In this document: positions 1-64,000 of the stretch, piece by piece
Layout: each line of letters starts with the position of its first letter
Numbering within the stretch: position 1 is the first letter of the stretch
DNA from: Rhodoferax sp.
GTDB taxonomy: Bacteria; Pseudomonadota; Gammaproteobacteria; Burkholderiales; Burkholderiaceae_C
Direction of reading: 5' to 3'
NCBI RefSeq assembly: GCF_012927445.1
Contig: NZ_JABBPD010000004.1
Coordinates: 372,001-436,000, forward strand
Length of the DNA: 64,000 bases
Notes under the pieces: model-generated
What the model was told of the DNA's origin: nothing
Databases searched by the model: none
What the model saw: only the letters and a program-made list of their open reading frames with translations
Made by a program: the position numbers and the translations under genes

Positions 1-412
1 CGTCTGCATGCGCCGCACGGAGGAACGCATTGAAGTGCCGGTCATTGACCCAGAATGTTCCTTCCTCGGAATAGTCATCAAGCGCATCAGCAAAGTTTTG
101 CACATCTTTTTCGGTTGCAAAGAAGTCATGAAAAAAGGTTGCAGGTGTCCCCAGTCCCGCTTCTACAGCGGCGGTCATGCTGTCAAGCATTTGGTTAATC
201 AAACTCTCATCAAAATCATTGGTGAGGTTCTTGAACGGCGTCAATTTACCGGTCCGTGGGTCGTAACCGCCACGTTCTTCAAGCCGGTCCAGGAGTTCAG
301 GCAACTCCCCTGAAGGGGTATTGCTGTCAATACCGTCATAAGAGATTGGCGTAATTTGTGGCTTGTATGCAGCGACCATGGATTCCTTGATGAGATGTTG
401 GTCCAGGGTCAT
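1..412 (-). CDS. Unrecognised protein, 3' part cut off by the window edge
   Basis: An open minus-strand frame runs from an ATG at 412 to the left edge (137 codons, no stop). A second in-frame ATG lies at 379. The visible protein is acidic and soluble, with segments such as SYDGIDSNTPSGELPELLD and FHDFFATEKDVQNFADAL; I see no membrane segment, signal peptide or catalytic motif and do not recognise the family. It diverges from the hemolysin III gene, and two inverted repeats occupy the shared 5' region. One of them (403-425) covers the 412 start codon, so 379 may be the true start. The long open frame and protein-like composition support a real gene. The C-terminus is needed to classify it. Confidence 0.6.
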   Translation of the reverse strand, partial: MTLDQHLIKESMVAAYKPQITPISYDGIDSNTPSGELPELLDRLEERGGYDPRTGKLTPFKNLTNDFDESLINQMLDSMTAAVEAGLGTPATFFHDFFATEKDVQNFADALDDYSEEGTFWVNDRHFNAFLRAAHAD

Positions 413-447
413 ACCAAGACCCTGGTGAGTCGCCCTGACGGTCAGGG
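403..447. promoter_or_regulatory. Pair of inverted repeats between divergent genes
   Basis: ccagggtc (403-410) pairs with gaccctgg (418-425) across 7 nt. Just beyond it, ccctgac-g-gtcaggg (433-447) is a perfect 15-bp palindrome. Both are built on CAGGG/CCCTG half-sites. Their place in the divergent 5' region suggests operators or RNA hairpins; the binding factor is unknown. Confidence 0.4.
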
Positions 448-470
448 AGGCTCCAATATAACAACTGCAA

Positions 471-1187
471 GTGACGCCGTTTGAATCCCACAACGCGATT
501 CATCCACTTAACGAGTGGCACGACGGCGTCCGTGCAACAATGCGCGACATGACAGAGCGTCAGCAAAGCTTGGGCGAAGAAATCGCCAATAGCGTGAGTC
601 ACGGTGTCGCGCTTCTTGCGGCCATCTGTGCCGTGCCGTTTTTAATCGCTTCGGCAAATCCCATCAACGCCTATAGCTTTATCGGCGACATCATTTTTGC
701 AGCAACCTTGGTATTGCTGTATTTGACCTCGACGCTGTACCACGCACTGCCGGTTGGCCGTGCAAAGCGCATTTTCCTGAAGCTCGATTACGGTGCAATC
801 TATCTATTTATTGCCGGCAGCTACACCCCATTTGCGCTGGGCGCACTGGGTGGCAACGCATGGGGCAAGACACTTTTTAGCCTGATTTGGGTGCTTGCGG
901 CCGTGGGTGTCACGCTCAAAGCTTTTGACCGTCTGACCCATCCCTGGCTCTCGACGGGCCTGTACCTTGTTATGGGTTGGCTCGTACTCATTGCGGCCGT
1001 GCCGCTCGTCGAGCGCGTGCCGTTGCCCGTCGTCCTGCTGCTGGTTGCCGGCGGACTTGCGTACACCATTGGCGTCGTTTTTTTCGTGCTCGACACCCGG
1101 ATTCGCTACTCGCATGCGGTGTGGCATGCCTTTGTTGCGGCAGGCAGCGGCTGTCACTTCTTCGCCGTACTGGGGTACGCGTCGTAA
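471..1187 (+). CDS. Hemolysin III family (TrhA/YqfA-like, PAQR-related) membrane protein
   Basis: A multi-pass integral membrane protein of the HlyIII/UPF0073 family, distantly related to PAQR receptors. Family members are linked to membrane energetics and lipid homeostasis; the haemolysin name is historical. Hallmarks are GEEIANSVSHG near residues 36-45, STLYHAL near 86-92, KLDYGAIYLFIAGSYTP near 104-120, and the C-terminal HAVWHAFVAAGSGCHF, whose histidines fit the family's metal-site pattern. About seven hydrophobic segments follow. The longest frame uses GTG 471 (238 aa); ATG 540 (215 aa) matches the usual family length better, and neither has a strong Shine-Dalgarno. It diverges from the partial gene at the left and converges on the NRAMP-like gene. 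Confidence 0.88.
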   Translation: MTPFESHNAIHPLNEWHDGVRATMRDMTERQQSLGEEIANSVSHGVALLAAICAVPFLIASANPINAYSFIGDIIFAATLVLLYLTSTLYHALPVGRAKRIFLKLDYGAIYLFIAGSYTPFALGALGGNAWGKTLFSLIWVLAAVGVTLKAFDRLTHPWLSTGLYLVMGWLVLIAAVPLVERVPLPVVLLLVAGGLAYTIGVVFFVLDTRIRYSHAVWHAFVAAGSGCHFFAVLGYAS

Positions 1188-1261
1188 CACTCCGATACGG
1201 ACAGTCGCACGACAAAGGGGCCCTGAAGTTGAGTGGCACCCAATTGCCAAAGACACGCGAA

Positions 1262-2542
1262 TCAGAAACTCGTCGCAAACATCAACATCACCGCAACCGC
1301 CATGACCACAGTGGCGGCCCAGCCGAAGAAACGATGACGCGGGCTAATGGTGTATTGCCCCATCAAGCGCTCCGACTGTCCAATCCACATCAGCGCGGCC
1401 ATGATTGGCACCGAAATAACTCCGTTGACAATGGCGCTCCAAACCAGTGCCTTAATGGGGTCAACTTCCAGGAAGCCCATGACCGTACCAATACCCGTGG
1501 CGGCGATGATGATGAGATAGAAGCCCTTCGCTTCGTGGAACTCATGGGAGAGGCTGGCCTTCCAGCCGTAGAGTTCGCTCACGGCATAGGCCGCAGAACC
1601 GGCCAGCACCGGAACGGCAAGAAGACCCGTACCAATGATTCCTAGCGCAAAAACCGCAAACGCAAATTCGCCTGCGACCGGCCGGAGGGCTTCCGCCGCT
1701 TGGGAGGAAGTCTGAATGTCAGTGATGCCCTGCATATTCAGGGTCACCGCAGTGGCCAGGACGATGCACAGGGCAATGACGTTAGAGAACGTCATCCCGA
1801 CATACGTGTCCTGCTTGATGCGGGTCAGATGCTCAGCGGCGTACTCTTGGTGCAGTCGCAGCGCTTGCGACTCCGGTCGGCGATTGTTATCTTCCACCTC
1901 TTGCGCAGCTTGCCAGAAGAACAAGTAGGGGCTGATGGTGGTCCCCAGCACCGCAACCACCATCGCGGTGTAATCCTTGAGTGAGACCCCTATCGGGAAA
2001 AACGACCAGGGATGCAACGATTCGGAGATGGCCTGGCGCCATGGAACGTTCACAGTCAGAATCACGGCCACATAGGCAAACAAAGCCAATGTGAGCCACT
2101 TCAGGATACGAACCGTGCGCTCGTAAGAAAAAAACACCTGCGTCGCAATGCACAAGACCCCAAAGCCAACCACATACAGGGCCAAGGGCCCCCCGACCAG
2201 CAATCGCACCGCCTCGGCCATGGCACCAACATCCGCGGCGATATTGATGGTGTTGGCGACCACCAACAGGCCCACCAACGTTGTGGTCAACCACCGTGGA
2301 AACATCTTGTTGATATTTGCCGCAAGGCCTTCTCCAGTCACCCAGCCAATACGTGCTGACAGCATCTGGATGCCAATCATGAGGGGAGTCGTGATTAGCA
2401 GCGTCCAAACCAGGCCAAACCGAAACTGGGAACCCGCCTGCGAGTATGTGGCAATGCCGCTTGGGTCATCGTCTGCCGCCCCGGTGATAAGGCCTGGCCC
2501 CAGTCGACGAACAAAATTTTGGGCTGTTTTATTATTTACCAT
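1262..2542 (-). CDS. Divergent NRAMP-family divalent metal transporter
   Basis: A 426-aa integral membrane protein with about 11 hydrophobic segments and the NRAMP fold signature GPGLITGAADDDPSG (residues 15-29). In classical Mn/Fe NRAMPs the first helix carries DPGN and helix 6 carries MPH. Here helix 1 reads DDDPSG and helix 6 reads TTISPYLFFWQ (from residue 201), so the soft metal-binding methionine is absent. This places it among divergent NRAMP-related proteins, some of which are known to transport Mg2+ or other hard ions; the substrate here is inferred only. The start ATG at 2542 has a weak ribosome site (GAAGTAG) and a long upstream leader. Confidence 0.85.
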   Translation of the reverse strand: MVNNKTAQNFVRRLGPGLITGAADDDPSGIATYSQAGSQFRFGLVWTLLITTPLMIGIQMLSARIGWVTGEGLAANINKMFPRWLTTTLVGLLVVANTINIAADVGAMAEAVRLLVGGPLALYVVGFGVLCIATQVFFSYERTVRILKWLTLALFAYVAVILTVNVPWRQAISESLHPWSFFPIGVSLKDYTAMVVAVLGTTISPYLFFWQAAQEVEDNNRRPESQALRLHQEYAAEHLTRIKQDTYVGMTFSNVIALCIVLATAVTLNMQGITDIQTSSQAAEALRPVAGEFAFAVFALGIIGTGLLAVPVLAGSAAYAVSELYGWKASLSHEFHEAKGFYLIIIAATGIGTVMGFLEVDPIKALVWSAIVNGVISVPIMAALMWIGQSERLMGQYTISPRHRFFGWAATVVMAVAVMLMFATSF

Positions 2543-2914
2543 GGCTACTTCACTCTACGCCGCACAAAGGGATGCGACGATTGCCGCGCTCATCTGAGCG
2601 TCAATTCGAAAACCCGGAGTGAAATTGCAGCAAGGGCAGGAGCCCCCGACTTGCGCTTCGCTTGCCAGGCACGATGCGTGTTTGCCTCCGTGCCGAGTCT
2701 GACAAGCGTTTAGAACTTAGGTGTCTGTGCGCGCATCAAAACACCAGGAGGCCGAGAACTGTCTGAGTCCATAAGGTTGGCCGGTTGTTGATCTGGAGGC
2801 GATTATAGGTAGCACTTGGGCGCTATGGGCGCCACATTTTTCCCTGCGGGCCCCGCTCGGGTTCAATGGCGTTCCCGCCCCGACGGACGGGTGCCGGAAC
2901 CTAATTCCTTGGTA
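2543..2914. other. 372-bp gene-free region upstream of the NRAMP-like gene
   Basis: No convincing gene is present on either strand. The region forms the 5' flank of the NRAMP-like gene and the 3' flank of the small secreted-protein gene. It contains a hairpin, ggcacg (2668-2673) with cgtgcc (2689-2694). I could not match it to the M-box or yybP-ykoY metal riboswitch consensus. Confidence 0.4.
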
Positions 2915-3310
2915 TTATTTGCCGGGTTCTATCGTGACGCTTTCGCGTAATAGTCCGCCACTGGCGGCGCTGCCTTCAACGCTGCCCTGACCGCGCATGC
3001 GCGCTTCACAATCAGCACGGTCCTCCCCTTTGTGGGTCTCGCAGCGTTTCAATGCATTCTGCTGATACTGGCCGGGGGCATCGTTCAGGCTGCCGCGCCT
3101 GGCTTCGGCCAAGGCGTTTTTAGCTTCCAGACGGCACGTGGCCAGATCCTGGTTTGAATTTCCTTTGTTGCAAGCCGCCATATCCTGCCGGTAGCGTGCC
3201 TGCGCGTCGGCCAGAACACCGGTGTTCGCGGCCAAAACCGTGCTGGCCCCGAGCACAGCGCCAGCAACAGCAAGGGTGAGGTTACGAACCAAGACAGGGA
3301 TAGTGACCAT
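2915..3310 (-). CDS. Small secreted cysteine-containing protein of unknown function
   Basis: The ATG at 3310 is preceded by a good ribosome site (AAAGGAG, 7-8 nt upstream) and gives 131 aa. Residues 1-28 form a signal peptide with a likely cleavage site after STVLAA. The mature part is polar, with four spaced cysteines (AACNKGNS, ATCRLEAKN, KRCETHKG, ADCEARMRG) that could make two disulfides. It resembles small periplasmic proteins common in Burkholderiales genomes, for which I know no function. It is a single gene on the minus strand with no operon partner. A longer in-frame extension upstream lacks a ribosome site and would bury the signal peptide, so it was not used. Confidence 0.75.
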   Translation of the reverse strand: MVTIPVLVRNLTLAVAGAVLGASTVLAANTGVLADAQARYRQDMAACNKGNSNQDLATCRLEAKNALAEARRGSLNDAPGQYQQNALKRCETHKGEDRADCEARMRGQGSVEGSAASGGLLRESVTIEPGK

Positions 3311-3635
3311 GTTGAACTCCTTTGTGTGACTGATTAACCCATGCGCCAACTCGCAATGAACAACTGTGTTTTCATTCAGAACTGGCGAATAAAAACGATG
3401 CCGAGAAAGCGAGCGCAATGAGCCATAAGCTTAGGAAAAACTCAGCCACATGTAAACACAATTAAAGTCAAATCAGTTCGCATGAACCTAATTGAATTAA
3501 TTGGCACTCTCTCAATTAATTCGAGCATTTGCATGCTTCAGCAGAATTTAACGGCAGAAGTCAGGACTCAGACCTGCCCGAGTCAACTGAACAACGTAGC
3601 GAACCCACTTAATGTCGTCTCGCAGAGGCAAAAAA
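3311..3635. other. Gene-free region between secreted-protein gene and helicase terminator
   Basis: AT-rich for this genome, especially 3430-3560. It probably carries the minus-strand promoter of the secreted-protein gene. No gene or RNA was recognised. Confidence 0.4.
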
Positions 3636-3661
3636 GCCCGCAAGTTTTGCAACTTGCGGGC
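3636..3661 (-). terminator. Rho-independent terminator of the DEAD-box helicase gene
   Basis: A perfect 11-bp stem gcccgcaagtt / aacttgcgggc with loop ttgc is flanked by A and T tracts, so it can work in both directions. It lies 20 bp past the helicase stop codon. Confidence 0.92.
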
Positions 3662-3681
3662 TTTTTATACATTCAGTTCAA

Positions 3682-5610
3682 TCAGCGATCTGTCTTGGCT
3701 GGCCATTTTTTCGCGTCACGTGGCACGAAAACTTTGCCACCGTTGCCGGGCTTGGCAAATGAAGGCTTGCCAAATGCGGGCTTGCGAGCACCGAAGTCTC
3801 CACGAGGCGCACCAAAGTCGCCACGTGGTGCACCGAAATCACCGCGCGGAGCGCCGCCGTCACGGGCGCCGAAATCACCACGGGGTGCGGGTGCTTCATT
3901 GCGGGCACCAGCAAAACGGTCGTTAAAACCGCCCTTGCGTTCGTAGCTGCGACCTTCAGGTTGTCCACCGAATCCGCCGCCGCCATTGTTTTGATAACCA
4001 CCACCGCCCGCGTCACGAGGAGCGCCAGTGTTGCGGTCATTGAAGCCGCCACGGCTGGCACCGAAACCACCGGAACGGCCACCGCCACCACCGCCGCCAA
4101 AATTGCCGCCGCGGGAATGGTTGTCGTTTCCGCCACGGCCGCCGCCACCGCCACCGAAACTGTTGGGGCGTGAGTCAGGGAACCGCTGTTGTGGCTCCAT
4201 ACCCGGAATGGTCTCACCCTTGAACTGGTGATGGCTGTGAAATTCAATGTCCATGATCTTGCGACGATCGCGGAACTCGGCAAAGGTCACGGCAATACCG
4301 TCACGCCCGGCGCGACCGGTACGGCCAATGCGGTGGGTGTAATCCTCGGCCTTCATCGGCAAACCGAAGTTGAACACGTGAGTCACGGTCGGCACGTCGA
4401 TACCGCGGGCAGCCACGTCAGTTGCAACCAGAATTTGCACCTGACCTTGACGCAGCGCCATCAAACGACGGTTACGCAAGCCTTGGCTCAAAGCACCGTG
4501 CAAGGCCACGGCGGAGAAGCCTTCTTGTTGCAGGTCATTGGCCAAGCCGTCGCACTCGATTTGGGTGCTGGCAAAAACAATCGCCTGGTTGATGGTGGTA
4601 TCACGCAACCAGTGGTCCAGCAATTTGCGCTTGTGTTGCGCGTTGTCGGCCCAGAACAGTTTCTGGCTGATGTTGGCGTGTTTTTCTTGTGGCGAATCGA
4701 TTTGCAGTTTTTGTGGATCGCGCATGACGCGTGACGCCAACTGCTGAATGCGCGGTGCAAACGTAGCACTGAACATCATGGTTTGCTTGCGTTGGATGGT
4801 CAGCTGATTGATGTCAGCGAGGTCATCGGAGAAGCCCAGATCCAGCATACGGTCGGCTTCGTCAACCACCAGGAATTGAACCTGATCGAGCTTGATTTGC
4901 ATGGAGCGTTGCAGATCCAGCAAACGGCCGGGTGTGGCCACCACGAGGTTGGCATTTTGCAGCTTGGCAATTTGCAACTGGTAAGGCATGCCACCCACGA
5001 TGTTGGCAACGCGCAGGCCGCGGCAATGCTGCACCAGATCGATGGCGTCATGGGCAACTTGCTGGGCCAACTCACGGGTCGGGCAAACGATCAGAGCGCC
5101 GGGGGCAGCCGGTGCGAAATGACGCGGATTGGTCGGATCTTTACGCTTGGCACGCTTCGGAGGTGCTTCGCCTTTGGCAACGGCATCGGCGACCGATTGC
5201 TCAAAATCAGATTTCTCTTTGGCTTCGGCATCCGCCATTTGTGTCAGCAGGGTGTGCAACACGGGCAACAGAAAAGCGGCGGTCTTGCCACTGCCGGTCT
5301 GGCTGGAAACCATCAAATCGATAAAACGTGCCGACTCATCAGCAGCACCATGACCTTGCATGGCAAGAGGAATGGTTTTCAACTGGACCGTGGTCGGCTG
5401 GGTGAAGCCCAGGTCTTTCACAGCCTGGATCAGTTCAGGGGCCAAGCCAAGGGCCAAAAAGCCGTTAGGAGCCTCTTCAACCGCTTCAATCGCCTCAACG
5501 GCTTGCGCAGTCTCGGTTGCCTGGATAACGTTTGGCGTCATCTCGGCGGTGTCATTGGAAAAATTTTCGACAAGCGATGATTCGCCCGTCGCTTGAATAG
5601 CGTCAGTCAT
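3682..5610 (-). CDS. rhlE: DEAD-box ATP-dependent RNA helicase, RhlE-like, with RGG-type tail
   Basis: An ATP-dependent RNA helicase for RNA remodelling (ribosome assembly or mRNA turnover in the family). Counting from the ATG at 5610 (642 aa): Q motif around 55-80, Walker A SSQTGSGKT (102-110), PTREL (177-181), TPGRLLD (226-232), DEAD (250-253), SAT, then the second RecA domain with ATDVAARGID and HRIGRTGRAG. A charged insertion at about 126-167 separates motifs I and Ia and is longer than in E. coli RhlE. The tail is glycine/arginine rich and ends in tandem GAPRGDF repeats before a basic KVFVPRDAKKW end, likely an RNA-binding tail. A TTG at 5658 would add 16 residues but has no better ribosome site. 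Confidence 0.92.
   Translation of the reverse strand: MTDAIQATGESSLVENFSNDTAEMTPNVIQATETAQAVEAIEAVEEAPNGFLALGLAPELIQAVKDLGFTQPTTVQLKTIPLAMQGHGAADESARFIDLMVSSQTGSGKTAAFLLPVLHTLLTQMADAEAKEKSDFEQSVADAVAKGEAPPKRAKRKDPTNPRHFAPAAPGALIVCPTRELAQQVAHDAIDLVQHCRGLRVANIVGGMPYQLQIAKLQNANLVVATPGRLLDLQRSMQIKLDQVQFLVVDEADRMLDLGFSDDLADINQLTIQRKQTMMFSATFAPRIQQLASRVMRDPQKLQIDSPQEKHANISQKLFWADNAQHKRKLLDHWLRDTTINQAIVFASTQIECDGLANDLQQEGFSAVALHGALSQGLRNRRLMALRQGQVQILVATDVAARGIDVPTVTHVFNFGLPMKAEDYTHRIGRTGRAGRDGIAVTFAEFRDRRKIMDIEFHSHHQFKGETIPGMEPQQRFPDSRPNSFGGGGGGRGGNDNHSRGGNFGGGGGGGRSGGFGASRGGFNDRNTGAPRDAGGGGYQNNGGGGFGGQPEGRSYERKGGFNDRFAGARNEAPAPRGDFGARDGGAPRGDFGAPRGDFGAPRGDFGARKPAFGKPSFAKPGNGGKVFVPRDAKKWPAKTDR
3788..3890 (-). 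repeat. 21-bp tandem coding repeat in the helicase tail
   Basis: About five 21-bp units encode G-A-P-R-G-D-F on the minus strand, with synonymous changes between units. Such repeats can vary in copy number by slippage. This is a coding repeat, not a CRISPR array: there are no spacers. Confidence 0.8.
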
Positions 5611-5849
5611 GTATTTACTCACACGCGAGCGCCGCAGGGACTGCGACTGCTCCGTCAATGGTTAAAAAACATCAACCATCAAACGGAACCTGCTCTGACT
5701 CACGAAGAGTTCAATCAGCGCTGGGGGTCCTTTTGTGCAATCCCGCTAATGCGAATTTGCTTTGGACCCAGTGAATGAAGGGAGATGTACAAATATGCAC
5801 TACTGGTTGCAGTGCAGCCTCGAATTATCACATGGATTCGGGTTTTTAC

Positions 5850-6437
5850 CTAATCGACCAGTCGAATGAAGTGTTTGCGGTAGTGCTCCATCTCGTCAAT
5901 AGACTCATGCACATCGGCCAAGGCAGTATGGCGTTGCTGCTTTTTGAACGAGCTGTATACCTCGGGCCGCCAGCGTTTGGACAACTCCTTGAGCGTGCTC
6001 ACATCCAGGTTGCGGTAATGAAAAAAGGCCTCCAGCTTAGGCATGTACTTCGCCAAAAAGCGTCGGTCCTGCCCGATGCTGTTGCCGCACATGGGAGAGC
6101 CTTTCTTGGGCACGTATTGACTCAGAAACTCAATCAACTGCGCCTCGGCCTCCGCCTCCAACAGGATCGAGGCCTTGACCTTGTCAATCAAGCCACTTTT
6201 GCCATGGGTGCCTTTGTTCCAGTTGTCCATCTGGTCGAGCTGCTCATTGCTTTGGTGGATCACCAGCACAGGGCCTTCCGTGCGGGATTCGAGCTTGGGC
6301 CCGGTGACGACCACCGCGATTTCGATGATGCGGTCAACCTCCGGATAAAGACCGGTCATTTCACAGTCGAGCCAGACCAGGTTTTGGTCGGATTTAGCAA
6401 GCAGTGCGCCTGCTGGGGGGGTGTTCGTAGCGTCCAT
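5850..6437 (-). CDS. orn: Oligoribonuclease
   Basis: A DEDDh 3'-5' exoribonuclease that degrades 2-5 nt RNAs and linear pGpG from c-di-GMP turnover in the cytoplasm. The exonuclease residues are visible: D24 and E26 in [22 protein letters not shown] for the second aspartate, and HTALADV..SI for the histidine and last aspartate. The start ATG 6437 gives 195 aa, the normal family size; longer in-frame extensions would overlap the divergent M48 gene. Only 37 bp separate it from that gene, so the two promoters must be closely spaced or overlapping. It may clear the pGpG made by c-di-GMP hydrolases such as the HD-GYP protein at 53120-54211. Confidence 0.96.
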
Positions 6438-6474
6438 AGCCGGAATTGTCGCTGATGCCCTAAACTCGGGCGCC

Positions 6475-7752
6475 ATGGCTGACACGATTCCCTCTTTTCC
6501 CCTTTCATTGATGCTGACCTTCGCTTTTGCGCTGACGCTGCTGGCCGGTCTGGTGCTGAAATTCTGGCTCAGTTCACGGCAGATCCGGTATGTGGCGCAC
6601 CACCGCGCCGCAGTACCAGCCGCCTTCGCGCACACCATCACCCTGGCGGCCCACCAGAAAGCGGCCGACTACACCCTCACCAAAGCACGCTTTGGCATGC
6701 TGGAGCTGGCGCTGGGGACTGTCGTGCTGGTCGGCTGGACGCTTTTGGGCGGCCTCTCGGCCCTCAACCAGGTGCTACTCGGCTGGCTGGGCGGCGGCAT
6801 GGGGCAGCAGGTGGCCCTGCTCGCGGCGTTTGTGCTGATCAGCGGCCTGCTTGATTTACCGGTGACGCTGTACCAGACCTTCGTGATCGAGGAGCGCTTC
6901 GGTTTCAACAAGATGACGCTCAAGCTCTGGCTGCTCGATTTGCTCAAATCGAGCCTGATCGGCGCCGTCATTGGCCTGCCGATTGCTGCGTTGATCTTGT
7001 GGATGATGGGCGCGGCCGGCGGCTGGTGGTGGCTGTGGGCCTGGGGCGTCTGGATGGGTCTGAATTTGCTGCTGTTGATGATTTACCCGACCTTCATTGC
7101 GCCGCTATTTAATAAATTCGTGCCGCTGGAAGATGAAACACTCAAGGCGCGCGTGACGGCGCTGATGAAGCGTTGCGGCTTTGCCGCCAAGGGCTTGTTT
7201 GTGATGGATGGCTCCAAACGCAGCGCCCACGCCAATGCCTACTTCACCGGTTTTGGCGCATCCAAGCGTGTGGTGTTTTATGACACGCTGCTGGCCAAAC
7301 TGTCCGCCGGCGAAGTGGACGCCGTGCTGGCGCACGAACTGGGCCACTTCAAACACAAACACATCCTCAAACGCATCGTGTCCATGTTTGCCTTGAGTCT
7401 GGTGGGCTTTGCGCTGCTGGGCTGGCTGGCCACGCAAGCCTGGTTCTATGCCGGGCTGGGCGTGCAACCCAATTTGAGCGCCCCGAATGACGCACTGGCG
7501 CTTTTGCTGTTCATGCTGGGCTTACCGGTGTTCAGCTTCTTCATCGCACCCCTATTCGCCCATTTTTCGCGCAAACACGAGTTTGAAGCGGATGCTTACG
7601 CCGTGCAACATACCAGCGGCCCGGACCTCGCCACCGCGCTGCTCAAGCTGTATGAAGACAACGCCTCCACACTGACACCGGATCCGGTGTATGTGAAGTT
7701 CTACTATTCTCACCCGCCCGCGTCCGAGCGGCTGGCACGAATGACGGCCTGA
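6475..7752 (+). CDS. M48 family zinc metalloprotease, Ste24 (CAAX prenyl protease 1)-like
   Basis: An integral-membrane zinc endopeptidase of the Ste24/M48A type, 425 aa. The catalytic motif HELGH is at residues 287-291 and the third zinc ligand lies in EFEADAYA (from 369). Hydrophobic segments precede, flank and follow the catalytic domain, as in Ste24. Bacteria lack prenylated CAAX proteins, so its role is probably membrane-protein quality control (inference). ATG 6475 is chosen because the upstream extension would run into orn. The stop is 20 bp before the pterin dehydratase gene, and rsgA follows, suggesting co-transcription of the three. Confidence 0.93.
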
Positions 7753-7772
7753 ACACAGCGACCTACCACGCC

Positions 7773-8108
7773 ATGAATACCATTCTCAAGACAAAAGAGG
7801 CTACAGCCCGCGTCAGACGTTCGCTAACAGCTACAGAAGTTGTAGCAAATATCGCCAAACTGGAAGGTTGGATGCTGACCGGCGATGGTGTCGCCATCGC
7901 CATTGAAAAAACCTTTGCCTTTGCCAACTATTATGAAACCATGGCGTTCGTGAATGCTGTGGCCTTCGTCGCGCATCGACAGGATCATCACCCGGATTTA
8001 TCGGTGCAATTCAAGCGCTGCGTCGTACGTTTCAATACCCATGAGGTAGGAGGCATTTCCATGTCTGATTTTGAGACAGCGGCGTTGGTTGACGCCCTTC
8101 TGGCATGA
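7773..8108 (+). CDS. phhB: 4a-hydroxytetrahydrobiopterin dehydratase (pterin-4a-carbinolamine dehydratase)
   Basis: Removes water from 4a-hydroxytetrahydrobiopterin to regenerate the pterin cofactor after phenylalanine hydroxylation; some homologues serve only pterin or molybdopterin metabolism. The family motif HRQDHHPDL is present, followed by VQFKRCVVRFNTHEVGGIS. The length, 111 aa, is typical. The first 26 residues (KEATARVRRSLTATEVVANI) coincide with a copy of the window's dispersed palindromic repeat, so the N-terminus looks partly repeat-derived. No phenylalanine hydroxylase gene is nearby. Confidence 0.92.
   Translation: MNTILKTKEATARVRRSLTATEVVANIAKLEGWMLTGDGVAIAIEKTFAFANYYETMAFVNAVAFVAHRQDHHPDLSVQFKRCVVRFNTHEVGGISMSDFETAALVDALLA
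7797..7849 (+). repeat. Dispersed palindromic repeat, copy 1 (inside phhB)
   Basis: Carries the repeat landmarks GGCTACAGCCCGCGT ... CTAACAGCTACAGAA ... TTGTAGCA and is translated in frame as part of the phhB N-terminus. It is a divergent copy. Confidence 0.55.
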
Positions 8109-8133
8109 GCCACCACTACAAGGCGAATCATTG

Positions 8134-9054
8134 ATGGAACGTGCCACACTCGACCGCGGCCTGATCGTGGCCAACTATGGCCGCCACTTTCTGGTGGAGA
8201 CGCCGGAGGGCAAGCGCCTGATCTGCCACTCGCGCGGCAAAAAAAGCCAGGGCCTGGTGGGCGACCGGGTGCTGTGGCAGGCCTCGCGCGACGAAGGCAC
8301 CATCGAGAAGATCGAAGAACGGAAAAACGTTTTTTACCGTCAGGACGAAATTCGGACCAAATCGTTTGCGGTCAATCTGGACCAGATATTGATCCTGATC
8401 GCGGCGGAGCCCGAGTTTTCCAGCAGCCAGCTCTCGCGCGCCCTGATCGCGGCCGAGGCCGAGCACATCACGCCCATCATCGCGCTCAATAAAAGTGATC
8501 TGGTCGAACCGTTCGCCCGCGCTTGGGAGTGGCTGCGGCCTTACCGACAAATGCATTACGGCGTGCTGCCGCTGTCGCTCAAACAATCGGGCGACGTCGA
8601 TCACGCGGAACTGCTCAAGCTGTTGCACGGCAAAACGACGCTGGTGCTGGGACCGTCGGGTGCCGGCAAGAGCACCTTGATCAACCTGCTGGCGCCCGGC
8701 GCCCTGGCGCAGACCGGTGAAATTTCACAGGCCCTCAATTCTGGCAAACACACCACCACCAGCACCACCTGGTACTGGGTGGACGACAGCAAAACCACGG
8801 CCTTGATTGATTCACCCGGCTTCCAGGAATTTGGCCTGAACCACATTGACCCGGCCCAGTTGGCGGCTTATATGCCGGACCTGAAACCGCATGTGGCCAA
8901 CTGCAAGTTCTACAACTGCAGCCACCTGCATGAACCGGGTTGTGGCGTGATGGCCGCCGTCAAACCGGATGGCAGCCCAGATGGAATAAGCGCAAATCGC
9001 TATAAAATTTATAGCGATTTGTATGCCGAACTAAGCCAGGCCCGCAAGTACTGA
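8134..9054 (+). CDS. rsgA: Ribosome small-subunit-dependent GTPase RsgA
   Basis: A circularly permuted GTPase that tests and matures the 30S subunit and releases RbfA. The GTPase motifs appear in the permuted order: NKSD (G4, 119-122), GPSGAGKS (G1, 173-180), DSPG (G3, 226-229). An N-terminal OB fold precedes them, and a C-terminal zinc site follows in [17 protein letters not shown] 8134 gives 306 aa. The last ten or so codons before the end include a perfect palindromic repeat ([15 protein letters not shown]), and the gene's final 24 bp overlap the convergent hisC gene. Confidence 0.96.
8994..9020. repeat. Perfect 27-bp palindrome inside rsgA (dispersed repeat, copy 2)
   Basis: aaatcgctataaa (8994-9006) and tttatagcgattt (9008-9020) are exact inverted copies around a single base. 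The GCTATAAA core matches the ends of the other dispersed repeats. It is translated as N-R-Y-K-I-Y-S-D-L near the RsgA C-terminus. Confidence 0.8.
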
Positions 9055-10125
9055 GTCCAGCGCCTGCAGCAGCGCGTCGCATTGCGCGGGCGTGCCGATG
9101 CTGATGCGCAGGAACTGTTCAATGCGAGGCAGTTTGAAATGCCGCACCAGCACCCCGCGTGCGCGCAGGGCGGCCGCGATACCGGCCGCATCATGCTGCG
9201 GATGCCGCGCAAACACGAAATTAGCTTGCGACGGCAACACCTGGAAGCCCATATCTTCCAGCGCTAGCACCAGCCCTTCCCGGCTGCTCATCACCGCCCG
9301 ACGGGTCTGCTCAAAGTATGCCTGATCTTCAAACGCCGCCACCCCACCGGCAATCGCCAGTCGATCCAGCGGGTAGGAGTTGAAACTGTTTTTGACCCGC
9401 TCCAGCGCCGTGATCAGGTGGGCCTGGCCACAGGCAAACCCGACGCGCAAGCCGGCCAGTGAGCGCGACTTGGACAAGGTGTGCACCACCAGCAAATTGG
9501 GATACTGCGCAATCAGGGGCATGGCACTCTCGCCGCCAAAATCCACATAAGCCTCGTCCACCAGGACCACGCGTTGCGGATGCAAGCGCAGCAGTTGCTC
9601 GACCTGCCGTAGCGGCAAGCCGACCCCGGTGGGGGCATTGGGATTGGCAATCACCACGCCCGCCACGGCCGCACCGTCCGCCCGGGCATAGGCCGCGACG
9701 TCAAGGCTCAAGTCCGCCCTCAAGGGAACGGTTTCCACCGGAATGCCGTAGAGCCCGCAATACACCTTGTAAAAGCTGTAGCTGATGTCAGGCATCAGCA
9801 GCGGGCAGTCGTGCTGAAAAAAGGCGAAAAATGCGTGCGCCAGCACCTCATCGGAGCCATTGCCCAGAAAGACATGCTGCGCCGCCAGTCCGTGCTGCGC
9901 CGCAATGGCTTGGCGCAACGCCGTCGCTTCAGGATCGGGATAAAGCTGCAAACCCTGTTGCGCCGCTGCCTGAATCGCCGCAATGACGCGGGGAGAAGGC
10001 GGGTACGGGTTCTCGTTGGTATTGAGCTTGACTAAATTATCGATCTTGGGCTGCTCGCCCGGCACGTAGGGCACAAGTCGATTCACCACGGGGCTGAAAA
10101 ACGAAGATTTCAAAAGAGTGTTCAC
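9031..10125 (-). CDS. hisC: Histidinol-phosphate aminotransferase
   Basis: A PLP-dependent aminotransferase converting imidazole-acetol phosphate and glutamate to histidinol phosphate and 2-oxoglutarate (histidine pathway). The class I/II fold is shown by [14 protein letters not shown] near the N-terminus, [26 protein letters not shown], and the PLP-lysine region [14 protein letters not shown]. The length, 364 aa, is typical. The start is a GTG at 10125 with a poor ribosome site. It is isolated from other his genes, and its 3' end overlaps rsgA by 24 bp on the opposite strand. Some paralogues act on other amino acids, but the sequence fits HisC. Confidence 0.94.
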
Positions 10126-10134
10126 TTCTGTTTT

Positions 10135-10176
10135 TGTAGCATCTCACGCATATATCATGCGGGCTACCGGTGTATT
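10135..10176 (-). repeat. Dispersed palindromic repeat, copy 3 (upstream of hisC)
   Basis: Reads GGTAGCCCGCATGATATATGCG on the minus strand up to the GATGCTAC end, and can fold through gtagc/gctac and cgcat/atgcg pairs. It lies in the 5' flank of hisC. Confidence 0.6.
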
Positions 10177-10188
10177 TGGCTTGTAAAA

Positions 10189-11175
10189 CTAGCCCAGCAG
10201 CCGCGCCAGCGTCAAGAGGGCGAGCAACACCATCCACATCACCACGGTGCGCCAGACCAAACCCACGATCACGGCCAAGTGCGCCAGTTCCGGCATTTGC
10301 CCCGGCGTCGATTCACCGGACATCTCCCCAAGCACCGGGGGTATCACGGATGGCTCATCGGCGGGGTAAGCCGCCATGCTGGCCGCATCCCCTAATCGGA
10401 TATTGACGGCGCCGGAAGTGGCCGCCAAAATAATGCCGTCGTTGTCACCGTCAGATTTCGGCTCGTAGTTGCGCCAGCCATCTATCGCTTCTTCAAAGCT
10501 GCCCACCACCGCGAAGCTGATCGCGGTAATACGGGCCGGCACCCAGTCAATGACCGCCCACGCCTCGGCCGCCGTCTGCTGCAAGGCTTCGCTGACAGGC
10601 TGATGCTGCGTTTTACTTTTGTGCTGCCAGTAGCGCACGACAAATTCACTCAACCGGTACAACACCGCACCCGCCGGACCAAAACCAAAGACGGCCAGCA
10701 CCGCGAACCAGGCCAGCACACCGAAGACATGCCGATGCGCCGCCAGCACCGAATATTCAATCACGTGACGCACAATTTCGCTGCGCGGCAGCTCGCTGGC
10801 GTCAATCTGCTGCCAATCTGCCAGCAATTCGCGGGCATGATCCTCGTCGCCGTCCGCCAGCGCATCGCGAATCTGGGTGAAATGGAAACTGAATTGCCTG
10901 AAACCCAATGTGACATAGAGCACCGCCACACTCCACAGCACGGCGACCGGCCAGCCTAAAAAGGCATCAAGCAACCAGTAGATGGCCAGGGCGGCCAACG
11001 ACGGGCCGCCCACCGCAAACCCCCAAGCCAGCCAGCCATGGAACGGCTTGCCCGCGTCAAAATTTCGGGTACTCCAGCGCACCCAGGCGCGCAGGCTCGC
11101 GTGAACCGGGTTGCCTCGGCCCAAAGGACGTGCCTGCTCCAACAACAAGGCAAAAAGGACAGCGATAAAGCTCAT
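10189..11175 (-). CDS. CobD/CbiB-family-like integral membrane protein
   Basis: A 328-aa membrane protein starting MSFIAVLFALLLEQARPL, which matches the N-terminus of CobD/CbiB-like proteins. CobD makes adenosylcobinamide from cobyric acid and aminopropanol phosphate, but there are no cobalamin genes nearby and the Burkholderiales copies in this setting have no proven role. Hydrophobic segments occupy the N-terminal third, the middle and the extreme C-terminus (RTVVMWMVLLALLTLARLLG), with a variable soluble stretch before the last. ATG 11175 is used; the gene starts 25 bp after the Nudix gene ends, implying an operon. An AmpE-like assignment is the main alternative. Confidence 0.7.
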   Translation of the reverse strand: MSFIAVLFALLLEQARPLGRGNPVHASLRAWVRWSTRNFDAGKPFHGWLAWGFAVGGPSLAALAIYWLLDAFLGWPVAVLWSVAVLYVTLGFRQFSFHFTQIRDALADGDEDHARELLADWQQIDASELPRSEIVRHVIEYSVLAAHRHVFGVLAWFAVLAVFGFGPAGAVLYRLSEFVVRYWQHKSKTQHQPVSEALQQTAAEAWAVIDWVPARITAISFAVVGSFEEAIDGWRNYEPKSDGDNDGIILAATSGAVNIRLGDAASMAAYPADEPSVIPPVLGEMSGESTPGQMPELAHLAVIVGLVWRTVVMWMVLLALLTLARLLG

Positions 11176-11200
11176 AGGGCAATCATAGCGGCACCGCGCG

Positions 11201-11917
11201 TCAAGCCGCCGACAACAAGCGGTAGAAATTACGCAACATGCCGGCTGTCGCACCCCAAATGAAACGTTCCGTCACATGTTCCCTGCTGTCATCCTGGTAA
11301 GGCATGGAGAACCATTCCCGGCGAACCCCCTCCCACTCAAAAACATGATGCCGGTGGTGAGCGGGATTCATCAAAAATTCGAGCGGCACTTCAAAGACAT
11401 CGGCCACCTCAAAGGCGTTGGGCGTCAACGTGAAGTCCGGCTGCACCAAGGCGACCACCGGCGTGATGATGAAGGCCGAGCCCGTCACATAGTGCGGCAT
11501 CACCCCCAATACATCCACAAAGGCGGGGTCCAACCCCACCTCTTCCTGCGCCTCGCGCAGGGCGGTGGCGAATGCATCGGCATCCTCTTTGTCGGCCTTG
11601 CCACCGGGAAAGGCAATTTGCCCGGAATGGGTTGACAGATGCATCGTGCGCTCGGTCAACAGGACGGTCGGGCGTTCGCGCATCACGATCGGCACCAGTA
11701 CCGAGGCATGCATCGGCTCCCGGTCCAAAAACTTTTTCTCTGCCAATAACTCGGGTTCCCAAACCGGGGGTGCCGCAAAGCGTTGCCGCAAAGCGGCAGG
11801 CTGCAAGGAAGCCAAAGGAACCGCAGGCAAGTGTGAATCGACACTGACGACCGGAATCTGGCGCGGGTCGAACGGCGGCAACTTGACCAGCGGGGCATCG
11901 GGAGAATTTGACGACAC
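11201..11917 (-). CDS. Nudix hydrolase, coenzyme A pyrophosphatase type (NudL/YeaB-like)
   Basis: Hydrolyses coenzyme A derivatives to phosphopantetheine and 3',5'-ADP in the family. The Nudix box is intact: GGKADKEDADAFATALREAQ continuing into EEVGLD, with the REaxEE core. The preceding LTERTMHLSTHSGQIAFPGG is the CoA-specific extension of this subfamily (UPF0035), which gives good specificity. The protein has 238 aa with a proline-rich leader before the domain. It is the first gene of a probable two-gene unit with the CobD-like gene and lies downstream of the rplS terminator on the same strand. Confidence 0.9.
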   Translation of the reverse strand: MSSNSPDAPLVKLPPFDPRQIPVVSVDSHLPAVPLASLQPAALRQRFAAPPVWEPELLAEKKFLDREPMHASVLVPIVMRERPTVLLTERTMHLSTHSGQIAFPGGKADKEDADAFATALREAQEEVGLDPAFVDVLGVMPHYVTGSAFIITPVVALVQPDFTLTPNAFEVADVFEVPLEFLMNPAHHRHHVFEWEGVRREWFSMPYQDDSREHVTERFIWGATAGMLRNFYRLLSAA

Positions 11918-11949
11918 GGTAATGAATTACAAAAAAGCAGGCAATAAAA

Positions 11950-11980
11950 AAGCCGCCACGAGCATCAGCTGGGGCGGCTT
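11950..11980 (-). terminator. Rho-independent terminator after rplS
   Basis: Stem aagccgcc (11950-11957) / ggcggctt (11973-11980) with a 15-nt loop. On the minus strand it ends in a T run (complement of the A run at 11945-11950). It closes the rpsP-rimM-trmD-rplS operon. Confidence 0.85.
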
Positions 11981-11997
11981 TTACAAAACAGGTCGCG

Positions 11998-12384
11998 TTA
12001 TGCGGTAACGGTCGTTGTTTTGATTTTCTTAGCTGGCAATTTTTCTTTAATACGAGCCGACTTGCCGCTGCGATCACGCAGATAGTACAGCTTGGCACGA
12101 CGCACGTCACCACGACGTTTGACTTCGATACCAGCGATCAGCGGGCTGTAGGTTTGGAACGTGCGCTCGACACCTTCGCCGCTGGAAATTTTGCGAACGA
12201 TGAAGCCGCTGTTCAGGCCGCGATTGCGCTTGGCAATCACAACGCCTTCATAGGCCTGCACACGTTTACGTGTACCTTCAACCACGTTGACACTCACGAT
12301 AACGGTGTCACCAGGGGCAAATTCGGGAATGACTTTCCCAAGACGAGCAATTTCTTCCTGCTCAAGGATTTGAATCAAATTCAT
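11998..12384 (-). CDS. rplS: 50S ribosomal protein L19
   Basis: A ribosomal protein at the 30S-50S interface. Recognised by [13 protein letters not shown] at the N-terminus, [30 protein letters not shown] and [16 protein letters not shown] 12384 follows the strong ribosome site GAGGTAACT and gives 128 aa, the normal size. It is the last gene of the conserved rpsP-rimM-trmD-rplS operon, separated from trmD by 138 bp, long enough to allow its own promoter or leader. Confidence 0.98.
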
Positions 12385-12522
12385 AGTTACCTCAAATGAT
12401 CTTGGTCGCACCAGTGTCGGAATGACACAAAAGCTTCGTTGCCTACACAATGAAACGGCCGGCTAGAGGATCGGTTAGCCTCATATTATAGCCTGACCAT
12501 ACCGCAGACTCGCAACCGCCAG

Positions 12523-13269
12523 TCAGGCCGGCCCGGCAAGAAAGGCTTCGTCGGCCGGCGTCAAACGTCCGTCCAGTCGCGCCCGGGCAATCAGTTCTGG
12601 CCGAAGACGGGCCGTGATCGCCAGCCGCTGCTCGCGCCGCCAGCGCTCAATGTTGACATGGTGCCCCGACAGCAGGACATCCGGCACCGCCCGCCCCGAC
12701 CAGTTTTCTGGACGGGTGTAGTGCGGACAGTCCAGCAAACCATCCAACGAAGGATTAAAACTATCTTGCTGGTGGCTGTCGGCACTGTTCAGAACGCCCG
12801 GCTGCAGGCGGGCCACCGCATCCAGCAAAGCCATCGCGGCTATTTCGCCGCCTGACAGCACAAAGTCCCCGAGACTGATCTGCTCGGTCACCGATTCATC
12901 AATGAATCGCTGATCAAGCCCCTCATAGCGACCACAAATCAGGACAGCCCCCTGGCTGTCGGCCCAACGCTCGACCATGGCATGGTTCAGGGGCTGACCT
13001 ACGGGCGAAAAAAGAACCACCGGGACGGCGTCATTTCGCTGCGTCTGGATGCTTTTCAGGCATTGAGTCAAGGGCTCGGCCATCATGACCATGCCGGGAC
13101 CGCCGCCAAAAGGCCGATCATCGACGCGCCTGTAATTGCCTTCGGCAAAATCACGTGGATTGGCCAAGCGGACATCGACCTGCCCTGACTCAAACGCACG
13201 TCGGGTGATGCCGCTGGTCAGCAGCGGCGCAAATAACTCAGGGAAAAGCGTAACAATGTCGAACCGCAT
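12523..13269 (-). CDS. trmD: tRNA (guanine-37-N1)-methyltransferase
   Basis: A knotted SPOUT methyltransferase that methylates G37 next to the anticodon, using SAM, to prevent frameshifting. Signatures are [13 protein letters not shown] at the start, [29 protein letters not shown] and [16 protein letters not shown] in the SAM-binding knot, and [19 protein letters not shown] toward the C-terminal domain. ATG 13269 gives 248 aa. It follows rimM by 10 bp. Confidence 0.98.
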
Positions 13270-13279
13270 GAGGCGACAC

Positions 13280-13843
13280 TTAAAAATCGGGTTGCCAGTC
13301 CACCAGAATGCGCCGTGCGGACAAATCAACGTTGTCGATGTAGACCGAAACAAACGGAATCATTCGCTCCTGCGTCTTGCCATCTTGCTCGTAATCCATC
13401 ACCAGGACGGTTTGTGCACCGGTAGAGAGTAATTCCTTGACCGTTCCTAGCGCCACGCCTTCGCGATTGACAACTTCAAGACCAATCAGATCGACCCAGT
13501 AGTATTCGTCTTTTTCAGCCGCAGGAAAACTGGACCGGGAGACGAAAATACGCGCCCCGCGCAGGGCTTCAGCGGCCGTGCGGTCAGTGACCTCACGGGC
13601 TGTCGCGACCACGGTATTGGAGTGAACCTTGGCTTCTGTGATCGCCAGTTTGACGACGCCAGAAAAGGTTTTGGCACCTCGTTCGGACGGCATTAAAAAC
13701 CAGCGCTTGGAAGAAAAAAGCGCCTCGGAGTCGGCGCTGTGCGGCAGGACTTTAAACCAGCCTTTGATGCCCCAGGCATCAGCGATGCGCCCAACTTCAA
13801 TAGCGTCCGCCGGTAGATCGGCGGCTTCAAGGCCGGGCAGCAT
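13280..13843 (-). CDS. rimM: Ribosome maturation factor RimM
   Basis: A 16S/30S processing factor that binds S19 and helps assemble the 30S head. The N-terminal domain carries [17 protein letters not shown] and the C-terminal PRC-barrel carries [14 protein letters not shown] and [16 protein letters not shown] 13843 gives 187 aa and sits 10 bp past the rpsP stop. A longer frame starting at a TTG inside rpsP (13882) lacks a ribosome site and was rejected. It is the second gene of the operon. Confidence 0.95.
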
Positions 13844-13853
13844 CGCAGTCAAA

Positions 13854-14105
13854 TCAAGCAGCTTTTTTGGCAGCTTGGGCAATCAGGCGTTCCACGGTGG
13901 GAGAAGCCTGAGCGCCAACGCTCTTCCAATGAGTCAAGCGGTCTTGGGCAATGCGGATGCTTTCTTCATTGACAGTCGCGCTTGGGTTGTAGAAACCAAT
14001 GCGTTCAATGAAACGGCCGTCACGACGGGTGCGCTTGTCAGCAACAACGATATTGAAGAAAGGGCGTGCTTTTGCACCGCCACGAGCGAGACGAATGACG
14101 ACCAT
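13854..14105 (-). CDS. rpsP: 30S ribosomal protein S16
   Basis: A small-subunit protein, 83 aa. It starts [20 protein letters not shown], followed by [15 protein letters not shown] and a [16 protein letters not shown] segment, all typical of S16. The ribosome site AAAGGATAA precedes the ATG at 14105. It is the first gene of the operon, so the operon promoter should lie in the 134-bp gap between this gene and the divergent acetyltransferase. Confidence 0.98.
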
Positions 14106-14239
14106 GATTTATCCTTTGGGTGGCGGAATTTTATTTCCACCATTTAACTTAACATTTAATCCAGCGCTTGAGACACGCGACATGGCCACCCGGCCAGCGA
14201 CACACTGAACAACCTTCGATTATAACGTTTCCTATTTTT

Positions 14240-14764
14240 ATGACCTTAATCCGACCCAGTCAGCCCAACGACATCCCGGCGATTGCTGCCATTTATAGCC
14301 ACCACGTGCTGCATGGCACGGGCACTTTTGAGTTGGAGCCCCCGTCAGCAAGCGAGATGGCGAGCCGTCGTGCAGAGGTCTTGGCGAGAGGCCTGCCCCA
14401 CTTGGTGGCCACGCAGGGTGAGCACGTACTGGGTTTTGCATACTGCAACTGGTTCAAGCCACGCCCGGCCTACCGCTTCTCGGCAGAAGACTCGATCTAC
14501 CTGGACCCGAACGCCCAAGGCCTGGGTCTGGGGCGGGCGCTGCTGGCGGAACTTGCGGTACGGGCTGAACAAGCCGGCGTGCGAAAATTGATTGCTGTCA
14601 TTGGCGACTCGGCCAATGCAGGATCCATCGGCGTTCACCGGTCGGTCGGGTTTTCCCATGTCGGAATTTTAAAATCCTGCGGCTGGAAATTTGATCAATG
14701 GCGGGATGTGGTCATGATGGACAAGTTTCTGGGCTTGGGCAATACCCGCGCTCCATCAGCATAA
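14240..14764 (+). CDS. GNAT N-acetyltransferase, phosphinothricin/methionine-sulfone type
   Basis: An acetyl-CoA-dependent N-acetyltransferase, 174 aa. It begins MTLIRPSQPNDIPAIAAIYSHHV and carries HGTGTFELEPPS and the acetyl-CoA loop QGLGLGRALLAEL, then GVHRSVGFSHVGILKSCGWK, which is the arrangement of the PAT/YncA/bar group. These enzymes acetylate phosphinothricin, methionine sulfone or methionine sulfoximine; the natural substrate here is not evident. ATG 14240 is chosen as the point where homology begins. The gene diverges from rpsP and is followed within 10 bp by a TM2-domain gene. Confidence 0.88.
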   Translation: MTLIRPSQPNDIPAIAAIYSHHVLHGTGTFELEPPSASEMASRRAEVLARGLPHLVATQGEHVLGFAYCNWFKPRPAYRFSAEDSIYLDPNAQGLGLGRALLAELAVRAEQAGVRKLIAVIGDSANAGSIGVHRSVGFSHVGILKSCGWKFDQWRDVVMMDKFLGLGNTRAPSA

Positions 14765-14773
14765 TTGGCATTC

Positions 14774-15220
14774 ATGAAAAACAAAACTATCGCCGCCTGG
14801 CTAGCCTTCGTCGGGGGTCCTTTCGGACTGCATCGCTTTTATTTACAAGGCATGGGGGACCAACTTGGCTGGCTGCTGCCCTTGCCCACGGCCCTCGGCC
14901 TTTATGGGCTGGAACGGATGCAACAAAATGGACTGGACGATCTGTGGAGTTGGCTGCTGATCCCGCTGCTGGGCTTCACCATCGCCGGCTGCGCCCTGAC
15001 CGCCATTGTCTACGGCTTAATGACGCCTGAGAAATGGAATGCCCGCTTCAACCCGTCAGCGCCGCTGGACGCCGCGCCCGGCCACACCAACTGGCTCACC
15101 ATTGGCGCCATTGCCTTGGCGCTGCTGGTCGGCACCACGGTGTTGCTGAGCAGCATTGTGTACAGCTTCCAACATTACTTCGAGTACCAGGTCGAGGAAG
15201 CACAAATCTCATCGCAATGA
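14774..15220 (+). CDS. TM2-domain membrane protein
   Basis: A 148-aa membrane protein. The N-terminal TM2 domain is recognised by AWLAFVGGPFGLHRFYLQG, with two further hydrophobic stretches (WLLIPLLGFTIAGCALTAIV and IGAIALALLVGTTVLLSSIV). TM2 proteins have no firm biochemical role in bacteria. ATG 14774 is preferred over the TTG three codons earlier. It probably shares a transcript with the acetyltransferase. Confidence 0.8.
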   Translation: MKNKTIAAWLAFVGGPFGLHRFYLQGMGDQLGWLLPLPTALGLYGLERMQQNGLDDLWSWLLIPLLGFTIAGCALTAIVYGLMTPEKWNARFNPSAPLDAAPGHTNWLTIGAIALALLVGTTVLLSSIVYSFQHYFEYQVEEAQISSQ

Positions 15221-15225
15221 AATAA

Positions 15226-15278
15226 GGCGCTAGCCCTTACGCAACAAGCTCAATACGCTATATTTTATATAGCATTAA
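15226..15278 (+). repeat. Dispersed palindromic repeat, copy 4
   Basis: GGCGCTAGCCCTTACGCAAC, then AAGCTCAATAC and the hairpin gctatat (15257-15263) / atatagc (15267-15273) followed by an A-rich stretch. It fills the gap between two convergent genes and could also help terminate transcription. Confidence 0.75.
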
Positions 15279-16285
15279 AAAATCTGCAGACTGATCCAGT
15301 ACGCCGCCGCAGCCACCAGCGCACTGGCTGGAATCGTGAGAATCCAGGCCCAGATGATGTTGCCGGCGATGCCCCAGCGCACGGCACTGGCGCGCTGGGT
15401 GGCACCGACGCCGACGATCGCGCCCGTGATGGTGTGCGTGGTCGAGACCGGAATGCCCAGAATGGCGGCGGTGAAGAGCGTGATGGCCCCCCCGGTTTCG
15501 GCACAAAACCCGTGCACGGGTTTGAGCTTGGTCAGTCGTTGCCCCATCGTCTTGACAATGCGCCAGCCGCCGAACAAGGTGCCCAAGGCGATGGCCGTGT
15601 AGCAAGTCAACACCACCCAGGTCGGTGGCGATGAATCGCCGACCGCGGTGTAGCCGGTGGCAATCAACAGCATCCAGATAATCCCGATGGTTTTCTGCGC
15701 ATCATTGCCGCCATGGCCCAGACTGTAGGCGCCAGCCGACACCAACTGAAGACGGCGAAACCAGCGGTCGATACGGCTGGGGGTGCTGCGGCGAAAAGTC
15801 CAGGAGACCGCAATCAGCATCAACGACCCCAGCAAAAATCCCATCAGGGGCGAGACAAAGATAAAAATCACCGTCTTCATCACGCTGGCCAGCACCAGTG
15901 CCGACGCGCCTGCTTTGAGCAGGACCGCACCCACGATGCCACCGATCAGCGCATGGGACGAACTGCTGGGAATGCCGTAATACCAGGTAATGAAATTCCA
16001 GCTGATGGCGCCCACCAGCGCGCCAAAAACGACGTGCACATCCACCACGCCCGGCAAGGCCAAGCCTTTACCGATCGTAGCGGCCACACCGAATTGAAAG
16101 ATAAAAATGGCGACAAAGTTAAAAACTGCGGCAAAAAGCACCGCCTGCCCCGGCTTGAGCACGCCGGTGGACACCACGGTGGCAATCGAATTGGCAGCGT
16201 CATGAAACCCGTTCATGAAATCGAACAGGACAGCAAGCACCACCAGCAACACCACCACCCACAAACCTAGTTGAACCGAGGTCAT
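15275..16285 (-). CDS. pit: Inorganic phosphate transporter, PiT family
   Basis: Low-affinity metal-phosphate/proton symporter of the inner membrane, 336 aa with about ten hydrophobic segments. The duplicated PiT signature is clear: FDFMNGFHDAANSIATVVST near the N-terminus and GGNDAQKTIGI plus VSTTHTITGAIVGVG in the second half. ATG 16285 is 11 bp after the DUF47 gene, the usual partner in PiT operons. The last two codons lie at the edge of a dispersed repeat. Confidence 0.95.
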   Translation of the reverse strand: MTSVQLGLWVVVLLVVLAVLFDFMNGFHDAANSIATVVSTGVLKPGQAVLFAAVFNFVAIFIFQFGVAATIGKGLALPGVVDVHVVFGALVGAISWNFITWYYGIPSSSSHALIGGIVGAVLLKAGASALVLASVMKTVIFIFVSPLMGFLLGSLMLIAVSWTFRRSTPSRIDRWFRRLQLVSAGAYSLGHGGNDAQKTIGIIWMLLIATGYTAVGDSSPPTWVVLTCYTAIALGTLFGGWRIVKTMGQRLTKLKPVHGFCAETGGAITLFTAAILGIPVSTTHTITGAIVGVGATQRASAVRWGIAGNIIWAWILTIPASALVAAAAYWISLQIF

Positions 16286-16296
16286 CCGATGACGCC

Positions 16297-16944
16297 TCAG
16301 GAATTTTCGAGGACGATGCCCTCGATGACGTTGGCGACGTCTTCGCACTTGTCAGTGATGGTCTCCAGCAATTCGTAAATCGCCTTGAGTTTGATGACTT
16401 CCCGCACATCCGGCTCGTCCCGAAAGAGTCGACTCATGGCGCTGCGCATGATGCGGTCGGCGTCCGACTCAAGCTGATCGATCTCTTCACAAGTTTTCAG
16501 GGCCGCTTCAGCCGTCGCTGGATCGGCAATCTTGGCCAACATGTTCACCGCGTCACGCACCCGTTCGCAGCATTTCACACTGACGTCAGTCAGACGCACG
16601 ATCTCTTCCGTCATATGGTGGACGTCATACAAGGCCATGGTTTCAGCCGAATCCTGAATCAGGTCGGCAATATCGTCCATCGTGTTGATCAGCGTGTGAA
16701 TCTGCTCACGGTCAATCGGCGTGATGAAGGTCTTGTGGATGGCTTTATTGACTTCGTGGGTCACACGATCGGCCGCACCCTCGGCCTTGTCGACTTCCTG
16801 GTTGTATTTTTGACGCAGCGCCGGGTCACTGTAATTGGCCACCAGCAGAGAAAACGCGCGGGCCGCTTCCACAATCCGATCAGCATGCTGATTGAACATT
16901 TCAAAAAAATTGCCTTCACGCGGCAGCAACTTGGCAAACAGCAT
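16297..16944 (-). CDS. DUF47 (PhoU-like) accessory protein of Pit
   Basis: A 215-aa helical cytoplasmic protein of the DUF47/PhoU-like family, which accompanies PiT transporters and is thought to modulate phosphate uptake. It has the typical start FAKLLPREGNFFEMFNQHA, DREQIHTLINTMDDIADLIQ and KAIYELLETITDKCEDVANV with acidic metal-binding-type residues. ATG 16944 follows GGAGTGAGTG. It is the first gene of the pit operon. Confidence 0.93.
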   Translation of the reverse strand: MLFAKLLPREGNFFEMFNQHADRIVEAARAFSLLVANYSDPALRQKYNQEVDKAEGAADRVTHEVNKAIHKTFITPIDREQIHTLINTMDDIADLIQDSAETMALYDVHHMTEEIVRLTDVSVKCCERVRDAVNMLAKIADPATAEAALKTCEEIDQLESDADRIMRSAMSRLFRDEPDVREVIKLKAIYELLETITDKCEDVANVIEGIVLENS

Positions 16945-17049
16945 CACTCACTCCAGGGAAATATATCAGTCGTATGACGATTCAAAAATTTGGCAGAGTG
17001 TAACCGCCGCCCTCACGCCGCCCAGGGCAAGAACGGGGGCGAAAATGAC

Positions 17050-17418
17050 TCAGGCGCCGCGAAAGATGAAATAGACCGCACCCACCATGCAAAACGCCGC
17101 CCACAGGTAGTCCAGCTTGAACGGCTCCTTCAGGTACAGCATGGCAAACGGCACAAACACGGCAAGGGTAATCACCTCCTGCATGATCTTGAGCTGCCCC
17201 ACCGTGAAACCGGCCTGCTGAAAACCAATCCGGTTGGCGGGCACCTGAAACGCATACTCAAACAGCGCGATGCCCCAACTCACCGCGGCCGCGAGGTACC
17301 ACGGCGCGGTCGCCAGGTTTTTCAGATGGCCGTACCAGGCAAAGGTCATGAAGATATTGCTGCAAACCAGCAACAAGACGGTCTGCAGGGACAGGGGGAT
17401 GGATTGGAACGCGTTCAT
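17050..17418 (-). CDS. DMT-superfamily small membrane protein (DUF486)
   Basis: A 122-aa four-helix membrane protein (LQTVLLLVCSNIFMTFAWYG; YLAAAVSWGIALFEYAFQVP; VITLAVFVPFAMLYL; YLWAAFCMVGAVYFIF), the layout of DUF486/small multidrug-resistance-like DMT proteins. The substrate is unknown. ATG 17418 marks the start of the homologous part. It sits between the pit operon and the acnB terminator as a single gene. Confidence 0.85.
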   Translation of the reverse strand: MNAFQSIPLSLQTVLLLVCSNIFMTFAWYGHLKNLATAPWYLAAAVSWGIALFEYAFQVPANRIGFQQAGFTVGQLKIMQEVITLAVFVPFAMLYLKEPFKLDYLWAAFCMVGAVYFIFRGA

Positions 17419-17461
17419 GGCCTGAATTATCCGGCAGCCGGCATTGAGCGGGCGGCACAAA

Positions 17462-17497
17462 AAAGCGCCCCCGCAACCAACGTTGCGGGGGCGCTTT
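17462..17497 (-). terminator. Rho-independent terminator of acnB
   Basis: A perfect 16-bp stem, aaagcgcccccgcaac / gttgcgggggcgcttt, around loop caac. It lies 44 bp past the acnB stop and overlaps the 5' side of the DMT gene's upstream region. Confidence 0.93.
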
Positions 17498-17540
17498 ACT
17501 GAAGCTTCACCCAGCAGCAGCTGGGCCTCGCCGAGCGGGG

Positions 17541-20138
17541 TTAAGCCGCGACGCTTGACTTGACCGTAGCGGCCGCGTCGGTATAGTCCTGCACCTTGTC
17601 AAAATTGAGGTACTGATAGATCTGGTCGCTAGAGGCCGTTAGCACGCCCATGTCAGCCATGTACTCGGCTTTCGTGGGGATGCGTCCCAGCTTGGAACAG
17701 ATGGCCGCCAGTTCGGCGCTACCCAGGAACACATTGCTGTTCTTGCCCAGACGATTCGGAAAGTTGCGGGTGCTGGTGGAGAACACGACGGCGCCCTCTT
17801 TCACTTGCGCCTGGTTGCCCATGCACAAGCTGCAACCCGGCATTTCCATGCGGGCACCGGCAGCGCCGAGCACACCGTAATGGCCTTCTTCGCTCAACTG
17901 TTTGGCATCCATCTTGGTCGGTGGTGCCATCCACAGCTTGACCGGGATATCGCGCTTGTTTTCCAACAGCTTGGACGCTGCGCGGAAATGGCCGATGTTG
18001 GTCATGCAGGAGCCGATGAACACTTCTTCGATCTTCGTGCCAGCGACGTCGCTCAATGTTTTCACATCGTCCGGATCGTTCGGGCAAGCGACGATCGGCT
18101 CATGAATGTCCGCCAGGTCGATCTCGATGACAGCCGCATAGTCCGCATCCGCATCACCCTTGAGCAATTGCGGATTAGCCAACCAAGCTTCCATCGCGGC
18201 AATACGACGGTTGATGGTGCGCACGTCGGAATAACCCTCAGCAATCATCCATTTCAGCATGGTGATGTTGCTGGTGATGTACTCAATGATCGGCTCTTTG
18301 TTCAGGTGCACGGTGCAACCACCGGCACTGCGCTCGGCCGACGCGTCGCTCAACTCAAACGCCTGTTCGACCTTGAGGTCAGGCAAGCCTTCAATTTCCA
18401 GAATGCGACCGGAGAAAATGTTTTTCTTGCCTTGCTTGGCCACGGTCAGCAAACCCGCCTTGATGGCGTAGAGCGGAATGGCGTTCACCAGATCGCGCAA
18501 GGTGATGCCCGACTGCAGCTTGCCTTTGAAACGCACCAGCACGCTCTCAGGCATGTCCAATGGCATGACGCCAGTCGCAGCGCCAAAGGCCACCAAGCCG
18601 GAGCCAGCCGGGAAGCTGATGCCGATGGGGAAACGGGTGTGGCTGTCGCCGCCGGTGCCGACGGTATCGGGCAGCAACATGCGGTTCAGCCAGCTGTGGA
18701 TGATGCCGTCACCCGGACGCAAGGGCACACCGCCGCGGGTGCTCATGAAGTCAGGCAACTCATGGTGCATCTTCACGTCCACCGGCTTGGGGTAAGCCGC
18801 GGTGTGGCAGAACGATTGCATCACCAAGTCGGCGCTGAAGCCCAGGCAGGCCAGGTCTTTCAGCTCGTCGCGTGTCATCGGGCCGGTGGTGTCTTGCGAA
18901 CCCACGCTGGTCATTTTGGGCTCGCAATACGTACCAGGACGAACGCCCTGGCCTTCTGGCAAACCGCAGGCGCGGCCGACCATTTTTTGCGCCAGCGTGA
19001 AACCTTTCTTGGTGTCCACCGGGTTTTGCGGCAGGCGGAACAAGGTACTGACCGGCAGGCCCAGTGCTTCACGCGCTTTGGCGGTCAGACCACGGCCAAT
19101 GATCAAGGGAATGCGGCCACCGGCGCGCACTTCGTCAAACAGCACGTCGCTCTTGACCTTGAATTCGGCAATCACTTTGCCGTCTTTCAATGCTTTACCG
19201 TCATAAGGACGCAGTTCCACCACGTCGCCCATGTTCATGGCGCTCACATCCAACTCGATCGGCAAAGCGCCCGAGTCTTCCATGGTGTTGTAAAAAATCG
19301 GGGCAATCTTGCTGCCGAGACAGACACCGCCAAAACGCTTGTTCGGCACAAAGGGAATGTCTTCGCCAGTGAACCACAACACCGAATTGGTGGCGGATTT
19401 GCGGGAAGAACCGGTCCCGACCACGTCACCAACGTAGGCGACCAGATGGCCCTTGGCTTTCAGTTCGTCAAAAAACTTGACCGGGCCGCGCTTGCCGTCT
19501 TCTTCCGGCACGATGCCAGGACGCGCGTTTTTGTGCATCGCCAGGGCGTGCATCGGAATGTCGGGGCGGCTGAAAGCGTCCGGGGCCGGCGACAGGTCGT
19601 CGGTGTTGATCTCGCCTTCGACTTTGAACACGGTGAGCGTGATCGAGGCTGGCACTTCAGGACGCGAAGTAAACCACTCGGCATCCGCCCAGCTTTGCAG
19701 CACCGCTTTGGCTTGGGCATTGCCCTTGTCGGCTTTTTCCTTGACGTCATGGAACTGGTCGAACATCAACAGGGTCTTCTTCAGACCATTCGCGGCCACC
19801 TGCGCCACGACGGTGTCATCGAGCAAGTCCACCAGCGGGCTGATGTTGTAGCCGCCGAGCATGGTGCCCAGCAGTTCCGTGGCTTTCTCACGCGAAATCA
19901 AGGCACATTTTTCGGTGCCGTGGGCCACGGCGGCCAGGTAGCTGGCCTTGACCTTGGCTGCATCGTCCACACCCGCCGGAACGCGGTGCGTAATCAGGTC
20001 CACCAAAGTGGCTTCTTCACCTTGGGGCGGATTTTTCAGCAGCTCAATCAGTTCGCCCGTTTGCTTGGCCGACAGGGGCAATGGGGGAATGCCGAGGGCG
20101 GCGCGTTCGGCAACGTGGGCACGATAAGTCTGCAACAT
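17541..20138 (-). CDS. acnB: Aconitate hydratase B (bifunctional aconitase / 2-methylisocitrate dehydratase)
   Basis: TCA-cycle enzyme that isomerises citrate to isocitrate with a [4Fe-4S] cluster; AcnB also handles 2-methylisocitrate. 865 aa, the normal AcnB length. The N-terminal HEAT-like domain starts [20 protein letters not shown]; the swivelling domain includes [16 protein letters not shown]; the cluster cysteines are in VFIGSCMTN and [13 protein letters not shown]. The antisense strand carries a very long open frame that is a by-product of codon bias. A dispersed repeat sits just upstream of the start. It is grouped with citE-like and mdh on the same strand. Confidence 0.98.
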
Positions 20139-20165
20139 GAAAACTCCTTTTAAATCAATGAAACT

Positions 20166-20209
20166 GGCTCTAGCCCTTATCGGAAGGGCTTACTATGCTA
20201 TTTATTTTG
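20166..20209 (+). repeat. Dispersed palindromic repeat, copy 5 (upstream of acnB)
   Basis: GGCTCTAGCCCTTATCGG ... TATGCTATTTATTTTGCAGCA. It overlaps the final codons of the next minus-strand gene (stop at 20202). Confidence 0.6.
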
Positions 20210-20741
20210 CAGCAACCGACGTGGGCGCATCGAGTACGCTGGGGGATGGATTCTTGATCAGATAGGCGGCCATCGTGGCCTGATCTGGGCTCATGCATTC
20301 ATCGGCCAGCCGCTGGCCCAATTTATGGTTCATCAGCATGGACTTGTTGGCCAGTTGCAACCAGACCGTCCCGGCCTTGGGGTCTTCCAGCCGCACGGCA
20401 CCGGTGCTGGATTTAACCGGAAACATGTGGTATTTCTGATTCTTGGTCTGCACATCGAAGTAGCCCGGCGATTTGGCGTCTGCTGTCAAGGTCACAAAAG
20501 CGCCCAACTCACAAGGCAGTTTGCCCTGGTACACCTGCTGGGCAATCGCCAGTTCGACCGGGGTCAGGGCAACATCCGCCGCCATGATGCCGGTCGCCAT
20601 TTGATTGGCCGTGGTTTTGGCTTCCACGCGACTATGCGTTGCGCGCTTCACCTTTTTGACCACATGCTCAGACGTCTGTGCCGCCAAAAGCGCGACGGGC
20701 ACCATAAACAAAATGACAGATGCAAGAAGTTTTTTCATCAT
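20202..20741 (-). CDS. Periplasmic protein of unknown function
   Basis: A 179-aa protein with a clear signal peptide (MMKKLLASVILFMVPVALLA, cleavage near AAQ). The mature region contains ALTPVELAIAQQVYQGKLPC and YFDVQTKNQKYHMFPVKSST, with two cysteines (near KLPCELG and ADECMSP) that may pair. It resembles conserved Burkholderiales periplasmic proteins of unknown role. The ribosome site GAGGTTACAA is well placed for the ATG at 20741 or 20738. It lies between acnB and the CitE-like gene; the C-terminal residues TSVAAK lie within a dispersed repeat. Confidence 0.78.
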   Translation of the reverse strand: MMKKLLASVILFMVPVALLAAQTSEHVVKKVKRATHSRVEAKTTANQMATGIMAADVALTPVELAIAQQVYQGKLPCELGAFVTLTADAKSPGYFDVQTKNQKYHMFPVKSSTGAVRLEDPKAGTVWLQLANKSMLMNHKLGQRLADECMSPDQATMAAYLIKNPSPSVLDAPTSVAAK

Positions 20742-20773
20742 TTGTAACCTCAGTTAGTGGCATTAAGCCGAAA

Positions 20774-21820
20774 TTAAGTCGGGAAATAGGCCCGCGCTTC
20801 AGCGGGTAGACGACGTCCCGTCTGGTGCGCCCGCTCCAGCACTTGCCAGAAATAGCGGTAACTCGCACGGTCATGCAATTTACCCCCAAATGAGATGGGA
20901 GCCCAATCGGCCTGCACGGCGGCCATCATGATGTGCGTTGCCAGCTCAATTTCCTGCTCCGGGGGCGCAAAGGCCGCCAGTATGGGACGGATCTGACTTG
21001 GGTGAATACTCCACATGCGGGTGTAGCCCAAGGCACGGGCAGCCCGGGACGCCGCAGCCTGCACCGCCGCCAGGTCGTTGAATTCAGTCACCACACAATG
21101 GGCCGGGACTTTGCCATGCGCATGGCAAGCCGACGCGATTTCCAGTTTGGCTCGCACCACCAAAGGATGGGAAAACTGGTCCAGACCATCACCACCTGGG
21201 CCGGCATGGATGCTCATCGCGCTAGAGGGAATAGCCCCGCCGTGGGCAGAAACAAAATCCATCAAACCAAAACTGATGGACTGGACGCGCGGGTGCGCGG
21301 CAATCTCGAAAGCGCGGTGAACCGAGGCAGGAGATTCAATCAATACGTGCAGCGGCAAGACGCTTGCGCGGCCAGTTCGGGTCGCCACGTGGTCCACCAG
21401 TTGCGCCGCACGATCAACGTCCGCCACGGTTTCAATCTTGGGAATCATCAGGTGGCACAAGCTTGCCGCCGCACCACCCACAATAATGTTCACATCTTGC
21501 TCAAAGACAGGATGATCGACTGGATGCACGCGCACCGCAATGCGGGGTACGATACCAGACGCTATATTTTTAATAGCTTCTTGCGCATGATTGGCAAGGG
21601 TTACAACCATATTTGCATGGTCTTTTTCACCCCCAACCGGGGCGCCATCTTCACAGTCCAGCGTCACGTCAAAAACGCAGGCGCCGAACTCTTGGGACAT
21701 TTCAGCCTGCAAAGCCAGGCTCTTGCGCATCCGCGCCTCCACGCCGCAGTAATGGTCACACACCGGCAATGAAGCCGCGGTGGACTGTGCATCGAGGAGA
21801 ACGTCGCGCGGATGCCTCAC
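20774..21820 (-). CDS. HpcH/HpaI aldolase family, citrate lyase beta-subunit (CitE)-like
   Basis: A CoA-ester lyase-type TIM-barrel protein, 348 aa. It contains CVFDVTLDCEDGAPVGGEKD (metal-binding acidic residues), RIAVRVHPVDHP, LMIPKIETVADVD and HVLIESPASVHRAFEIAA, as in CitE-like malyl/citramalyl-CoA lyases. No citrate-lyase alpha or gamma subunit is nearby, so it is a stand-alone CitE-like enzyme whose substrate is not certain. The GTG at 21820 (26 bp past mdh) is the likely start. A dispersed repeat is translated in frame around residues 74-89 (NHAQEAIKNIASGIV). Its position next to mdh suggests a role in C4-acid metabolism. Confidence 0.82.
   Translation of the reverse strand: MRHPRDVLLDAQSTAASLPVCDHYCGVEARMRKSLALQAEMSQEFGACVFDVTLDCEDGAPVGGEKDHANMVVTLANHAQEAIKNIASGIVPRIAVRVHPVDHPVFEQDVNIIVGGAAASLCHLMIPKIETVADVDRAAQLVDHVATRTGRASVLPLHVLIESPASVHRAFEIAAHPRVQSISFGLMDFVSAHGGAIPSSAMSIHAGPGGDGLDQFSHPLVVRAKLEIASACHAHGKVPAHCVVTEFNDLAAVQAAASRAARALGYTRMWSIHPSQIRPILAAFAPPEQEIELATHIMMAAVQADWAPISFGGKLHDRASYRYFWQVLERAHQTGRRLPAEARAYFPT
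21553..21604 (-). repeat. Dispersed palindromic repeat, copy 6 (inside the citE-like gene)
   Basis: On the minus strand it reads TTGTAACCCTTGCCAATCAT, then GCGCAAGAAGCTATTAAAAA and TATAGCGTC: one of the best-preserved copies. It is translated without a frameshift. Confidence 0.85.
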
Positions 21821-21846
21821 AAGCCTGACTCGCTTTGGTCTGCTAA

Positions 21847-22833
21847 TTACAGCAGGTGGGCGACGCCAGCTTGCTCGTCTTGCAGCTCTTTCAGGGTCTT
21901 GTTGATGCATTCCTGGCTGAACGCGTCAATGGGCAGGTCTTGCACCACGGTGTATTCGCCACCTTCGCAGGTCACGGCAAAGCCGAACACGGTGTCTTTA
22001 GGAATGCCGTATTGGCCGTCCGATGGAATACCCATGGTGACCCACTTGCCGTTGGTGCCCAGGGCCCAATCGCGCATGTGATCAATAGCCGCGTTGGCAG
22101 CCGAAGCCGCCGACGACACGCCACGTGCAGCAATGATGGCCGCGCCGCGTTTGCCAACGGTAGGCAGGAACACGTTGGCGTTCCATTCCTGGTCGTTGAT
22201 CATGTCCTTGACGCTGGCACCGTTGATAGTCGCGAAGCGGTAGTCGGCGTACATCGTAGGTGAGTGGTTGCCCCACACGGTCATTTTTTCGATGTCGGCC
22301 ACGGCCTTGCCCGTCTTGTCAGCCAATTGGCTCAAAGCACGGTTGTGGTCCAGACGCAGCATGGCGGTGAAGTTCTTGCGTGGCAGATCAGGCGCGCTCT
22401 TCATGGCGATGTAGGCATTGGTATTGGCAGGGTTACCAACCACCAGCACCTTAACGTTGCGACTGGCGACAGCGTTCAAGGCCTTACCTTGAGCTGTGAA
22501 AATCTCTGCATTGACGGCGAGCAATTCAGCGCGCTCCATGCCAGGACCGCGAGGACGCGAACCGATCAGCAAGGCGTAGTCAACATCCTTGAATGCGGTC
22601 AAAGGATCGCTATGGGCTTCAATACCTACCAACAAGGGGAAGGCACAGTCTTGCAATTCCATGATCACGCCCTGCAGCGCTTGCTGGGGTTTCTCAAAGG
22701 GGACTTCGAGCAATTGCAGAATCACGGGTTGGTCTTTGCCCAGCATTTCGCCGGAGGCGATGCGGAACAGAATAGCGTAACCAATTTGACCAGCTGCACC
22801 GGTAACGGCGACGCGGACGGGCTTTTTGCTCAT
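21847..22833 (-). CDS. mdh: Malate dehydrogenase (NAD-dependent)
   Basis: Oxidises malate to oxaloacetate in the TCA cycle. 328 aa, the group found in many beta-proteobacteria (similar to cytosolic eukaryotic MDH). The NAD-binding motif is [15 protein letters not shown]; substrate arginines occur in [15 protein letters not shown] and LRLDHNRA; the catalytic histidine is in [15 protein letters not shown] 22833 follows a GGAG site. It diverges from the GntR regulator, so the shared 178-bp region, which carries the TCTTATATAAGA palindrome, probably serves both. Confidence 0.97.
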
Positions 22834-22945
22834 GGTAAGAACTCCAGAAGTGTTGTGAAACGGGTGCTGGTGGCGACTCAAACGGCTTGCCTGAGCCCAC
22901 ATAATGCGGGACAAGTTTACTCTGGAAAACCTTGATCCGTCAACT

Positions 22946-22966
22946 TGTCTTATGTCTTATATAAGA
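22946..22966. promoter_or_regulatory. Candidate GntR operator between mdh and gntR
   Basis: tgtcttat (22946-22953) is repeated as gtcttat (22954-22960), and tcttat|ataaga (22955-22966) is a perfect 12-bp palindrome. Its size and symmetry fit a winged-helix dimer site, and the neighbouring gene encodes a GntR regulator. The binding is inferred. Confidence 0.6.
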
Positions 22967-23010
22967 TATGATTCGGCCAATTCCAAACACTTGTGCGGAA
23001 TCACTCATTC

Positions 23011-23814
23011 ATGTCCTCAATACCCACCCCTTCCGCCGGAAATCTCGTCCCAGGCAGCGACAGCGGCACCCTCGCCGGCGCGCAGGTGACACCAGCGTTC
23101 AGCCCCCTGTACCAGCAGATCAAGGGACTGATCCTGAACAGCCTGCGGCTGGGAGAATGGAAACCGGGCGAGGCGATTCCGAGCGAAATGGAGTTGGCCG
23201 CACGCTTTCGCGTCAGCCAGGGCACCGTACGCAAGGCCATTGATGAGCTGGCCGCTGAAAACCTGCTGGTGCGCCAGCAGGGCAAAGGCACTTTTGTGGC
23301 CACCCATGCCACAAAGCAGGTGCAGTTTCGCTTTTTGAAGCTCGTCCCCGACAGTGGCACCCCGGGCAGCGAAGGTCCGGCCCAGCGCGACATTATTGAG
23401 TGCCGCCGAACACGCGCCAGCGCGGATATTGCGCGGGCGCTGGCACTGCGCACGGGCGACACCGTGCTGCAAGTGCGCCGGGTCTTGAGTTTCGCCGGCT
23501 CGCCCACGATTCTGGAAGACATCTGGCTACCCGCCACCCCTTTCAAAGGCTTGACCGCAGAACGGCTGGCCAACTACCAAGGCCCCATGTATGCCTTGTT
23601 TGAAACTGAATTTAATGTCCGCATGGTCCGCGCTGAGGAAAAATTACGTGCCGAGCCTGCGGTGGAGGGGCGCGAACTGCTCCTAAAAGTCTCGCATGGA
23701 ACGCCCTTGTTAAGTGTGGAGCGAATTGCCTACACCTACAAGGATGTTCCGATGGAATTGCGCCGCGGCTACTACCGCACTGACACGCATCACTATCACA
23801 ACACCTTGGGCTAA
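23011..23814 (+). CDS. GntR-family transcriptional regulator (HutC type, UTRA domain)
   Basis: A 267-aa DNA-binding regulator. The N-terminal winged helix (about residues 32-100) includes PLYQQIKGLILNSLRLGEW, IPSEMELAARFRVSQGTVRK and the wing QQGKGTFVATH. The C-terminal UTRA ligand domain spans the rest, with DTVLQVRRVLSFAGSPTILE and VERIAYTYKDVPMELRRGYY. ATG 23011 is preferred over a GTG at 22993. It lies between divergent mdh and sdhCDAB, so it probably tunes TCA genes in response to a carboxylate or related ligand (inference). Confidence 0.92.
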   Translation: MSSIPTPSAGNLVPGSDSGTLAGAQVTPAFSPLYQQIKGLILNSLRLGEWKPGEAIPSEMELAARFRVSQGTVRKAIDELAAENLLVRQQGKGTFVATHATKQVQFRFLKLVPDSGTPGSEGPAQRDIIECRRTRASADIARALALRTGDTVLQVRRVLSFAGSPTILEDIWLPATPFKGLTAERLANYQGPMYALFETEFNVRMVRAEEKLRAEPAVEGRELLLKVSHGTPLLSVERIAYTYKDVPMELRRGYYRTDTHHYHNTLG

Positions 23815-23842
23815 CTTTTATGCTTTCCAAGCGAGACCCCGG

Positions 23843-23935
23843 ATGATAAAAAATCAACAACGCATGTCACCCGAGAAGTGGCAGCAGATCCACGCCAGGG
23901 CCGTCGAAATATTGACCCGTCTGGATAGTTTGTAA
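23843..23935 (+). CDS. Possible 30-aa small protein
   Basis: A short frame, beginning M-I-K-N-Q-Q-R-M-S and ending VEILTRLDSL, sits between gntR and sdhC. It has an amphipathic helical look but no clear ribosome site and no recognised family. It may simply be leader sequence. Confidence 0.2.
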   Translation: MIKNQQRMSPEKWQQIHARAVEILTRLDSL

Positions 23936-24070
23936 CCTTCATGTCAGGCAGTGGCATTTCATGCTCTTCCATACAGTAAATACGGAAATAAAACGTCACT
24001 TTCATGACCTAAATTGTCAGCCTTTACATCCTCAGCCCGAGATCGATGCTGCATTGCAATAGAATTTCAG

Positions 24071-24094
24071 GGTAACCAGTTTTTACTAGTTACC
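24071..24094. promoter_or_regulatory. Near-palindrome upstream of sdhC
   Basis: ggtaaccagt (24071-24080) and actagttacc (24085-24094) are inverted copies with one mismatch around tttt. A further gttac follows at about 24100. The element is 32 bp before sdhC; it may be an operator or a leader hairpin. Confidence 0.45.
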
Positions 24095-24125
24095 AAGCAG
24101 TTACTCAAAACATAGAAAGCCAAGT

Positions 24126-24572
24126 ATGTCCGAATCAGCGACCAGCTCCGCGAAAAAGCGTCCCGAGTTCCGCAACATCAACGCCTTCACAGACCTCCCC
24201 ACCTACCGCCTGCCCCTCGCAGGTTTAGTGTCGATCTTGCACCGCGTTAGCGGGGCCATCATGTTTATCTTGATGCCCTTCATCATCTGGATGTTTGACA
24301 ACTCGATTTCTTCTGAAATCTCATTTGCAAAATTCAAGTCGACCTTCAATCTGGGCATGTTGGGTCTTCCCGGCGTGCTTTGGAAGCTGGTCGCACTGGC
24401 GCTAATCTGGGCTTATTTGCACCACTTCATCGCGGGCATTCGCCACCTCTGGATGGACACTCATCACGATGCTGTCAGCAAAGAGTTTGGCAAATCATCC
24501 GCAGCCTTCACGCTGGCCGTGAGCATTGGCTTGACCATCGTGCTCGGCGCCAAGCTGTTTGGCCTCTATTAA
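24126..24572 (+). CDS. sdhC: Succinate dehydrogenase cytochrome b556 subunit
   Basis: A membrane anchor of complex II that binds heme b and ubiquinone. 148 aa with three hydrophobic helices. The signature RPEFRNINAFT then TYRLPLAGLVSILHRVSGA is the SdhC quinone/heme motif, and HHFIAGIRHLWMDTHH carries the heme-ligand histidine. It is the first gene of sdhCDAB-sdhE-gltA. Confidence 0.96.
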   Translation: MSESATSSAKKRPEFRNINAFTDLPTYRLPLAGLVSILHRVSGAIMFILMPFIIWMFDNSISSEISFAKFKSTFNLGMLGLPGVLWKLVALALIWAYLHHFIAGIRHLWMDTHHDAVSKEFGKSSAAFTLAVSIGLTIVLGAKLFGLY

Positions 24573-24588
24573 TTAAAAGGAACACACC

Positions 24589-24954
24589 ATGTCTGTTAAT
24601 TACGGCTCCAAGCGCATCGTTGTCGGCGCTCATTACGGTCTGCGTGACTGGCTGGCGCAACGCGTTACAGCGGCCCTGATGGCCCTCTTCACCTTGCTGG
24701 TTCTGGCGCAGGTCATTTTCAGCAAAGGTCCGATTGGCTACGACCAGTGGGCGGGCATCTTTTCCCCCCAATGGATGAAGGCGTTAACCTTCACCGTTAT
24801 CCTGGCCCTGTTGTTCCACGTGTGGCTCGGCATGCGCGACATCTGGATGGACTACATCAAGCCGGTCGGGCTGCGTCTGACCCTGCAGGTTTTCACCATT
24901 GTCTGGCTGGTCGCTTGCGCTGGCTGGGGCATTCAGATCCTTTGGCGCCTTTAA
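24589..24954 (+). CDS. sdhD: Succinate dehydrogenase membrane anchor subunit
   Basis: The second membrane anchor, 121 aa and three helices. It contains HYGLRDWLAQRVTAALMALF and LFHVWLGMRDIWMDYIKPVG, where histidine and aspartate/tyrosine side chains contact heme and quinone in the family. It starts 16 bp after sdhC with AAAGGAACACACC as ribosome site. Confidence 0.95.
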   Translation: MSVNYGSKRIVVGAHYGLRDWLAQRVTAALMALFTLLVLAQVIFSKGPIGYDQWAGIFSPQWMKALTFTVILALLFHVWLGMRDIWMDYIKPVGLRLTLQVFTIVWLVACAGWGIQILWRL

Positions 24955-25022
24955 GACGCTCCAAATAAAGCGTTTTCAAGCCACCTCTGGCCGCATCTGA
25001 CAACCAAGACTCAACCAAAATT

Positions 25023-26819
25023 ATGACCGCTACATCCAAACTCCCCAAGCGCAAATTTGACGTCGTTATCGTCGGGGCCGGTGGCTCCGGCATGCGTGCT
25101 TCGCTGCAACTGGCCCGCGCTGGCCTGAACGTGGCTGTGCTTTCCAAAGTATTCCCAACGCGCTCGCACACCGTGGCGGCACAGGGCGGCATTGGCGCCT
25201 CTTTGGGCAACATGGCCGAAGACAACTGGCACTATCATTTCTACGACACCGTCAAGGGTTCCGACTGGCTTGGTGACCAGGATGCGATTGAATATATGTG
25301 CCGTGAAGCGCCCAAGGTCGTGTACGACCTGGAGCACATGGGCATGCCATTTGACCGCAATCCTGACGGCACCATCTACCAACGTCCGTTTGGCGGCCAT
25401 ACCGCCAACTACGGCGAGAAGCCGGTGCAACGCGCCTGCGCGGCCGCTGACCGTACCGGCCACGCCATGCTGCACACGCTGTACCAGCAAAACGTCAAAG
25501 AAAAAACCAGTTTCTTTGTCGAGTGGCTGGCGATGGACCTGATCCGTGATGAAGCCGGCGACGTGGTGGGCGTGACGGCACTGGAAATGGAAACCGGTGA
25601 CGTGCATATTTTCGAAGCCAAAACCACCCTGCTCGCCACTGGCGGCGCCGGGCGTATTTTTGCGGCATCGACCAATGCCTTCATCAACACCGGCGACGGC
25701 TTGGGCATGGCCGCACGGGCCGGCATTCCCTTGGAAGACATGGAGTTCTGGCAGTTCCATCCGACTGGCGTGCATGGCGCCGGCGTGTTGCTGACCGAAG
25801 GCTGCCGCGGCGAAGGTGCCATTTTGCGAAACAGCAATGGCGAACGCTTCATGGAGCGCTATGCGCCCGCCTACAAAGACTTGTCCCCCCGTGACTATGT
25901 GTCGCGCTGCATGGACCAGGAAATCAAGGAAGGCCGCGGCTGCGGTCCCAACAAGGACTACATCAACCTCGACATGACCCACTTGGGTGCCGAGACCATC
26001 ATGAAGCGCCTGCCGTCGGTGTTCGAAATCGGCCATAACTTTGCCAACGTCGACATCACCAAAGAGCCGATTCCGGTCGTGCCCACCATCCATTACCAAA
26101 TGGGTGGCATTCCGACCAATATCCATGGCCAGGTCGTCACGCAAAACGCAGACAACAAGAGCGAAGTCGTCAACGGCCTGTACGCGGTGGGCGAATGCTC
26201 CTGCGTCAGCGTGCACGGGGCCAACCGCCTGGGCACCAATTCGCTGCTGGATCTGCTGGTGTTTGGCCGCGCCGCGGGCAACCACATTGTTGACTTCAAC
26301 AAGACCAATACCGCGCACAAACCGATGCCGGCGAATGCGGCCGACGCGACGCTGGCACGCATCGCACGCCTGGACAACGCCACCAGTGGCGAGTATGCGC
26401 AAGATGTGGCCGATGACATCCGCGCCACCATGCAACAGCATGCGGGCGTGTTCCGTACTCAAGCAGCCATGGACGAAGGCGTGATCAAAATCGCCGCCTT
26501 GCGCGAGCGCGTCAAATCCATCAACCTGAAAGACAAGTCCAAGATTTTCAACACAGCACGCATCGAGGCGCTGGAAGTTGAAAACCTGATTGAAGTGGCA
26601 CAGGCCACGATCGTGTCGGCTGCCGCCCGCCATGAAAGCCGTGGTGCGCATTCCGTCAATGACTATGGTGATACGGCCGAGAATCCCAATGGCCGCAACG
26701 ATACCGATTGGCACAAGCACACCCTGTGGTACAGCGAAGGCAGTCGCCTGGCCTACAAGCCAGTGCAGATGAAACCCCTGACGGTCGATTCCGTGCCCCT
26801 CACCGTGCGCAGCTTCTAA
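25023..26819 (+). CDS. sdhA: Succinate dehydrogenase flavoprotein subunit
   Basis: Oxidises succinate to fumarate with covalently bound FAD. 598 aa. The FAD-binding motif VIVGAGGSGMRASLQLARAG is at the N-terminus; the FAD-attachment histidine is in SHTVAAQGGIGASLGN; catalytic residues occur in HPTGVHGAGVLLTEGCRGEG and NRLGTNSLLDLLVFGRAAG. It starts 68 bp after sdhD and feeds electrons to SdhB. A long antisense frame here is a composition artefact. Confidence 0.98.
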   Translation: MTATSKLPKRKFDVVIVGAGGSGMRASLQLARAGLNVAVLSKVFPTRSHTVAAQGGIGASLGNMAEDNWHYHFYDTVKGSDWLGDQDAIEYMCREAPKVVYDLEHMGMPFDRNPDGTIYQRPFGGHTANYGEKPVQRACAAADRTGHAMLHTLYQQNVKEKTSFFVEWLAMDLIRDEAGDVVGVTALEMETGDVHIFEAKTTLLATGGAGRIFAASTNAFINTGDGLGMAARAGIPLEDMEFWQFHPTGVHGAGVLLTEGCRGEGAILRNSNGERFMERYAPAYKDLSPRDYVSRCMDQEIKEGRGCGPNKDYINLDMTHLGAETIMKRLPSVFEIGHNFANVDITKEPIPVVPTIHYQMGGIPTNIHGQVVTQNADNKSEVVNGLYAVGECSCVSVHGANRLGTNSLLDLLVFGRAAGNHIVDFNKTNTAHKPMPANAADATLARIARLDNATSGEYAQDVADDIRATMQQHAGVFRTQAAMDEGVIKIAALRERVKSINLKDKSKIFNTARIEALEVENLIEVAQATIVSAAARHESRGAHSVNDYGDTAENPNGRNDTDWHKHTLWYSEGSRLAYKPVQMKPLTVDSVPLTVRSF

Positions 26820-26856
26820 GTCAAAGTCAAGCTAACCAGATCAGCGAGAACACCCT

Positions 26857-27561
26857 ATGTCAAAACGCACATTCCAGATTTACCGTTACGACCCTGACAC
26901 CGACGCCAAGCCCTACATGCAGACCATCGAGGTGGAACTCGATGGTAGTGAGCGCATGTTGCTGGACGCGTTGATGAAGCTCAAGGCGCAAGACCCCAGC
27001 ATCACCTTCCGTCGCTCATGCCGCGAAGGCGTCTGCGGCTCCGACGCGATGAACATCAATGGCAAGAATGGTCTGGCTTGCCTGACCAATATGCTGACCT
27101 TAACGGGCACTATTGTTCTGAAGCCTCTGCCAGGACTGCCGGTTGTGCGCGACCTGATCGTCGACATGACCCAGTTCTTCAAGCAGTACAACTCGATCAA
27201 ACCGTATTTGATCAACGACAACGTGCCGCCCGAAAAAGAGCGTCTGCAAAGCCCGGAAGAGCGCGATGAGCTCAATGGCTTGTACGAGTGCATTTTGTGC
27301 GCGAGTTGCTCCACGTCTTGCCCCAGCTTCTGGTGGAATCCAGACAAGTTCGTCGGTCCGGCCGGCCTGCTGCAGGCCTACCGTTTCATCGCGGACAGCC
27401 GTGACGAAGCCACCGGTGAACGGCTGGACAACCTGGAAGACCCTTACCGTCTGTTCCGCTGCCACACCATCATGAATTGCGTTGATGTTTGCCCCAAAGG
27501 TCTTAATCCGACCAAGGCCATTGGCAAAATCAAGGAAATGATGGTTCTGCGCACGGTCTAA
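26857..27561 (+). CDS. sdhB: Succinate dehydrogenase iron-sulfur subunit
   Basis: Carries electrons from FAD to quinone through [2Fe-2S], [4Fe-4S] and [3Fe-4S] clusters. 234 aa. Cysteines for the first cluster are in SCREGVCGSDAMNINGKNG; those for the others in CILCASCSTSCPSFWW and CHTIMNCVDVCPKGLNP. It is followed by sdhE after 6 bp. Confidence 0.98.
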   Translation: MSKRTFQIYRYDPDTDAKPYMQTIEVELDGSERMLLDALMKLKAQDPSITFRRSCREGVCGSDAMNINGKNGLACLTNMLTLTGTIVLKPLPGLPVVRDLIVDMTQFFKQYNSIKPYLINDNVPPEKERLQSPEERDELNGLYECILCASCSTSCPSFWWNPDKFVGPAGLLQAYRFIADSRDEATGERLDNLEDPYRLFRCHTIMNCVDVCPKGLNPTKAIGKIKEMMVLRTV

Positions 27562-27567
27562 CCAGGC

Positions 27568-27867
27568 ATGGAAACCCGCGCTGTGACCCACACCGATGAG
27601 TTGATTGATGAGAGGGCTCTGAGCAAGCTGAAGTGGCGTTGCCGCCGCGGCCTGCTGGAGAACGATATTTTTATCGACCGGTTCTTCCGGCGTTTTGAAT
27701 CGTGCCTAACCGTCAAGCAGGCGCAAGGTATGAGCGCTTTAATGGAATTGAGCGACCACGATCTTCTGGACCTGCATCTGGCACGCAAAACAATTGCGCA
27801 AGTCGATGCTGATCTGGACCGAGACGATGTCCGTGAAGTTTTAAGTATGTTGAGAGAAACCCGCTGA
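27568..27867 (+). CDS. sdhE: FAD assembly factor SdhE (succinate dehydrogenase assembly factor 2)
   Basis: A small helical protein, 99 aa, that promotes covalent flavinylation of SdhA. The family motif RGLLENDIF (RGxxExD) occurs near residue 27, with [14 protein letters not shown] downstream. It is tightly coupled to sdhB (6 bp) and gltA (10 bp to ATG), so the complex and its maturation factor are co-produced. Confidence 0.95.
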
Positions 27868-27877
27868 AAGGTTGAGA

Positions 27878-29188
27878 ATGAAATTAGCTGACAATAAAGC
27901 CACCCTGTCGTTTAGCAACGGCAGCCCCAGTGTTGACCTGCCGGTGTATCAGGGCAGTGTCGGACCGGATGTCATCGACATCCGCAAGCTGTACGCTCAA
28001 ACGGGCATGTTCACGTACGATCCGGGCTTTTTGTCTACGGCGTCCTGCCAATCAGCTATCACCTACATTGATGGCGACAAAGGTGAGTTGCTGTACCGCG
28101 GCTACCCGATTGAACAATTGGCGACCAACTGCGACTTCATGGAAACCTGCCATCTGTTGCTGTACGGCAACCTGCCGGATGTGGCCGCCAAAACGGCTTT
28201 CGTCAAGCGCGTCAGCAACCACACCATGGTCAACGAGCAGATGCAGTTTTTCCTGCGTGGCTTCCGTCGCGATGCCCATCCGATGGCCATCATGACTGGT
28301 TTGGTAGGCGCCCTGTCGGCCTTTTACCACGACAGCACCGACATCAACAACCCGGAGCACCGTGAAATCTCGGCCATCCGCCTGATTGCCAAAATGCCCA
28401 CCTTGGTGGCCATGGCATACAAGTACAGTGTGGGCCAGCCTTACATGTACCCCAAGAACGAGCTGAGCTATGCGGGCAACTTCCTGCATATGATGTTCGC
28501 CACACCGTGCGCCGACTATGTGGTCAACCCGGTCATTGAGCGCGCTTTGGACCGCATCTTCGTGTTGCACGCAGACCACGAACAAAACGCTTCCACCTCC
28601 ACGGTTCGCCTGTGCGGCAGTTCCGGCACCAACCCGTTTGCAGCCATTGCGGCGGGCGTGGCCTGCTTGTGGGGTCCAGCGCATGGCGGCGCCAATGAAG
28701 CCTGCCTGAACATGCTGGAAGATATCCAGAAAATGGGCGGCATCTCCAAGGTCGGCCATTTCATGGAACAGGTCAAGGACAAAAATTCCGGCGTCAAGCT
28801 GATGGGCTTCGGTCACCGGGTCTATAAAAATTACGACCCACGCGCCAAGCTCATGCAGGAAACCTGCAAAGAAGTGCTGGCCGAGCTCGGTCTGGAAAAT
28901 GACCCGTTGTTCAAACTGGCCATGGCACTGGAAAAAATAGCACTGGAAGACGAATATTTCGTTTCCCGCAAGCTCTACCCCAACGTTGACTTCTACTCCG
29001 GCATCGTGCAACGCGCCATTGGTATTCCGGTCGGACTGTTCACCGCAGTCTTTGCGCTGGCCCGTACCGTCGGCTGGATTGCCCAACTGAACGAAATGAT
29101 TGGCGACCCCGAGTACAAGATTGGCCGTCCACGCCAGTTGTTCACCGGCTCTGTGAGCCGTGACGTGCTGCCGATTTCCAAACGGTAA
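27878..29188 (+). CDS. gltA: Citrate synthase (type II)
   Basis: Condenses oxaloacetate and acetyl-CoA to citrate, the entry step of the TCA cycle. 436 aa. The catalytic residues are in [30 protein letters not shown]-type sequence (His of GPAHGGANE) and in [18 protein letters not shown] (His/Arg), with the aspartate further on in [12 protein letters not shown] 27878 has an AAAGG site; the TTG two codons upstream was not used. A terminator follows at 29202. Confidence 0.98.
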
Positions 29189-29201
29189 AACTGCGTCATT
29201 T

Positions 29202-29238
29202 AAAACGCCCGCCGGATGGCAACGCCGGCGGGCGTTTT
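29202..29238 (+). terminator. Rho-independent terminator of the sdh-gltA operon
   Basis: Stem aaaacgcccgccgg (29202-29215) / ccggcgggcgtttt (29225-29238), 14 bp, loop of 9 nt, ending in T residues. It lies 13 bp past gltA. Confidence 0.93.
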
Positions 29239-29301
29239 GCATGGGAAATGCAGTGCTTGCACGACGCCGCTTAAAATCACGGATTGCCAAGGAAAAATCA
29301 C

Positions 29302-30750
29302 ATGGGACGCACTCTCTACGACAAACTTTGGGACGAACACGTCGTCCACACCGAAGACGATGGCACGGCCATCCTGTACATCGACCGCCATCTGGTGCAT
29401 GAAGTCACCAGTCCGCAGGCTTTTGAAGGACTGCGCCAGGCGGGACGCAAGGTGTGGCGCGTCAGTTCCATCGTGGCCACGGCTGACCACAACACCCCCA
29501 CGACCGGCTGGGAATTAGGCTACGACGGCATCACCGACCCGACCAGCAAAGAGCAGGTCATGATGCTGGACACCAACATGCGGGAGTTCGGTGCGGCCGC
29601 CTACTTCCCGTTCCTGTCCAAACGACAGGGGATTGTCCATGTCATCGGGCCAGAAAATGGCGCGACCCTGCCCGGCATGACGGTGGTCTGCGGCGACTCG
29701 CATACCTCCACCCACGGTGCCTTTGGCGCCTTGGCCCATGGCATTGGTACCAGCGAAGTGGAACATGTGATGGCCACGCAAACCCTGCTGGCCAAAAAAG
29801 CGAAAAACATGCTGGTCCGCGTTGAAGGCACCCTGCCGCGCGGCTGTGGTGGCAAAGACATTGTGTTGGCCATCATCGGCAAAATCGGCACCGCGGGCGG
29901 CACCGGTTACACCATTGAGTTTGGCGGCGCCGCCATTCGGGCTTTGAGCATGGAAGGCCGCATGACCGTCTGCAACATGGCGATTGAAGCCGGTGCCCGC
30001 GCCGGACTGGTGGCGGTGGACGAAAAAACCATCGACTACGTCAAAGGCCGGCCACTGGCACCGGGGCACAACGCGGCCAACGACGCGGCTGCCGCCGTCG
30101 AATGGGACCAGGCGGTGGCATATTGGAAAACTTTGCACTCCGACGCCGACGCCAAGTTCGACACCGTCGTGGAACTGGATGCCACGCAGATCATTCCGCA
30201 AGTCACCTGGGGCACCTCGCCCGAGATGGTGCTGGGCATTGACAGCCGCGTGCCCGATCCGGACAAAGAAAAAGACGCCAACAAACGCAGCGCCATCGAG
30301 CGGGCGCTGGTCTACATGGGGCTGGAGCCCGGCAAGGCGCTGGACGACCTGTACGTGGACAAGGTGTTCATTGGCTCCTGCACCAACAGCCGGATTGAAG
30401 ACATGCGCGAAGCCGCTGCACTGGTCAAAAAATTGGGGCAGAAAGTGGCCAAGAACATCAAGCTGGCCATGGTGGTGCCGGGTTCGGGACTGGTCAAGGA
30501 ACAGGCGGAACGTGAAGGTTTGCATGAGATTTTCAAGGCGGCCGGCTTTGAGTGGCGCGAGCCGGGCTGCTCGATGTGTCTGGCCATGAACGCTGACCGG
30601 CTGGAGCCGGGCGAGCGTTGCGCGTCCACCAGCAACCGCAATTTTGAAGGGCGCCAAGGCGCCGGCGGACGCACGCACCTGGTCAGCCCCGCCATGGCCG
30701 CTGCCGCTGCCATTTACGGCCATTTCGTGGATGTCAGGAAATTTGTCTGA
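29302..30750 (+). CDS. leuC: 3-isopropylmalate dehydratase large subunit
   Basis: With LeuD, isomerises 2-isopropylmalate to 3-isopropylmalate (leucine synthesis). 482 aa. The aconitase-type features are [20 protein letters not shown] and the [4Fe-4S] cysteines in [16 protein letters not shown] and [15 protein letters not shown] 29302 has an AAGGA site. It opens the leuCDB unit. Confidence 0.98.
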
Positions 30751-30773
30751 GCCGCGAGGCAAAGGGAATCACT

Positions 30774-31424
30774 ATGCAAAAATTCACACTGCACAAGGGG
30801 CTGGTCGCCCCGATGGACCGCGAGAACGTCGACACCGACGCCATCATCCCCAAGCAATTCCTGAAATCCATCCGCAAGACCGGCTTTGGTCAAAACCTGT
30901 TTGACGAATGGCGCTACCTGGATGCCGGCTTTCCAGGTCAGGACCCCGCCAGTCGCAAACCGAACCCCGACTTTGTGCTCAATCAGTCCCGTTATCAGGG
31001 AGCGTCCATCCTGTTGGCGCGGAAAAACTTTGGTTGCGGCTCGTCACGCGAACACGCCCCGTGGGCGCTGGATCAATTCGGCTTTCGCGCCATCATTGCC
31101 CCCAGCTACGCCGACATTTTCTTCAATAACAGCTTCAAAAATGGCTTGCTGCCGATTGTGCTGAGCGAAGCACAGGTCAGCCAACTGTTTAACGAGGCGG
31201 CCGCTTTCCCGGGCTATGCGCTGACCATCGACCTGGAGCGCCAGGTCATTGTCAAGCCGGACGGGAATGAACTGCCCTTCGAAGTGCAGGCGTTTCGCAA
31301 ATACTGCCTGCTCAATGGCTTTGACGACATTGGCCTGACCCTGCGGCACGCCGACAAAATCAAAACCTTTGAAGCCCAGCGTTTAGCACAAAAACCATGG
31401 CTAGCCCGCACGCTGCTTGCGTAA
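30774..31424 (+). CDS. leuD: 3-isopropylmalate dehydratase small subunit
   Basis: The swivelling-domain subunit partner of LeuC. 216 aa, with [20 protein letters not shown] at the start and [14 protein letters not shown] around the substrate-contacting serine/arginine. It starts 23 bp after leuC; no entericidin gene separates the two as is sometimes seen in related genomes. Confidence 0.97.
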
Positions 31425-31446
31425 ACCGCTGTACATTTTGATTCAT

Positions 31447-31489
31447 TGCGGGACAGACCGCAGCGCCGCCTAGCGCGCCAACGCTGTCC
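31447..31489 (+). repeat. Second dispersed repeat family, copy A (upstream of leuB)
   Basis: tgcgggacagaccgcagcg ... acgctgtcc, with inverted ends (ggacag.../...ctgtcc). Copies B (40351) and C (41874) share its frame: GGGACA-ACCGC, a variable middle, CGCTGTCC. Confidence 0.7.
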
Positions 31490-31520
31490 CCCCAACACTT
31501 TAGAAAAAGTTAGGTTCCTC

Positions 31521-32588
<1,068 letters not shown>

Positions 32589-32640
32589 TCGCGGTGCCAA
32601 GGTGGACATTCCGGTTATTTTGAATATCTGAAAGAGCAAC

Positions 32641-33780
32641 ATGATGAAAATTGGCAATCTGGTCGGCTTGGTAGGCTGGCGTGGCATGGTGGGCTCGGTG
32701 TTGATGGACCGCATGCAGCAGGAGGGTGACTTCGGCCTGATCGAACCCGTGTTCTTTTCAACCTCGAATGCCGGCGGCAAAGCGCCGGTGCAGGCGAAGA
32801 ACGAAACCACCCTGAAAGACGCTTTTGACATCGACGCGCTGAAAAAGTGCGACATCATCATCAGCACGCAAGGTGGCGACTACACCTCCGAGGTCTTCCC
32901 CAAGCTGCGCGCCGCGGGCTGGGCGGGTCACTGGATTGACGCCGCCTCCACCCTGCGCATGAACGACGATGCCGTCATCGTGCTGGACCCGGTCAATCTG
33001 CCGGTGATCAAGAACGCACTGGCCAAGGGCGGCAACAACTGGGTCGGCGGCAACTGCACCGTCAGCTGCATGCTGATGGGCGTGGGCGCACTGTACAAAG
33101 CCGGGCTGGTTGAGTGGATGACCAGCATGACCTACCAGGCCGCATCTGGTGGCGGCGCCCAGCACATGCGTGAATTATTGAACCAATTCGGCACCCTGAA
33201 CGCCGAGGTCAAAAGCCTGCTGGACGACCCCAAGTCCGCCATCCTGGAAATTGACCGCAAGGTGCTGCACAAACAGCAATCCTTGACCAGCGCTGAGACC
33301 GCCAATTTTGGCGCGCCGCTGGGCGGCAGCCTGATCCCCTGGATCGACAAGGATCTCGGCAACGGCATGTCCCGCGAAGAGTGGAAAGCCGGCGCCGAAA
33401 CCAACAAGATCCTGGGCCAGGGCGCGGCTTTTGGCACGGCAGAGACTCCGGTGGACGGCTTTTGCGTGCGCGTTGGTGCCATGCGTTGTCACAGCCAGGC
33501 CTTGACCTTCAAGCTCAAAAAGAATGTCCCCACGGCCGACATTGAAGCCCTGATCGCGGCTGACAACGCGTGGGTCAAAGTGGTACCCAACACCCGCGAC
33601 GCCAGTGTGCAAGACCTGACGCCAGTGGCCGTGACGGGCACGCTGGGCATTCCGGTGGGGCGCATTCGCAAGCTCGCCATGGGACCAGACTACGTCGGCG
33701 CCTTCACCATTGGCGACCAACTTTTGTGGGGTGCCGCAGAACCCTTGCGCCGCATGTTGCGCATTTTGCTGGCCGCTTGA
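32641..33780 (+). CDS. asd: Aspartate-semialdehyde dehydrogenase
   Basis: Reduces aspartyl phosphate to aspartate semialdehyde, the branch point for lysine, methionine, threonine and diaminopimelate. 379 aa. The NADP-binding start reads [14 protein letters not shown], the catalytic cysteine is in [12 protein letters not shown], and the active-site histidine is in [14 protein letters not shown]. The start may be either of two adjacent ATGs (32641 or 32644). It follows leuB by 52 bp. Confidence 0.97.
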
Positions 33781-33800
33781 ACCCGGCGTCGCGTCAACGC

Positions 33801-33844
33801 CAACGACCTGCCATGCCGCGTAATCACGGTATGCCAGGTCGTTG
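33801..33844 (+). terminator. Large imperfect hairpin after asd
   Basis: caacgacctgccatgccg (33801-33818) pairs with cggtatgccaggtcgttg (33827-33844) with two mismatches and an 8-nt loop. There is no strong T tract, so its role as terminator is tentative; it could also stabilise the 3' end. Confidence 0.5.
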
Positions 33845-34027
33845 TCGCTTCACAACATAGAATCACCCGGAACGAACCATGCTTTTGGGTGATTCAAACT
33901 TGCAGGCTTTCTCAGCTTGTCAGGCCCTTTCATTGATGTTATGGTCCTTTTCAAGTTTTGAGTACCGAGGCATTTGTTCGCAAAATGAGACTTATTTTTC
34001 AGCTGTCCGAACACCGGAGTCCACAAA

Positions 34028-36592
34028 TTGATTGCTAAGTCACATCGCTGGCAAAAAACTGCCCTGGCCGCTGCCGCCGCAGCTCTTTTCGGGCTATGGG
34101 GATCGAATGCCGCAGCGCTTTCGCTGGGCCGTATCACGGTTTTATCCGCCCTCGGAGAGCCCTTGCGTGCGGAAATTGAAATTCCTGAAATCAATGCGGA
34201 AGAAGCCAACTCGCTGAAGACGGGCGCCGCTTCACCAGAAGCCTTCCGGGCCGCCGGACTCGAATACAACCCCGCCATGACAGGCCTGCAAGCCACGCTG
34301 CAACGGCGCCCGGATGGACGGGCCTACATCCGCTTGCGCAGCGATCGCGCCATCAACGATCCGTTCGTGGACATGATTCTTGAAGCCCGCTGGGCGTCAG
34401 GCCGCATTGTGCGCGACTACACCATGTTGTTTGACCCGCCAAGTCTGCGACAGACAGCACCCGCCGCGCCAACCCAGGCGCAAATTCCGGCTCAATCGTT
34501 TGCCAATCGAGCCGCGACACCCGGTTCAGTCCCGCCAGCATCCCCCAGGGAAAGCGCAACGCGACCGGCAGAGCCCCGCAAGAGTCCAGCTAAAACGACG
34601 GCCCGTACCGCACCGGCCAAGGCGCCAGGTTCGGACACCGGCAAGGTAACCGTCAAATCCGGCGACACGGCCAGCAAAATAGCGGCGGCGACCAAACCAG
34701 CGAATGTGTCCCTTGACCAGATGCTGGTCGCTTTGTTGCGCGCCAACCCGACGGCGTTCATCGGCGACAACGTCAACCGCGTCAAGGCCGGATCAATCCT
34801 GAATGTTCCGACAGAGGAGCAAGCCGGGGCAACTGCAGCGGGCGAGGCCACTCAGATCATTGTTGCGCAGAGTAAGGATTTCAACGACTTCCGCAGAAAA
34901 CTGGCCAGCAACGCGCCCAGCGCCCAAGTGGCCGCAGCCGACCGCAAAGCCAGTGGCAGTGTGCAAGCCACGGTTGAAGACAAGAAACCGGTCACCACGG
35001 CGCCCGACAAACTGACCCTGTCAAAAGGGTCCGTTCTGGGGCAACCGGCTGAAGACCAGTTAGCCAAAGAACGCAGTGCCAAAGAGGCGGCCAGTCGGGC
35101 CGCTGAAATTGCCAAGAACATCAGTGATCTCAACATGCTGGGCGTCGCGTCAAATGCTGCGGCACCCGGTCCAGCGGCGTCTGAAGCAGCCCCAGCATCC
35201 ATCGCGGCGGGCGTCGCCGCCCCGCTACCAGCAGCCTCCGCACCCGAGGTAACAAGCTCAGCGCCCGTGCCACCCGCCAGTGCGCTCGCTGCTGCCGCCA
35301 AACCGGCGGCCTCCGCTGCGGCCAAGCAGCCCCCCACGGTGCCGCTGCCAGCCGAACCTGGCCTGGTCGATGGACTGCTTGAAAATCCGTTGCTCCCGGC
35401 GGGTGCGGTCGGCTTGATCGCCCTGCTGGCTGGCTTTGGCTTCTACCGCAGCAGGCAGCGCAAAAATGCGGCTCAAGTTGACAGTGCTTTTCTGGAAAGC
35501 CGCTTGCAGCCCGACTCCTTCTTTGGTGCCAGCGGCGGACAGAGTGTCGACACCAGTGACAGCGCCGCCACCGGCTCCTCCATGGCGTATTCGCCCAGCC
35601 AGCTGGATGCGGTCGACGATGTCGATCCTGTCGCCGAAGCCGATGTCTACCTCGCCTATGGCCGTGATTTGCAGGCCGAGGAAATTTTGAAGGACGCGCT
35701 GCGGTCCAATCCTGGACGTGTCGCCATCCATCAAAAATTGCTTGAAATTTTTGCCAAGCGGCGTGACACCAACGGCTTTGAGAATATTGCGTCCCAGGCC
35801 TTCAAATTGACCAATGGCGACGGTCCCGAATGGGAACGTATTTGCGAACTGGGCCTGAGCATTGACCCAAGCAACGCCTTGTACCAGCCCGGTGGACATC
35901 CAATCAATCTGGATGGCACGCCGTCACAGCCGGCTCCGCTTGAATTCACCACGCCACTGACGGACAGCGCGGAAACCCACCCAAGCCAACCGAGTACGCT
36001 GGCAGCCGGTGGATCCGTCGACCTGGATTTGGACCTTGATTTTTCGCTCGACGAAGAACCTGGCAGCGTCATCAGTGAGACAACCGCCAGTCCCGCAGAG
36101 TCGGAGCTTCCGGATCTCGATCTGGACTTTGGACTGACCACTGAAGTCATAGAGACTTTTGAGCCCCCTCCAGCGGCGCCGACCCCTGGCACCATCGAGT
36201 TTTCCCTGCCCGAACCGGAGGTCGCAAAAGACGACCTGCCCCCGCTTTCTGCCAACAGCGAAGATTTCAAGCTGCAGGCGGCCACCAGTTTTGGTGCAAC
36301 CAGCCCGGTACCGCTGGCCAGTTCGGAGCCTGAAGAACCGGCCGGGCCAGATTTGGGCATGCTTGAGTTTGACTTGGGCTCCCTGTCGCTTGATTTGGGG
36401 GATGCACCCGAGGCGGAAGCCACGACGGCGCCCGCTGTTTACGAAGACCCGTTGGCGACCAAACTGGCGCTGGCTGAAGAATTCAGGGCCATTGGTGATG
36501 ATGACGGCGCACGGGCGCTGATAGAAGAAGTCATCTCGGAAGCATCGGGTGATATGAAAGCCAAGGCGCAACGCGCCCTGAGCAATCTCTGA
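34028..36592 (+). CDS. fimV: FimV-like pilus/polar assembly protein
   Basis: A large inner-membrane protein, 854 aa, related to FimV/HubP, which supports type IV pilus assembly and polar organisation. The N-terminal export signal is followed by the FimV domain LSLGRITVLSALGEPLRAEI, then a LysM-like domain near residues 200-260 (VKSGDTASKIAAA...), a proline/alanine-rich linker, one transmembrane helix (GAVGLIALLAGFGFY), and an acidic cytoplasmic tail with a FimV C-terminal/TPR segment (ADVYLAYGRDLQAEEILKDA). The start is TTG with a CCGGAG site. Between asd and truA, its standard position in Burkholderiales. Confidence 0.94.
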   Translation: MIAKSHRWQKTALAAAAAALFGLWGSNAAALSLGRITVLSALGEPLRAEIEIPEINAEEANSLKTGAASPEAFRAAGLEYNPAMTGLQATLQRRPDGRAYIRLRSDRAINDPFVDMILEARWASGRIVRDYTMLFDPPSLRQTAPAAPTQAQIPAQSFANRAATPGSVPPASPRESATRPAEPRKSPAKTTARTAPAKAPGSDTGKVTVKSGDTASKIAAATKPANVSLDQMLVALLRANPTAFIGDNVNRVKAGSILNVPTEEQAGATAAGEATQIIVAQSKDFNDFRRKLASNAPSAQVAAADRKASGSVQATVEDKKPVTTAPDKLTLSKGSVLGQPAEDQLAKERSAKEAASRAAEIAKNISDLNMLGVASNAAAPGPAASEAAPASIAAGVAAPLPAASAPEVTSSAPVPPASALAAAAKPAASAAAKQPPTVPLPAEPGLVDGLLENPLLPAGAVGLIALLAGFGFYRSRQRKNAAQVDSAFLESRLQPDSFFGASGGQSVDTSDSAATGSSMAYSPSQLDAVDDVDPVAEADVYLAYGRDLQAEEILKDALRSNPGRVAIHQKLLEIFAKRRDTNGFENIASQAFKLTNGDGPEWERICELGLSIDPSNALYQPGGHPINLDGTPSQPAPLEFTTPLTDSAETHPSQPSTLAAGGSVDLDLDLDFSLDEEPGSVISETTASPAESELPDLDLDFGLTTEVIETFEPPPAAPTPGTIEFSLPEPEVAKDDLPPLSANSEDFKLQAATSFGATSPVPLASSEPEEPAGPDLGMLEFDLGSLSLDLGDAPEAEATTAPAVYEDPLATKLALAEEFRAIGDDDGARALIEEVISEASGDMKAKAQRALSNL

Positions 36593-36613
36593 TGACCGCG
36601 ATATGAACCTGTT

Positions 36614-37396
36614 GTGAGGTTGGCACTCGGCATCAGCTACAACGGTCAGGCCTACCAAGGCTGGCAAAGCCAGTTATCGGGCCTGACCGTGCAGGACAAA
36701 CTCGAACTGGCGTTGCGCAAATTCACGACGCATAAGGTTTCAACCCTGTGCGCAGGCCGCACCGATTCCGGCGTGCACGGCCTGATGCAGGTCGTCCATT
36801 TCGACACCCCGCTGGAGCGCACCGTGGCGTCGTGGGTCCGTGGCACCAATGCTTTTCTGCCGCGCGACATTGCGGTGGAATGGGCGCAGGTGGTGCCCGC
36901 CGAATTTCATTGCCGCGCCAGCGCCTTGTCGCGTCGCTACGCCTATATTTTGGTGGAGTCGCCGGTGCGCCCCAGTGTGGACGCCGGCCGGGTTGGCTGG
37001 GTTTACCGCCCCCTGGACCTGGACGCCATGCAAGAAGCCGCGGCGCACCTGTTGGGCGAGCACGACTTCACCTCATTTCGAGCCGCGGCCTGCCAGGCCT
37101 TGTCTCCAATCAAAATCATTGAACGCATTGACATCGCCAAGCGCGGCGCCTACTGGCGCTTTGAATTTGAAGCCAACGCGTTTTTGCACCACATGATTCG
37201 CAACATCATGGGCTGCCTGATCGTGGTGGGTCAACGTAAGCAGCCCCCTGACTGGGCGCGGCATGTGCTGTTTGAGCGCGACCGGAACGCCGCTGCGCCC
37301 ACTTTTTCGCCCGATGGGCTGTATTTTCTCGGCCCGCGTTATGCCCCGCACTGGGGTTTGCCGGAACGCACGCCGGCCTTTGATGGATTGCCATGA
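36614..37396 (+). CDS. truA: tRNA pseudouridine(38-40) synthase
   Basis: Makes pseudouridine at positions 38-40 of the tRNA anticodon arm. 260 aa. The catalytic aspartate is in AGRTDSGVHGLMQVVHFDT; other family segments are GISYNGQAYQGWQ and FLHHMIRNIMGCLIVVG. The start is GTG 36614. It ends ATGA-overlapped with trpF. Confidence 0.97.
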   Translation: MRLALGISYNGQAYQGWQSQLSGLTVQDKLELALRKFTTHKVSTLCAGRTDSGVHGLMQVVHFDTPLERTVASWVRGTNAFLPRDIAVEWAQVVPAEFHCRASALSRRYAYILVESPVRPSVDAGRVGWVYRPLDLDAMQEAAAHLLGEHDFTSFRAAACQALSPIKIIERIDIAKRGAYWRFEFEANAFLHHMIRNIMGCLIVVGQRKQPPDWARHVLFERDRNAAAPTFSPDGLYFLGPRYAPHWGLPERTPAFDGLP

Positions 37397-38211
37397 GCCA
37401 AATATCTCGTAAACAGCCAACTTTGAGCGACGCCGGGCCGCCCCAAGGCGCGAAGGCCCACTCGGGGGGCAGCGCAGTACACACAGTGGCAAGCGTGGGG
37501 GCTCTATCTCTTCAGCGCACCCGGATCAAGATTTGCGGTCTGACGCGCGAAGCGGATGTGGACGCGGCCGTCGCCGCTGGCGCCGATGCCATCGGTTTTG
37601 TGCTGTACGAGAAAAGTCCGCGCTGTGTATCGGTTCAGCGCGCCGCCGAGTTGGCCCGACGGTTACCACCGTTTGTCACGCCGGTGCTGCTGTTCGTCAA
37701 CGAGCGTGCTACAAATATAGTAGCTGCTTGCGCAGCTATCGCGGGGGCTACAGTCCAATTTCATGGTGAAGAAACACCCGAACAGTGTTTGGAAGCCACC
37801 CAGCAGGGTGCCCGGCCGTTTTTGCGGGCCGCGCGCATTCCACTGGGGGACGCCGCGCGCAGCTTTGATCTCGTAAAATACGCGCTCGATTACTCAAAAG
37901 CCCAGGCCATTTTGCTCGACTCCCATGTCGACGGGTATGGTGGCGGTGGGCAAACATTCAATTGGTCACTGCTGCCTCCAAACGTCAACGCTCACCTCGT
38001 CTTGAGTGGTGGGCTGACCGCTGCCAACGTGATCGACGGCATTCTGGCAGTACGGCCGCGGTGTAAAACCCTGGCCGTTGATGTGAGCTCGGGGGTGGAA
38101 CTGTCCGGCCCCGGCAACAAGGGCCTCAAGGACCCCGAAAAAATCAACCAGTTTATCGCCGCCGTGCGCGCCGCTGACCAACAACTTGCAGAGATGTCAA
38201 AACATGTTTGA
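37393..38211 (+). CDS. trpF: Phosphoribosylanthranilate isomerase with an unusual N-terminal extension
   Basis: Isomerises phosphoribosylanthranilate in tryptophan synthesis. The TIM-barrel core starts at [20 protein letters not shown] (about residue 43) and includes VQFHGEE and [19 protein letters not shown]. Residues 1-42, starting at an ATG overlapping truA, have no counterpart in typical TrpF (about 205-220 aa) and are rich in G/A/S; they may come from repeat-like DNA. A GTG at 37495 is an alternative start. A dispersed repeat is translated within residues about 105-123 ([18 protein letters not shown]). Confidence 0.93.
37707..37756 (-). repeat. Dispersed palindromic repeat, copy 7 (inside trpF)
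   Basis: gctacaaatatagtagctgc then ttgcgcagctatcgcggggg and ctacag; reversed, it has the CTGTAGCCCCCGC...GCGCAAGCAGCTAC landmarks. It is translated in frame. Confidence 0.8.
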
Positions 38212-39511
38212 GTATCACCAACCCGACCCCCGTGGCCACTTCGGCATTTATGGCGGCAGCTTTGTCTCCGAGACGCTGACGCACGCCATCAACGAGCTCA
38301 AGGCCACCTACGCCAAGTACCAGCATGATCCGGCGTTTGTCGCTGAATTCAACTACGAGTTGGCGCACTTTGTCGGGCGCCCGTCGCCGGTTTACCACGC
38401 CGACCGCATGAGCCGCGAACAGGGCGGCGCGCAGATTTTTCTCAAACGTGAAGATCTGAACCACACCGGCGCCCACAAAATCAACAACACCATCGGTCAG
38501 GCGATGCTGGCCAAGCGCATGGGCAAGACGCGCGTGATTGCCGAGACCGGCGCCGGCCAGCACGGTGTCGCCACGGCCACCATTTGCGCCCGCTACGGTC
38601 TGGAATGCGTGGTCTACATGGGCAGCGAAGACGTCAAGCGCCAGAGCCCGAACGTCTACCGCATGAAGCTGCTGGGCGCCACCGTGGTGCCGGTGGAGAG
38701 CGGCAGCAAGACGCTGAAAGACGCGCTCAACGAAGCGATGCGCGACTGGGTCGCCAACGTGGACAACACCTTCTACATCATCGGCACGGTGGCCGGACCG
38801 CACCCGTACCCGATGATGGTGCGCGACTTCCAGAGCGTCATCGGCACCGAATGCCTGGTGCAAATGCCTGAAATGCTGCAAGCGCAAGGCTGCAAAACGA
38901 CGCAACCCGACGCCGTGGTCGCCTGCGTTGGCGGTGGCTCTAACGCCATGGGCATTTTTTACCCTTACATCCAGCATGAAAATACGCGCCTGATCGGCGT
39001 CGAAGCGGCAGGTGAAGGTCTGGATACCGCACGCCATTCCGCCTCGCTGCAACTCGGCAGCCCCGGTGTGCTGCACGGCAACCGCACCTATGTGCTGCAG
39101 GACGACAACGGCCAGGTGACCGAGACCCACAGCATCAGCGCCGGGCTGGATTACCCCGGCGTCGGCCCGGAACACGCGTACCTGAAAGACATCGGCCGCG
39201 CCGAGTACGTCGGCATCACCGACGCAGAAGCATTGGCCGCCTTCCACTACCTGTGCCGCACCGAAGGCATCATTCCGGCGCTCGAATCGAGTCATGCCGT
39301 GGCCTACGCCATGAAACTGGCCAAAACCATGCGCCCCGACCAGTCCATTTTGGTCAATCTGTCCGGCCGTGGTGACAAGGACATTGGCACCGTCGCTGAC
39401 CTGAGCAACGCCGACTTCTTTTGCCGTCCCAGCTGCACCGGTCAATCGGTGAAAGGCGGCGACATCTCAGCTTTAGGTAACGCAGAACACGTCGTGAGGA
39501 TGCCGAAATGA
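38204..39511 (+). CDS. trpB: Tryptophan synthase beta chain
   Basis: PLP enzyme joining indole and serine. 435 aa, starting [20 protein letters not shown] at ATG 38204, which overlaps trpF by 8 bp. The PLP-lysine is in [15 protein letters not shown], with [16 protein letters not shown] and the glycine loop [11 protein letters not shown]. It overlaps trpA by ATGA at the end. Confidence 0.98.
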
Positions 39512-40329
39512 GCCGTATCGCTGCCACTTTTTCCAAGCTGAAGACCAGCGGCCACAAGGCGCTGATTCCTTACGTCACCGCCGGTTTCCCGTTTGCCGAC
39601 ATCACGCCGGAGTTGATGCACGCTTTTGTTGCAGGTGGCGCCGACGTGATTGAACTCGGCGTACCCTTCTCCGACCCCAGTGCCGATGGCCCCGTGATCC
39701 AGAAAGCCGGCGACAAAGCGCTGGCTGCCGGTATCGGCATGGTGCAGGTGCTGGACATGGTGCGCGCCTTTCGCACCCAAGACACCAGCACCCCGGTGGT
39801 GTTGATGGGCTACGCCAACCCGGTGGAGCGTTACAACCAGAAGCACGACCGTCTCGATGGCCAAAGCGCCTTTGTCGCGGATGCCGCCGCAGCGGGCGTG
39901 GACGGCGTCCTGATCGTGGATTACCCACCCGAAGAATGCGAAGGTTTTGCCGCAGAACTCAAAAGCCATGGCCTGGACCTGATCTTTTTGCTGGCCCCCA
40001 CCAGTACCGACGAACGGATGCAGCAGGTCGCCGCCGTGGCCAGCGGCTACGTCTATTACGTATCGCTCAAGGGCGTGACCGGCTCGGGCACCCTGGACAC
40101 GGCTTCTGTGGAGGCCATGTTGCCGCGCATTCGCCAGCATGTGAGCGTGCCGGTCGGCGTCGGTTTTGGCATCCGTGACGCGGTCACCGCCCGCGCGATT
40201 GGCAAAGTAGCCGATGCGGTGGTGATTGGCAGCAAAATCATTCAGCTGATCGATGAAGTGCCCCGCGACCAGGTCGCTTCGGTCGCCCAGAATTTTTTGC
40301 GCGAAATCCGGACCGCGCTGGATTCATAA
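39508..40329 (+). CDS. trpA: Tryptophan synthase alpha chain
   Basis: Cleaves indole-3-glycerol phosphate to indole, which is passed to TrpB. 273 aa. Family segments are [33 protein letters not shown] (catalytic Glu/Asp) and [13 protein letters not shown] near the flexible loop. The ATGA overlap with trpB implies coupled translation and equal supply of the two subunits. Confidence 0.98.
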
Positions 40330-40350
40330 TCCACCCCTGAACTGATACCT

Positions 40351-40395
40351 TGCGGGACAAACCGCAGCCCCGCGATAGCGGCGCAAGCGCTGTCC
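40351..40395 (+). repeat. Second dispersed repeat family, copy B (upstream of accD)
   Basis: tgcgggacaaaccgcagccc ... gcaagcgctgtcc. It aligns with copy A upstream of leuB over the conserved ends. Confidence 0.7.
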
Positions 40396-40414
40396 TCAAC
40401 CCTTAGGAGACTCC

Positions 40415-41287
40415 ATGAGTTGGCTCGAAAAACTTCTGCCCCCAAAAATTCAGCACACCAACCCGGCGGACCGGCGCAGCGTGCCGGAAGGACTGTGGAT
40501 CAAATGCCCCAGCTGTGACTCCGTGCTCTACAAGACGGACCTGGAACAGAACCAGAACGTCTGCCCCACCTGCAGCCACCACCACCGCATCGGTGCGCGC
40601 GCCCGGCTCAACGTGTTTCTGGACAACGAAGGTCGGTTCGAACTGGGGCAAGAAGTGTTGCCGGTGGATGCGCTCAAGTTCAAGGACAGCCGCAAGTACC
40701 CGGAACGCTTGAAAGAAGCCCTGGAGAACACGGGCGAGACCGATGCGCTGGTGGTCATGGGCGGCACCGTGCACGGCATTGGCGTGGTGGCCGCCTGCTT
40801 TGAATTTGAATTCATGGGCGGCAGCATGGGCTCGGTGGTGGGTGAGCGCTTTGTGCGCGGGGTCCACGCAGCGATTGAGCAAAAAGTACCGTTTGTCTGC
40901 TTCACCTCCACCGGTGGCGCACGCATGCAGGAAGGCCTGCTCAGCCTGATGCAAATGGCCAAGACCAATGCCTCGTTGACACGCTTGGCCAAAAAGGGTT
41001 TGCCGTTTATCAGCGTCTTGACTGACCCGACCATGGGTGGCGTCAGCGCTGGCTTTGCCTTTTTGGGCGACGTGGTAATTGCCGAGCCGAAAGCCTTGAT
41101 TGGTTTTGCCGGCCCCCGCGTGATTGAATCGACCGTGCGGGTCACGCTGCCAGAAGGTTTTCAGCGTGCCGAATTCTTGCGGACCAAAGGCGCGATCGAC
41201 TTTATCTGTGATCGCCGCGAGCTGCGCAAGACCGTGGCCAGCACGCTGGCGATGCTGCTGCGCCAGCCGGCTGACGCCGTGATCTGA
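40415..41287 (+). CDS. accD: Acetyl-CoA carboxylase carboxyltransferase subunit beta
   Basis: Half of the carboxyltransferase that makes malonyl-CoA for fatty acids. 290 aa. The N-terminal zinc ribbon uses [20 protein letters not shown] followed by PTC; the core has [19 protein letters not shown] and [15 protein letters not shown]. It lies downstream of trpA, the usual arrangement in the order. Confidence 0.98.
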
Positions 41288-41299
41288 GCCGCCTCACAT

Positions 41300-41866
41300 T
41301 CAGGTGGCGAGCAAGGCCAGCCCTTGCAAATGACCCAGAAGAATTGAAGCAATCTGGAGCAGCACCAGCAGCACCAGCGGCGACAGATCGATGCCACCCA
41401 CCAGCGGCATCAGGCGCCGGATGGGCGTCAGGGGCGGCGCGCACAGCCGCCCGATCACGTCCGACATGACCGACTGGGTCTGCACCCAGGACAAGACGGC
41501 GTAAACAATCACCAGACCGGTCATGCCGGAAATAGCCAGCCGCAGCACACCAAACGCGGCCAAAATCGGCACGGCAAACAAGCCGCCGTCGGCCCCTGCC
41601 AGCAGCCACAGCAGTAAAAACTGCGTCAATTCCAGCAGATAGGCGGCGACCAGGCTGGCCATATCCCAACGTCCCAACGCCGGCACCACACGCCGCAGCG
41701 GCAACACCAGCCAGTCGGTCAAGGCAAAGACAAAGCGCCCCAGCGGATTGCCCGAACGCGCCGACATGGGAATGCGCTGGTACTGCATGTACAACCGCAA
41801 CAAACAGGCACCGCCAAGGACACCGGCGATGACTTCAAGCAACAAAGAAATAATTTGGTAGAGCAT
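41300..41866 (-). CDS. YggT family membrane protein
   Basis: A 188-aa membrane protein made of two YggT repeats: each has a hydrophobic hairpin, the second with AVLSWVQTQSVMSDVIGRLC and PLTPIRRLMPLVGGIDLSPL, which is the YggT signature (S-P-L-[VL] end). Family members have been linked to osmotic tolerance and cell-envelope organisation, without a defined biochemical activity. ATG 41866 is chosen. It converges on accD (12 bp apart). Confidence 0.9.
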   Translation of the reverse strand: MLYQIISLLLEVIAGVLGGACLLRLYMQYQRIPMSARSGNPLGRFVFALTDWLVLPLRRVVPALGRWDMASLVAAYLLELTQFLLLWLLAGADGGLFAVPILAAFGVLRLAISGMTGLVIVYAVLSWVQTQSVMSDVIGRLCAPPLTPIRRLMPLVGGIDLSPLVLLVLLQIASILLGHLQGLALLAT

Positions 41867-41873
41867 GAAAATT

Positions 41874-41916
41874 GGGGGGACAAACCGCTGCGACGCCATG
41901 CGTGCCAGCGCTGTCC
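41874..41916 (+). repeat. Second dispersed repeat family, copy C (between yggT and lysS)
   Basis: ggggggacaaaccgctgcga ... gtgccagcgctgtcc. Same orientation as copies A and B, here ahead of lysS. Confidence 0.65.
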
Positions 41917-42047
41917 AAACTGATTAAGGGGGTGTAAATCTCATTGAATCATAGCGACAGGACGCGGGCCATTTAAAATCAGTGGTTTCGGCCTCAAATA
42001 GCCGTTTACCCTTCCTCCTTCGCTGCTCCAACTATTGCGCCCCCTTC

Positions 42048-43601
42048 ATGTCTGATCAAACCACCTCCCCCGCTCCCCAGGACGAAAACCAGCTCATTTT
42101 GGAGCGGCGCGAAAAGCTCAAGGCCATCCGCCAGCAACAGCTGGACGGCAAGGGCGTTGCCTTCCCCAATGATTTCAAACCGGCGGACCATGCCGCCGAC
42201 CTGTTTGCCGCCCACGCCGGCCAAACCACAGAAGGACTGCTCGAACAAGGCGCCGTCGCCAAGGTCGCCGGTCGCATGATGCTCAAGCGTGTCATGGGCA
42301 AGGCCAGCTTCTGTACCCTGCAAGACAGCACCGGGCGCATCCAGATTTACATCAAGGGTGAAGACATTGGCGCCGACCTCTATGCCAGCTTCAAGCACTG
42401 GGATCTGGGCGACATCGTGGCAGCCGAAGGCAAGGTTTTCAAAACCAAGACCGGAGAGCTCTCCATCCATGCCAGCAGCGTGCGTCTGCTGACCAAGAGC
42501 CTGCGTCCCATGCCGGACAAGTTTCACGGCATGAACGACCAGGAAGTCAAGTACCGCCAGCGCTATGTCGACCTGATGACGGACGAGGCCGCCCGCAAAC
42601 GCTTTGTGGCGCGCTCCAAAGCGGTCAGCGGCATTCGCGAGTTCATGGTGGGACACAACTTTCTGGAAGTTGAGACCCCCATGCTGCATCCGATTCCGGG
42701 CGGCGCCAACGCCAAGCCCTTCACCACGCACCACAACGCGCTGGACCAGCAGATGTTCTTGCGCATTGCGCCCGAGCTGTACCTGAAACGCCTGCTGGTG
42801 GGCGGCTTCGAGCGCGTGTTCGAGATCAACCGCAACTTCCGCAATGAAGGCATCTCGGTGCGCCACAACCCCGAGTTCACCATGATGGAGTTCTACGCGG
42901 CCTACTGGGACTACCAGGACCTGATGACCTTCACCGAGGCCCTGGTCCGCGATGCCGCGCACAAGGCGGTCGACACCCTGCAGCTGAGCTATGGCGGCAA
43001 GCCCGTCGATCTGGCCAAGCCGTTTGAGCGTTTGACGATTCATGAGGCCATCTGCAAGCACACCGAAGCCGGCGAAGCCCTGGAAGGCGGCCCAGGCTTG
43101 CGGGTGGACAACGAGGCCTGGCTCATCGGCGCTCTGCGCAAGCTGGGCCTGACGGAGGGCAAACACAAGCTGTCGACCCGTTCGCTGGCCAGCCTGCAAG
43201 TGCTGTACTTTGAAGAAACGGTGGAAGAAAAGCTGTGGCAACCGACCTTCATCTGCGAACACCCGGTTGAAATCTCGCCGCTGGCCCGCGCCAGCGATCA
43301 CAAGCCCGGCGTGACCGAACGCTTTGAGCTCTACATCACCGGCCGCGAATTTGGCAACGGTTTCTCCGAGCTCAACGATGCCGAAGAACAAGCCGCCCGC
43401 TTCCACGCCCAGGTCGCCGCCAAAGACAGTGGCGACGACGAAGCCATGTATTACGACCACGACTTCATTCGCGCCCTGGAATACGGCATGCCGCCGGCCG
43501 GTGGTTGTGGTATCGGCATCGACCGCCTCATGATGCTGCTGACCGACAGCGCCAGCATTCGTGACGTGATCCTGTTTCCGGCCCTGCGTCGGGAATCTTA
43601 A
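42048..43601 (+). CDS. lysS: Lysine--tRNA ligase (class II)
   Basis: Charges tRNA-Lys. 517 aa. The N-terminal OB anticodon-binding domain includes [19 protein letters not shown]; the class II core has motif 1 around [20 protein letters not shown], motif 2 [20 protein letters not shown] and motif 3 [22 protein letters not shown] 42048 starts [18 protein letters not shown] long reverse-strand frame here is a shadow. Confidence 0.98.
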
Positions 43602-43609
43602 GGAAAATA

Positions 43610-43660
43610 GACCTCTAGCCCCCGTCGATATTACGCAAGTAGCTATGAATACAATAGCAC
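43610..43660 (+). repeat. Dispersed palindromic repeat, copy 8 (over the next gene's start)
   Basis: CCTCTAGCCCCCGTCGATAT then TACGCAAGTAGCTATGAATA and CAATAGCA: close to the consensus. The ATG of the downstream gene is inside the repeat. Confidence 0.85.
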
Positions 43661-44190
43661 CCAAGCCACTCAAATACCTGATTGGTTATGCCGCAGACAC
43701 GCTGGCACAGGTCGAACGACTTGTCGCCAGCAACGGTCTGGGCGAGTGGCTGCTGAAAAAGTACCCGAGCGGCCACGGCGTGCGCACCGACAAAGCGCTG
43801 TTTGAGTACGTGCAGGAGCTGAAACAAACCTACCTGCGCGGTGCCGATCCTTTAGCCAAAGTGGCGTTTGACAGCAAACTGCAGGTGGTGCAACACGCCT
43901 TGGGCACACACACCACCATCTCGCGGGTGCAGGGCAGCAAACTCAAGTCCAAACGCGAAATCCGTATCGCAGCCCTGTTCAAGGACGCGCCGCCGGAGTT
44001 TCTGAAGATGATCACAGTGCACGAGCTGGCCCACATCAAGGAACGAGCCCACGACAAGGCCTTCTACCAGCTCTGCAGCTACATGGAACCCAGCTACCAC
44101 CAGCTGGAGTTTGAGGTTCGCATGTATTTGACCCACCTGGAAGTTTCAGGGACGCGGTTGTGGGGCGTCGCGCCGCGCGAAGTTTGCTGA
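43645..44190 (+). CDS. YgjP-like (DUF45/M48-related) zinc metallopeptidase
   Basis: A 181-aa soluble protein with the zinc-protease motif HELAHIKERAHDKAFYQLC (HExxH plus a downstream His), characteristic of the YgjP/DUF45 group. The substrate is unknown. The start ATG lies within a dispersed repeat, so residues 1-6 (MNTIAP) are repeat-encoded and a later start is possible (no better ATG is visible). It sits between lysS and the chemoreceptor cluster. Confidence 0.85.
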   Translation: MNTIAPKPLKYLIGYAADTLAQVERLVASNGLGEWLLKKYPSGHGVRTDKALFEYVQELKQTYLRGADPLAKVAFDSKLQVVQHALGTHTTISRVQGSKLKSKREIRIAALFKDAPPEFLKMITVHELAHIKERAHDKAFYQLCSYMEPSYHQLEFEVRMYLTHLEVSGTRLWGVAPREVC

Positions 44191-44212
44191 CGCCAGCGGC
44201 CAGGCGGACGGT

Positions 44213-45952
44213 CTAAAAGCTTTCCCAATCACCGCCGTCCGCTTTGCCGGTCTGGACTGACGCTGTCAACGTCAGCTTCTTGGCGCTGTTGACAATCGGC
44301 TTGGCCTGGGACACGTTGCCGAGTTTTCTCGGGGCTTGCGCGGTCTTGGCAAGCGTGCGCTGGGGCTGCACGGGCGTACTGTGCACGGCCAAACCGCCCT
44401 GATCCTGCGCGAGCTTGAACACTGCCACCGCCTGCACCAGTTGCTGGGCCTGGGTCTTCAAGCTGTCAGCCGCAGCGGCACTTTCCTCCACCAGCGCCGC
44501 ATTCTGCTGCGTGGCCTGGTCCATCTGGGTAATGGCTTCGCCCACCTGCGCCACGCCTTGAGCTTGCTCGTTGCTGGCGGCGCTGATCTCGCCCATGATG
44601 TCGGTGACACGCCGGATGCTGCTTACCACTTCGGCCATGGTGGTGCCAGCCTGATCGACCAGCACCGTGCCCTGTTCGACACGCTCCACGCTGTCATTGA
44701 TCAGGGTCTTGATTTCCTTGGCCGCATCGGCCGAGCGGCCGGCCAGACTGCGCACCTCGGAGGCCACCACCGCAAAGCCGCGGCCCTGCTCGCCGGCACG
44801 GGCTGCTTCTACCGCCGCATTGAGCGCCAGGATGTTGGTCTGAAAGGCGATGCCGTCGATCACGCTGATGATGTCGCTGATCTTCCGCGAAGAGTCATTG
44901 ATGCCTTTCATGGTGCCGACCACTTGCGCCACCACTTCACCGCCCTGGATGGCGACGGTGGACGCACTTTGCGCCAGTTGGTTGGCCTGCTTGGCGTTGT
45001 CGGCGTTCTGGCGCACGGTGGAGCTGAGTTGCTCCATCGAGGCAGCGGTTTCTTCCAGCGCGCTGGCCTGCTCTTCGGTGCGGCCGGACAAGTCGTTGTT
45101 GCCCTGCGCAATTTGCATGGAAGCGGTGGCCACGCTTTCGGAGCCCTGACGCACCGTGCCGACCACGCGGGTCAAAGACGTTTGCATGCGTTCTACGGCA
45201 GCCACCACACTGGCTGTGTCGCCGTTGCGCACGGTCATCCGGACGCTCAGATCGCCATCGGCCACGCGGCTGACGGCATCGCACAATTCGGAAGGTTCAG
45301 CGCCCAGTGAGCGTGACAAATCACGGGTGATCAACCAGGCAATGCCCGCGCCCACAATCAGCATCAGCAGGGCCAATCCACTCATGAGTACGCCCGAAGT
45401 ATTTGCTGTTTTTGCCGCCTCCTGTGTCAGCATGTCGGCGACTTCTTTCTGCAGGGCACGCGAATCCTCGCTGGCTTTGAAAACCACGTTCTGCAAGCTG
45501 CGCACTTCGCCAGTCAGCAGTTGAACGGCTTCCGCCTTCTCGCCTTTTTCGACCAGGGCGATGACGCGATCAAGACCGCTGTTGTAGGGAATCCGATTGT
45601 CGTTAAGTATTTTCAGATACTCAAGCGCTTTGGGTTGCGTCAATGTTTTTTCAAGTTTCGCCAATGTCTCTTTATTAGCGCTCCGGAGTTCGGCAATTTT
45701 CTTCTTCTCATCATCGCGAACGGCCGGGGCGTCGCTGATGACAATGTTGCGCACCGCGCGGGCGGCGGCATTGAGGTTGTCTTTGATCTCGGTGAACTGA
45801 GCCACCTTGACCATCCGATTGCTTGCCACATCATCCAGACTGGCGGCCAGCGAGCGCATTTTCAGGGCTCCGATGATCGAAATTGCAATGCCGATCAGAA
45901 TGATCGCGCCAAAACCAAGTGTCAGGCGGGTCGAGACTTTTAAGTTATTCAT
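44213..45952 (-). CDS. Methyl-accepting chemotaxis protein with four-helix-bundle sensor and C-terminal pentapeptide
   Basis: A transmembrane chemoreceptor, 579 aa. TM1 is at 10-30, the periplasmic helical sensor (4HB-MCP type) at about 31-190, TM2 near 191-213, then a HAMP-like segment and a long cytoplasmic coiled coil with the hairpin tip [20 protein letters not shown]. The protein ends GDWESF, matching the CheR/CheB-tethering pentapeptide of E. coli receptors (NWE[TS]F). The signalling domain is almost base-for-base the same as in the receptor at 47938-49686. The ligand is unknown. Confidence 0.93.
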
Positions 45953-45984
45953 GGACTTTTTGATTTGTAAGGGTTGAGGCTGTT

Positions 45985-46207
45985 TTACGGACCGGCTTCG
46001 GCCATCAGGCCCATGTCGACCTTGGACATGAGTTGTTCGATCTCCATCAGAGTCAGCATGCGCTCTGCATCACCGCTCTTGCTAGCTCGGGATGCAATTG
46101 GGCAATCGTGTTCAGGGTGCCGGGATAGCGCACCAAATTGTGCGGTAGCCCGAGCCACTCCTCACGCGTGAAGCCGCTGAACTTGATGAAGCTGGCGATG
46201 GTCATGG
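45985..46207 (-). pseudogene. Fused remnants of an Aer-like PAS domain and a CheW C-terminus
   Basis: No intact gene lies between the two receptors, but two decayed pieces can be read on the minus strand. From 46205 downward one frame gives SFIKFSGFTREEWLGLPHNL followed by VRYPG, the PAS core of Aer-type receptors (FSGFT.EE..G.PHN.VR.P). In a different frame, down to a stop at 45985, [15 protein letters not shown] then [11 protein letters not shown] matches the end of the intact CheW at 49699 ([13 protein letters not shown]..., MGLIAETAH). The two pieces are out of frame and each is missing most of its domain. This implies that the cluster once held an Aer-like receptor and a second cheW. Confidence 0.8.
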
Positions 46208-46275
46208 ACGAGGTCGATTCCGGTTCCAAAACGCGAAAACAAGCAGACCTCTGACAAAAAATTCAAGACTTCGGT

Positions 46276-47850
46276 CTAAACCGCATCCAGTCTGAAAACA
46301 CTCACCACCTGCACCAGTTCCTGCGCCTGCGATTTGAGGCTGGAGGCCGCCGCGGCCATCTCCTCCACCAGTGCCGCATTTTGCTGTGTAGCCTGGTCCA
46401 TCTGCGTGACGGCTTCACCCACTTGGGAAACCCCGACACTCTGCTCCGAACTTGCGGCGCTGATCTCGCCCATGATGTCGGTGACGCGTCGGATGCTGCT
46501 TACCACTTCGGTCATGGTGCTGCCGGCCTGACCCACCAGGGCCGAGCCCTGCTCGACACGTTCCACGCTGGCGTTGATCAGGGTCTTGATTTCCTTAGCC
46601 GCCTCGGCCGAGCGGCCGGCCAGACTGCGCACCTCGGAGGCCACCACCGCAAAGCCACGGCCCTGCTCGCCGGCACGGGCTGCTTCCACCGCTGCATTGA
46701 GCGCCAGGATGTTGGTCTGAAAGGCAATGCCGTCGATCACGCTGATGATGTCGCTGATCTTCCGTGAGGAGTCATTGATGCCCTTCATGGTGTCAACGAC
46801 CTGGGCCACCACGGCACCGCCCTGAATGGCGACGGTGGACGCACTTTGCGCCAGCTGGTTGGCCTGTTTGGCGCTGTCGGCGTTTTGCTTGACGGTGGAA
46901 CTGAGTTGTTCCATCGAGGCGGCGGTTTCTTCCAGCGCGCTGGCCTGTTGCTCGGTACGGGCACTGAGGTCATGGTTGCCCTGCGCAATCTCGGCACTGG
47001 CGGTCGCCAAGCCATCAGCGTTCTGGCGCACGCCGCCGACGATGTGACTGAGGTTGTCGCGCATCTCCTTGAGTGCATACAGCAAGCTCGTCTGATCGTT
47101 GTTTTTCAGATTGACCGGAACCGTCAGGTCGCCCTGCGCGATGTGGCGCGTAATATTGGCCGCATATTCCGGCTCGCCGCCAAGCTGTTTCAGTAAACCG
47201 CGCGAAATCACCATGCCAATGGCAAACAAGATGGCGGCCAGTATCAGCGCGCCAATTGAAAAATCAATCAGGCGACTCAGAATCGCGGCTTCTACCGTAT
47301 CCACATACACGCCAGAGCCAATGATCCAGCCCCAGGGCGCAAATCCCTTGACGTACGACACCTTTGGCACTGGTCGATCATTGCCCGGTTTGGCCCACAT
47401 ATAGGAGACGAATCCGGCCCCGTTGGTTTTGACGGTGGCTACCATTTCCGCAAAAAAAGGCTTGCCGGTCGGATCCTTGAGATCCGACAAGTCCTTGCTT
47501 TCCATGAGTGCCTTGCTGAACGGATGCATCAGCATGCGCGGGTGCAGATCGTTGATCCAGAAATACTCGGTGCCGCTGTAACGCAAGCCCTTGATCGCTT
47601 CCAACGCCTGCTGTTGCGCCTGCGGCTCGGTGAGCGTGCCCTTGCTCGCCAGGTCGTGGTAGTAGGTCAGCAGGCCGTGGGCGGTTTCCACCACTTGTCT
47701 CACATTATTTTGCCGCTCCCCCAGAATCAGTTTTCGTTCTGAAACCAGGAACAGCGCAGTCAGTGCGACGATGCCGAGGATGGCACTGAAGGTGAACAGA
47801 CCGAGCCTTTTGCCAATACTCATGGAGCGGAGATTTTGCGGCTTTAACAT
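46276..47850 (-). CDS. Methyl-accepting chemotaxis protein with single Cache sensor domain
   Basis: A transmembrane chemoreceptor, 524 aa. TM1 lies at about 16-36 and the periplasmic sCache_2-type sensor at about 40-195, with YFWINDLHPRMLMHPFSKAL and SYVKGFAPWGWIIGSGVYVD, both typical of Cache domains binding small organic acids. TM2, HAMP and the signalling hairpin [20 protein letters not shown] follow. It ends FRLDAV and lacks the WESF tether found in its two neighbours, so it may depend on them for adaptation. The ligand is unknown. Confidence 0.93.
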   Translation of the reverse strand: MLKPQNLRSMSIGKRLGLFTFSAILGIVALTALFLVSERKLILGERQNNVRQVVETAHGLLTYYHDLASKGTLTEPQAQQQALEAIKGLRYSGTEYFWINDLHPRMLMHPFSKALMESKDLSDLKDPTGKPFFAEMVATVKTNGAGFVSYMWAKPGNDRPVPKVSYVKGFAPWGWIIGSGVYVDTVEAAILSRLIDFSIGALILAAILFAIGMVISRGLLKQLGGEPEYAANITRHIAQGDLTVPVNLKNNDQTSLLYALKEMRDNLSHIVGGVRQNADGLATASAEIAQGNHDLSARTEQQASALEETAASMEQLSSTVKQNADSAKQANQLAQSASTVAIQGGAVVAQVVDTMKGINDSSRKISDIISVIDGIAFQTNILALNAAVEAARAGEQGRGFAVVASEVRSLAGRSAEAAKEIKTLINASVERVEQGSALVGQAGSTMTEVVSSIRRVTDIMGEISAASSEQSVGVSQVGEAVTQMDQATQQNAALVEEMAAAASSLKSQAQELVQVVSVFRLDAV

Positions 47851-47937
47851 ATGCGATTCCTAATAATTGACTCTAATTATCTATACAGTTTTGGCAGCTT
47901 GGTGGATCAACCCGTGTTCACCACTGGGTGTTGTGCT

Positions 47938-49686
47938 TTAAAAGCTTTCCCACTCGTCTGCAGCAGTTTTCTTGGCAGCGGCAACGACAGCGGGAATTGC
48001 TGGCGGTAAGGCACTGGCTTTGGGCTTCAGGCGTGCCACATTACTCGCCCGGCTTGCGCCGCGTCGTTCAACTTCCGTATAAGGTTTATTAACGGGAACA
48101 GCTAAACGTGCGGCAGAGCGTGTCACCGACAAATTGCCTTGCGCGCCGTCAAAAGAGAGTTTAAACACACTCACGGTCTGCACCAGCTCCTGCGCCTGCG
48201 ATTTGAGGCTGGAGGCCGCCGCTGCCATCTCCTCCACCAATGCCGCATTCTGCTGCGTGGCCTGGTCCATCTGCGTGACGGCTTCCCCCACTTGGGATAC
48301 GCCTTGGGCTTGCTCGCTGCTGGCGGCGCTGATCTCGCCCATGATGTCGGTGACGCGCCGGATGCTGCTTACCACTTCGGCCATGGTGGTGCCAGCCCGA
48401 TCGACCAGCACCGTGCCCTGTTCGACACGCTCCACGCTGTCATTGATCAGGGTCTTGATTTCCTTGGCCGCATCGGCCGAGCGGCCGGCCAGACTGCGCA
48501 CCTCGGAGGCCACCACCGCAAAGCCGCGGCCCTGCTCGCCGGCACGCGCTGCTTCTACCGCCGCATTGAGCGCCAGGATATTGGTCTGAAAGGCGATGCC
48601 GTCGATCACGCTGATGATGTCACTGATCTTCCGCGAAGAGTCATTGATGCCTTTCATGGTGCCGACGACTTGCGCCACCACTTCACCGCCCTGGATGGCG
48701 ACGGTGGACGCACTCTGTGCCAGCTGGTTGGCCTGTTTGGCGTTGTCGGCGTTCTGACGCACGGTGGAGCTGAGTTGCTCCATCGAGGCAGCGGTTTCTT
48801 CCAGCGCGCTGGCCTGTTGTTCGGTGCGGGCACTGAGGTCGTGGTTGCCCTGCGCAATCTCGGCACTGGCGGTCGCCACACTTTCGGAGCCCTGGCGGAC
48901 GTTGGAGACAACGCTGGTCAGGTTGCCTTGCATAGTGGACAGCGCCTGAAGGAGTTGTCCAATTTCGTCTTTTCCGGCGGCACTCAAGGGGTGGCTCAGG
49001 TCACCCTCGCCAATGCGTTGCGCGGCAACACGTGCCGTATCGACGCCACGGGAAATGCTGCCCGAGAGCTGCCAACTCGTGAGGACCGCCACCACCAGGG
49101 CGACCACCAAAAGCAGTCCCCCGATCACATACAGCTGCTGGAACATGGCATTAACTTCTTGCTGCGCCGCTCGGACGCTGGCAGCTTCTCCATCCACCAG
49201 CACCTGCGTTGCACGAATGTAGTCTTCTGTGACGGGAACGAATTTGCTTTGCACCAGGGCACGGGCACCCGCGTCATCCCCGGCGGCCTTCAAGGTATTG
49301 ACCTGGTCACGGCCAGCAATCCATATCTTGCGTACCGCCCCGACATTTTCGGCGCGCTTTCTGGACTCGCTGTCTTGCACCTTGTCTAGAAAAGTCTTTT
49401 GGATTTCATTTGTCCCGCGTGATGTCGCTGCCATTGACTCCTTGAAGAAGTCGAGCATGGTTCCGCCCTCTGAATAACCGACGGCCAGAGATCGCGCGGA
49501 GTTTTGCCGCACATCACCCTGCCAGCTACCGGCCAGTTGCAGTAAATCGGCAGAACGTGCCATCCGCGTCGTGGCCTCGGATACCATTTCCACTCGCCAC
49601 GCCGTCACGCCCGTCAACAGAAGAAACACCGCGATGATCACGGCAAAACCAAGATTGAGTCGGGTGGAGATTTTCAGATTGTTCAT
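47938..49686 (-). CDS. Methyl-accepting chemotaxis protein with helical sensor and C-terminal pentapeptide
   Basis: A 582-aa chemoreceptor. TM1 is at about 10-30 and a helical periplasmic domain at about 31-185 has a sequence unlike that of the other two receptors ([20 protein letters not shown]). TM2 is followed by HAMP ([20 protein letters not shown]) and a cytoplasmic domain that is nearly identical at DNA level to that of the 44213 receptor. The end DEWESF is a second CheR/CheB tether. It starts 12 bp after cheW, so the two are co-transcribed. Confidence 0.93.
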
Positions 49687-49698
49687 TTGTTTTTTTAA

Positions 49699-50226
49699 TC
49701 AGTGCGCGGTTTCTGCGATCAAACCCATTTCGGTACTGGTCATGAGTTTTTCGATGTCCAGCAAAATTAGCATGCGGTCTTCAACGGCTCCGATCGCCAG
49801 CAGGTGATCGCTGTCAACGGCGGATGAAAAATCAGGGACAGGCCGCAGTTGATCAGGCGTGAGCGTGATGACATCCGATACGCCATCCACCACCATGCCA
49901 ACGACCTGTTTGCCAATATTGAGAACGATCACCACGGTGAAGGTGTCGTAGTTCACCTGTTCGAGGTTGAACTTGATCCGCATGTCAATGATGGGCACGA
50001 TGACACCGCGCAGATTGATCACACCCTTGATGAACGCCGGGGAATTGGCAAAACGGGTGGGCTCTTCATAGGAACGAATTTCCTGCACGCGCAGGATGTC
50101 GATGCCGTACTCTTCTGCGCCCAGTTTGAAAGCCAAAAACTCAGTGATGGAGGCAATGGCTGCCTCCTTGGAAGAGATGGCCTGTGCTGGGGTGACCCCG
50201 CCGTGGGGTGCAATTGACTGGTTCAT
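49699..50226 (-). CDS. cheW: Chemotaxis adaptor CheW
   Basis: Links receptors to the CheA kinase. 175 aa, longer than E. coli CheW by an N-terminal stretch. The CheW fold is marked by [39 protein letters not shown] and [14 protein letters not shown]. It is the first gene of a unit cheW-mcp-mcp. No CheA, CheY, CheR or CheB is in the window, so it must serve a pathway encoded elsewhere. Confidence 0.96.
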
Positions 50227-50297
50227 GATCGCTGCTCTGTCTGATGTTTTGAGATATTCTTCGCAACTTAAAGATATCAGATCGAAAGAATCGCGTC

Positions 50298-50311
50298 AAT
50301 CGATTTAATCG
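50298..50311. promoter_or_regulatory. TTTAATCG/AATCGAT motif upstream of cheW
   Basis: aatcgat (50298-50304) overlaps tttaatcg (50304-50311), in an AT-rich 143-bp gap ahead of cheW. Related words (aatcgaaattgtcgat) continue to 50340. The same TTTAATCG word lies upstream of the response-regulator operon at 54837 and 54855. Confidence 0.5.
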
Positions 50312-50369
50312 TATTTATTTATACAATCGAAATTGTCGATATAAATGCCGTTCAAGATGAAGTCAACTG

Positions 50370-53123
50370 CTATTTCGACGCCAGTTCTTCTGCAATGGCA
50401 TTGAGCAATTCGTGGGGCAACACTGGTTTGCTGAAGTAGCGGCGAATTCCGTGACGAAGCACGTCGGACCGATCAATGCCATCGCTGTAGCCAGTGCATA
50501 GAACGATGGGCAGGTTGGGCCGCACGCTGTGCAGGCGAAGCGCCAGCGCAACACCACTCAAACCCGGCATGGTTTGATCCGTAATAAGCAAATCAATATC
50601 GTTCACCCCCGCTTCGAAGGCAGCCAACACCTCGGCCGGATCGTTGAACAGTCTCACGCTGTAGCCCCAGTTTTCGAGTAGTTCACCAAAAAATCGGGCA
50701 ACGGCTGGCTCATCGTCAACCACCCAAATATGTTGACCCATGCCAAATTTGGCCTTTGGATCGCTTTGCGGCACACCAGGAGAGACATCAGCAGGCAAGG
50801 CAATCGGAAACAGCAACTGAAACCGGCTCCCTCGGCCGAGCTGGGATTCGACCACGATATGCCCCCCGGAGCGTCTCAAAATACCTTGCACCATGGACAA
50901 TCCCAGCCCCGTTCCCTTGCCAATATCTTTTGTTGTGAAGAAAGGATCGAACAGCCGTGGCAGGTGTTCCGGGGCGATGCCGCTACCGTTGTCAGAAACT
51001 TCAAGCGCCAGATAGGCGCCAGCCAAGCGCTGCTGGCAGGACGCACAAATCTGGCCTTTGATCTCGACCCGATGCAAACGAATCTCGATCATGCCGAGCC
51101 CTTCAACGGCATCACGCGCGTTGATGATGAGATTGACCAGCATCTGATTCAGCTCACCCGCGTCCATGCGAATGTGCAGCTCATCGTCAATGCGACTCTT
51201 GAGTTGAATGCTTGAGGGTATGGACGGCCGCATCATGGCCAAAACTTCTGCGATCACGACCGACGGAGAAATCACGTCAGCACTTGCATTGGGTTGCGTG
51301 CGCGTAAAAGTCAGCATTTTGGCGACCAGATCGCGGGCGCGTTCACTGGCCCCAATCACCTCACGCAAGTAGGTTGCCAACTTGCTTTGTTTGTCTGGCA
51401 CAAACCGGTCCAGCGCCAGATTCGAATAACCCAGAATGGCCGCCAGGATGTTGTTGAAGTCATGCGCGATACCGCCGGTCAGCTGCCCCAGCGCCTGCAT
51501 CTTCTGGGACTGCTGCAATTGCCGTTCAAGATCTTGTTTGACTGCTGCCGCTTGAACACGTTCAGACCGGTCACGTGCAAAAACAAACAAATGCATTGAC
51601 TCAGGATCGTAGGTCGCTGAAATATCAACCGTGAATTCGTGTCCCTGTTTATGACGATGGCGGGTTTCAAATTGATCGCAGCCCAACTGGATTATTTTTT
51701 GTCTGTGCGCCTGAACTTCATCCAGCCGTTCGACGGCTTCCAGTTGACTCATGTTCATGGTCAGCAGTTCTTCAACCGTGTAGCCGGACATCCTTGCATA
51801 GGCATGATTGACTTCCAGCAAGCGGCCCTGGGTGTCGGTGATCCAGAAACCATCGAGGGCCGTATCCAGTACACGTTTGTGGCGTAGCTGAGCCTTGACT
51901 CTCTCTGTCACGTTCTCGCCCACGGAGACATAGCCTTCAATCACCCCGTCCTCATTGCGCAGCGGCGTCACGGTCCGATCCATGACGATGCTGTTATCTT
52001 GCGCATTCTTCAGATAAATAAGTCCCCGCCAGATATTTCCGGCTTGGACCGTGGCACGAATGCTCTCTGCCACCTTCGGATCGGGCGTGAAAGGCGCCGA
52101 GAACAGGAGGAGTTTGTTCTCGAAGTCCGAAGAATGGATCGTGCATATTTCGCTTGAAGCCCGATTTCTCCAGCGCACCCGACCTTCAAGGTCGGACACA
52201 ACAACCGGCGTAGCCGTTGACTCCAGCGCCAAGGACTGGATGCGCAATGCCTCATTGACTTTCAGGAGCGATTGCGTCTTGGCGGCGAGCCGCTGATAGG
52301 GCCGACGCACACTGACCACAAACATGGCCTGATAGAGAAGGCCATAGCTCACGAACTTGTACAAATGGCCAAGAAAGTTCAATGAATCATTACTGATTCC
52401 ATATTGCGTGAAGAAAAATTCGCTTAATGCCGCGACCGATGCAGCACCGAATATCCATGGCAGTGCTTCATCCTCTGACTGGCGCGCCACCCGGTGATAG
52501 CGCCAGGCGCTCAGAACCAGCAGACCCGTAATGAACCACTCAAGTCCCACTTTAAAGGGGGTCAAGCCCATGTTTTTAATGAAGAAAACCGGCAGATCCG
52601 CTTCATGAAAAATCACGCGCCACAACACCACCAGATTGACCAGGGTGTAGGCGGCAAGAATGCCAGAACGTGCCCACGCGGATGGCGGCCGAAGCTGAGG
52701 ATAAAAGCTGACAGCCAATAGGCTGACCGCAACAAGCAGACGCGCGGCCAGCCAGAGGGCGATACTTTTTTCAGAAGAGGCGGGCGTCATCAGGTCTGGC
52801 ATGCCCACGAAGGACAAGGCATGTGCGAAATCAAGCCAGCCGGCCGCAAAAAGAGCCACGGCGATCAGTAGCAAAGAGGAAGAGGCCTCCTTCGAGGGTG
52901 TATGCCACACCGTCGCAAAAACAAGGAAAGCCGTCAGTATTGAAGCGAATTCCAGCAAGGTATGCAGTGGCAGGTAATGCTTGCGCGGGATGTGCAAGTC
53001 CTGCAACGGCAGCAGCATGGCCAGCAGCGCCAAGGCAGCAAAGACAACAACCAGCAGGACCTGTTGCCGCAACAAAGGCCGATCACCCGCGATGGCTTGC
53101 AGGGCGCGTTTCAACTGGTTCAT
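50370..53123 (-). CDS. Hybrid sensor histidine kinase with MASE3-like membrane sensor, PAS domains and receiver
   Basis: A 917-aa inner-membrane kinase. Residues 1-270 hold about eight hydrophobic helices with HTLLEFASILTAFLVFATVW and WLDFAHALSFVGMPDLMTP, the MASE3 pattern. Two PAS segments follow (VVVSDLEGRVRWRNRASSE; FWITDTQGRLLEVNHAYARM), then HisKA with the phospho-histidine in GGIAHDFNNILAAILGYSN, HATPase (NLIINARDAVEG; DNGSGI; GKGTGLGLSMV) and a C-terminal receiver (VVDDEPA..., LLITDQTMPG, SKPV). The start overlaps the HD-GYP stop by ATGA, so the two are probably made together. The signal is unknown. Confidence 0.92.
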   Translation of the reverse strand: MNQLKRALQAIAGDRPLLRQQVLLVVVFAALALLAMLLPLQDLHIPRKHYLPLHTLLEFASILTAFLVFATVWHTPSKEASSSLLLIAVALFAAGWLDFAHALSFVGMPDLMTPASSEKSIALWLAARLLVAVSLLAVSFYPQLRPPSAWARSGILAAYTLVNLVVLWRVIFHEADLPVFFIKNMGLTPFKVGLEWFITGLLVLSAWRYHRVARQSEDEALPWIFGAASVAALSEFFFTQYGISNDSLNFLGHLYKFVSYGLLYQAMFVVSVRRPYQRLAAKTQSLLKVNEALRIQSLALESTATPVVVSDLEGRVRWRNRASSEICTIHSSDFENKLLLFSAPFTPDPKVAESIRATVQAGNIWRGLIYLKNAQDNSIVMDRTVTPLRNEDGVIEGYVSVGENVTERVKAQLRHKRVLDTALDGFWITDTQGRLLEVNHAYARMSGYTVEELLTMNMSQLEAVERLDEVQAHRQKIIQLGCDQFETRHRHKQGHEFTVDISATYDPESMHLFVFARDRSERVQAAAVKQDLERQLQQSQKMQALGQLTGGIAHDFNNILAAILGYSNLALDRFVPDKQSKLATYLREVIGASERARDLVAKMLTFTRTQPNASADVISPSVVIAEVLAMMRPSIPSSIQLKSRIDDELHIRMDAGELNQMLVNLIINARDAVEGLGMIEIRLHRVEIKGQICASCQQRLAGAYLALEVSDNGSGIAPEHLPRLFDPFFTTKDIGKGTGLGLSMVQGILRRSGGHIVVESQLGRGSRFQLLFPIALPADVSPGVPQSDPKAKFGMGQHIWVVDDEPAVARFFGELLENWGYSVRLFNDPAEVLAAFEAGVNDIDLLITDQTMPGLSGVALALRLHSVRPNLPIVLCTGYSDGIDRSDVLRHGIRRYFSKPVLPHELLNAIAEELASK

Positions 53124-54211
53124 GGGTGTGGCCTGTGGTCCCAGTCCAGCGCGCCCGTGCTTCGGATCTCGCTAAAAAGGCTCAGCCCAAGATCGTCGTG
53201 CGAAGAAACGGGGACATTGATAGCTTCAGGATGGGTTTTAACAATCTCAAGGAAGATGGCAGTCAAGGCTGGATCGCGCCAGCCACGTGCCGCTTCAGCC
53301 TCCAGCACCTCAATCACCTGCAGGCGCTCCATCGCCGGCTTGTAAGGACGCGCATGGGCCAAGGCATCGTAAATGTCCACCATCTGGAAGACCCGGGCCA
53401 GCAGAGGAATTTCTTCACCTCGCAAGCCATCGGGGTAGCCGCTGCCGTCCCATCTTTCGTGATGATGCCGAATGATCGGCACCGTCAACCGCATGCTCTT
53501 CAGTCCCTCGACGAGCCGTGCGCCAATATCCACATGCTGACGCATGATGACCCACTCTGCATCCGTCAACTTGCCCGGTTTAAGCAAAATGCTGTCAGGA
53601 ATGCCCAGCTTGCCGATATCGTGAAGCACACCACCGCGTCGCAGCGCCATCAACTCATCGGCGCCCAGCCCCAATGCCTTGCCCAATACCACGCCATTGT
53701 GTGAAAGGCGGGAACAGTGGTCGCCTGTGTTGCCGTCTTTGGCCTCCACCATTCGGGCAAGCGCGAACAGCATGGATTCGGCACTGTCGAATTGATCTGT
53801 CAGTCGCTTGTGACTCACTGCGGCATCCAGCCGGGCCAGCAGTTCGCCAGGGTCGTATGGCTTGCGAACAAAGTCGCTGGCCCCAGCAGCCAGACTGAGG
53901 GTGAGATGGTCAATATCGCTGTTCCCGGTCACCATCAGGATGGGCAACATGCCCAAACCCAATTCCCCCCGAATACGCCGACAGACTTCATCGCCATCCA
54001 TGCCTGGCATTTGCTTGTCGAGCAGCACGGCATCAAAGCTGCGTGAACGCAATGCGTCCAGCGCCTCCCTGCCGGAGCTGGTCTCGAAAACAGCATATTT
54101 GGAGGAGTCAAGAATCTCACGCTCCAAGGCACGATGGACGGGATCATCGTCCACGATCAGGACGTGGTAAGGGTAGCCGTTGAGGCTTGACTGGATATCT
54201 TGCTGACGCAT
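53120..54211 (-). CDS. Response regulator with HD-GYP (c-di-GMP phosphodiesterase) output
   Basis: A cytoplasmic two-domain protein, 363 aa. The receiver (about 15-130) has VLIVDDDPVHRALE, the phospho-acceptor in AVLLDKQMPGMDG, and VRKPYDPGE. The HD-GYP domain (about 150-340) has the catalytic HDIGKLGIPD and HHERWDGSGYPDGLRGEE, which supports c-di-GMP hydrolysis to GMP/pGpG. ATG 54211 follows GGGAGC; a TTG overlapping the preceding gene was rejected. It is the middle gene of a three-gene unit with the DNA-binding regulator and the hybrid kinase, so a phosphorelay to c-di-GMP is likely. Confidence 0.94.
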   Translation of the reverse strand: MRQQDIQSSLNGYPYHVLIVDDDPVHRALEREILDSSKYAVFETSSGREALDALRSRSFDAVLLDKQMPGMDGDEVCRRIRGELGLGMLPILMVTGNSDIDHLTLSLAAGASDFVRKPYDPGELLARLDAAVSHKRLTDQFDSAESMLFALARMVEAKDGNTGDHCSRLSHNGVVLGKALGLGADELMALRRGGVLHDIGKLGIPDSILLKPGKLTDAEWVIMRQHVDIGARLVEGLKSMRLTVPIIRHHHERWDGSGYPDGLRGEEIPLLARVFQMVDIYDALAHARPYKPAMERLQVIEVLEAEAARGWRDPALTAIFLEIVKTHPEAINVPVSSHDDLGLSLFSEIRSTGALDWDHRPHP

Positions 54212-54239
54212 GATGTTTGCTCCCACGCTTGCCAAGTTT

Positions 54240-54806
54240 TTAGTCTTCAAGCCCCATCAATTTGAGCAAACGGGTGGTATCAATCGGCTTGGAAAGACAG
54301 CATTCAGCACCCGCCGCCAGCAACTCCGCCTCATTTTCCGGACTGAGATAGCCGCTCATGGCGAGCACACGCACGTTGGCCTGCCCGGGAATCTGCTTGA
54401 TTTGGCGACAAACTTCAGTCCCCCTGATGCCCGGCATCATGAGGTCCAGCAGGACAATGTCAGGAGAAAAAGTATGAACCTTGCGCCCGGCCTCGAAGCC
54501 GTCATAGGCGGTCTCCACTACCGTTTGCGATGCGCCACCTTCCAGCAACTCCCGAAGAAAACCGACCACCGCTTTGTCGTCATCCACGATAAGAACCCGC
54601 AGCGGCCCTTTGTTGCCAACCGGATTCCATTGGCGCGCAAAGCGCTCGACTTCTTCATGACGAAACCTGCGATGGCCTCCGGGCGTTACTTCCGCCTGCA
54701 ACAACCCTTTTTGAGCCCAGCCGCGCACAGTGACCGGAGAGACCATCATCCATTGCGCCACTTCATTGGGCGTGAGATACAGCTTGCTTTTGAATTCTTC
54801 GGTCAT
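54240..54806 (-). CDS. Response regulator with N-terminal excisionase/MerR-like DNA-binding domain
   Basis: A 188-aa protein with an unusual order. Residues 8-58 form a winged helix of the excisionase/MerR type (YLTPNEVAQWMMVSPVTVRG; GGHRRFRHEEVERFA), and residues 68-185 form a receiver (VLIVDDDKAVV; DIVLLDLMMPGIRG; LSKPID). Typical response regulators carry the receiver first. It heads the unit with the HD-GYP protein and hybrid kinase. Two TTTAATCGAT repeats lie 31-58 bp upstream of its start, so autoregulation is plausible. Confidence 0.9.
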   Translation of the reverse strand: MTEEFKSKLYLTPNEVAQWMMVSPVTVRGWAQKGLLQAEVTPGGHRRFRHEEVERFARQWNPVGNKGPLRVLIVDDDKAVVGFLRELLEGGASQTVVETAYDGFEAGRKVHTFSPDIVLLDLMMPGIRGTEVCRQIKQIPGQANVRVLAMSGYLSPENEAELLAAGAECCLSKPIDTTRLLKLMGLED

Positions 54807-54836
54807 GACTTAAGCCCAATTTAATTGAATATTCGT

Positions 54837-54864
54837 TTTAATCGATTATGAGACTTTAATCGAT
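54837..54864. promoter_or_regulatory. Tandem TTTAATCGAT repeats upstream of the response-regulator operon
   Basis: TTTAATCGAT occurs at 54837-54846 and again at 54855-54864, 18 bp apart, in the same orientation. An 18-bp period (about 1.7 turns) suits side-by-side binding of a winged-helix protein. The word also occurs upstream of cheW. Confidence 0.6.
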
Positions 54865-54909
54865 ATTTGTGACGAATCAATTACGGCGGCACGGCCCGGC
54901 ATCCGCATT

Positions 54910-55122
54910 TCAGCCGCCGCGCAGCGGTTTAAGCAAGTCCGACAGCCCGTTGTGGTCGATCTCGTTCATCAGGACCAGCAGCTGCCCGATTTCCCCTTTC
55001 GGCACGCCCTCACGCGCAAACCAGCGCAGGTAGTCGCCTGGCAAATCGGCAATGAGGCGGCCTTTGTATTTGCCGAACGGCATGGTGCGCGTCACCAGCA
55101 GGACCAGGTCTTCCGGCTTCAT
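54910..55122 (-). CDS. DUF3820 family small protein
   Basis: A 70-aa protein with TRTMPFGKYKGRLIADLPGD and YLRWFAREG, the DUF3820 signature (sometimes called a putative quorum-sensing-regulated virulence factor). Function is unproven. ATG 55122 is 2 bp past the SUI1 stop, so the two are translationally coupled. A long upstream extension in the same frame overlaps the SUI1 gene and was rejected. Confidence 0.9.
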   Translation of the reverse strand: MKPEDLVLLVTRTMPFGKYKGRLIADLPGDYLRWFAREGVPKGEIGQLLVLMNEIDHNGLSDLLKPLRGG

Positions 55123-55124
55123 GC

Positions 55125-55487
55125 TCAGCCCCCCGCTCGTTTGACCACAAATCCCTGTGCTTTGAGCGCCTCGATCACGCGGTCGCAATGGTCGCCCTGC
55201 ACTTCGATCACGCCGTCCTTGACGGTGCCACCGGAGCCGCAGGCGGTTTTGAGTTGCTTGCCCAAGGTCATCAGCGCCAGTGGATCGAGCGCCAGCCCCT
55301 TGACCAGCGTGACGCCCTTGCCAGCGCGGCCCTTGGTTTCGCGCGACACCCGCACCACGCCATCGGTGACCGGTTTGGCCTTGGCGGAGCTGCACACGCA
55401 ACTGGCGGTGGGCTGGCGGCACACCGGGCACATGCGGCCACTGTCGGTGGAATAGACCAAGCCACCGCTTGCAGATCTGGATTTCAT
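55125..55487 (-). CDS. SUI1/eIF1-like translation factor (YciH-like)
   Basis: A 120-aa protein. The C-terminal SUI1 domain has VRVSRETKGRAGKGVTLVKG, KQLKTACGSGGTVKDGVIEV and QGDHCDRVIEALKAQGF, as in eIF1 and bacterial YciH, which affects start-site fidelity in vitro. The N-terminus adds a small zinc-finger-like part, CPVCRQPTASCVC. It is coupled to DUF3820. Confidence 0.93.
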   Translation of the reverse strand: MKSRSASGGLVYSTDSGRMCPVCRQPTASCVCSSAKAKPVTDGVVRVSRETKGRAGKGVTLVKGLALDPLALMTLGKQLKTACGSGGTVKDGVIEVQGDHCDRVIEALKAQGFVVKRAGG

Positions 55488-55621
55488 GATTAAGTCGGTT
55501 GAGAAAAGTTAAAACGGATTGTCGGAGAAATCAAGAGCCCCCTTGATCCGCCTGCATGGCGTATTTTCAGGCCATCTTCGACGGGTATCATCCGATTCAT
55601 TCTCACCAAATGGAGCGGCTC

Positions 55622-56662
55622 ATGGGACTGATGGACTTCGTCAAAAAACAATTCATTGACATTATTCAGTGGACTGAAGACGTGGACGGCACGCTCGCAT
55701 GGCGTTTTCCGATGGCGGACATGGAGATCCAGAACGGCGCCCAGCTGGTGGTGCGTGCGTCGCAAATGGCGCTGTTTGTGAACGAAGGCAAGGTGGCCGA
55801 TGTGTTTGGCCCCGGCACCCACCCACTCACCACGCAGACGCTGCCGGTACTGACCTACCTGAAGAACTGGGACAAGCTGTTTGAGTCGCCGTTCAAGAGC
55901 GATGTTTATTTTTTCAGCACGCGCCAACAGGTCGACCAAAAGTGGGGCACGCCCCAGCCCATCACCATCCGCGACAAAGACTTTGGCGCGGTGCGCCTGC
56001 GCGCCTTTGGCAACTACAGTTTTCGCGTGGCCGACCCCCAGCTGTTTCACACCGAAATCTCGGGCACGCGCGATAACTATGGCGTCGGCGATCTGGACGG
56101 CCAGTTGCGCGGGCTGGTGCTGCAAAACATCAGCAACGCCATTGCCAGCAGCGGCATTCCATTCCTGGATCTGGCCTCCAACCAGTTGATGTTTGCGCAG
56201 GCGCTCTCCGCCCAGTTGTCGCCGGAGTTCGCCAAGATCGGACTCAAGCTCGATGGCATGACGGTGCAAAACCTTTCGCTGCCGGAAGAGCTGCAAAAGA
56301 TTCTCGATCAAAAAATTGGCATGGGCATGGTCGGCAACGACATGGCCAAGTTCATGCAGTACCAGACGGCGCAGGCGATCCCCAAATTTGCCGAGGGCGC
56401 GGGTTCTGGCGGCGGCATTGCGGGCGATGCCATGGGGCTGGGCGCCGGGGTGGCCTTGGGCCAGGTGCTGGCACAGAACCTGACGGCCGGGTTGCAGGGC
56501 GGCGCGGCGGCCTCAAGCACGGGCGCGACTGCGGCGCTGGGCGTGAAGGCGGAGGACGTGATGGCGACGCTGGAAAAACTCGGGGAGCTCAAAACCAAGG
56601 GCATCTTGACGCAGGAAGAGTTTGACGCAAAGAAGGCGGAATTGTTGAAAAAGTTGATTTAG
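55622..56662 (+). CDS. SPFH/band-7 domain protein with C-terminal SHOCT (YdjI-like)
   Basis: A 346-aa soluble-faced SPFH protein. The N-terminal part begins MGLMDFVKKQFIDIIQWTED, typical of the virion-core/YdjI-like SPFH group, with FNEGKVADVFGPGTH-type sequence (VNEGKVADVFGPGTHPLTTQ). A glycine/alanine-rich helical stretch is followed by a C-terminal SHOCT motif (LKTKGILTQEEFDAKKAELL). The GGAG site at 55612 supports ATG 55622. It opens a five-gene plus-strand cluster; related SPFH proteins accompany DUF4178/DUF350/PspA-type stress genes in other bacteria. It probably forms a membrane-bound oligomer. Confidence 0.9.
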   Translation: MGLMDFVKKQFIDIIQWTEDVDGTLAWRFPMADMEIQNGAQLVVRASQMALFVNEGKVADVFGPGTHPLTTQTLPVLTYLKNWDKLFESPFKSDVYFFSTRQQVDQKWGTPQPITIRDKDFGAVRLRAFGNYSFRVADPQLFHTEISGTRDNYGVGDLDGQLRGLVLQNISNAIASSGIPFLDLASNQLMFAQALSAQLSPEFAKIGLKLDGMTVQNLSLPEELQKILDQKIGMGMVGNDMAKFMQYQTAQAIPKFAEGAGSGGGIAGDAMGLGAGVALGQVLAQNLTAGLQGGAAASSTGATAALGVKAEDVMATLEKLGELKTKGILTQEEFDAKKAELLKKLI

Positions 56663-56730
56663 ATTTCTTCCTTGCTAATTTTGGTTGACGTGTTTTCTGG
56701 CGTGCTCCTGCCCCTACTCACTCCCCCCCG

Positions 56731-56762
56731 CCCCTCTCCCGCCCCGCCGGGCGGAAGAGGGG
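56731..56762 (+). other. Strong C/G hairpin between SPFH and DUF4178 genes
   Basis: cccctctcccgccc (56731-56744) pairs with gggcggaagagggg (56749-56762) with one mismatch and a cgcc loop. It may attenuate transcription or set the 3' end of the SPFH mRNA. No T tract follows. Confidence 0.5.
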
Positions 56763-56847
56763 TGCCTCATTTGGCCGCATGTGGAAGGAATGAAGTACAG
56801 GCGCAACGGCGCGTTGGTCTCGTTCAGCCTGCCCTGGTATCGACGCT

Positions 56848-58350
56848 GTGAACACCGAATCCCCCCAGCGCGCTTACCGCGCGCCTTGTCCGGGTTGTGG
56901 CGCGCCGGTTGCTTTTCTTAGTGCGCAGTCCAGCCATGCGGTGTGCGGCTATTGCCAAAGCATGGTGCTGCGCCAGGGGGAAACCTTGTCGCGCATCGGC
57001 AAAATGGCCGAGCTGTTTGACGACCACAGTCCGCTGCAACTCCAGGCCAGCGGCACCTGGAACAACAAAGCGTTCACGCTGGTCGGCCGCCTGCAATACA
57101 AGTACGCCGAGGGCAGCTGGACCGAATGGCACGCCGTGCTGGACGACGGCAGCAGTGCCTATTTGAGTGAAGACAACGGCGCCTATGTCATCAGCACGCC
57201 GTTGACACTCCAGCGCGAACTGCCGCCCGCCGAGCATTTTCGGGTCGGCGCCAGCACGGCCATCAACGGCCAAACATTTAGCGTCGCCACCAACAACCCG
57301 GTAGCATTGATGTCGGCGCAGGGCGAACTGCCGCGCTTGCCGGCGCTGGGTCAGCCCTTTGCCATGGTCGAGCTGCGCAGCCAGACGGCGGGCGAGGTGC
57401 TCAGCATTGACTACAGCACACAGCCGCCCAGTGTGTCGATCGGGCAAGCGGTGCGGCTGGAAGACCTCCAGCTGAGCGGCCTGCGCAGCGAATCGGTCAA
57501 AGATGAAAAAGGGCGCCAGTTCAACTGCCCCCACTGCGGCGCGCCGGTGGCTGCGCTGCTGGCCAGCAGCAAGAGCATCACCTGCGGCTCGTGCAACAGC
57601 CTCATTGATTTGTCGCAAGGGCTGGGCGCCGAACTCCAACACGCGCTGCAGGACGAGCCGCTGGCGCCCCTCATCCCGCTGGGCAGCCAGGGGCCGTTGC
57701 AGGGGGTACTGTGGCAGGTGGTGGGGTTTCAGCACCGCATGGGGACGGACCCGAGCGACCCCGACGAGCAGTTTGGCTGGGAAGAGTATTTGCTCTACAA
57801 CGCCGAGCGCGGCTTTACCTTTTTGGTGGATTCCAGCGAGGGCTGGAGCGTGGTCAAACCCACCACCGGTGCGCCGGTGCTGAGCGACAACGGCCAGAAT
57901 GCCACTTACCTGGGCACCCGCTACCAGCTCAAGGAGCGCTACAACGCCGAGACCTCGTATGTGGCGGGTGAGTTTTACTGGCAGGTTGCGCGCGGACAAA
58001 AAACCTCAAACCGCGACTTTGTCAACGGCAAGAACCTGCTCTCCATGGAGCAATCCGCCAATGAAGTCACCTGGTCGGTGGGCCGCCAGATCGAGAGCGA
58101 TGCCGTTGCCAAGGCTTTCAAACTGGAAGACAAAAAAGACCTGCTCCAGCGCAGTGATGCCGGTCCCGGCAGCGCGGCCCAAGGGGTCAGTTTTCGCGCT
58201 GGGCTCGTGATTTTTTTGGTGCTGATTTTGTTTCTGCTGGTGATCAGCCGCTGTTCGCGCTGTGACCCGGCGACCGAGAACTGCGCGTCGAGCTCGCGCA
58301 GTTCAGGCGGTTCGTTTGGCGGCTTCTCCAGCGGCGGCGGGCACAAATGA
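56848..58350 (+). CDS. DUF4178 protein with two zinc ribbons and a transmembrane helix
   Basis: A 500-aa protein. It opens with a zinc ribbon CPGCGAPVAFLSAQSSHAVC then GYC, followed by a DUF4178-like beta-rich segment (GRLQYKYAEGSWTEWHAVL). A second ribbon at about 227-252 (CPHCGAPVAALLASSKSITC then GSC) precedes a second DUF4178 domain (GFQHRMGTDP... WEEYLLYNAERGFTFLVDS). A single helix near the end (GLVIFLVLILFLLVISRC) and a Ser/Gly tail SGGSFGGFSSGGGHK anchor it to the membrane. The start is GTG 56848. Its role is inferred from neighbours. Confidence 0.85.
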   Translation: MNTESPQRAYRAPCPGCGAPVAFLSAQSSHAVCGYCQSMVLRQGETLSRIGKMAELFDDHSPLQLQASGTWNNKAFTLVGRLQYKYAEGSWTEWHAVLDDGSSAYLSEDNGAYVISTPLTLQRELPPAEHFRVGASTAINGQTFSVATNNPVALMSAQGELPRLPALGQPFAMVELRSQTAGEVLSIDYSTQPPSVSIGQAVRLEDLQLSGLRSESVKDEKGRQFNCPHCGAPVAALLASSKSITCGSCNSLIDLSQGLGAELQHALQDEPLAPLIPLGSQGPLQGVLWQVVGFQHRMGTDPSDPDEQFGWEEYLLYNAERGFTFLVDSSEGWSVVKPTTGAPVLSDNGQNATYLGTRYQLKERYNAETSYVAGEFYWQVARGQKTSNRDFVNGKNLLSMEQSANEVTWSVGRQIESDAVAKAFKLEDKKDLLQRSDAGPGSAAQGVSFRAGLVIFLVLILFLLVISRCSRCDPATENCASSSRSSGGSFGGFSSGGGHK

Positions 58351-58441
58351 CACAGGGCCGATTGAAGAAAAAAAGTAGCTGCCCGCCTTCGCGGGACAGC
58401 GCAATATTGACATTCCGGCAACATTTTTGAAGGAGATCCGC

Positions 58442-58663
58442 ATGGAGATGGAATGGTTGAAATCGGGGGCTTTATTGGGCTCCCTCTTGTTTGCGCTGAT
58501 GGGCGTGATTATTTTTCTGGTGACTTTCATCATCATTGACAAGCTCACGCCCTACAACCTGTGGGAAGAAATTGTCGAGAAGCAAAACCGGGCGCTGGCG
58601 CTGGTGGTGGCGGCCATGTCGCTGGGCATCTGCATCATCGTGGCCGCGGCGATTCACGGGTGA
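58442..58663 (+). CDS. DUF350 (UPF0719) small membrane protein
   Basis: A 73-aa protein with two hydrophobic helices (LLGSLLFALMGVIIFLVTFI; LALVVAAMSLGICIIVAAAI) and LTPYNLWEEIVEKQNRALA between them, the DUF350 pattern. ATG 58442 follows GGAGATCC. Its last codons overlap the next gene as GTGA. DUF350 proteins travel with SPFH, DUF4178 and SpeE-like genes elsewhere; channel activity has been suspected, not shown. Confidence 0.9.
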   Translation: MEMEWLKSGALLGSLLFALMGVIIFLVTFIIIDKLTPYNLWEEIVEKQNRALALVVAAMSLGICIIVAAAIHG

Positions 58664-60216
58664 GCCCGGAAGATCAAACCGGGCCGCGCCCGGTTGAAGT
58701 GGCCCTGCTCGCCTCGGTCTTCATCGTCTCGGCCTGCGGGTTGGTGTATGAGCTGGCCGCCGGGGCGCTGGCGTCGTACCTGCTGGGCGACTCGGTGTTG
58801 CAGTTCTCCACCGTCATCGGCACCTACCTGTTTGCCATGGGGATGGGCTCCTACCTGTCGCGCTTTTTCGAGCGCCAGCTGCCGGCCCATTTTTTACGGA
58901 TAGAACTGCTGGTCGCGCTGATCGGCGGCGCGTTACCCGCGCTGCTTTTTGTCGCCAATGCCTGGTTGCCGGGCTCCTTCCGGTTGCTGCTTTACACGCT
59001 GGTGATGGGCGTGGGCACGCTGGTCGGGCTGGAGATTCCGCTGGTCATGCGCATTCTCAAACGCAACGTGGCGCTCAAAGATCTGGTGTCGCAAGTGCTG
59101 ACCTTTGACTACCTCGGCGCGCTGGCGGTGTCGCTCGCCTTCCCGCTAGTGCTGGTGCCCCAGCTGGGGCTGATCCGCACCGGCTTGCTGTTTGGACTGA
59201 TGAATGCGGCGGTGGCCTTGTGGGCGCTGTGGCTGTTTCGCCATGAGTTGCGCCAGTTCCGGGCGCACGCTTTGGCCTGTGTCGCCACGCTGGGCGTGCT
59301 GGCAGGCGGCATGGCGGCGGCCGATCAGGTCACGAGCTGGGCCGAAGACAAGATGTACCAGGACCATGTGGTGTTTGCCAGCACCTCGCCCTACCAGCGC
59401 ATCGTGGTGACCTACGGCGGCGGTGAAGGCCGGGCCGGTTACCGGCTGTTTTTAAACGGCAATCTGCAGTTTGCCCAGCGCGACGAGTACCGCTACCACG
59501 AGGCGCTGGTGCACCCGGTGATGGCGGCCTATTCGGCCACCGGAGCGGCGCCCAAAAAAGTCGCGGTGCTGGGCGGTGGCGACGGCATGGCGGTGCGAGA
59601 AATCCTCAAGTACCCCGGTGTGGAAAGCGTCACGCTGGTCGAACTGGACCCGGCCATGACCCGCTTGTTCTCCCAGCAGCCGGTGCTGGTGAAGCTCAAC
59701 GGCGGCGCCTTGCAATCGCCCAAAGTCAAGATCATCAACACCGATGCGTTCAGCTGGCTGGAAAACAGCACCGAGATGTTTGACGTGCTCGTGGTGGACT
59801 TTCCCGACCCCACTAATTTCTCCATCGGCAAGCTCTATACCACCGCGTTTTATGCCCTGCTCGACAAGCATCTGGCGGCCAGCGGCTATGCCGTGATCCA
59901 GACCACGTCGCCCCTGGTGGCACGCCAGAGTTTCTGGACCGTGGTGCACACCATCGAGTCGATCGGACTGAGCGCCACCCCCTACCACGCCCATGTGCCC
60001 AGCTTTGGCGAGTGGGGCTACGTGGTCGCCAGCCGGCGCCCGTACCGGCTGCCCACCGCGCTGCCTGACGGCCTGCGCTTTTTGACGCCGCACAGCCTGC
60101 CCGCCTTGTTTGATTTCCCGCTCGACATGGCGCGGCGGCCGACCGAGGTCAACCGCCTGTCGAACCAGGTGCTGGTGACGACCTATGAAGCCGAGTGGGG
60201 CAAGGTGGCGCGTTAA
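58660..60216 (+). CDS. Membrane-fused spermidine synthase-like aminopropyltransferase
   Basis: A 518-aa protein joining about seven N-terminal membrane helices (SACGLVYELAAGALASYLLG; FSTVIGTYLFAMGMGSYLSR) to a C-terminal SpeE fold with the SAM-type motif VLGGGDGMAVREILKYPGVE, VELDPAMTRLFS and VVDFPDPTNFSIGKLYTTAF. The aspartates D..D of spermidine synthase are present, so aminopropyl transfer from decarboxylated SAM is plausible, but the membrane fusion and context suggest a modified substrate. The start is GTG 58660 overlapping the DUF350 stop (GTGA). Confidence 0.92.
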   Translation: MSPEDQTGPRPVEVALLASVFIVSACGLVYELAAGALASYLLGDSVLQFSTVIGTYLFAMGMGSYLSRFFERQLPAHFLRIELLVALIGGALPALLFVANAWLPGSFRLLLYTLVMGVGTLVGLEIPLVMRILKRNVALKDLVSQVLTFDYLGALAVSLAFPLVLVPQLGLIRTGLLFGLMNAAVALWALWLFRHELRQFRAHALACVATLGVLAGGMAAADQVTSWAEDKMYQDHVVFASTSPYQRIVVTYGGGEGRAGYRLFLNGNLQFAQRDEYRYHEALVHPVMAAYSATGAAPKKVAVLGGGDGMAVREILKYPGVESVTLVELDPAMTRLFSQQPVLVKLNGGALQSPKVKIINTDAFSWLENSTEMFDVLVVDFPDPTNFSIGKLYTTAFYALLDKHLAASGYAVIQTTSPLVARQSFWTVVHTIESIGLSATPYHAHVPSFGEWGYVVASRRPYRLPTALPDGLRFLTPHSLPALFDFPLDMARRPTEVNRLSNQVLVTTYEAEWGKVAR

Positions 60217-61814
60217 TGCAGCGGCGCCACTTTCTTGCCAGCGCGGCCCTGCCGCTGATCGGCTGCGCCCAAGCGGACGACATCAGCGGCAGCTTCACCG
60301 GCATCAACCTTGCGCGCGGCCACCTGCTGCGGGACCGCCAATCGTGGCCCGCACCTGCCGTCATGCGCAAAACCGACGTACTGATCCTCGGTGGCGGCGT
60401 CGCCGGACTGGCGGCAGCGCGTGCCTTGCGCCTCCAGGGCAGGCAAGACTTCGCCTTGCTGGAACTGGAAGACGCCGCTGGGGGCAACAGCCGGGGCGGC
60501 ACGGTGAACGGCATTGCCTGTCCCCTGGGCGCCCACTACCTGCCGGTGCCGGGCGATGCGGCTCCCGAGGTGCAGGACTTGCTCGAAGAACTGGGCTTGC
60601 GTCGGCGTGTGTCGGGCCGCTGGGAATATGACGAGCGCCACCTGTGCCACAGCCCGCAAGAGCGCCTGTTCTTTAACGGCGCCTGGCAGGACGGGCTGCT
60701 GCCGGTGCAAGGCGTCAGCCGTGACACGCTGGCGCAATACCAAAAATTTGCGGCCTTGGTGGAACAAGCCCGCAGCGCCGCCCGCTGGACGATTCCAGCA
60801 TCAAAACAGCCTCTAGCCCCCGTTCAGACTGCGCTAATAGCTATTACTTTCATAGCATATTTAAACCAAAACGGTCTCACCGATCCGCATCTGCGCTGGT
60901 ACCTGAACTACTGCTGCCGTGACGATTTTGGCGCCGGCATCGCCACCGTGTCGGCCTGGGCCGGCATTCACTACTTTGCCAGCCGCCACGGCTTTCACCT
61001 CCCAGGCACCGAGTCGGTGGAGCGCGAAGGCGTGCTGACCTGGCCGCAAGGCAACGGCTGGCTCACCGAACGCCTGGCCGCGCCGCTGCAAGAGCGCCTA
61101 CACACCGGACGCGTGGTACTGCGCATCGCCAGCGTCAAGCATGGCGTCGAGGTGGACGCCTTCAACACGACGACGCAAACCGTGGAGCGCTGGCAAGCCC
61201 GGCGCGCCATCGTGGCGCTGCCGATTTTTGTGGCGGCCCGGGTGCTGCAAAACGCGCCCGATTTTCTGCGTCAGGCGGCTGCCCGCACCCACTACGCGCC
61301 CTGGCTGGTGGCCAATATCCACCTCAAAACCCCGCTGCATGACCGCCCCGGCCCCGCGCCGAGTTGGGACAACGTGCTGTACGACGCGCCAGGGTTGGGC
61401 TATGTCGACGCCCTGCACCAAAGCCTGAAGCCGGTGCCAGGCGCCACGGTGCTGACCTACTACCGCGCGCTGGGTGATGTGCCGGGCGGCCCCAACGCGG
61501 GTCGCCGCCAACTGCTTGAAAAGCCCTGGAGTGCCTGGCGCGATGACATCCTGGCCGAACTGGCCGTCGCCCATCCCGATTTGCCGGCCAAGGCCACCCG
61601 CATCGACATCACGCGCTACGGCCATGCCATGGCCATCCCGGTGCCGCGTGATTTAAGTCAAATAGAGCTGCAGCCCCCGTCTATTATGCGCAAGAAGCTA
61701 TTAAATTCAGAGCAAATAAAGCTGACTCACGACAAGCTGACATTTGCCCACAGCGACTGGGCCGGCTACTCGGTCTTTGAAGAAGCCTTCACACTGGGGC
61801 ATCTGGCGGCGTGA
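60216..61814 (+). CDS. FAD-dependent amine-oxidase-like oxidoreductase with Tat/lipoprotein leader
   Basis: A 532-aa flavoprotein. The leader MQRRHFLASAALPLIGC combines a twin-arginine pair with a lipobox (LIGC), so it is probably exported folded and lipid-anchored. The FAD motif DVLILGGGVAGLAAARALRL follows at residue 54 with EDAAGGNSRGGTVNG, as in amine/protoporphyrinogen oxidases. Two dispersed repeats are translated in frame, at residues about 198-217 and 481-498. It overlaps the SpeE-like stop by TAATG. A polyamine-oxidase-like activity would fit its neighbour, but no substrate residue is diagnostic. Confidence 0.88.
   Translation: MQRRHFLASAALPLIGCAQADDISGSFTGINLARGHLLRDRQSWPAPAVMRKTDVLILGGGVAGLAAARALRLQGRQDFALLELEDAAGGNSRGGTVNGIACPLGAHYLPVPGDAAPEVQDLLEELGLRRRVSGRWEYDERHLCHSPQERLFFNGAWQDGLLPVQGVSRDTLAQYQKFAALVEQARSAARWTIPASKQPLAPVQTALIAITFIAYLNQNGLTDPHLRWYLNYCCRDDFGAGIATVSAWAGIHYFASRHGFHLPGTESVEREGVLTWPQGNGWLTERLAAPLQERLHTGRVVLRIASVKHGVEVDAFNTTTQTVERWQARRAIVALPIFVAARVLQNAPDFLRQAAARTHYAPWLVANIHLKTPLHDRPGPAPSWDNVLYDAPGLGYVDALHQSLKPVPGATVLTYYRALGDVPGGPNAGRRQLLEKPWSAWRDDILAELAVAHPDLPAKATRIDITRYGHAMAIPVPRDLSQIELQPPSIMRKKLLNSEQIKLTHDKLTFAHSDWAGYSVFEEAFTLGHLAA
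60809..60861 (+). repeat. Dispersed palindromic repeat, copy 9 (inside the FAD gene)
   Basis: CCTCTAGCCCCCGTTCAGAC then TGCGCTAATAGCTATTACTT and TCATAGCA; translated as PLAPVQTALIAITFIAYL without frameshift. Confidence 0.85.
61661..61712 (+). repeat. Dispersed palindromic repeat, copy 10 (inside the FAD gene)
   Basis: GCTGCAGCCCCCGTCTATTA then TGCGCAAGAAGCTATTAAAT; translated as LQPPSIMRKKLLNS. It retains the GCGCAAGAAGCTAT core exactly. Confidence 0.85.
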
Positions 61815-62205
61815 GGTCGATGCTGAAAATCGGCAGTTCACGGGCATGGCTGACCTGCAGCTGCGAATGGCTTTTTTTCAAGCGGTTGCCGGTATTGGCC
61901 AGCGGCTGCTTCTAGGAAGGTCAATTTCATGACGTTGATTGTCTAGCAGGAGTCGTTCTCGGCAGCACGCCAAGTGCCCTATGCCGGCTGCCGCGGCAGG
62001 ACAGAACTGGCGGTCAACGCTGCCGTGGACGAAGACGAAGTTAGTAATGAACAAAGCGTCCTTCAGGCAACTGCTTGCCATCGTCGACGAGGTGCAGATC
62101 GGCTGCTCTGCGGCAAACACTTGATTTACATGGGAATCATTGAAACGTCACTTGGGGCATTTTGCTACTCTTCGCGACACAGCAAATCTATCTTCGCCTC
62201 ATTTT
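61815..62205. pseudogene. 391-bp region with decayed gene pieces
   Basis: No intact gene. The minus strand can be read as short protein-like pieces in different frames: one ends with the word HLVDDGKQLPEGRFVHY, and an ATG near 61931 gives MKLTFLEAAAGQYRQPLEK before a stop. The latter resembles the start of a larger gene now truncated. This looks like the scar of a replaced gene at the border to an AT-richer region. Confidence 0.3.
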
Positions 62206-63162
62206 CTAATTTTTCGTGATCTTCGGTCCAATGTAAAAAACCCTCAATTTCGAACGAAGTGGTAATGGCCATTGAAAATGAATACGGTACTGAGGTGTCT
62301 TAATCTTTCCATGCCATGAACAAAAAACGTGTTCGCCTTCATGGTTTTGCTGGGGAAAACTCATTTCATCTCGAAAGGCCTTTTTGTTAGTTTCTGATTC
62401 ATCAGTGAACCATGCCTTTGCGCCAGCAAAGTGCTTCGCTATCAGTTCATGATTTCTTGCTGAATGACTTCCGTCCTCATTGAGACAACTCACAAACTCT
62501 TGCAATACGGTTAGAAGCGCAAATACTCGTTCAACAACATAGTTGCTAAAAGGTTCTTTTCGCAACGAATCGACAGACTGGGGCGAAAAAACCAAATTAT
62601 CAAAGCGCCCTTGCGCCTGTTCTAGCATTTGCACCCAGTTTACGGGTGCAGGAACAATCGCGTGCGTGCTTTGGCATAGCGTATTCGTATCCCAGATGTT
62701 GGGGACATGCACTGTACCGAGAGGGGCTTCCGGCAATCCATGTTCAACATCGATAGGCGTGTAATCAAAACCACCTCCAGCGAAGCTGAAGCTTGAAGCA
62801 TGCCGACCGGCGAGTTGACTTCGCGCAGCTTCGCCGATGCCCAAGTCGGTCACGTCGGCTCCGTTGAGTTCAAAATAATCGTCTTGGTTGAACTCACGGA
62901 TGTCTTCCCAGAACGGCCCGTATTTCGTAAGCCACGCGAGTACCAATCGAACCGGTATGTTGCTTGGTTGAGACTTTACTGCCTCGCGGAAATCCATGGT
63001 GGGTGTCACGGGACGGGTGTGAAGTTCTCGCGAACAAAACAATTTCTGCTCAAGTTCGGGTAGCCTCCTGCGCGCTTGCATCAGTGCTTTTAGATCTACC
63101 AAAAAAGCTGTTGCGTCAATGTATTGACCGCTAAGGGATGAATCGTTGACGTACCAAGTCAT
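62206..63162 (-). CDS. Unrecognised protein paired with a DUF3696-type ATPase
   Basis: A 318-aa soluble protein. It starts MTWYVNDSSLSGQYIDATAF; other visible segments are FLVDLKALMQARRRLPELEQ, WLTKYGPFWEDIREF and VFCSWHGKIKTPQYRIHFQW, which could be a small beta domain. I recognise no catalytic motif. The ATG at 63162 follows an AGGAG that overlaps the ATPase stop (TAGGAGATG), so it is translationally coupled to the ATPase. Codon use is visibly more AT-rich than in the core genes. I infer an effector or partner in a two-gene module. Confidence 0.75.
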   Translation of the reverse strand: MTWYVNDSSLSGQYIDATAFLVDLKALMQARRRLPELEQKLFCSRELHTRPVTPTMDFREAVKSQPSNIPVRLVLAWLTKYGPFWEDIREFNQDDYFELNGADVTDLGIGEAARSQLAGRHASSFSFAGGGFDYTPIDVEHGLPEAPLGTVHVPNIWDTNTLCQSTHAIVPAPVNWVQMLEQAQGRFDNLVFSPQSVDSLRKEPFSNYVVERVFALLTVLQEFVSCLNEDGSHSARNHELIAKHFAGAKAWFTDESETNKKAFRDEMSFPQQNHEGEHVFCSWHGKIKTPQYRIHFQWPLPLRSKLRVFYIGPKITKN

Positions 63163-63165
63163 CTC

Positions 63166-64000
63166 CTATTCCCATCCGGCCAGAGCAGCCAAATCACGTT
63201 CAGCTTGGTCAAAGAAACCAAGCGGCCACTCACTGAGGCCTCCGTTGGCATCAATTTTCGGGGACGTTACGTGTGCTGGGTCAGCGGGGAAGCGGGGACG
63301 AGAATTGAAAAAATGAATGGTGATATCTGTTGGCCGTAAATCTCCACGGCTTACCGCTAGGCGTACGCCGTTGAGTACATGATCGCTATGTGTTTCGATA
63401 ATGACCTGTACCCCGGATTTTGCGAGCATTGCGAGAAAGCTCCCCATGAGGGACTGCCCCATTGGATGTAAATGTGCTTCTGGGCTATCGATTACGAGCA
63501 TCTGTCCGGATTTGGCCATGAGCCCCGCAACCAAGATGGGAAAAGCATAGGTCAAGCCATATCCAATATTGGCTGGCCGCCTCCATTCATCCGCACCATG
63601 GTTGCGTAGTTCTAGTCGAACCAATGACGTTCCGCTGATGCGTTGGGCATTGGCTTCGGCACCAGGGAAAAGCGAGGATGCCCACGCATTGAACTGTTTG
63701 CGCAAGCTAGGTGCTGTTTCGTTAGGGTGCCAACGCGAGGGTTCAATATCTTCATCCATGCACTTCTCAAACCACCAAGCCGCATACTCTCCTTGCGACC
63801 CGACATCAGCCCATATGGGTTCAGATGCATCGGGCGCAGGGAAAACTTCGGTCGTTCCGATTCGCAGAGCAGATATGAAAACCATCTCCGCCAAATCGAC
63901 AGGTATCTCATGCAACTTTGGTGGGACATTCAGCGGCAGGAGATTTTCCAAACACTGATCAAGAACTAAATGCTCCCCACTTTCTTGCCCAATGCACCAC
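63166..64000 (-). CDS. AAA ATPase with DUF3696 C-terminus, N-terminal part beyond the window
   Basis: The frame is open to the right edge, so the Walker A region is missing. Visible are an OLD/RecF-like segment EMVFISALRIGTTEVFPAPD, the signature region NIGYGLTYAFPILVAGLMAK, Walker B with its switch MLVIDSPEAHLHPMGQSLMG, the H-loop VIIETHSDHVLNGVRLAV, and the DUF3696 end SPKIDANGGLSEWPLGFFDQ. Such ATPases (OLD-like, SMC-type heads) often work with a neighbouring nuclease or toxin. It is coupled to the downstream unknown gene. Confidence 0.88.
   Translation of the reverse strand, partial: WCIGQESGEHLVLDQCLENLLPLNVPPKLHEIPVDLAEMVFISALRIGTTEVFPAPDASEPIWADVGSQGEYAAWWFEKCMDEDIEPSRWHPNETAPSLRKQFNAWASSLFPGAEANAQRISGTSLVRLELRNHGADEWRRPANIGYGLTYAFPILVAGLMAKSGQMLVIDSPEAHLHPMGQSLMGSFLAMLAKSGVQVIIETHSDHVLNGVRLAVSRGDLRPTDITIHFFNSRPRFPADPAHVTSPKIDANGGLSEWPLGFFDQAERDLAALAGWE

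Follow-up and report, generated by a model that had tools for sequence, protein, structure and literature searches.

A conserved gene set around a putative membrane-fused aminopropyltransferase and an exported flavoenzyme in Rhodoferax

In Rhodoferax sp., five consecutive plus-strand genes encode an SPFH protein, a DUF4178 protein, a DUF350 protein, a putative membrane-fused aminopropyltransferase (TM-SpeE) and a FAD enzyme with an export signal (Table 1), which raises the question of what these proteins would do together and on which side of the membrane they would act. The genes lie near the end of the window, by which we mean the whole analysed stretch of 64,000 nucleotides. They were found where a first, sequence-only reading had placed them, and so were the overlaps by which it had tied the last three genes together, GTGA at 58660-58663 (DUF350 and TM-SpeE) and TAATG at 60214-60218 (TM-SpeE and flavoenzyme). 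Overlaps are restricted to these three genes; gaps of 185 and 91 bases separate SPFH from DUF4178 and DUF4178 from DUF350, respectively. A promoter scan returned 2 sites with 1.4 expected, and there were 13 terminator-like sites with 8.0 expected; neither result is informative. The SPFH protein shares its MGL.. start with its relatives. The double zinc ribbon that had been claimed for the DUF4178 protein is present in the translation (two CxxC...CxxC, that is two zinc-ribbon-like CxxC pairs), together with a hydrophobic segment near the C-terminus. The half-length protein of 73 residues is the only DUF350 match of the genome in a profile search.

Table 1. Position of the genes and of selected protein features in the window
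Feature	Position	Strand	Basis
SPFH (Band_7_1) protein, C-terminal SHOCT, 346 aa	55622..56662	+	Pfam: Band_7_1 257 bits, SHOCT 34 bits
DUF4178 protein, 500 aa	56848..58350	+	Pfam 109 bits
DUF350 protein, half-length, 73 aa	58442..58663	+	Pfam model positions 5-66 of 133, 55 bits
Membrane-fused polyamine aminopropyltransferase (TM-SpeE), putative, 518 aa	58660..60216	+	NF002956 676 bits
Seven predicted helices of TM-SpeE, residues 11-232	58690..59355	+	Model; loop charges, hydrophobicity
SpeE catalytic domain, residues 233-500	59356..60159	+	Model compared with solved structures
DFPDP active-site motif, residues 380-384	59797..59811	+	D380, D383, P384 in 161/161 rows
Tat-exported FAD enzyme (export predicted), amine oxidoreductase fold, 532 aa	60216..61814	+	PF01593 70 bits
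Twin-arginine signal and lipobox up to Cys17	60216..60266	+	Flavoenzyme alignments
GHxLR motif, invariant His36, candidate heme ligand	60318..60332	+	Alignment; role inferred
RYGHAM motif, invariant His470, candidate heme ligand	61614..61631	+	Alignment; role inferred

The cluster is real and conserved, and it is an operon of an already published kind. The genome is Comamonadaceae-like, and the nearest named locus belongs to a Rhodoferax MAG (SpeE 89% identity; records very near the window were possibly left out). Within about 10 kb of SpeE, the flavoenzyme was found in 57, DUF4178 in 56, DUF350 in 56, SPFH in 51, and SpeD in 21 of the 59 named loci longer than 20 kb, which come from the best 80 of 561 and are biased toward close kin. 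This association exceeds chance, and the neighbourhood search bears out the earlier claim that SPFH, DUF4178, DUF350, and SpeE-like genes recur together (51 to 56 of the 59 loci). Across 52 loci of the order (our own and 51 others, most of 20 kb) the counts were 44 for the flavoenzyme, 46 for DUF350, 45 for DUF4178, 34 for SPFH, and 32 for speD, and none of the eight further neighbour clusters listed was present in more than 11 of the 52. Two layouts recur. Either speD, DUF4178, SPFH, and DUF350 share one strand and face SpeE and the flavoenzyme on the opposite one, or SPFH, DUF4178, DUF350, SpeE, and the flavoenzyme are co-directional, in which case the strand of speD varies. In a Novosphingobium plasmid the complete run points in a single direction, and all six profiles were matched on a Burkholderia cenocepacia replicon and on a Gemmatirosa plasmid from another phylum.

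The gene set also includes speD (S-adenosylmethionine decarboxylase; PF02675, 92 bits; L007:10954-11343), which is encoded on the strand opposite to the cluster, at a distance of 4.1 kb from the flavoenzyme and 2 kb beyond the window end. Three minus-strand genes between the two match NsnA, NsnB, and NsnC in PADLOC (386, 345, and 382 bits) and are a probable phage-defence set; in window numbering they extend from 62206 to about 65471 (L007:7206-10471). TM-SpeE exceeded the cut-off in 53 genomes of a 300-genome sample of the order, where the co-occurrence counts span 15 family labels and are not corrected for ancestry. In this sample SpeD was present in 52 of the 53 TM-SpeE genomes and in 54 of the 247 others. 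Soluble SpeE, taken as NF002956 hits that stay under the cut-off at E of about 6e-36 or stronger in a list extending to weaker E-values, was found in 52 of these 54 and alongside TM-SpeE in 6 of the 53, and only 2 of the 192 genomes having neither kind of SpeE encode SpeD. The flavoenzyme (E <=1e-60) is encoded in 52 of the 53 TM-SpeE genomes and in none of the 247 others. The one genome lacking it (G150) is split into about 680 contigs, and its TM-SpeE is located near a contig edge. The two genes are unlinked in 8 of the 52 genomes, either separated by at least about 20 kb or placed on different contigs. The distances of the flavoenzyme and of DUF4178 correlate with those of SpeE over 43 loci (0.87 and 0.73, respectively), which shared ancestry alone could yield. 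Searching the Rhodoferax genome with PF02784 revealed no putrescine source, because the only two matches look like other genes when inspected by eye, one being diaminopimelate decarboxylase-like and the other lying beside an AMP-dependent ligase. Three further SpeE-like genes, of which two form a tandem, occur in the genome (G000:C2:146940-148063 and C4:292196-292564; 49-63 bits to PF01564).

In the phylum sample of 299 genomes, which overlaps with the order sample, TM-SpeE was found in 36 genomes and SpeD in 27 of these. The flavoenzyme occurs in 11 genomes, all within the 36, so that 25 of the 36 are without it, and only two of the 11 are outside the order. Of 28 further TM-SpeE loci in this sample, 23 have DUF350 close by, 10 SpeD, 8 DUF4178, and 2 the flavoenzyme; like those for the named loci, these neighbour counts are based on family profiles built from order loci, and distant partners were therefore possibly missed. 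Given DUF350 near 23 and the flavoenzyme near only 2 of the 28, DUF350 and TM-SpeE look like the old core, to which the flavoenzyme was added later and then always kept in the order. The genomes with loci L173, L174, L183, L185-L190, L193, and L194 are mostly without a PF02675 SpeD; those of L188 and L189 encode SpeD elsewhere, while that of L194 and others have none. Many of these loci retain DUF350 beside SpeE.

The gene set, its co-occurrence, the intact SpeE motifs, and the export signal can be read from the sequences themselves. The chances are about equal for and against a membrane-surface polyamine module built from speD, TM-SpeE, an exported flavoenzyme of the spermidine dehydrogenase type, and DUF350, DUF4178, and SPFH as membrane partners. 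In such a module SpeD would decarboxylate SAM, and TM-SpeE would move the aminopropyl group onto a putative amine acceptor to give a presumed polyamine. The Tat-exported, mostly lipid-anchored flavoenzyme would oxidise this product, or a polyamine formed from it, at the outer face of the inner membrane, and the electrons may pass from FAD, probably via heme b, to the respiratory chain. DUF350 would be the oldest partner of the synthase, with DUF4178 and SPFH as further membrane partners. An obligate exported partner would offer a direct route to the product, which should accumulate when the flavoenzyme is removed. Of the interpretation first proposed, the conserved set, the intact SpeE motifs, and the export of the flavoenzyme stand; it overlooked speD, the flavoenzyme looks more like a dehydrogenase than the proposed oxidase, and no phage-shock family was present among the 11 neighbouring genes scanned.

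TM-SpeE scores well above the curated cut-off of 472 for NF002956 / PRK03612. According to model and alignment it has an aminopropyltransferase fold with donor and acceptor residues in place, as the sequence-only reading had required of it: the donor-site Asp D308 and DxxDP are retained in 161 of 161 rows, and the acceptor pocket is like that of free-polyamine enzymes. In the 161-row alignment, as in the 118-row alignment of the flavoenzymes, the L007 genes are repeated as P0004 and P0005.

On which side of the membrane is this domain located? Lysines and arginines are found in loops 2-3, 4-5, and 6-7 and are almost missing from loops 1-2 and 3-4, and the former group is the more charged one in 160 of 160 homologues. 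By the positive-inside rule, the N-terminus is predicted to be inside. In hydrophobicity, helix 7 comes close to helices 5 and 6 (medians of 1.80, 1.85, and 1.77 over 51 rows, compared with 1.34 for helix 2; 50 of the 80 named SpeE entered alignment A3), and over 160 rows its median is 1.88 with 141 rows above 1.6 and an uncharged run of 20 residues in the median and 15 at the minimum. With the N-terminus inside and seven spans, the SpeE domain would therefore be outside. Cysteine counts lean weakly and not decisively in the same direction (36 per 38,218 residues of the SpeE domain in 161 rows, 126 of them without any, versus 100 per 9,351 residues in 40 soluble SpeE). Counted over 235 residues, 27 of 155 cytosolic-like genes and 16 of 45 secreted-like ones are free of cysteine. 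As a location test cysteine content was set aside, since the SPFH partner, presumed cytosolic, is nearly free of cysteine as well (0.021%; none in 90 of 96) and the exported flavoenzyme contains 1.0%.

Topology favours the outside, whereas the cytosolic origin of dcSAM favours the inside. The layout of the first reading, a cytosolic SpeE domain whose helices anchor it or export its product for oxidation outside by the flavoenzyme, has an even chance of being right. Soluble SpeE enzymes are cytosolic, SpeD makes dcSAM in the cytosol, and E31, E125, and D150, conserved acidic residues of the membrane domain, would be compatible with a path for cations; this placement has to accommodate the loop charges and a seventh span that would carry the domain out. 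An extracytoplasmic aminopropyltransferase, whose seven-helix domain passes dcSAM (or the amine) out and which acts with a heme-flavin dehydrogenase on the outer face of the inner membrane, is a serious but tentative proposal; against it stand the cytosolic dcSAM and a helix 7 that may only lie on the membrane. It would mean a SAM-type enzyme working in the periplasm, a very unusual location for such an enzyme, and would require dcSAM export. A search of open-licence full texts for aminopropyltransferases or spermidine synthases that are membrane-bound, periplasmic, or extracytoplasmic matched only the gene name Rv2601, and the available parts of PMC11107197 contain the word membrane in the reference list alone. 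The first reading had regarded the export of the oxidase away from the synthase as the unusual part. The export signal remains, but the separation is doubtful, since by the predicted topology the SpeE domain would be outside too.

TM-SpeE might instead aminopropylate a membrane lipid or an envelope protein in an envelope-stress response, an idea of Ravi et al. 2024, with the flavoenzyme editing the modified group. The membrane fusion, the SPFH and DUF350 partners, and the phage-shock linkage of relatives in the available passages (PMC11237479) would fit, but the acceptor pocket resembles free-polyamine enzymes and no phage-shock family was present among the 11 neighbouring genes scanned, so that we consider this unlikely. 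The recurrence near phage-shock genes, which the first reading had taken as established, holds for relatives elsewhere in those passages; for this lineage we rejected it on the same 11 genes, with the upstream genes of seven relatives inspected by eye only.

The flavoenzyme is exported and mostly lipid-anchored as judged by its signal, in agreement with what had been proposed. Tat lipoproteins combine a twin arginine, a hydrophobic stretch, and a lipobox cysteine, and the flavoenzyme has all three. R3, R4, and C17 are found in 48, 47, and 48 of the 48 rows of alignment A2, and the RR pair in 115 and the cysteine in 108 of all 118 rows; 49 of the 53 called N-termini match the lipobox pattern. 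A2 took 47 of the 53 flavoenzymes with a called start; the remaining named loci have merged reading frames or motif variants missed by the pattern. Its earlier designation as a FAD oxidase is right about the FAD amine oxidoreductase fold, but the enzyme appears to resemble a spermidine dehydrogenase, possibly one carrying heme b, more than an oxidase using O2. O2-using amine oxidases of the MAO/PAO type have a lysine near the flavin; the flavoenzyme family has no conserved lysine column, and in the one column where lysine is commonest it accounts for 9 of 48. In fold scores, putrescine oxidase and MAO are as high as the spermidine dehydrogenase SpdH or higher. SpdH was not among the 7 matches of one sequence search, among the 60 of 116 matches listed in another, or among the 13 matches of a C-terminal profile, and the N-terminal piece did not match it. 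A residue alignment to the SpdH heme ligands was not obtained, distant flavoenzymes from 16 genomes included.

That the flavoenzyme is a separate scavenger of outside polyamines merely travelling with TM-SpeE is rather improbable. It would resemble the Pseudomonas spermidine dehydrogenase, which serves polyamine catabolism according to the available passages, and it covers only part of the TM-SpeE range (11 of 36 phylum-sample genomes), but it never occurs without TM-SpeE in the order sample (0 of 247) and is retained when unlinked.

An interspersed repeat is present twice within the flavoenzyme gene (60810-60857 and 61667-61714) and once at 43612-43659 of the window. The copies in the gene are read through in frame, and the first causes no clear length change compared with relatives. 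The pattern CTAGCCCCCGT-N7-GCGCAA has 49 exact occurrences in the genome (control 0) with 48 different 7-base cores between constant flanks. Elsewhere in the window, three tandem similar minus-strand genes (44213-49686; 80-92% over 300-base stretches, spacing 1877 and 1869) adjoin a CheW gene and are probably chemoreceptors.

Judged by gene content, dcSAM use is not general for the TM-SpeE family, because a PF02675 SpeD is missing in 9 of the 36 TM-SpeE genomes of the phylum sample and in the control Corynebacterium glutamicum, which has TM-SpeE. A polyamine-independent AdoMet decarboxylase has reportedly been described by Li et al. 2019. These gaps would suit another SAM-dependent enzyme of the same fold, for example a methyltransferase, but the invariant D308 and DxxDP and the SpeD of 52 of 53 order genomes make this very unlikely.

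Among the closest known systems are the triamine/agmatine aminopropyltransferase of Thermus thermophilus (3anx, 1uir) and the thermospermine synthase of Medicago (6bq2). Unlike these enzymes, TM-SpeE is fused to a seven-helix membrane domain, and its activity is predicted from sequence. The flavoenzyme shares the FAD fold and an N-terminal extension with SpdH of Pseudomonas aeruginosa (7d9f-7d9j; model residues 24-532 on chain residues 39-616). It differs in its Tat lipoprotein signal, and its 16-17% identity in fold alignments is below the 30-75% sequence similarity given for the bacterial SpdH clade in the available part of PMC7576179. SpdH binds heme b through His54 and His562; the invariant His36 and His470 are candidate counterparts that are not residue-aligned with them. 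From the putrescine oxidase of Rhodococcus (2yg3-2yg7) and human MAO the flavoenzyme differs in having no conserved lysine column, in being exported, and in its extra N-terminal segment. The available passages of Ravi et al. 2024 (PMC11237479) report operons that combine 7TM-SpeE with DUF350 and DUF4178, as well as a variant that has band-7-SHOCT, AdoMet decarboxylase, and polyamine oxidase; they link relatives to phage-shock genes and propose that polyamines or aminopropylation are connected to membrane dynamics. The core of TM-SpeE with DUF350 and DUF4178 is the same here, whereas the PspA and CesT-Tir dyad, which is not part of all their variants, was found neither in the five cluster genes nor among the 11 neighbours scanned. 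Those main-text passages say nothing of a signal that would export the oxidase, of an obligate pairing between it and TM-SpeE, of a relative of the heme type, or of where the SpeE domain faces. To the published operon our analysis adds an exported dehydrogenase-like partner, which in the genomes searched was seen only together with TM-SpeE, and a topology by which the aminopropyltransferase may lie outside the cytosol.
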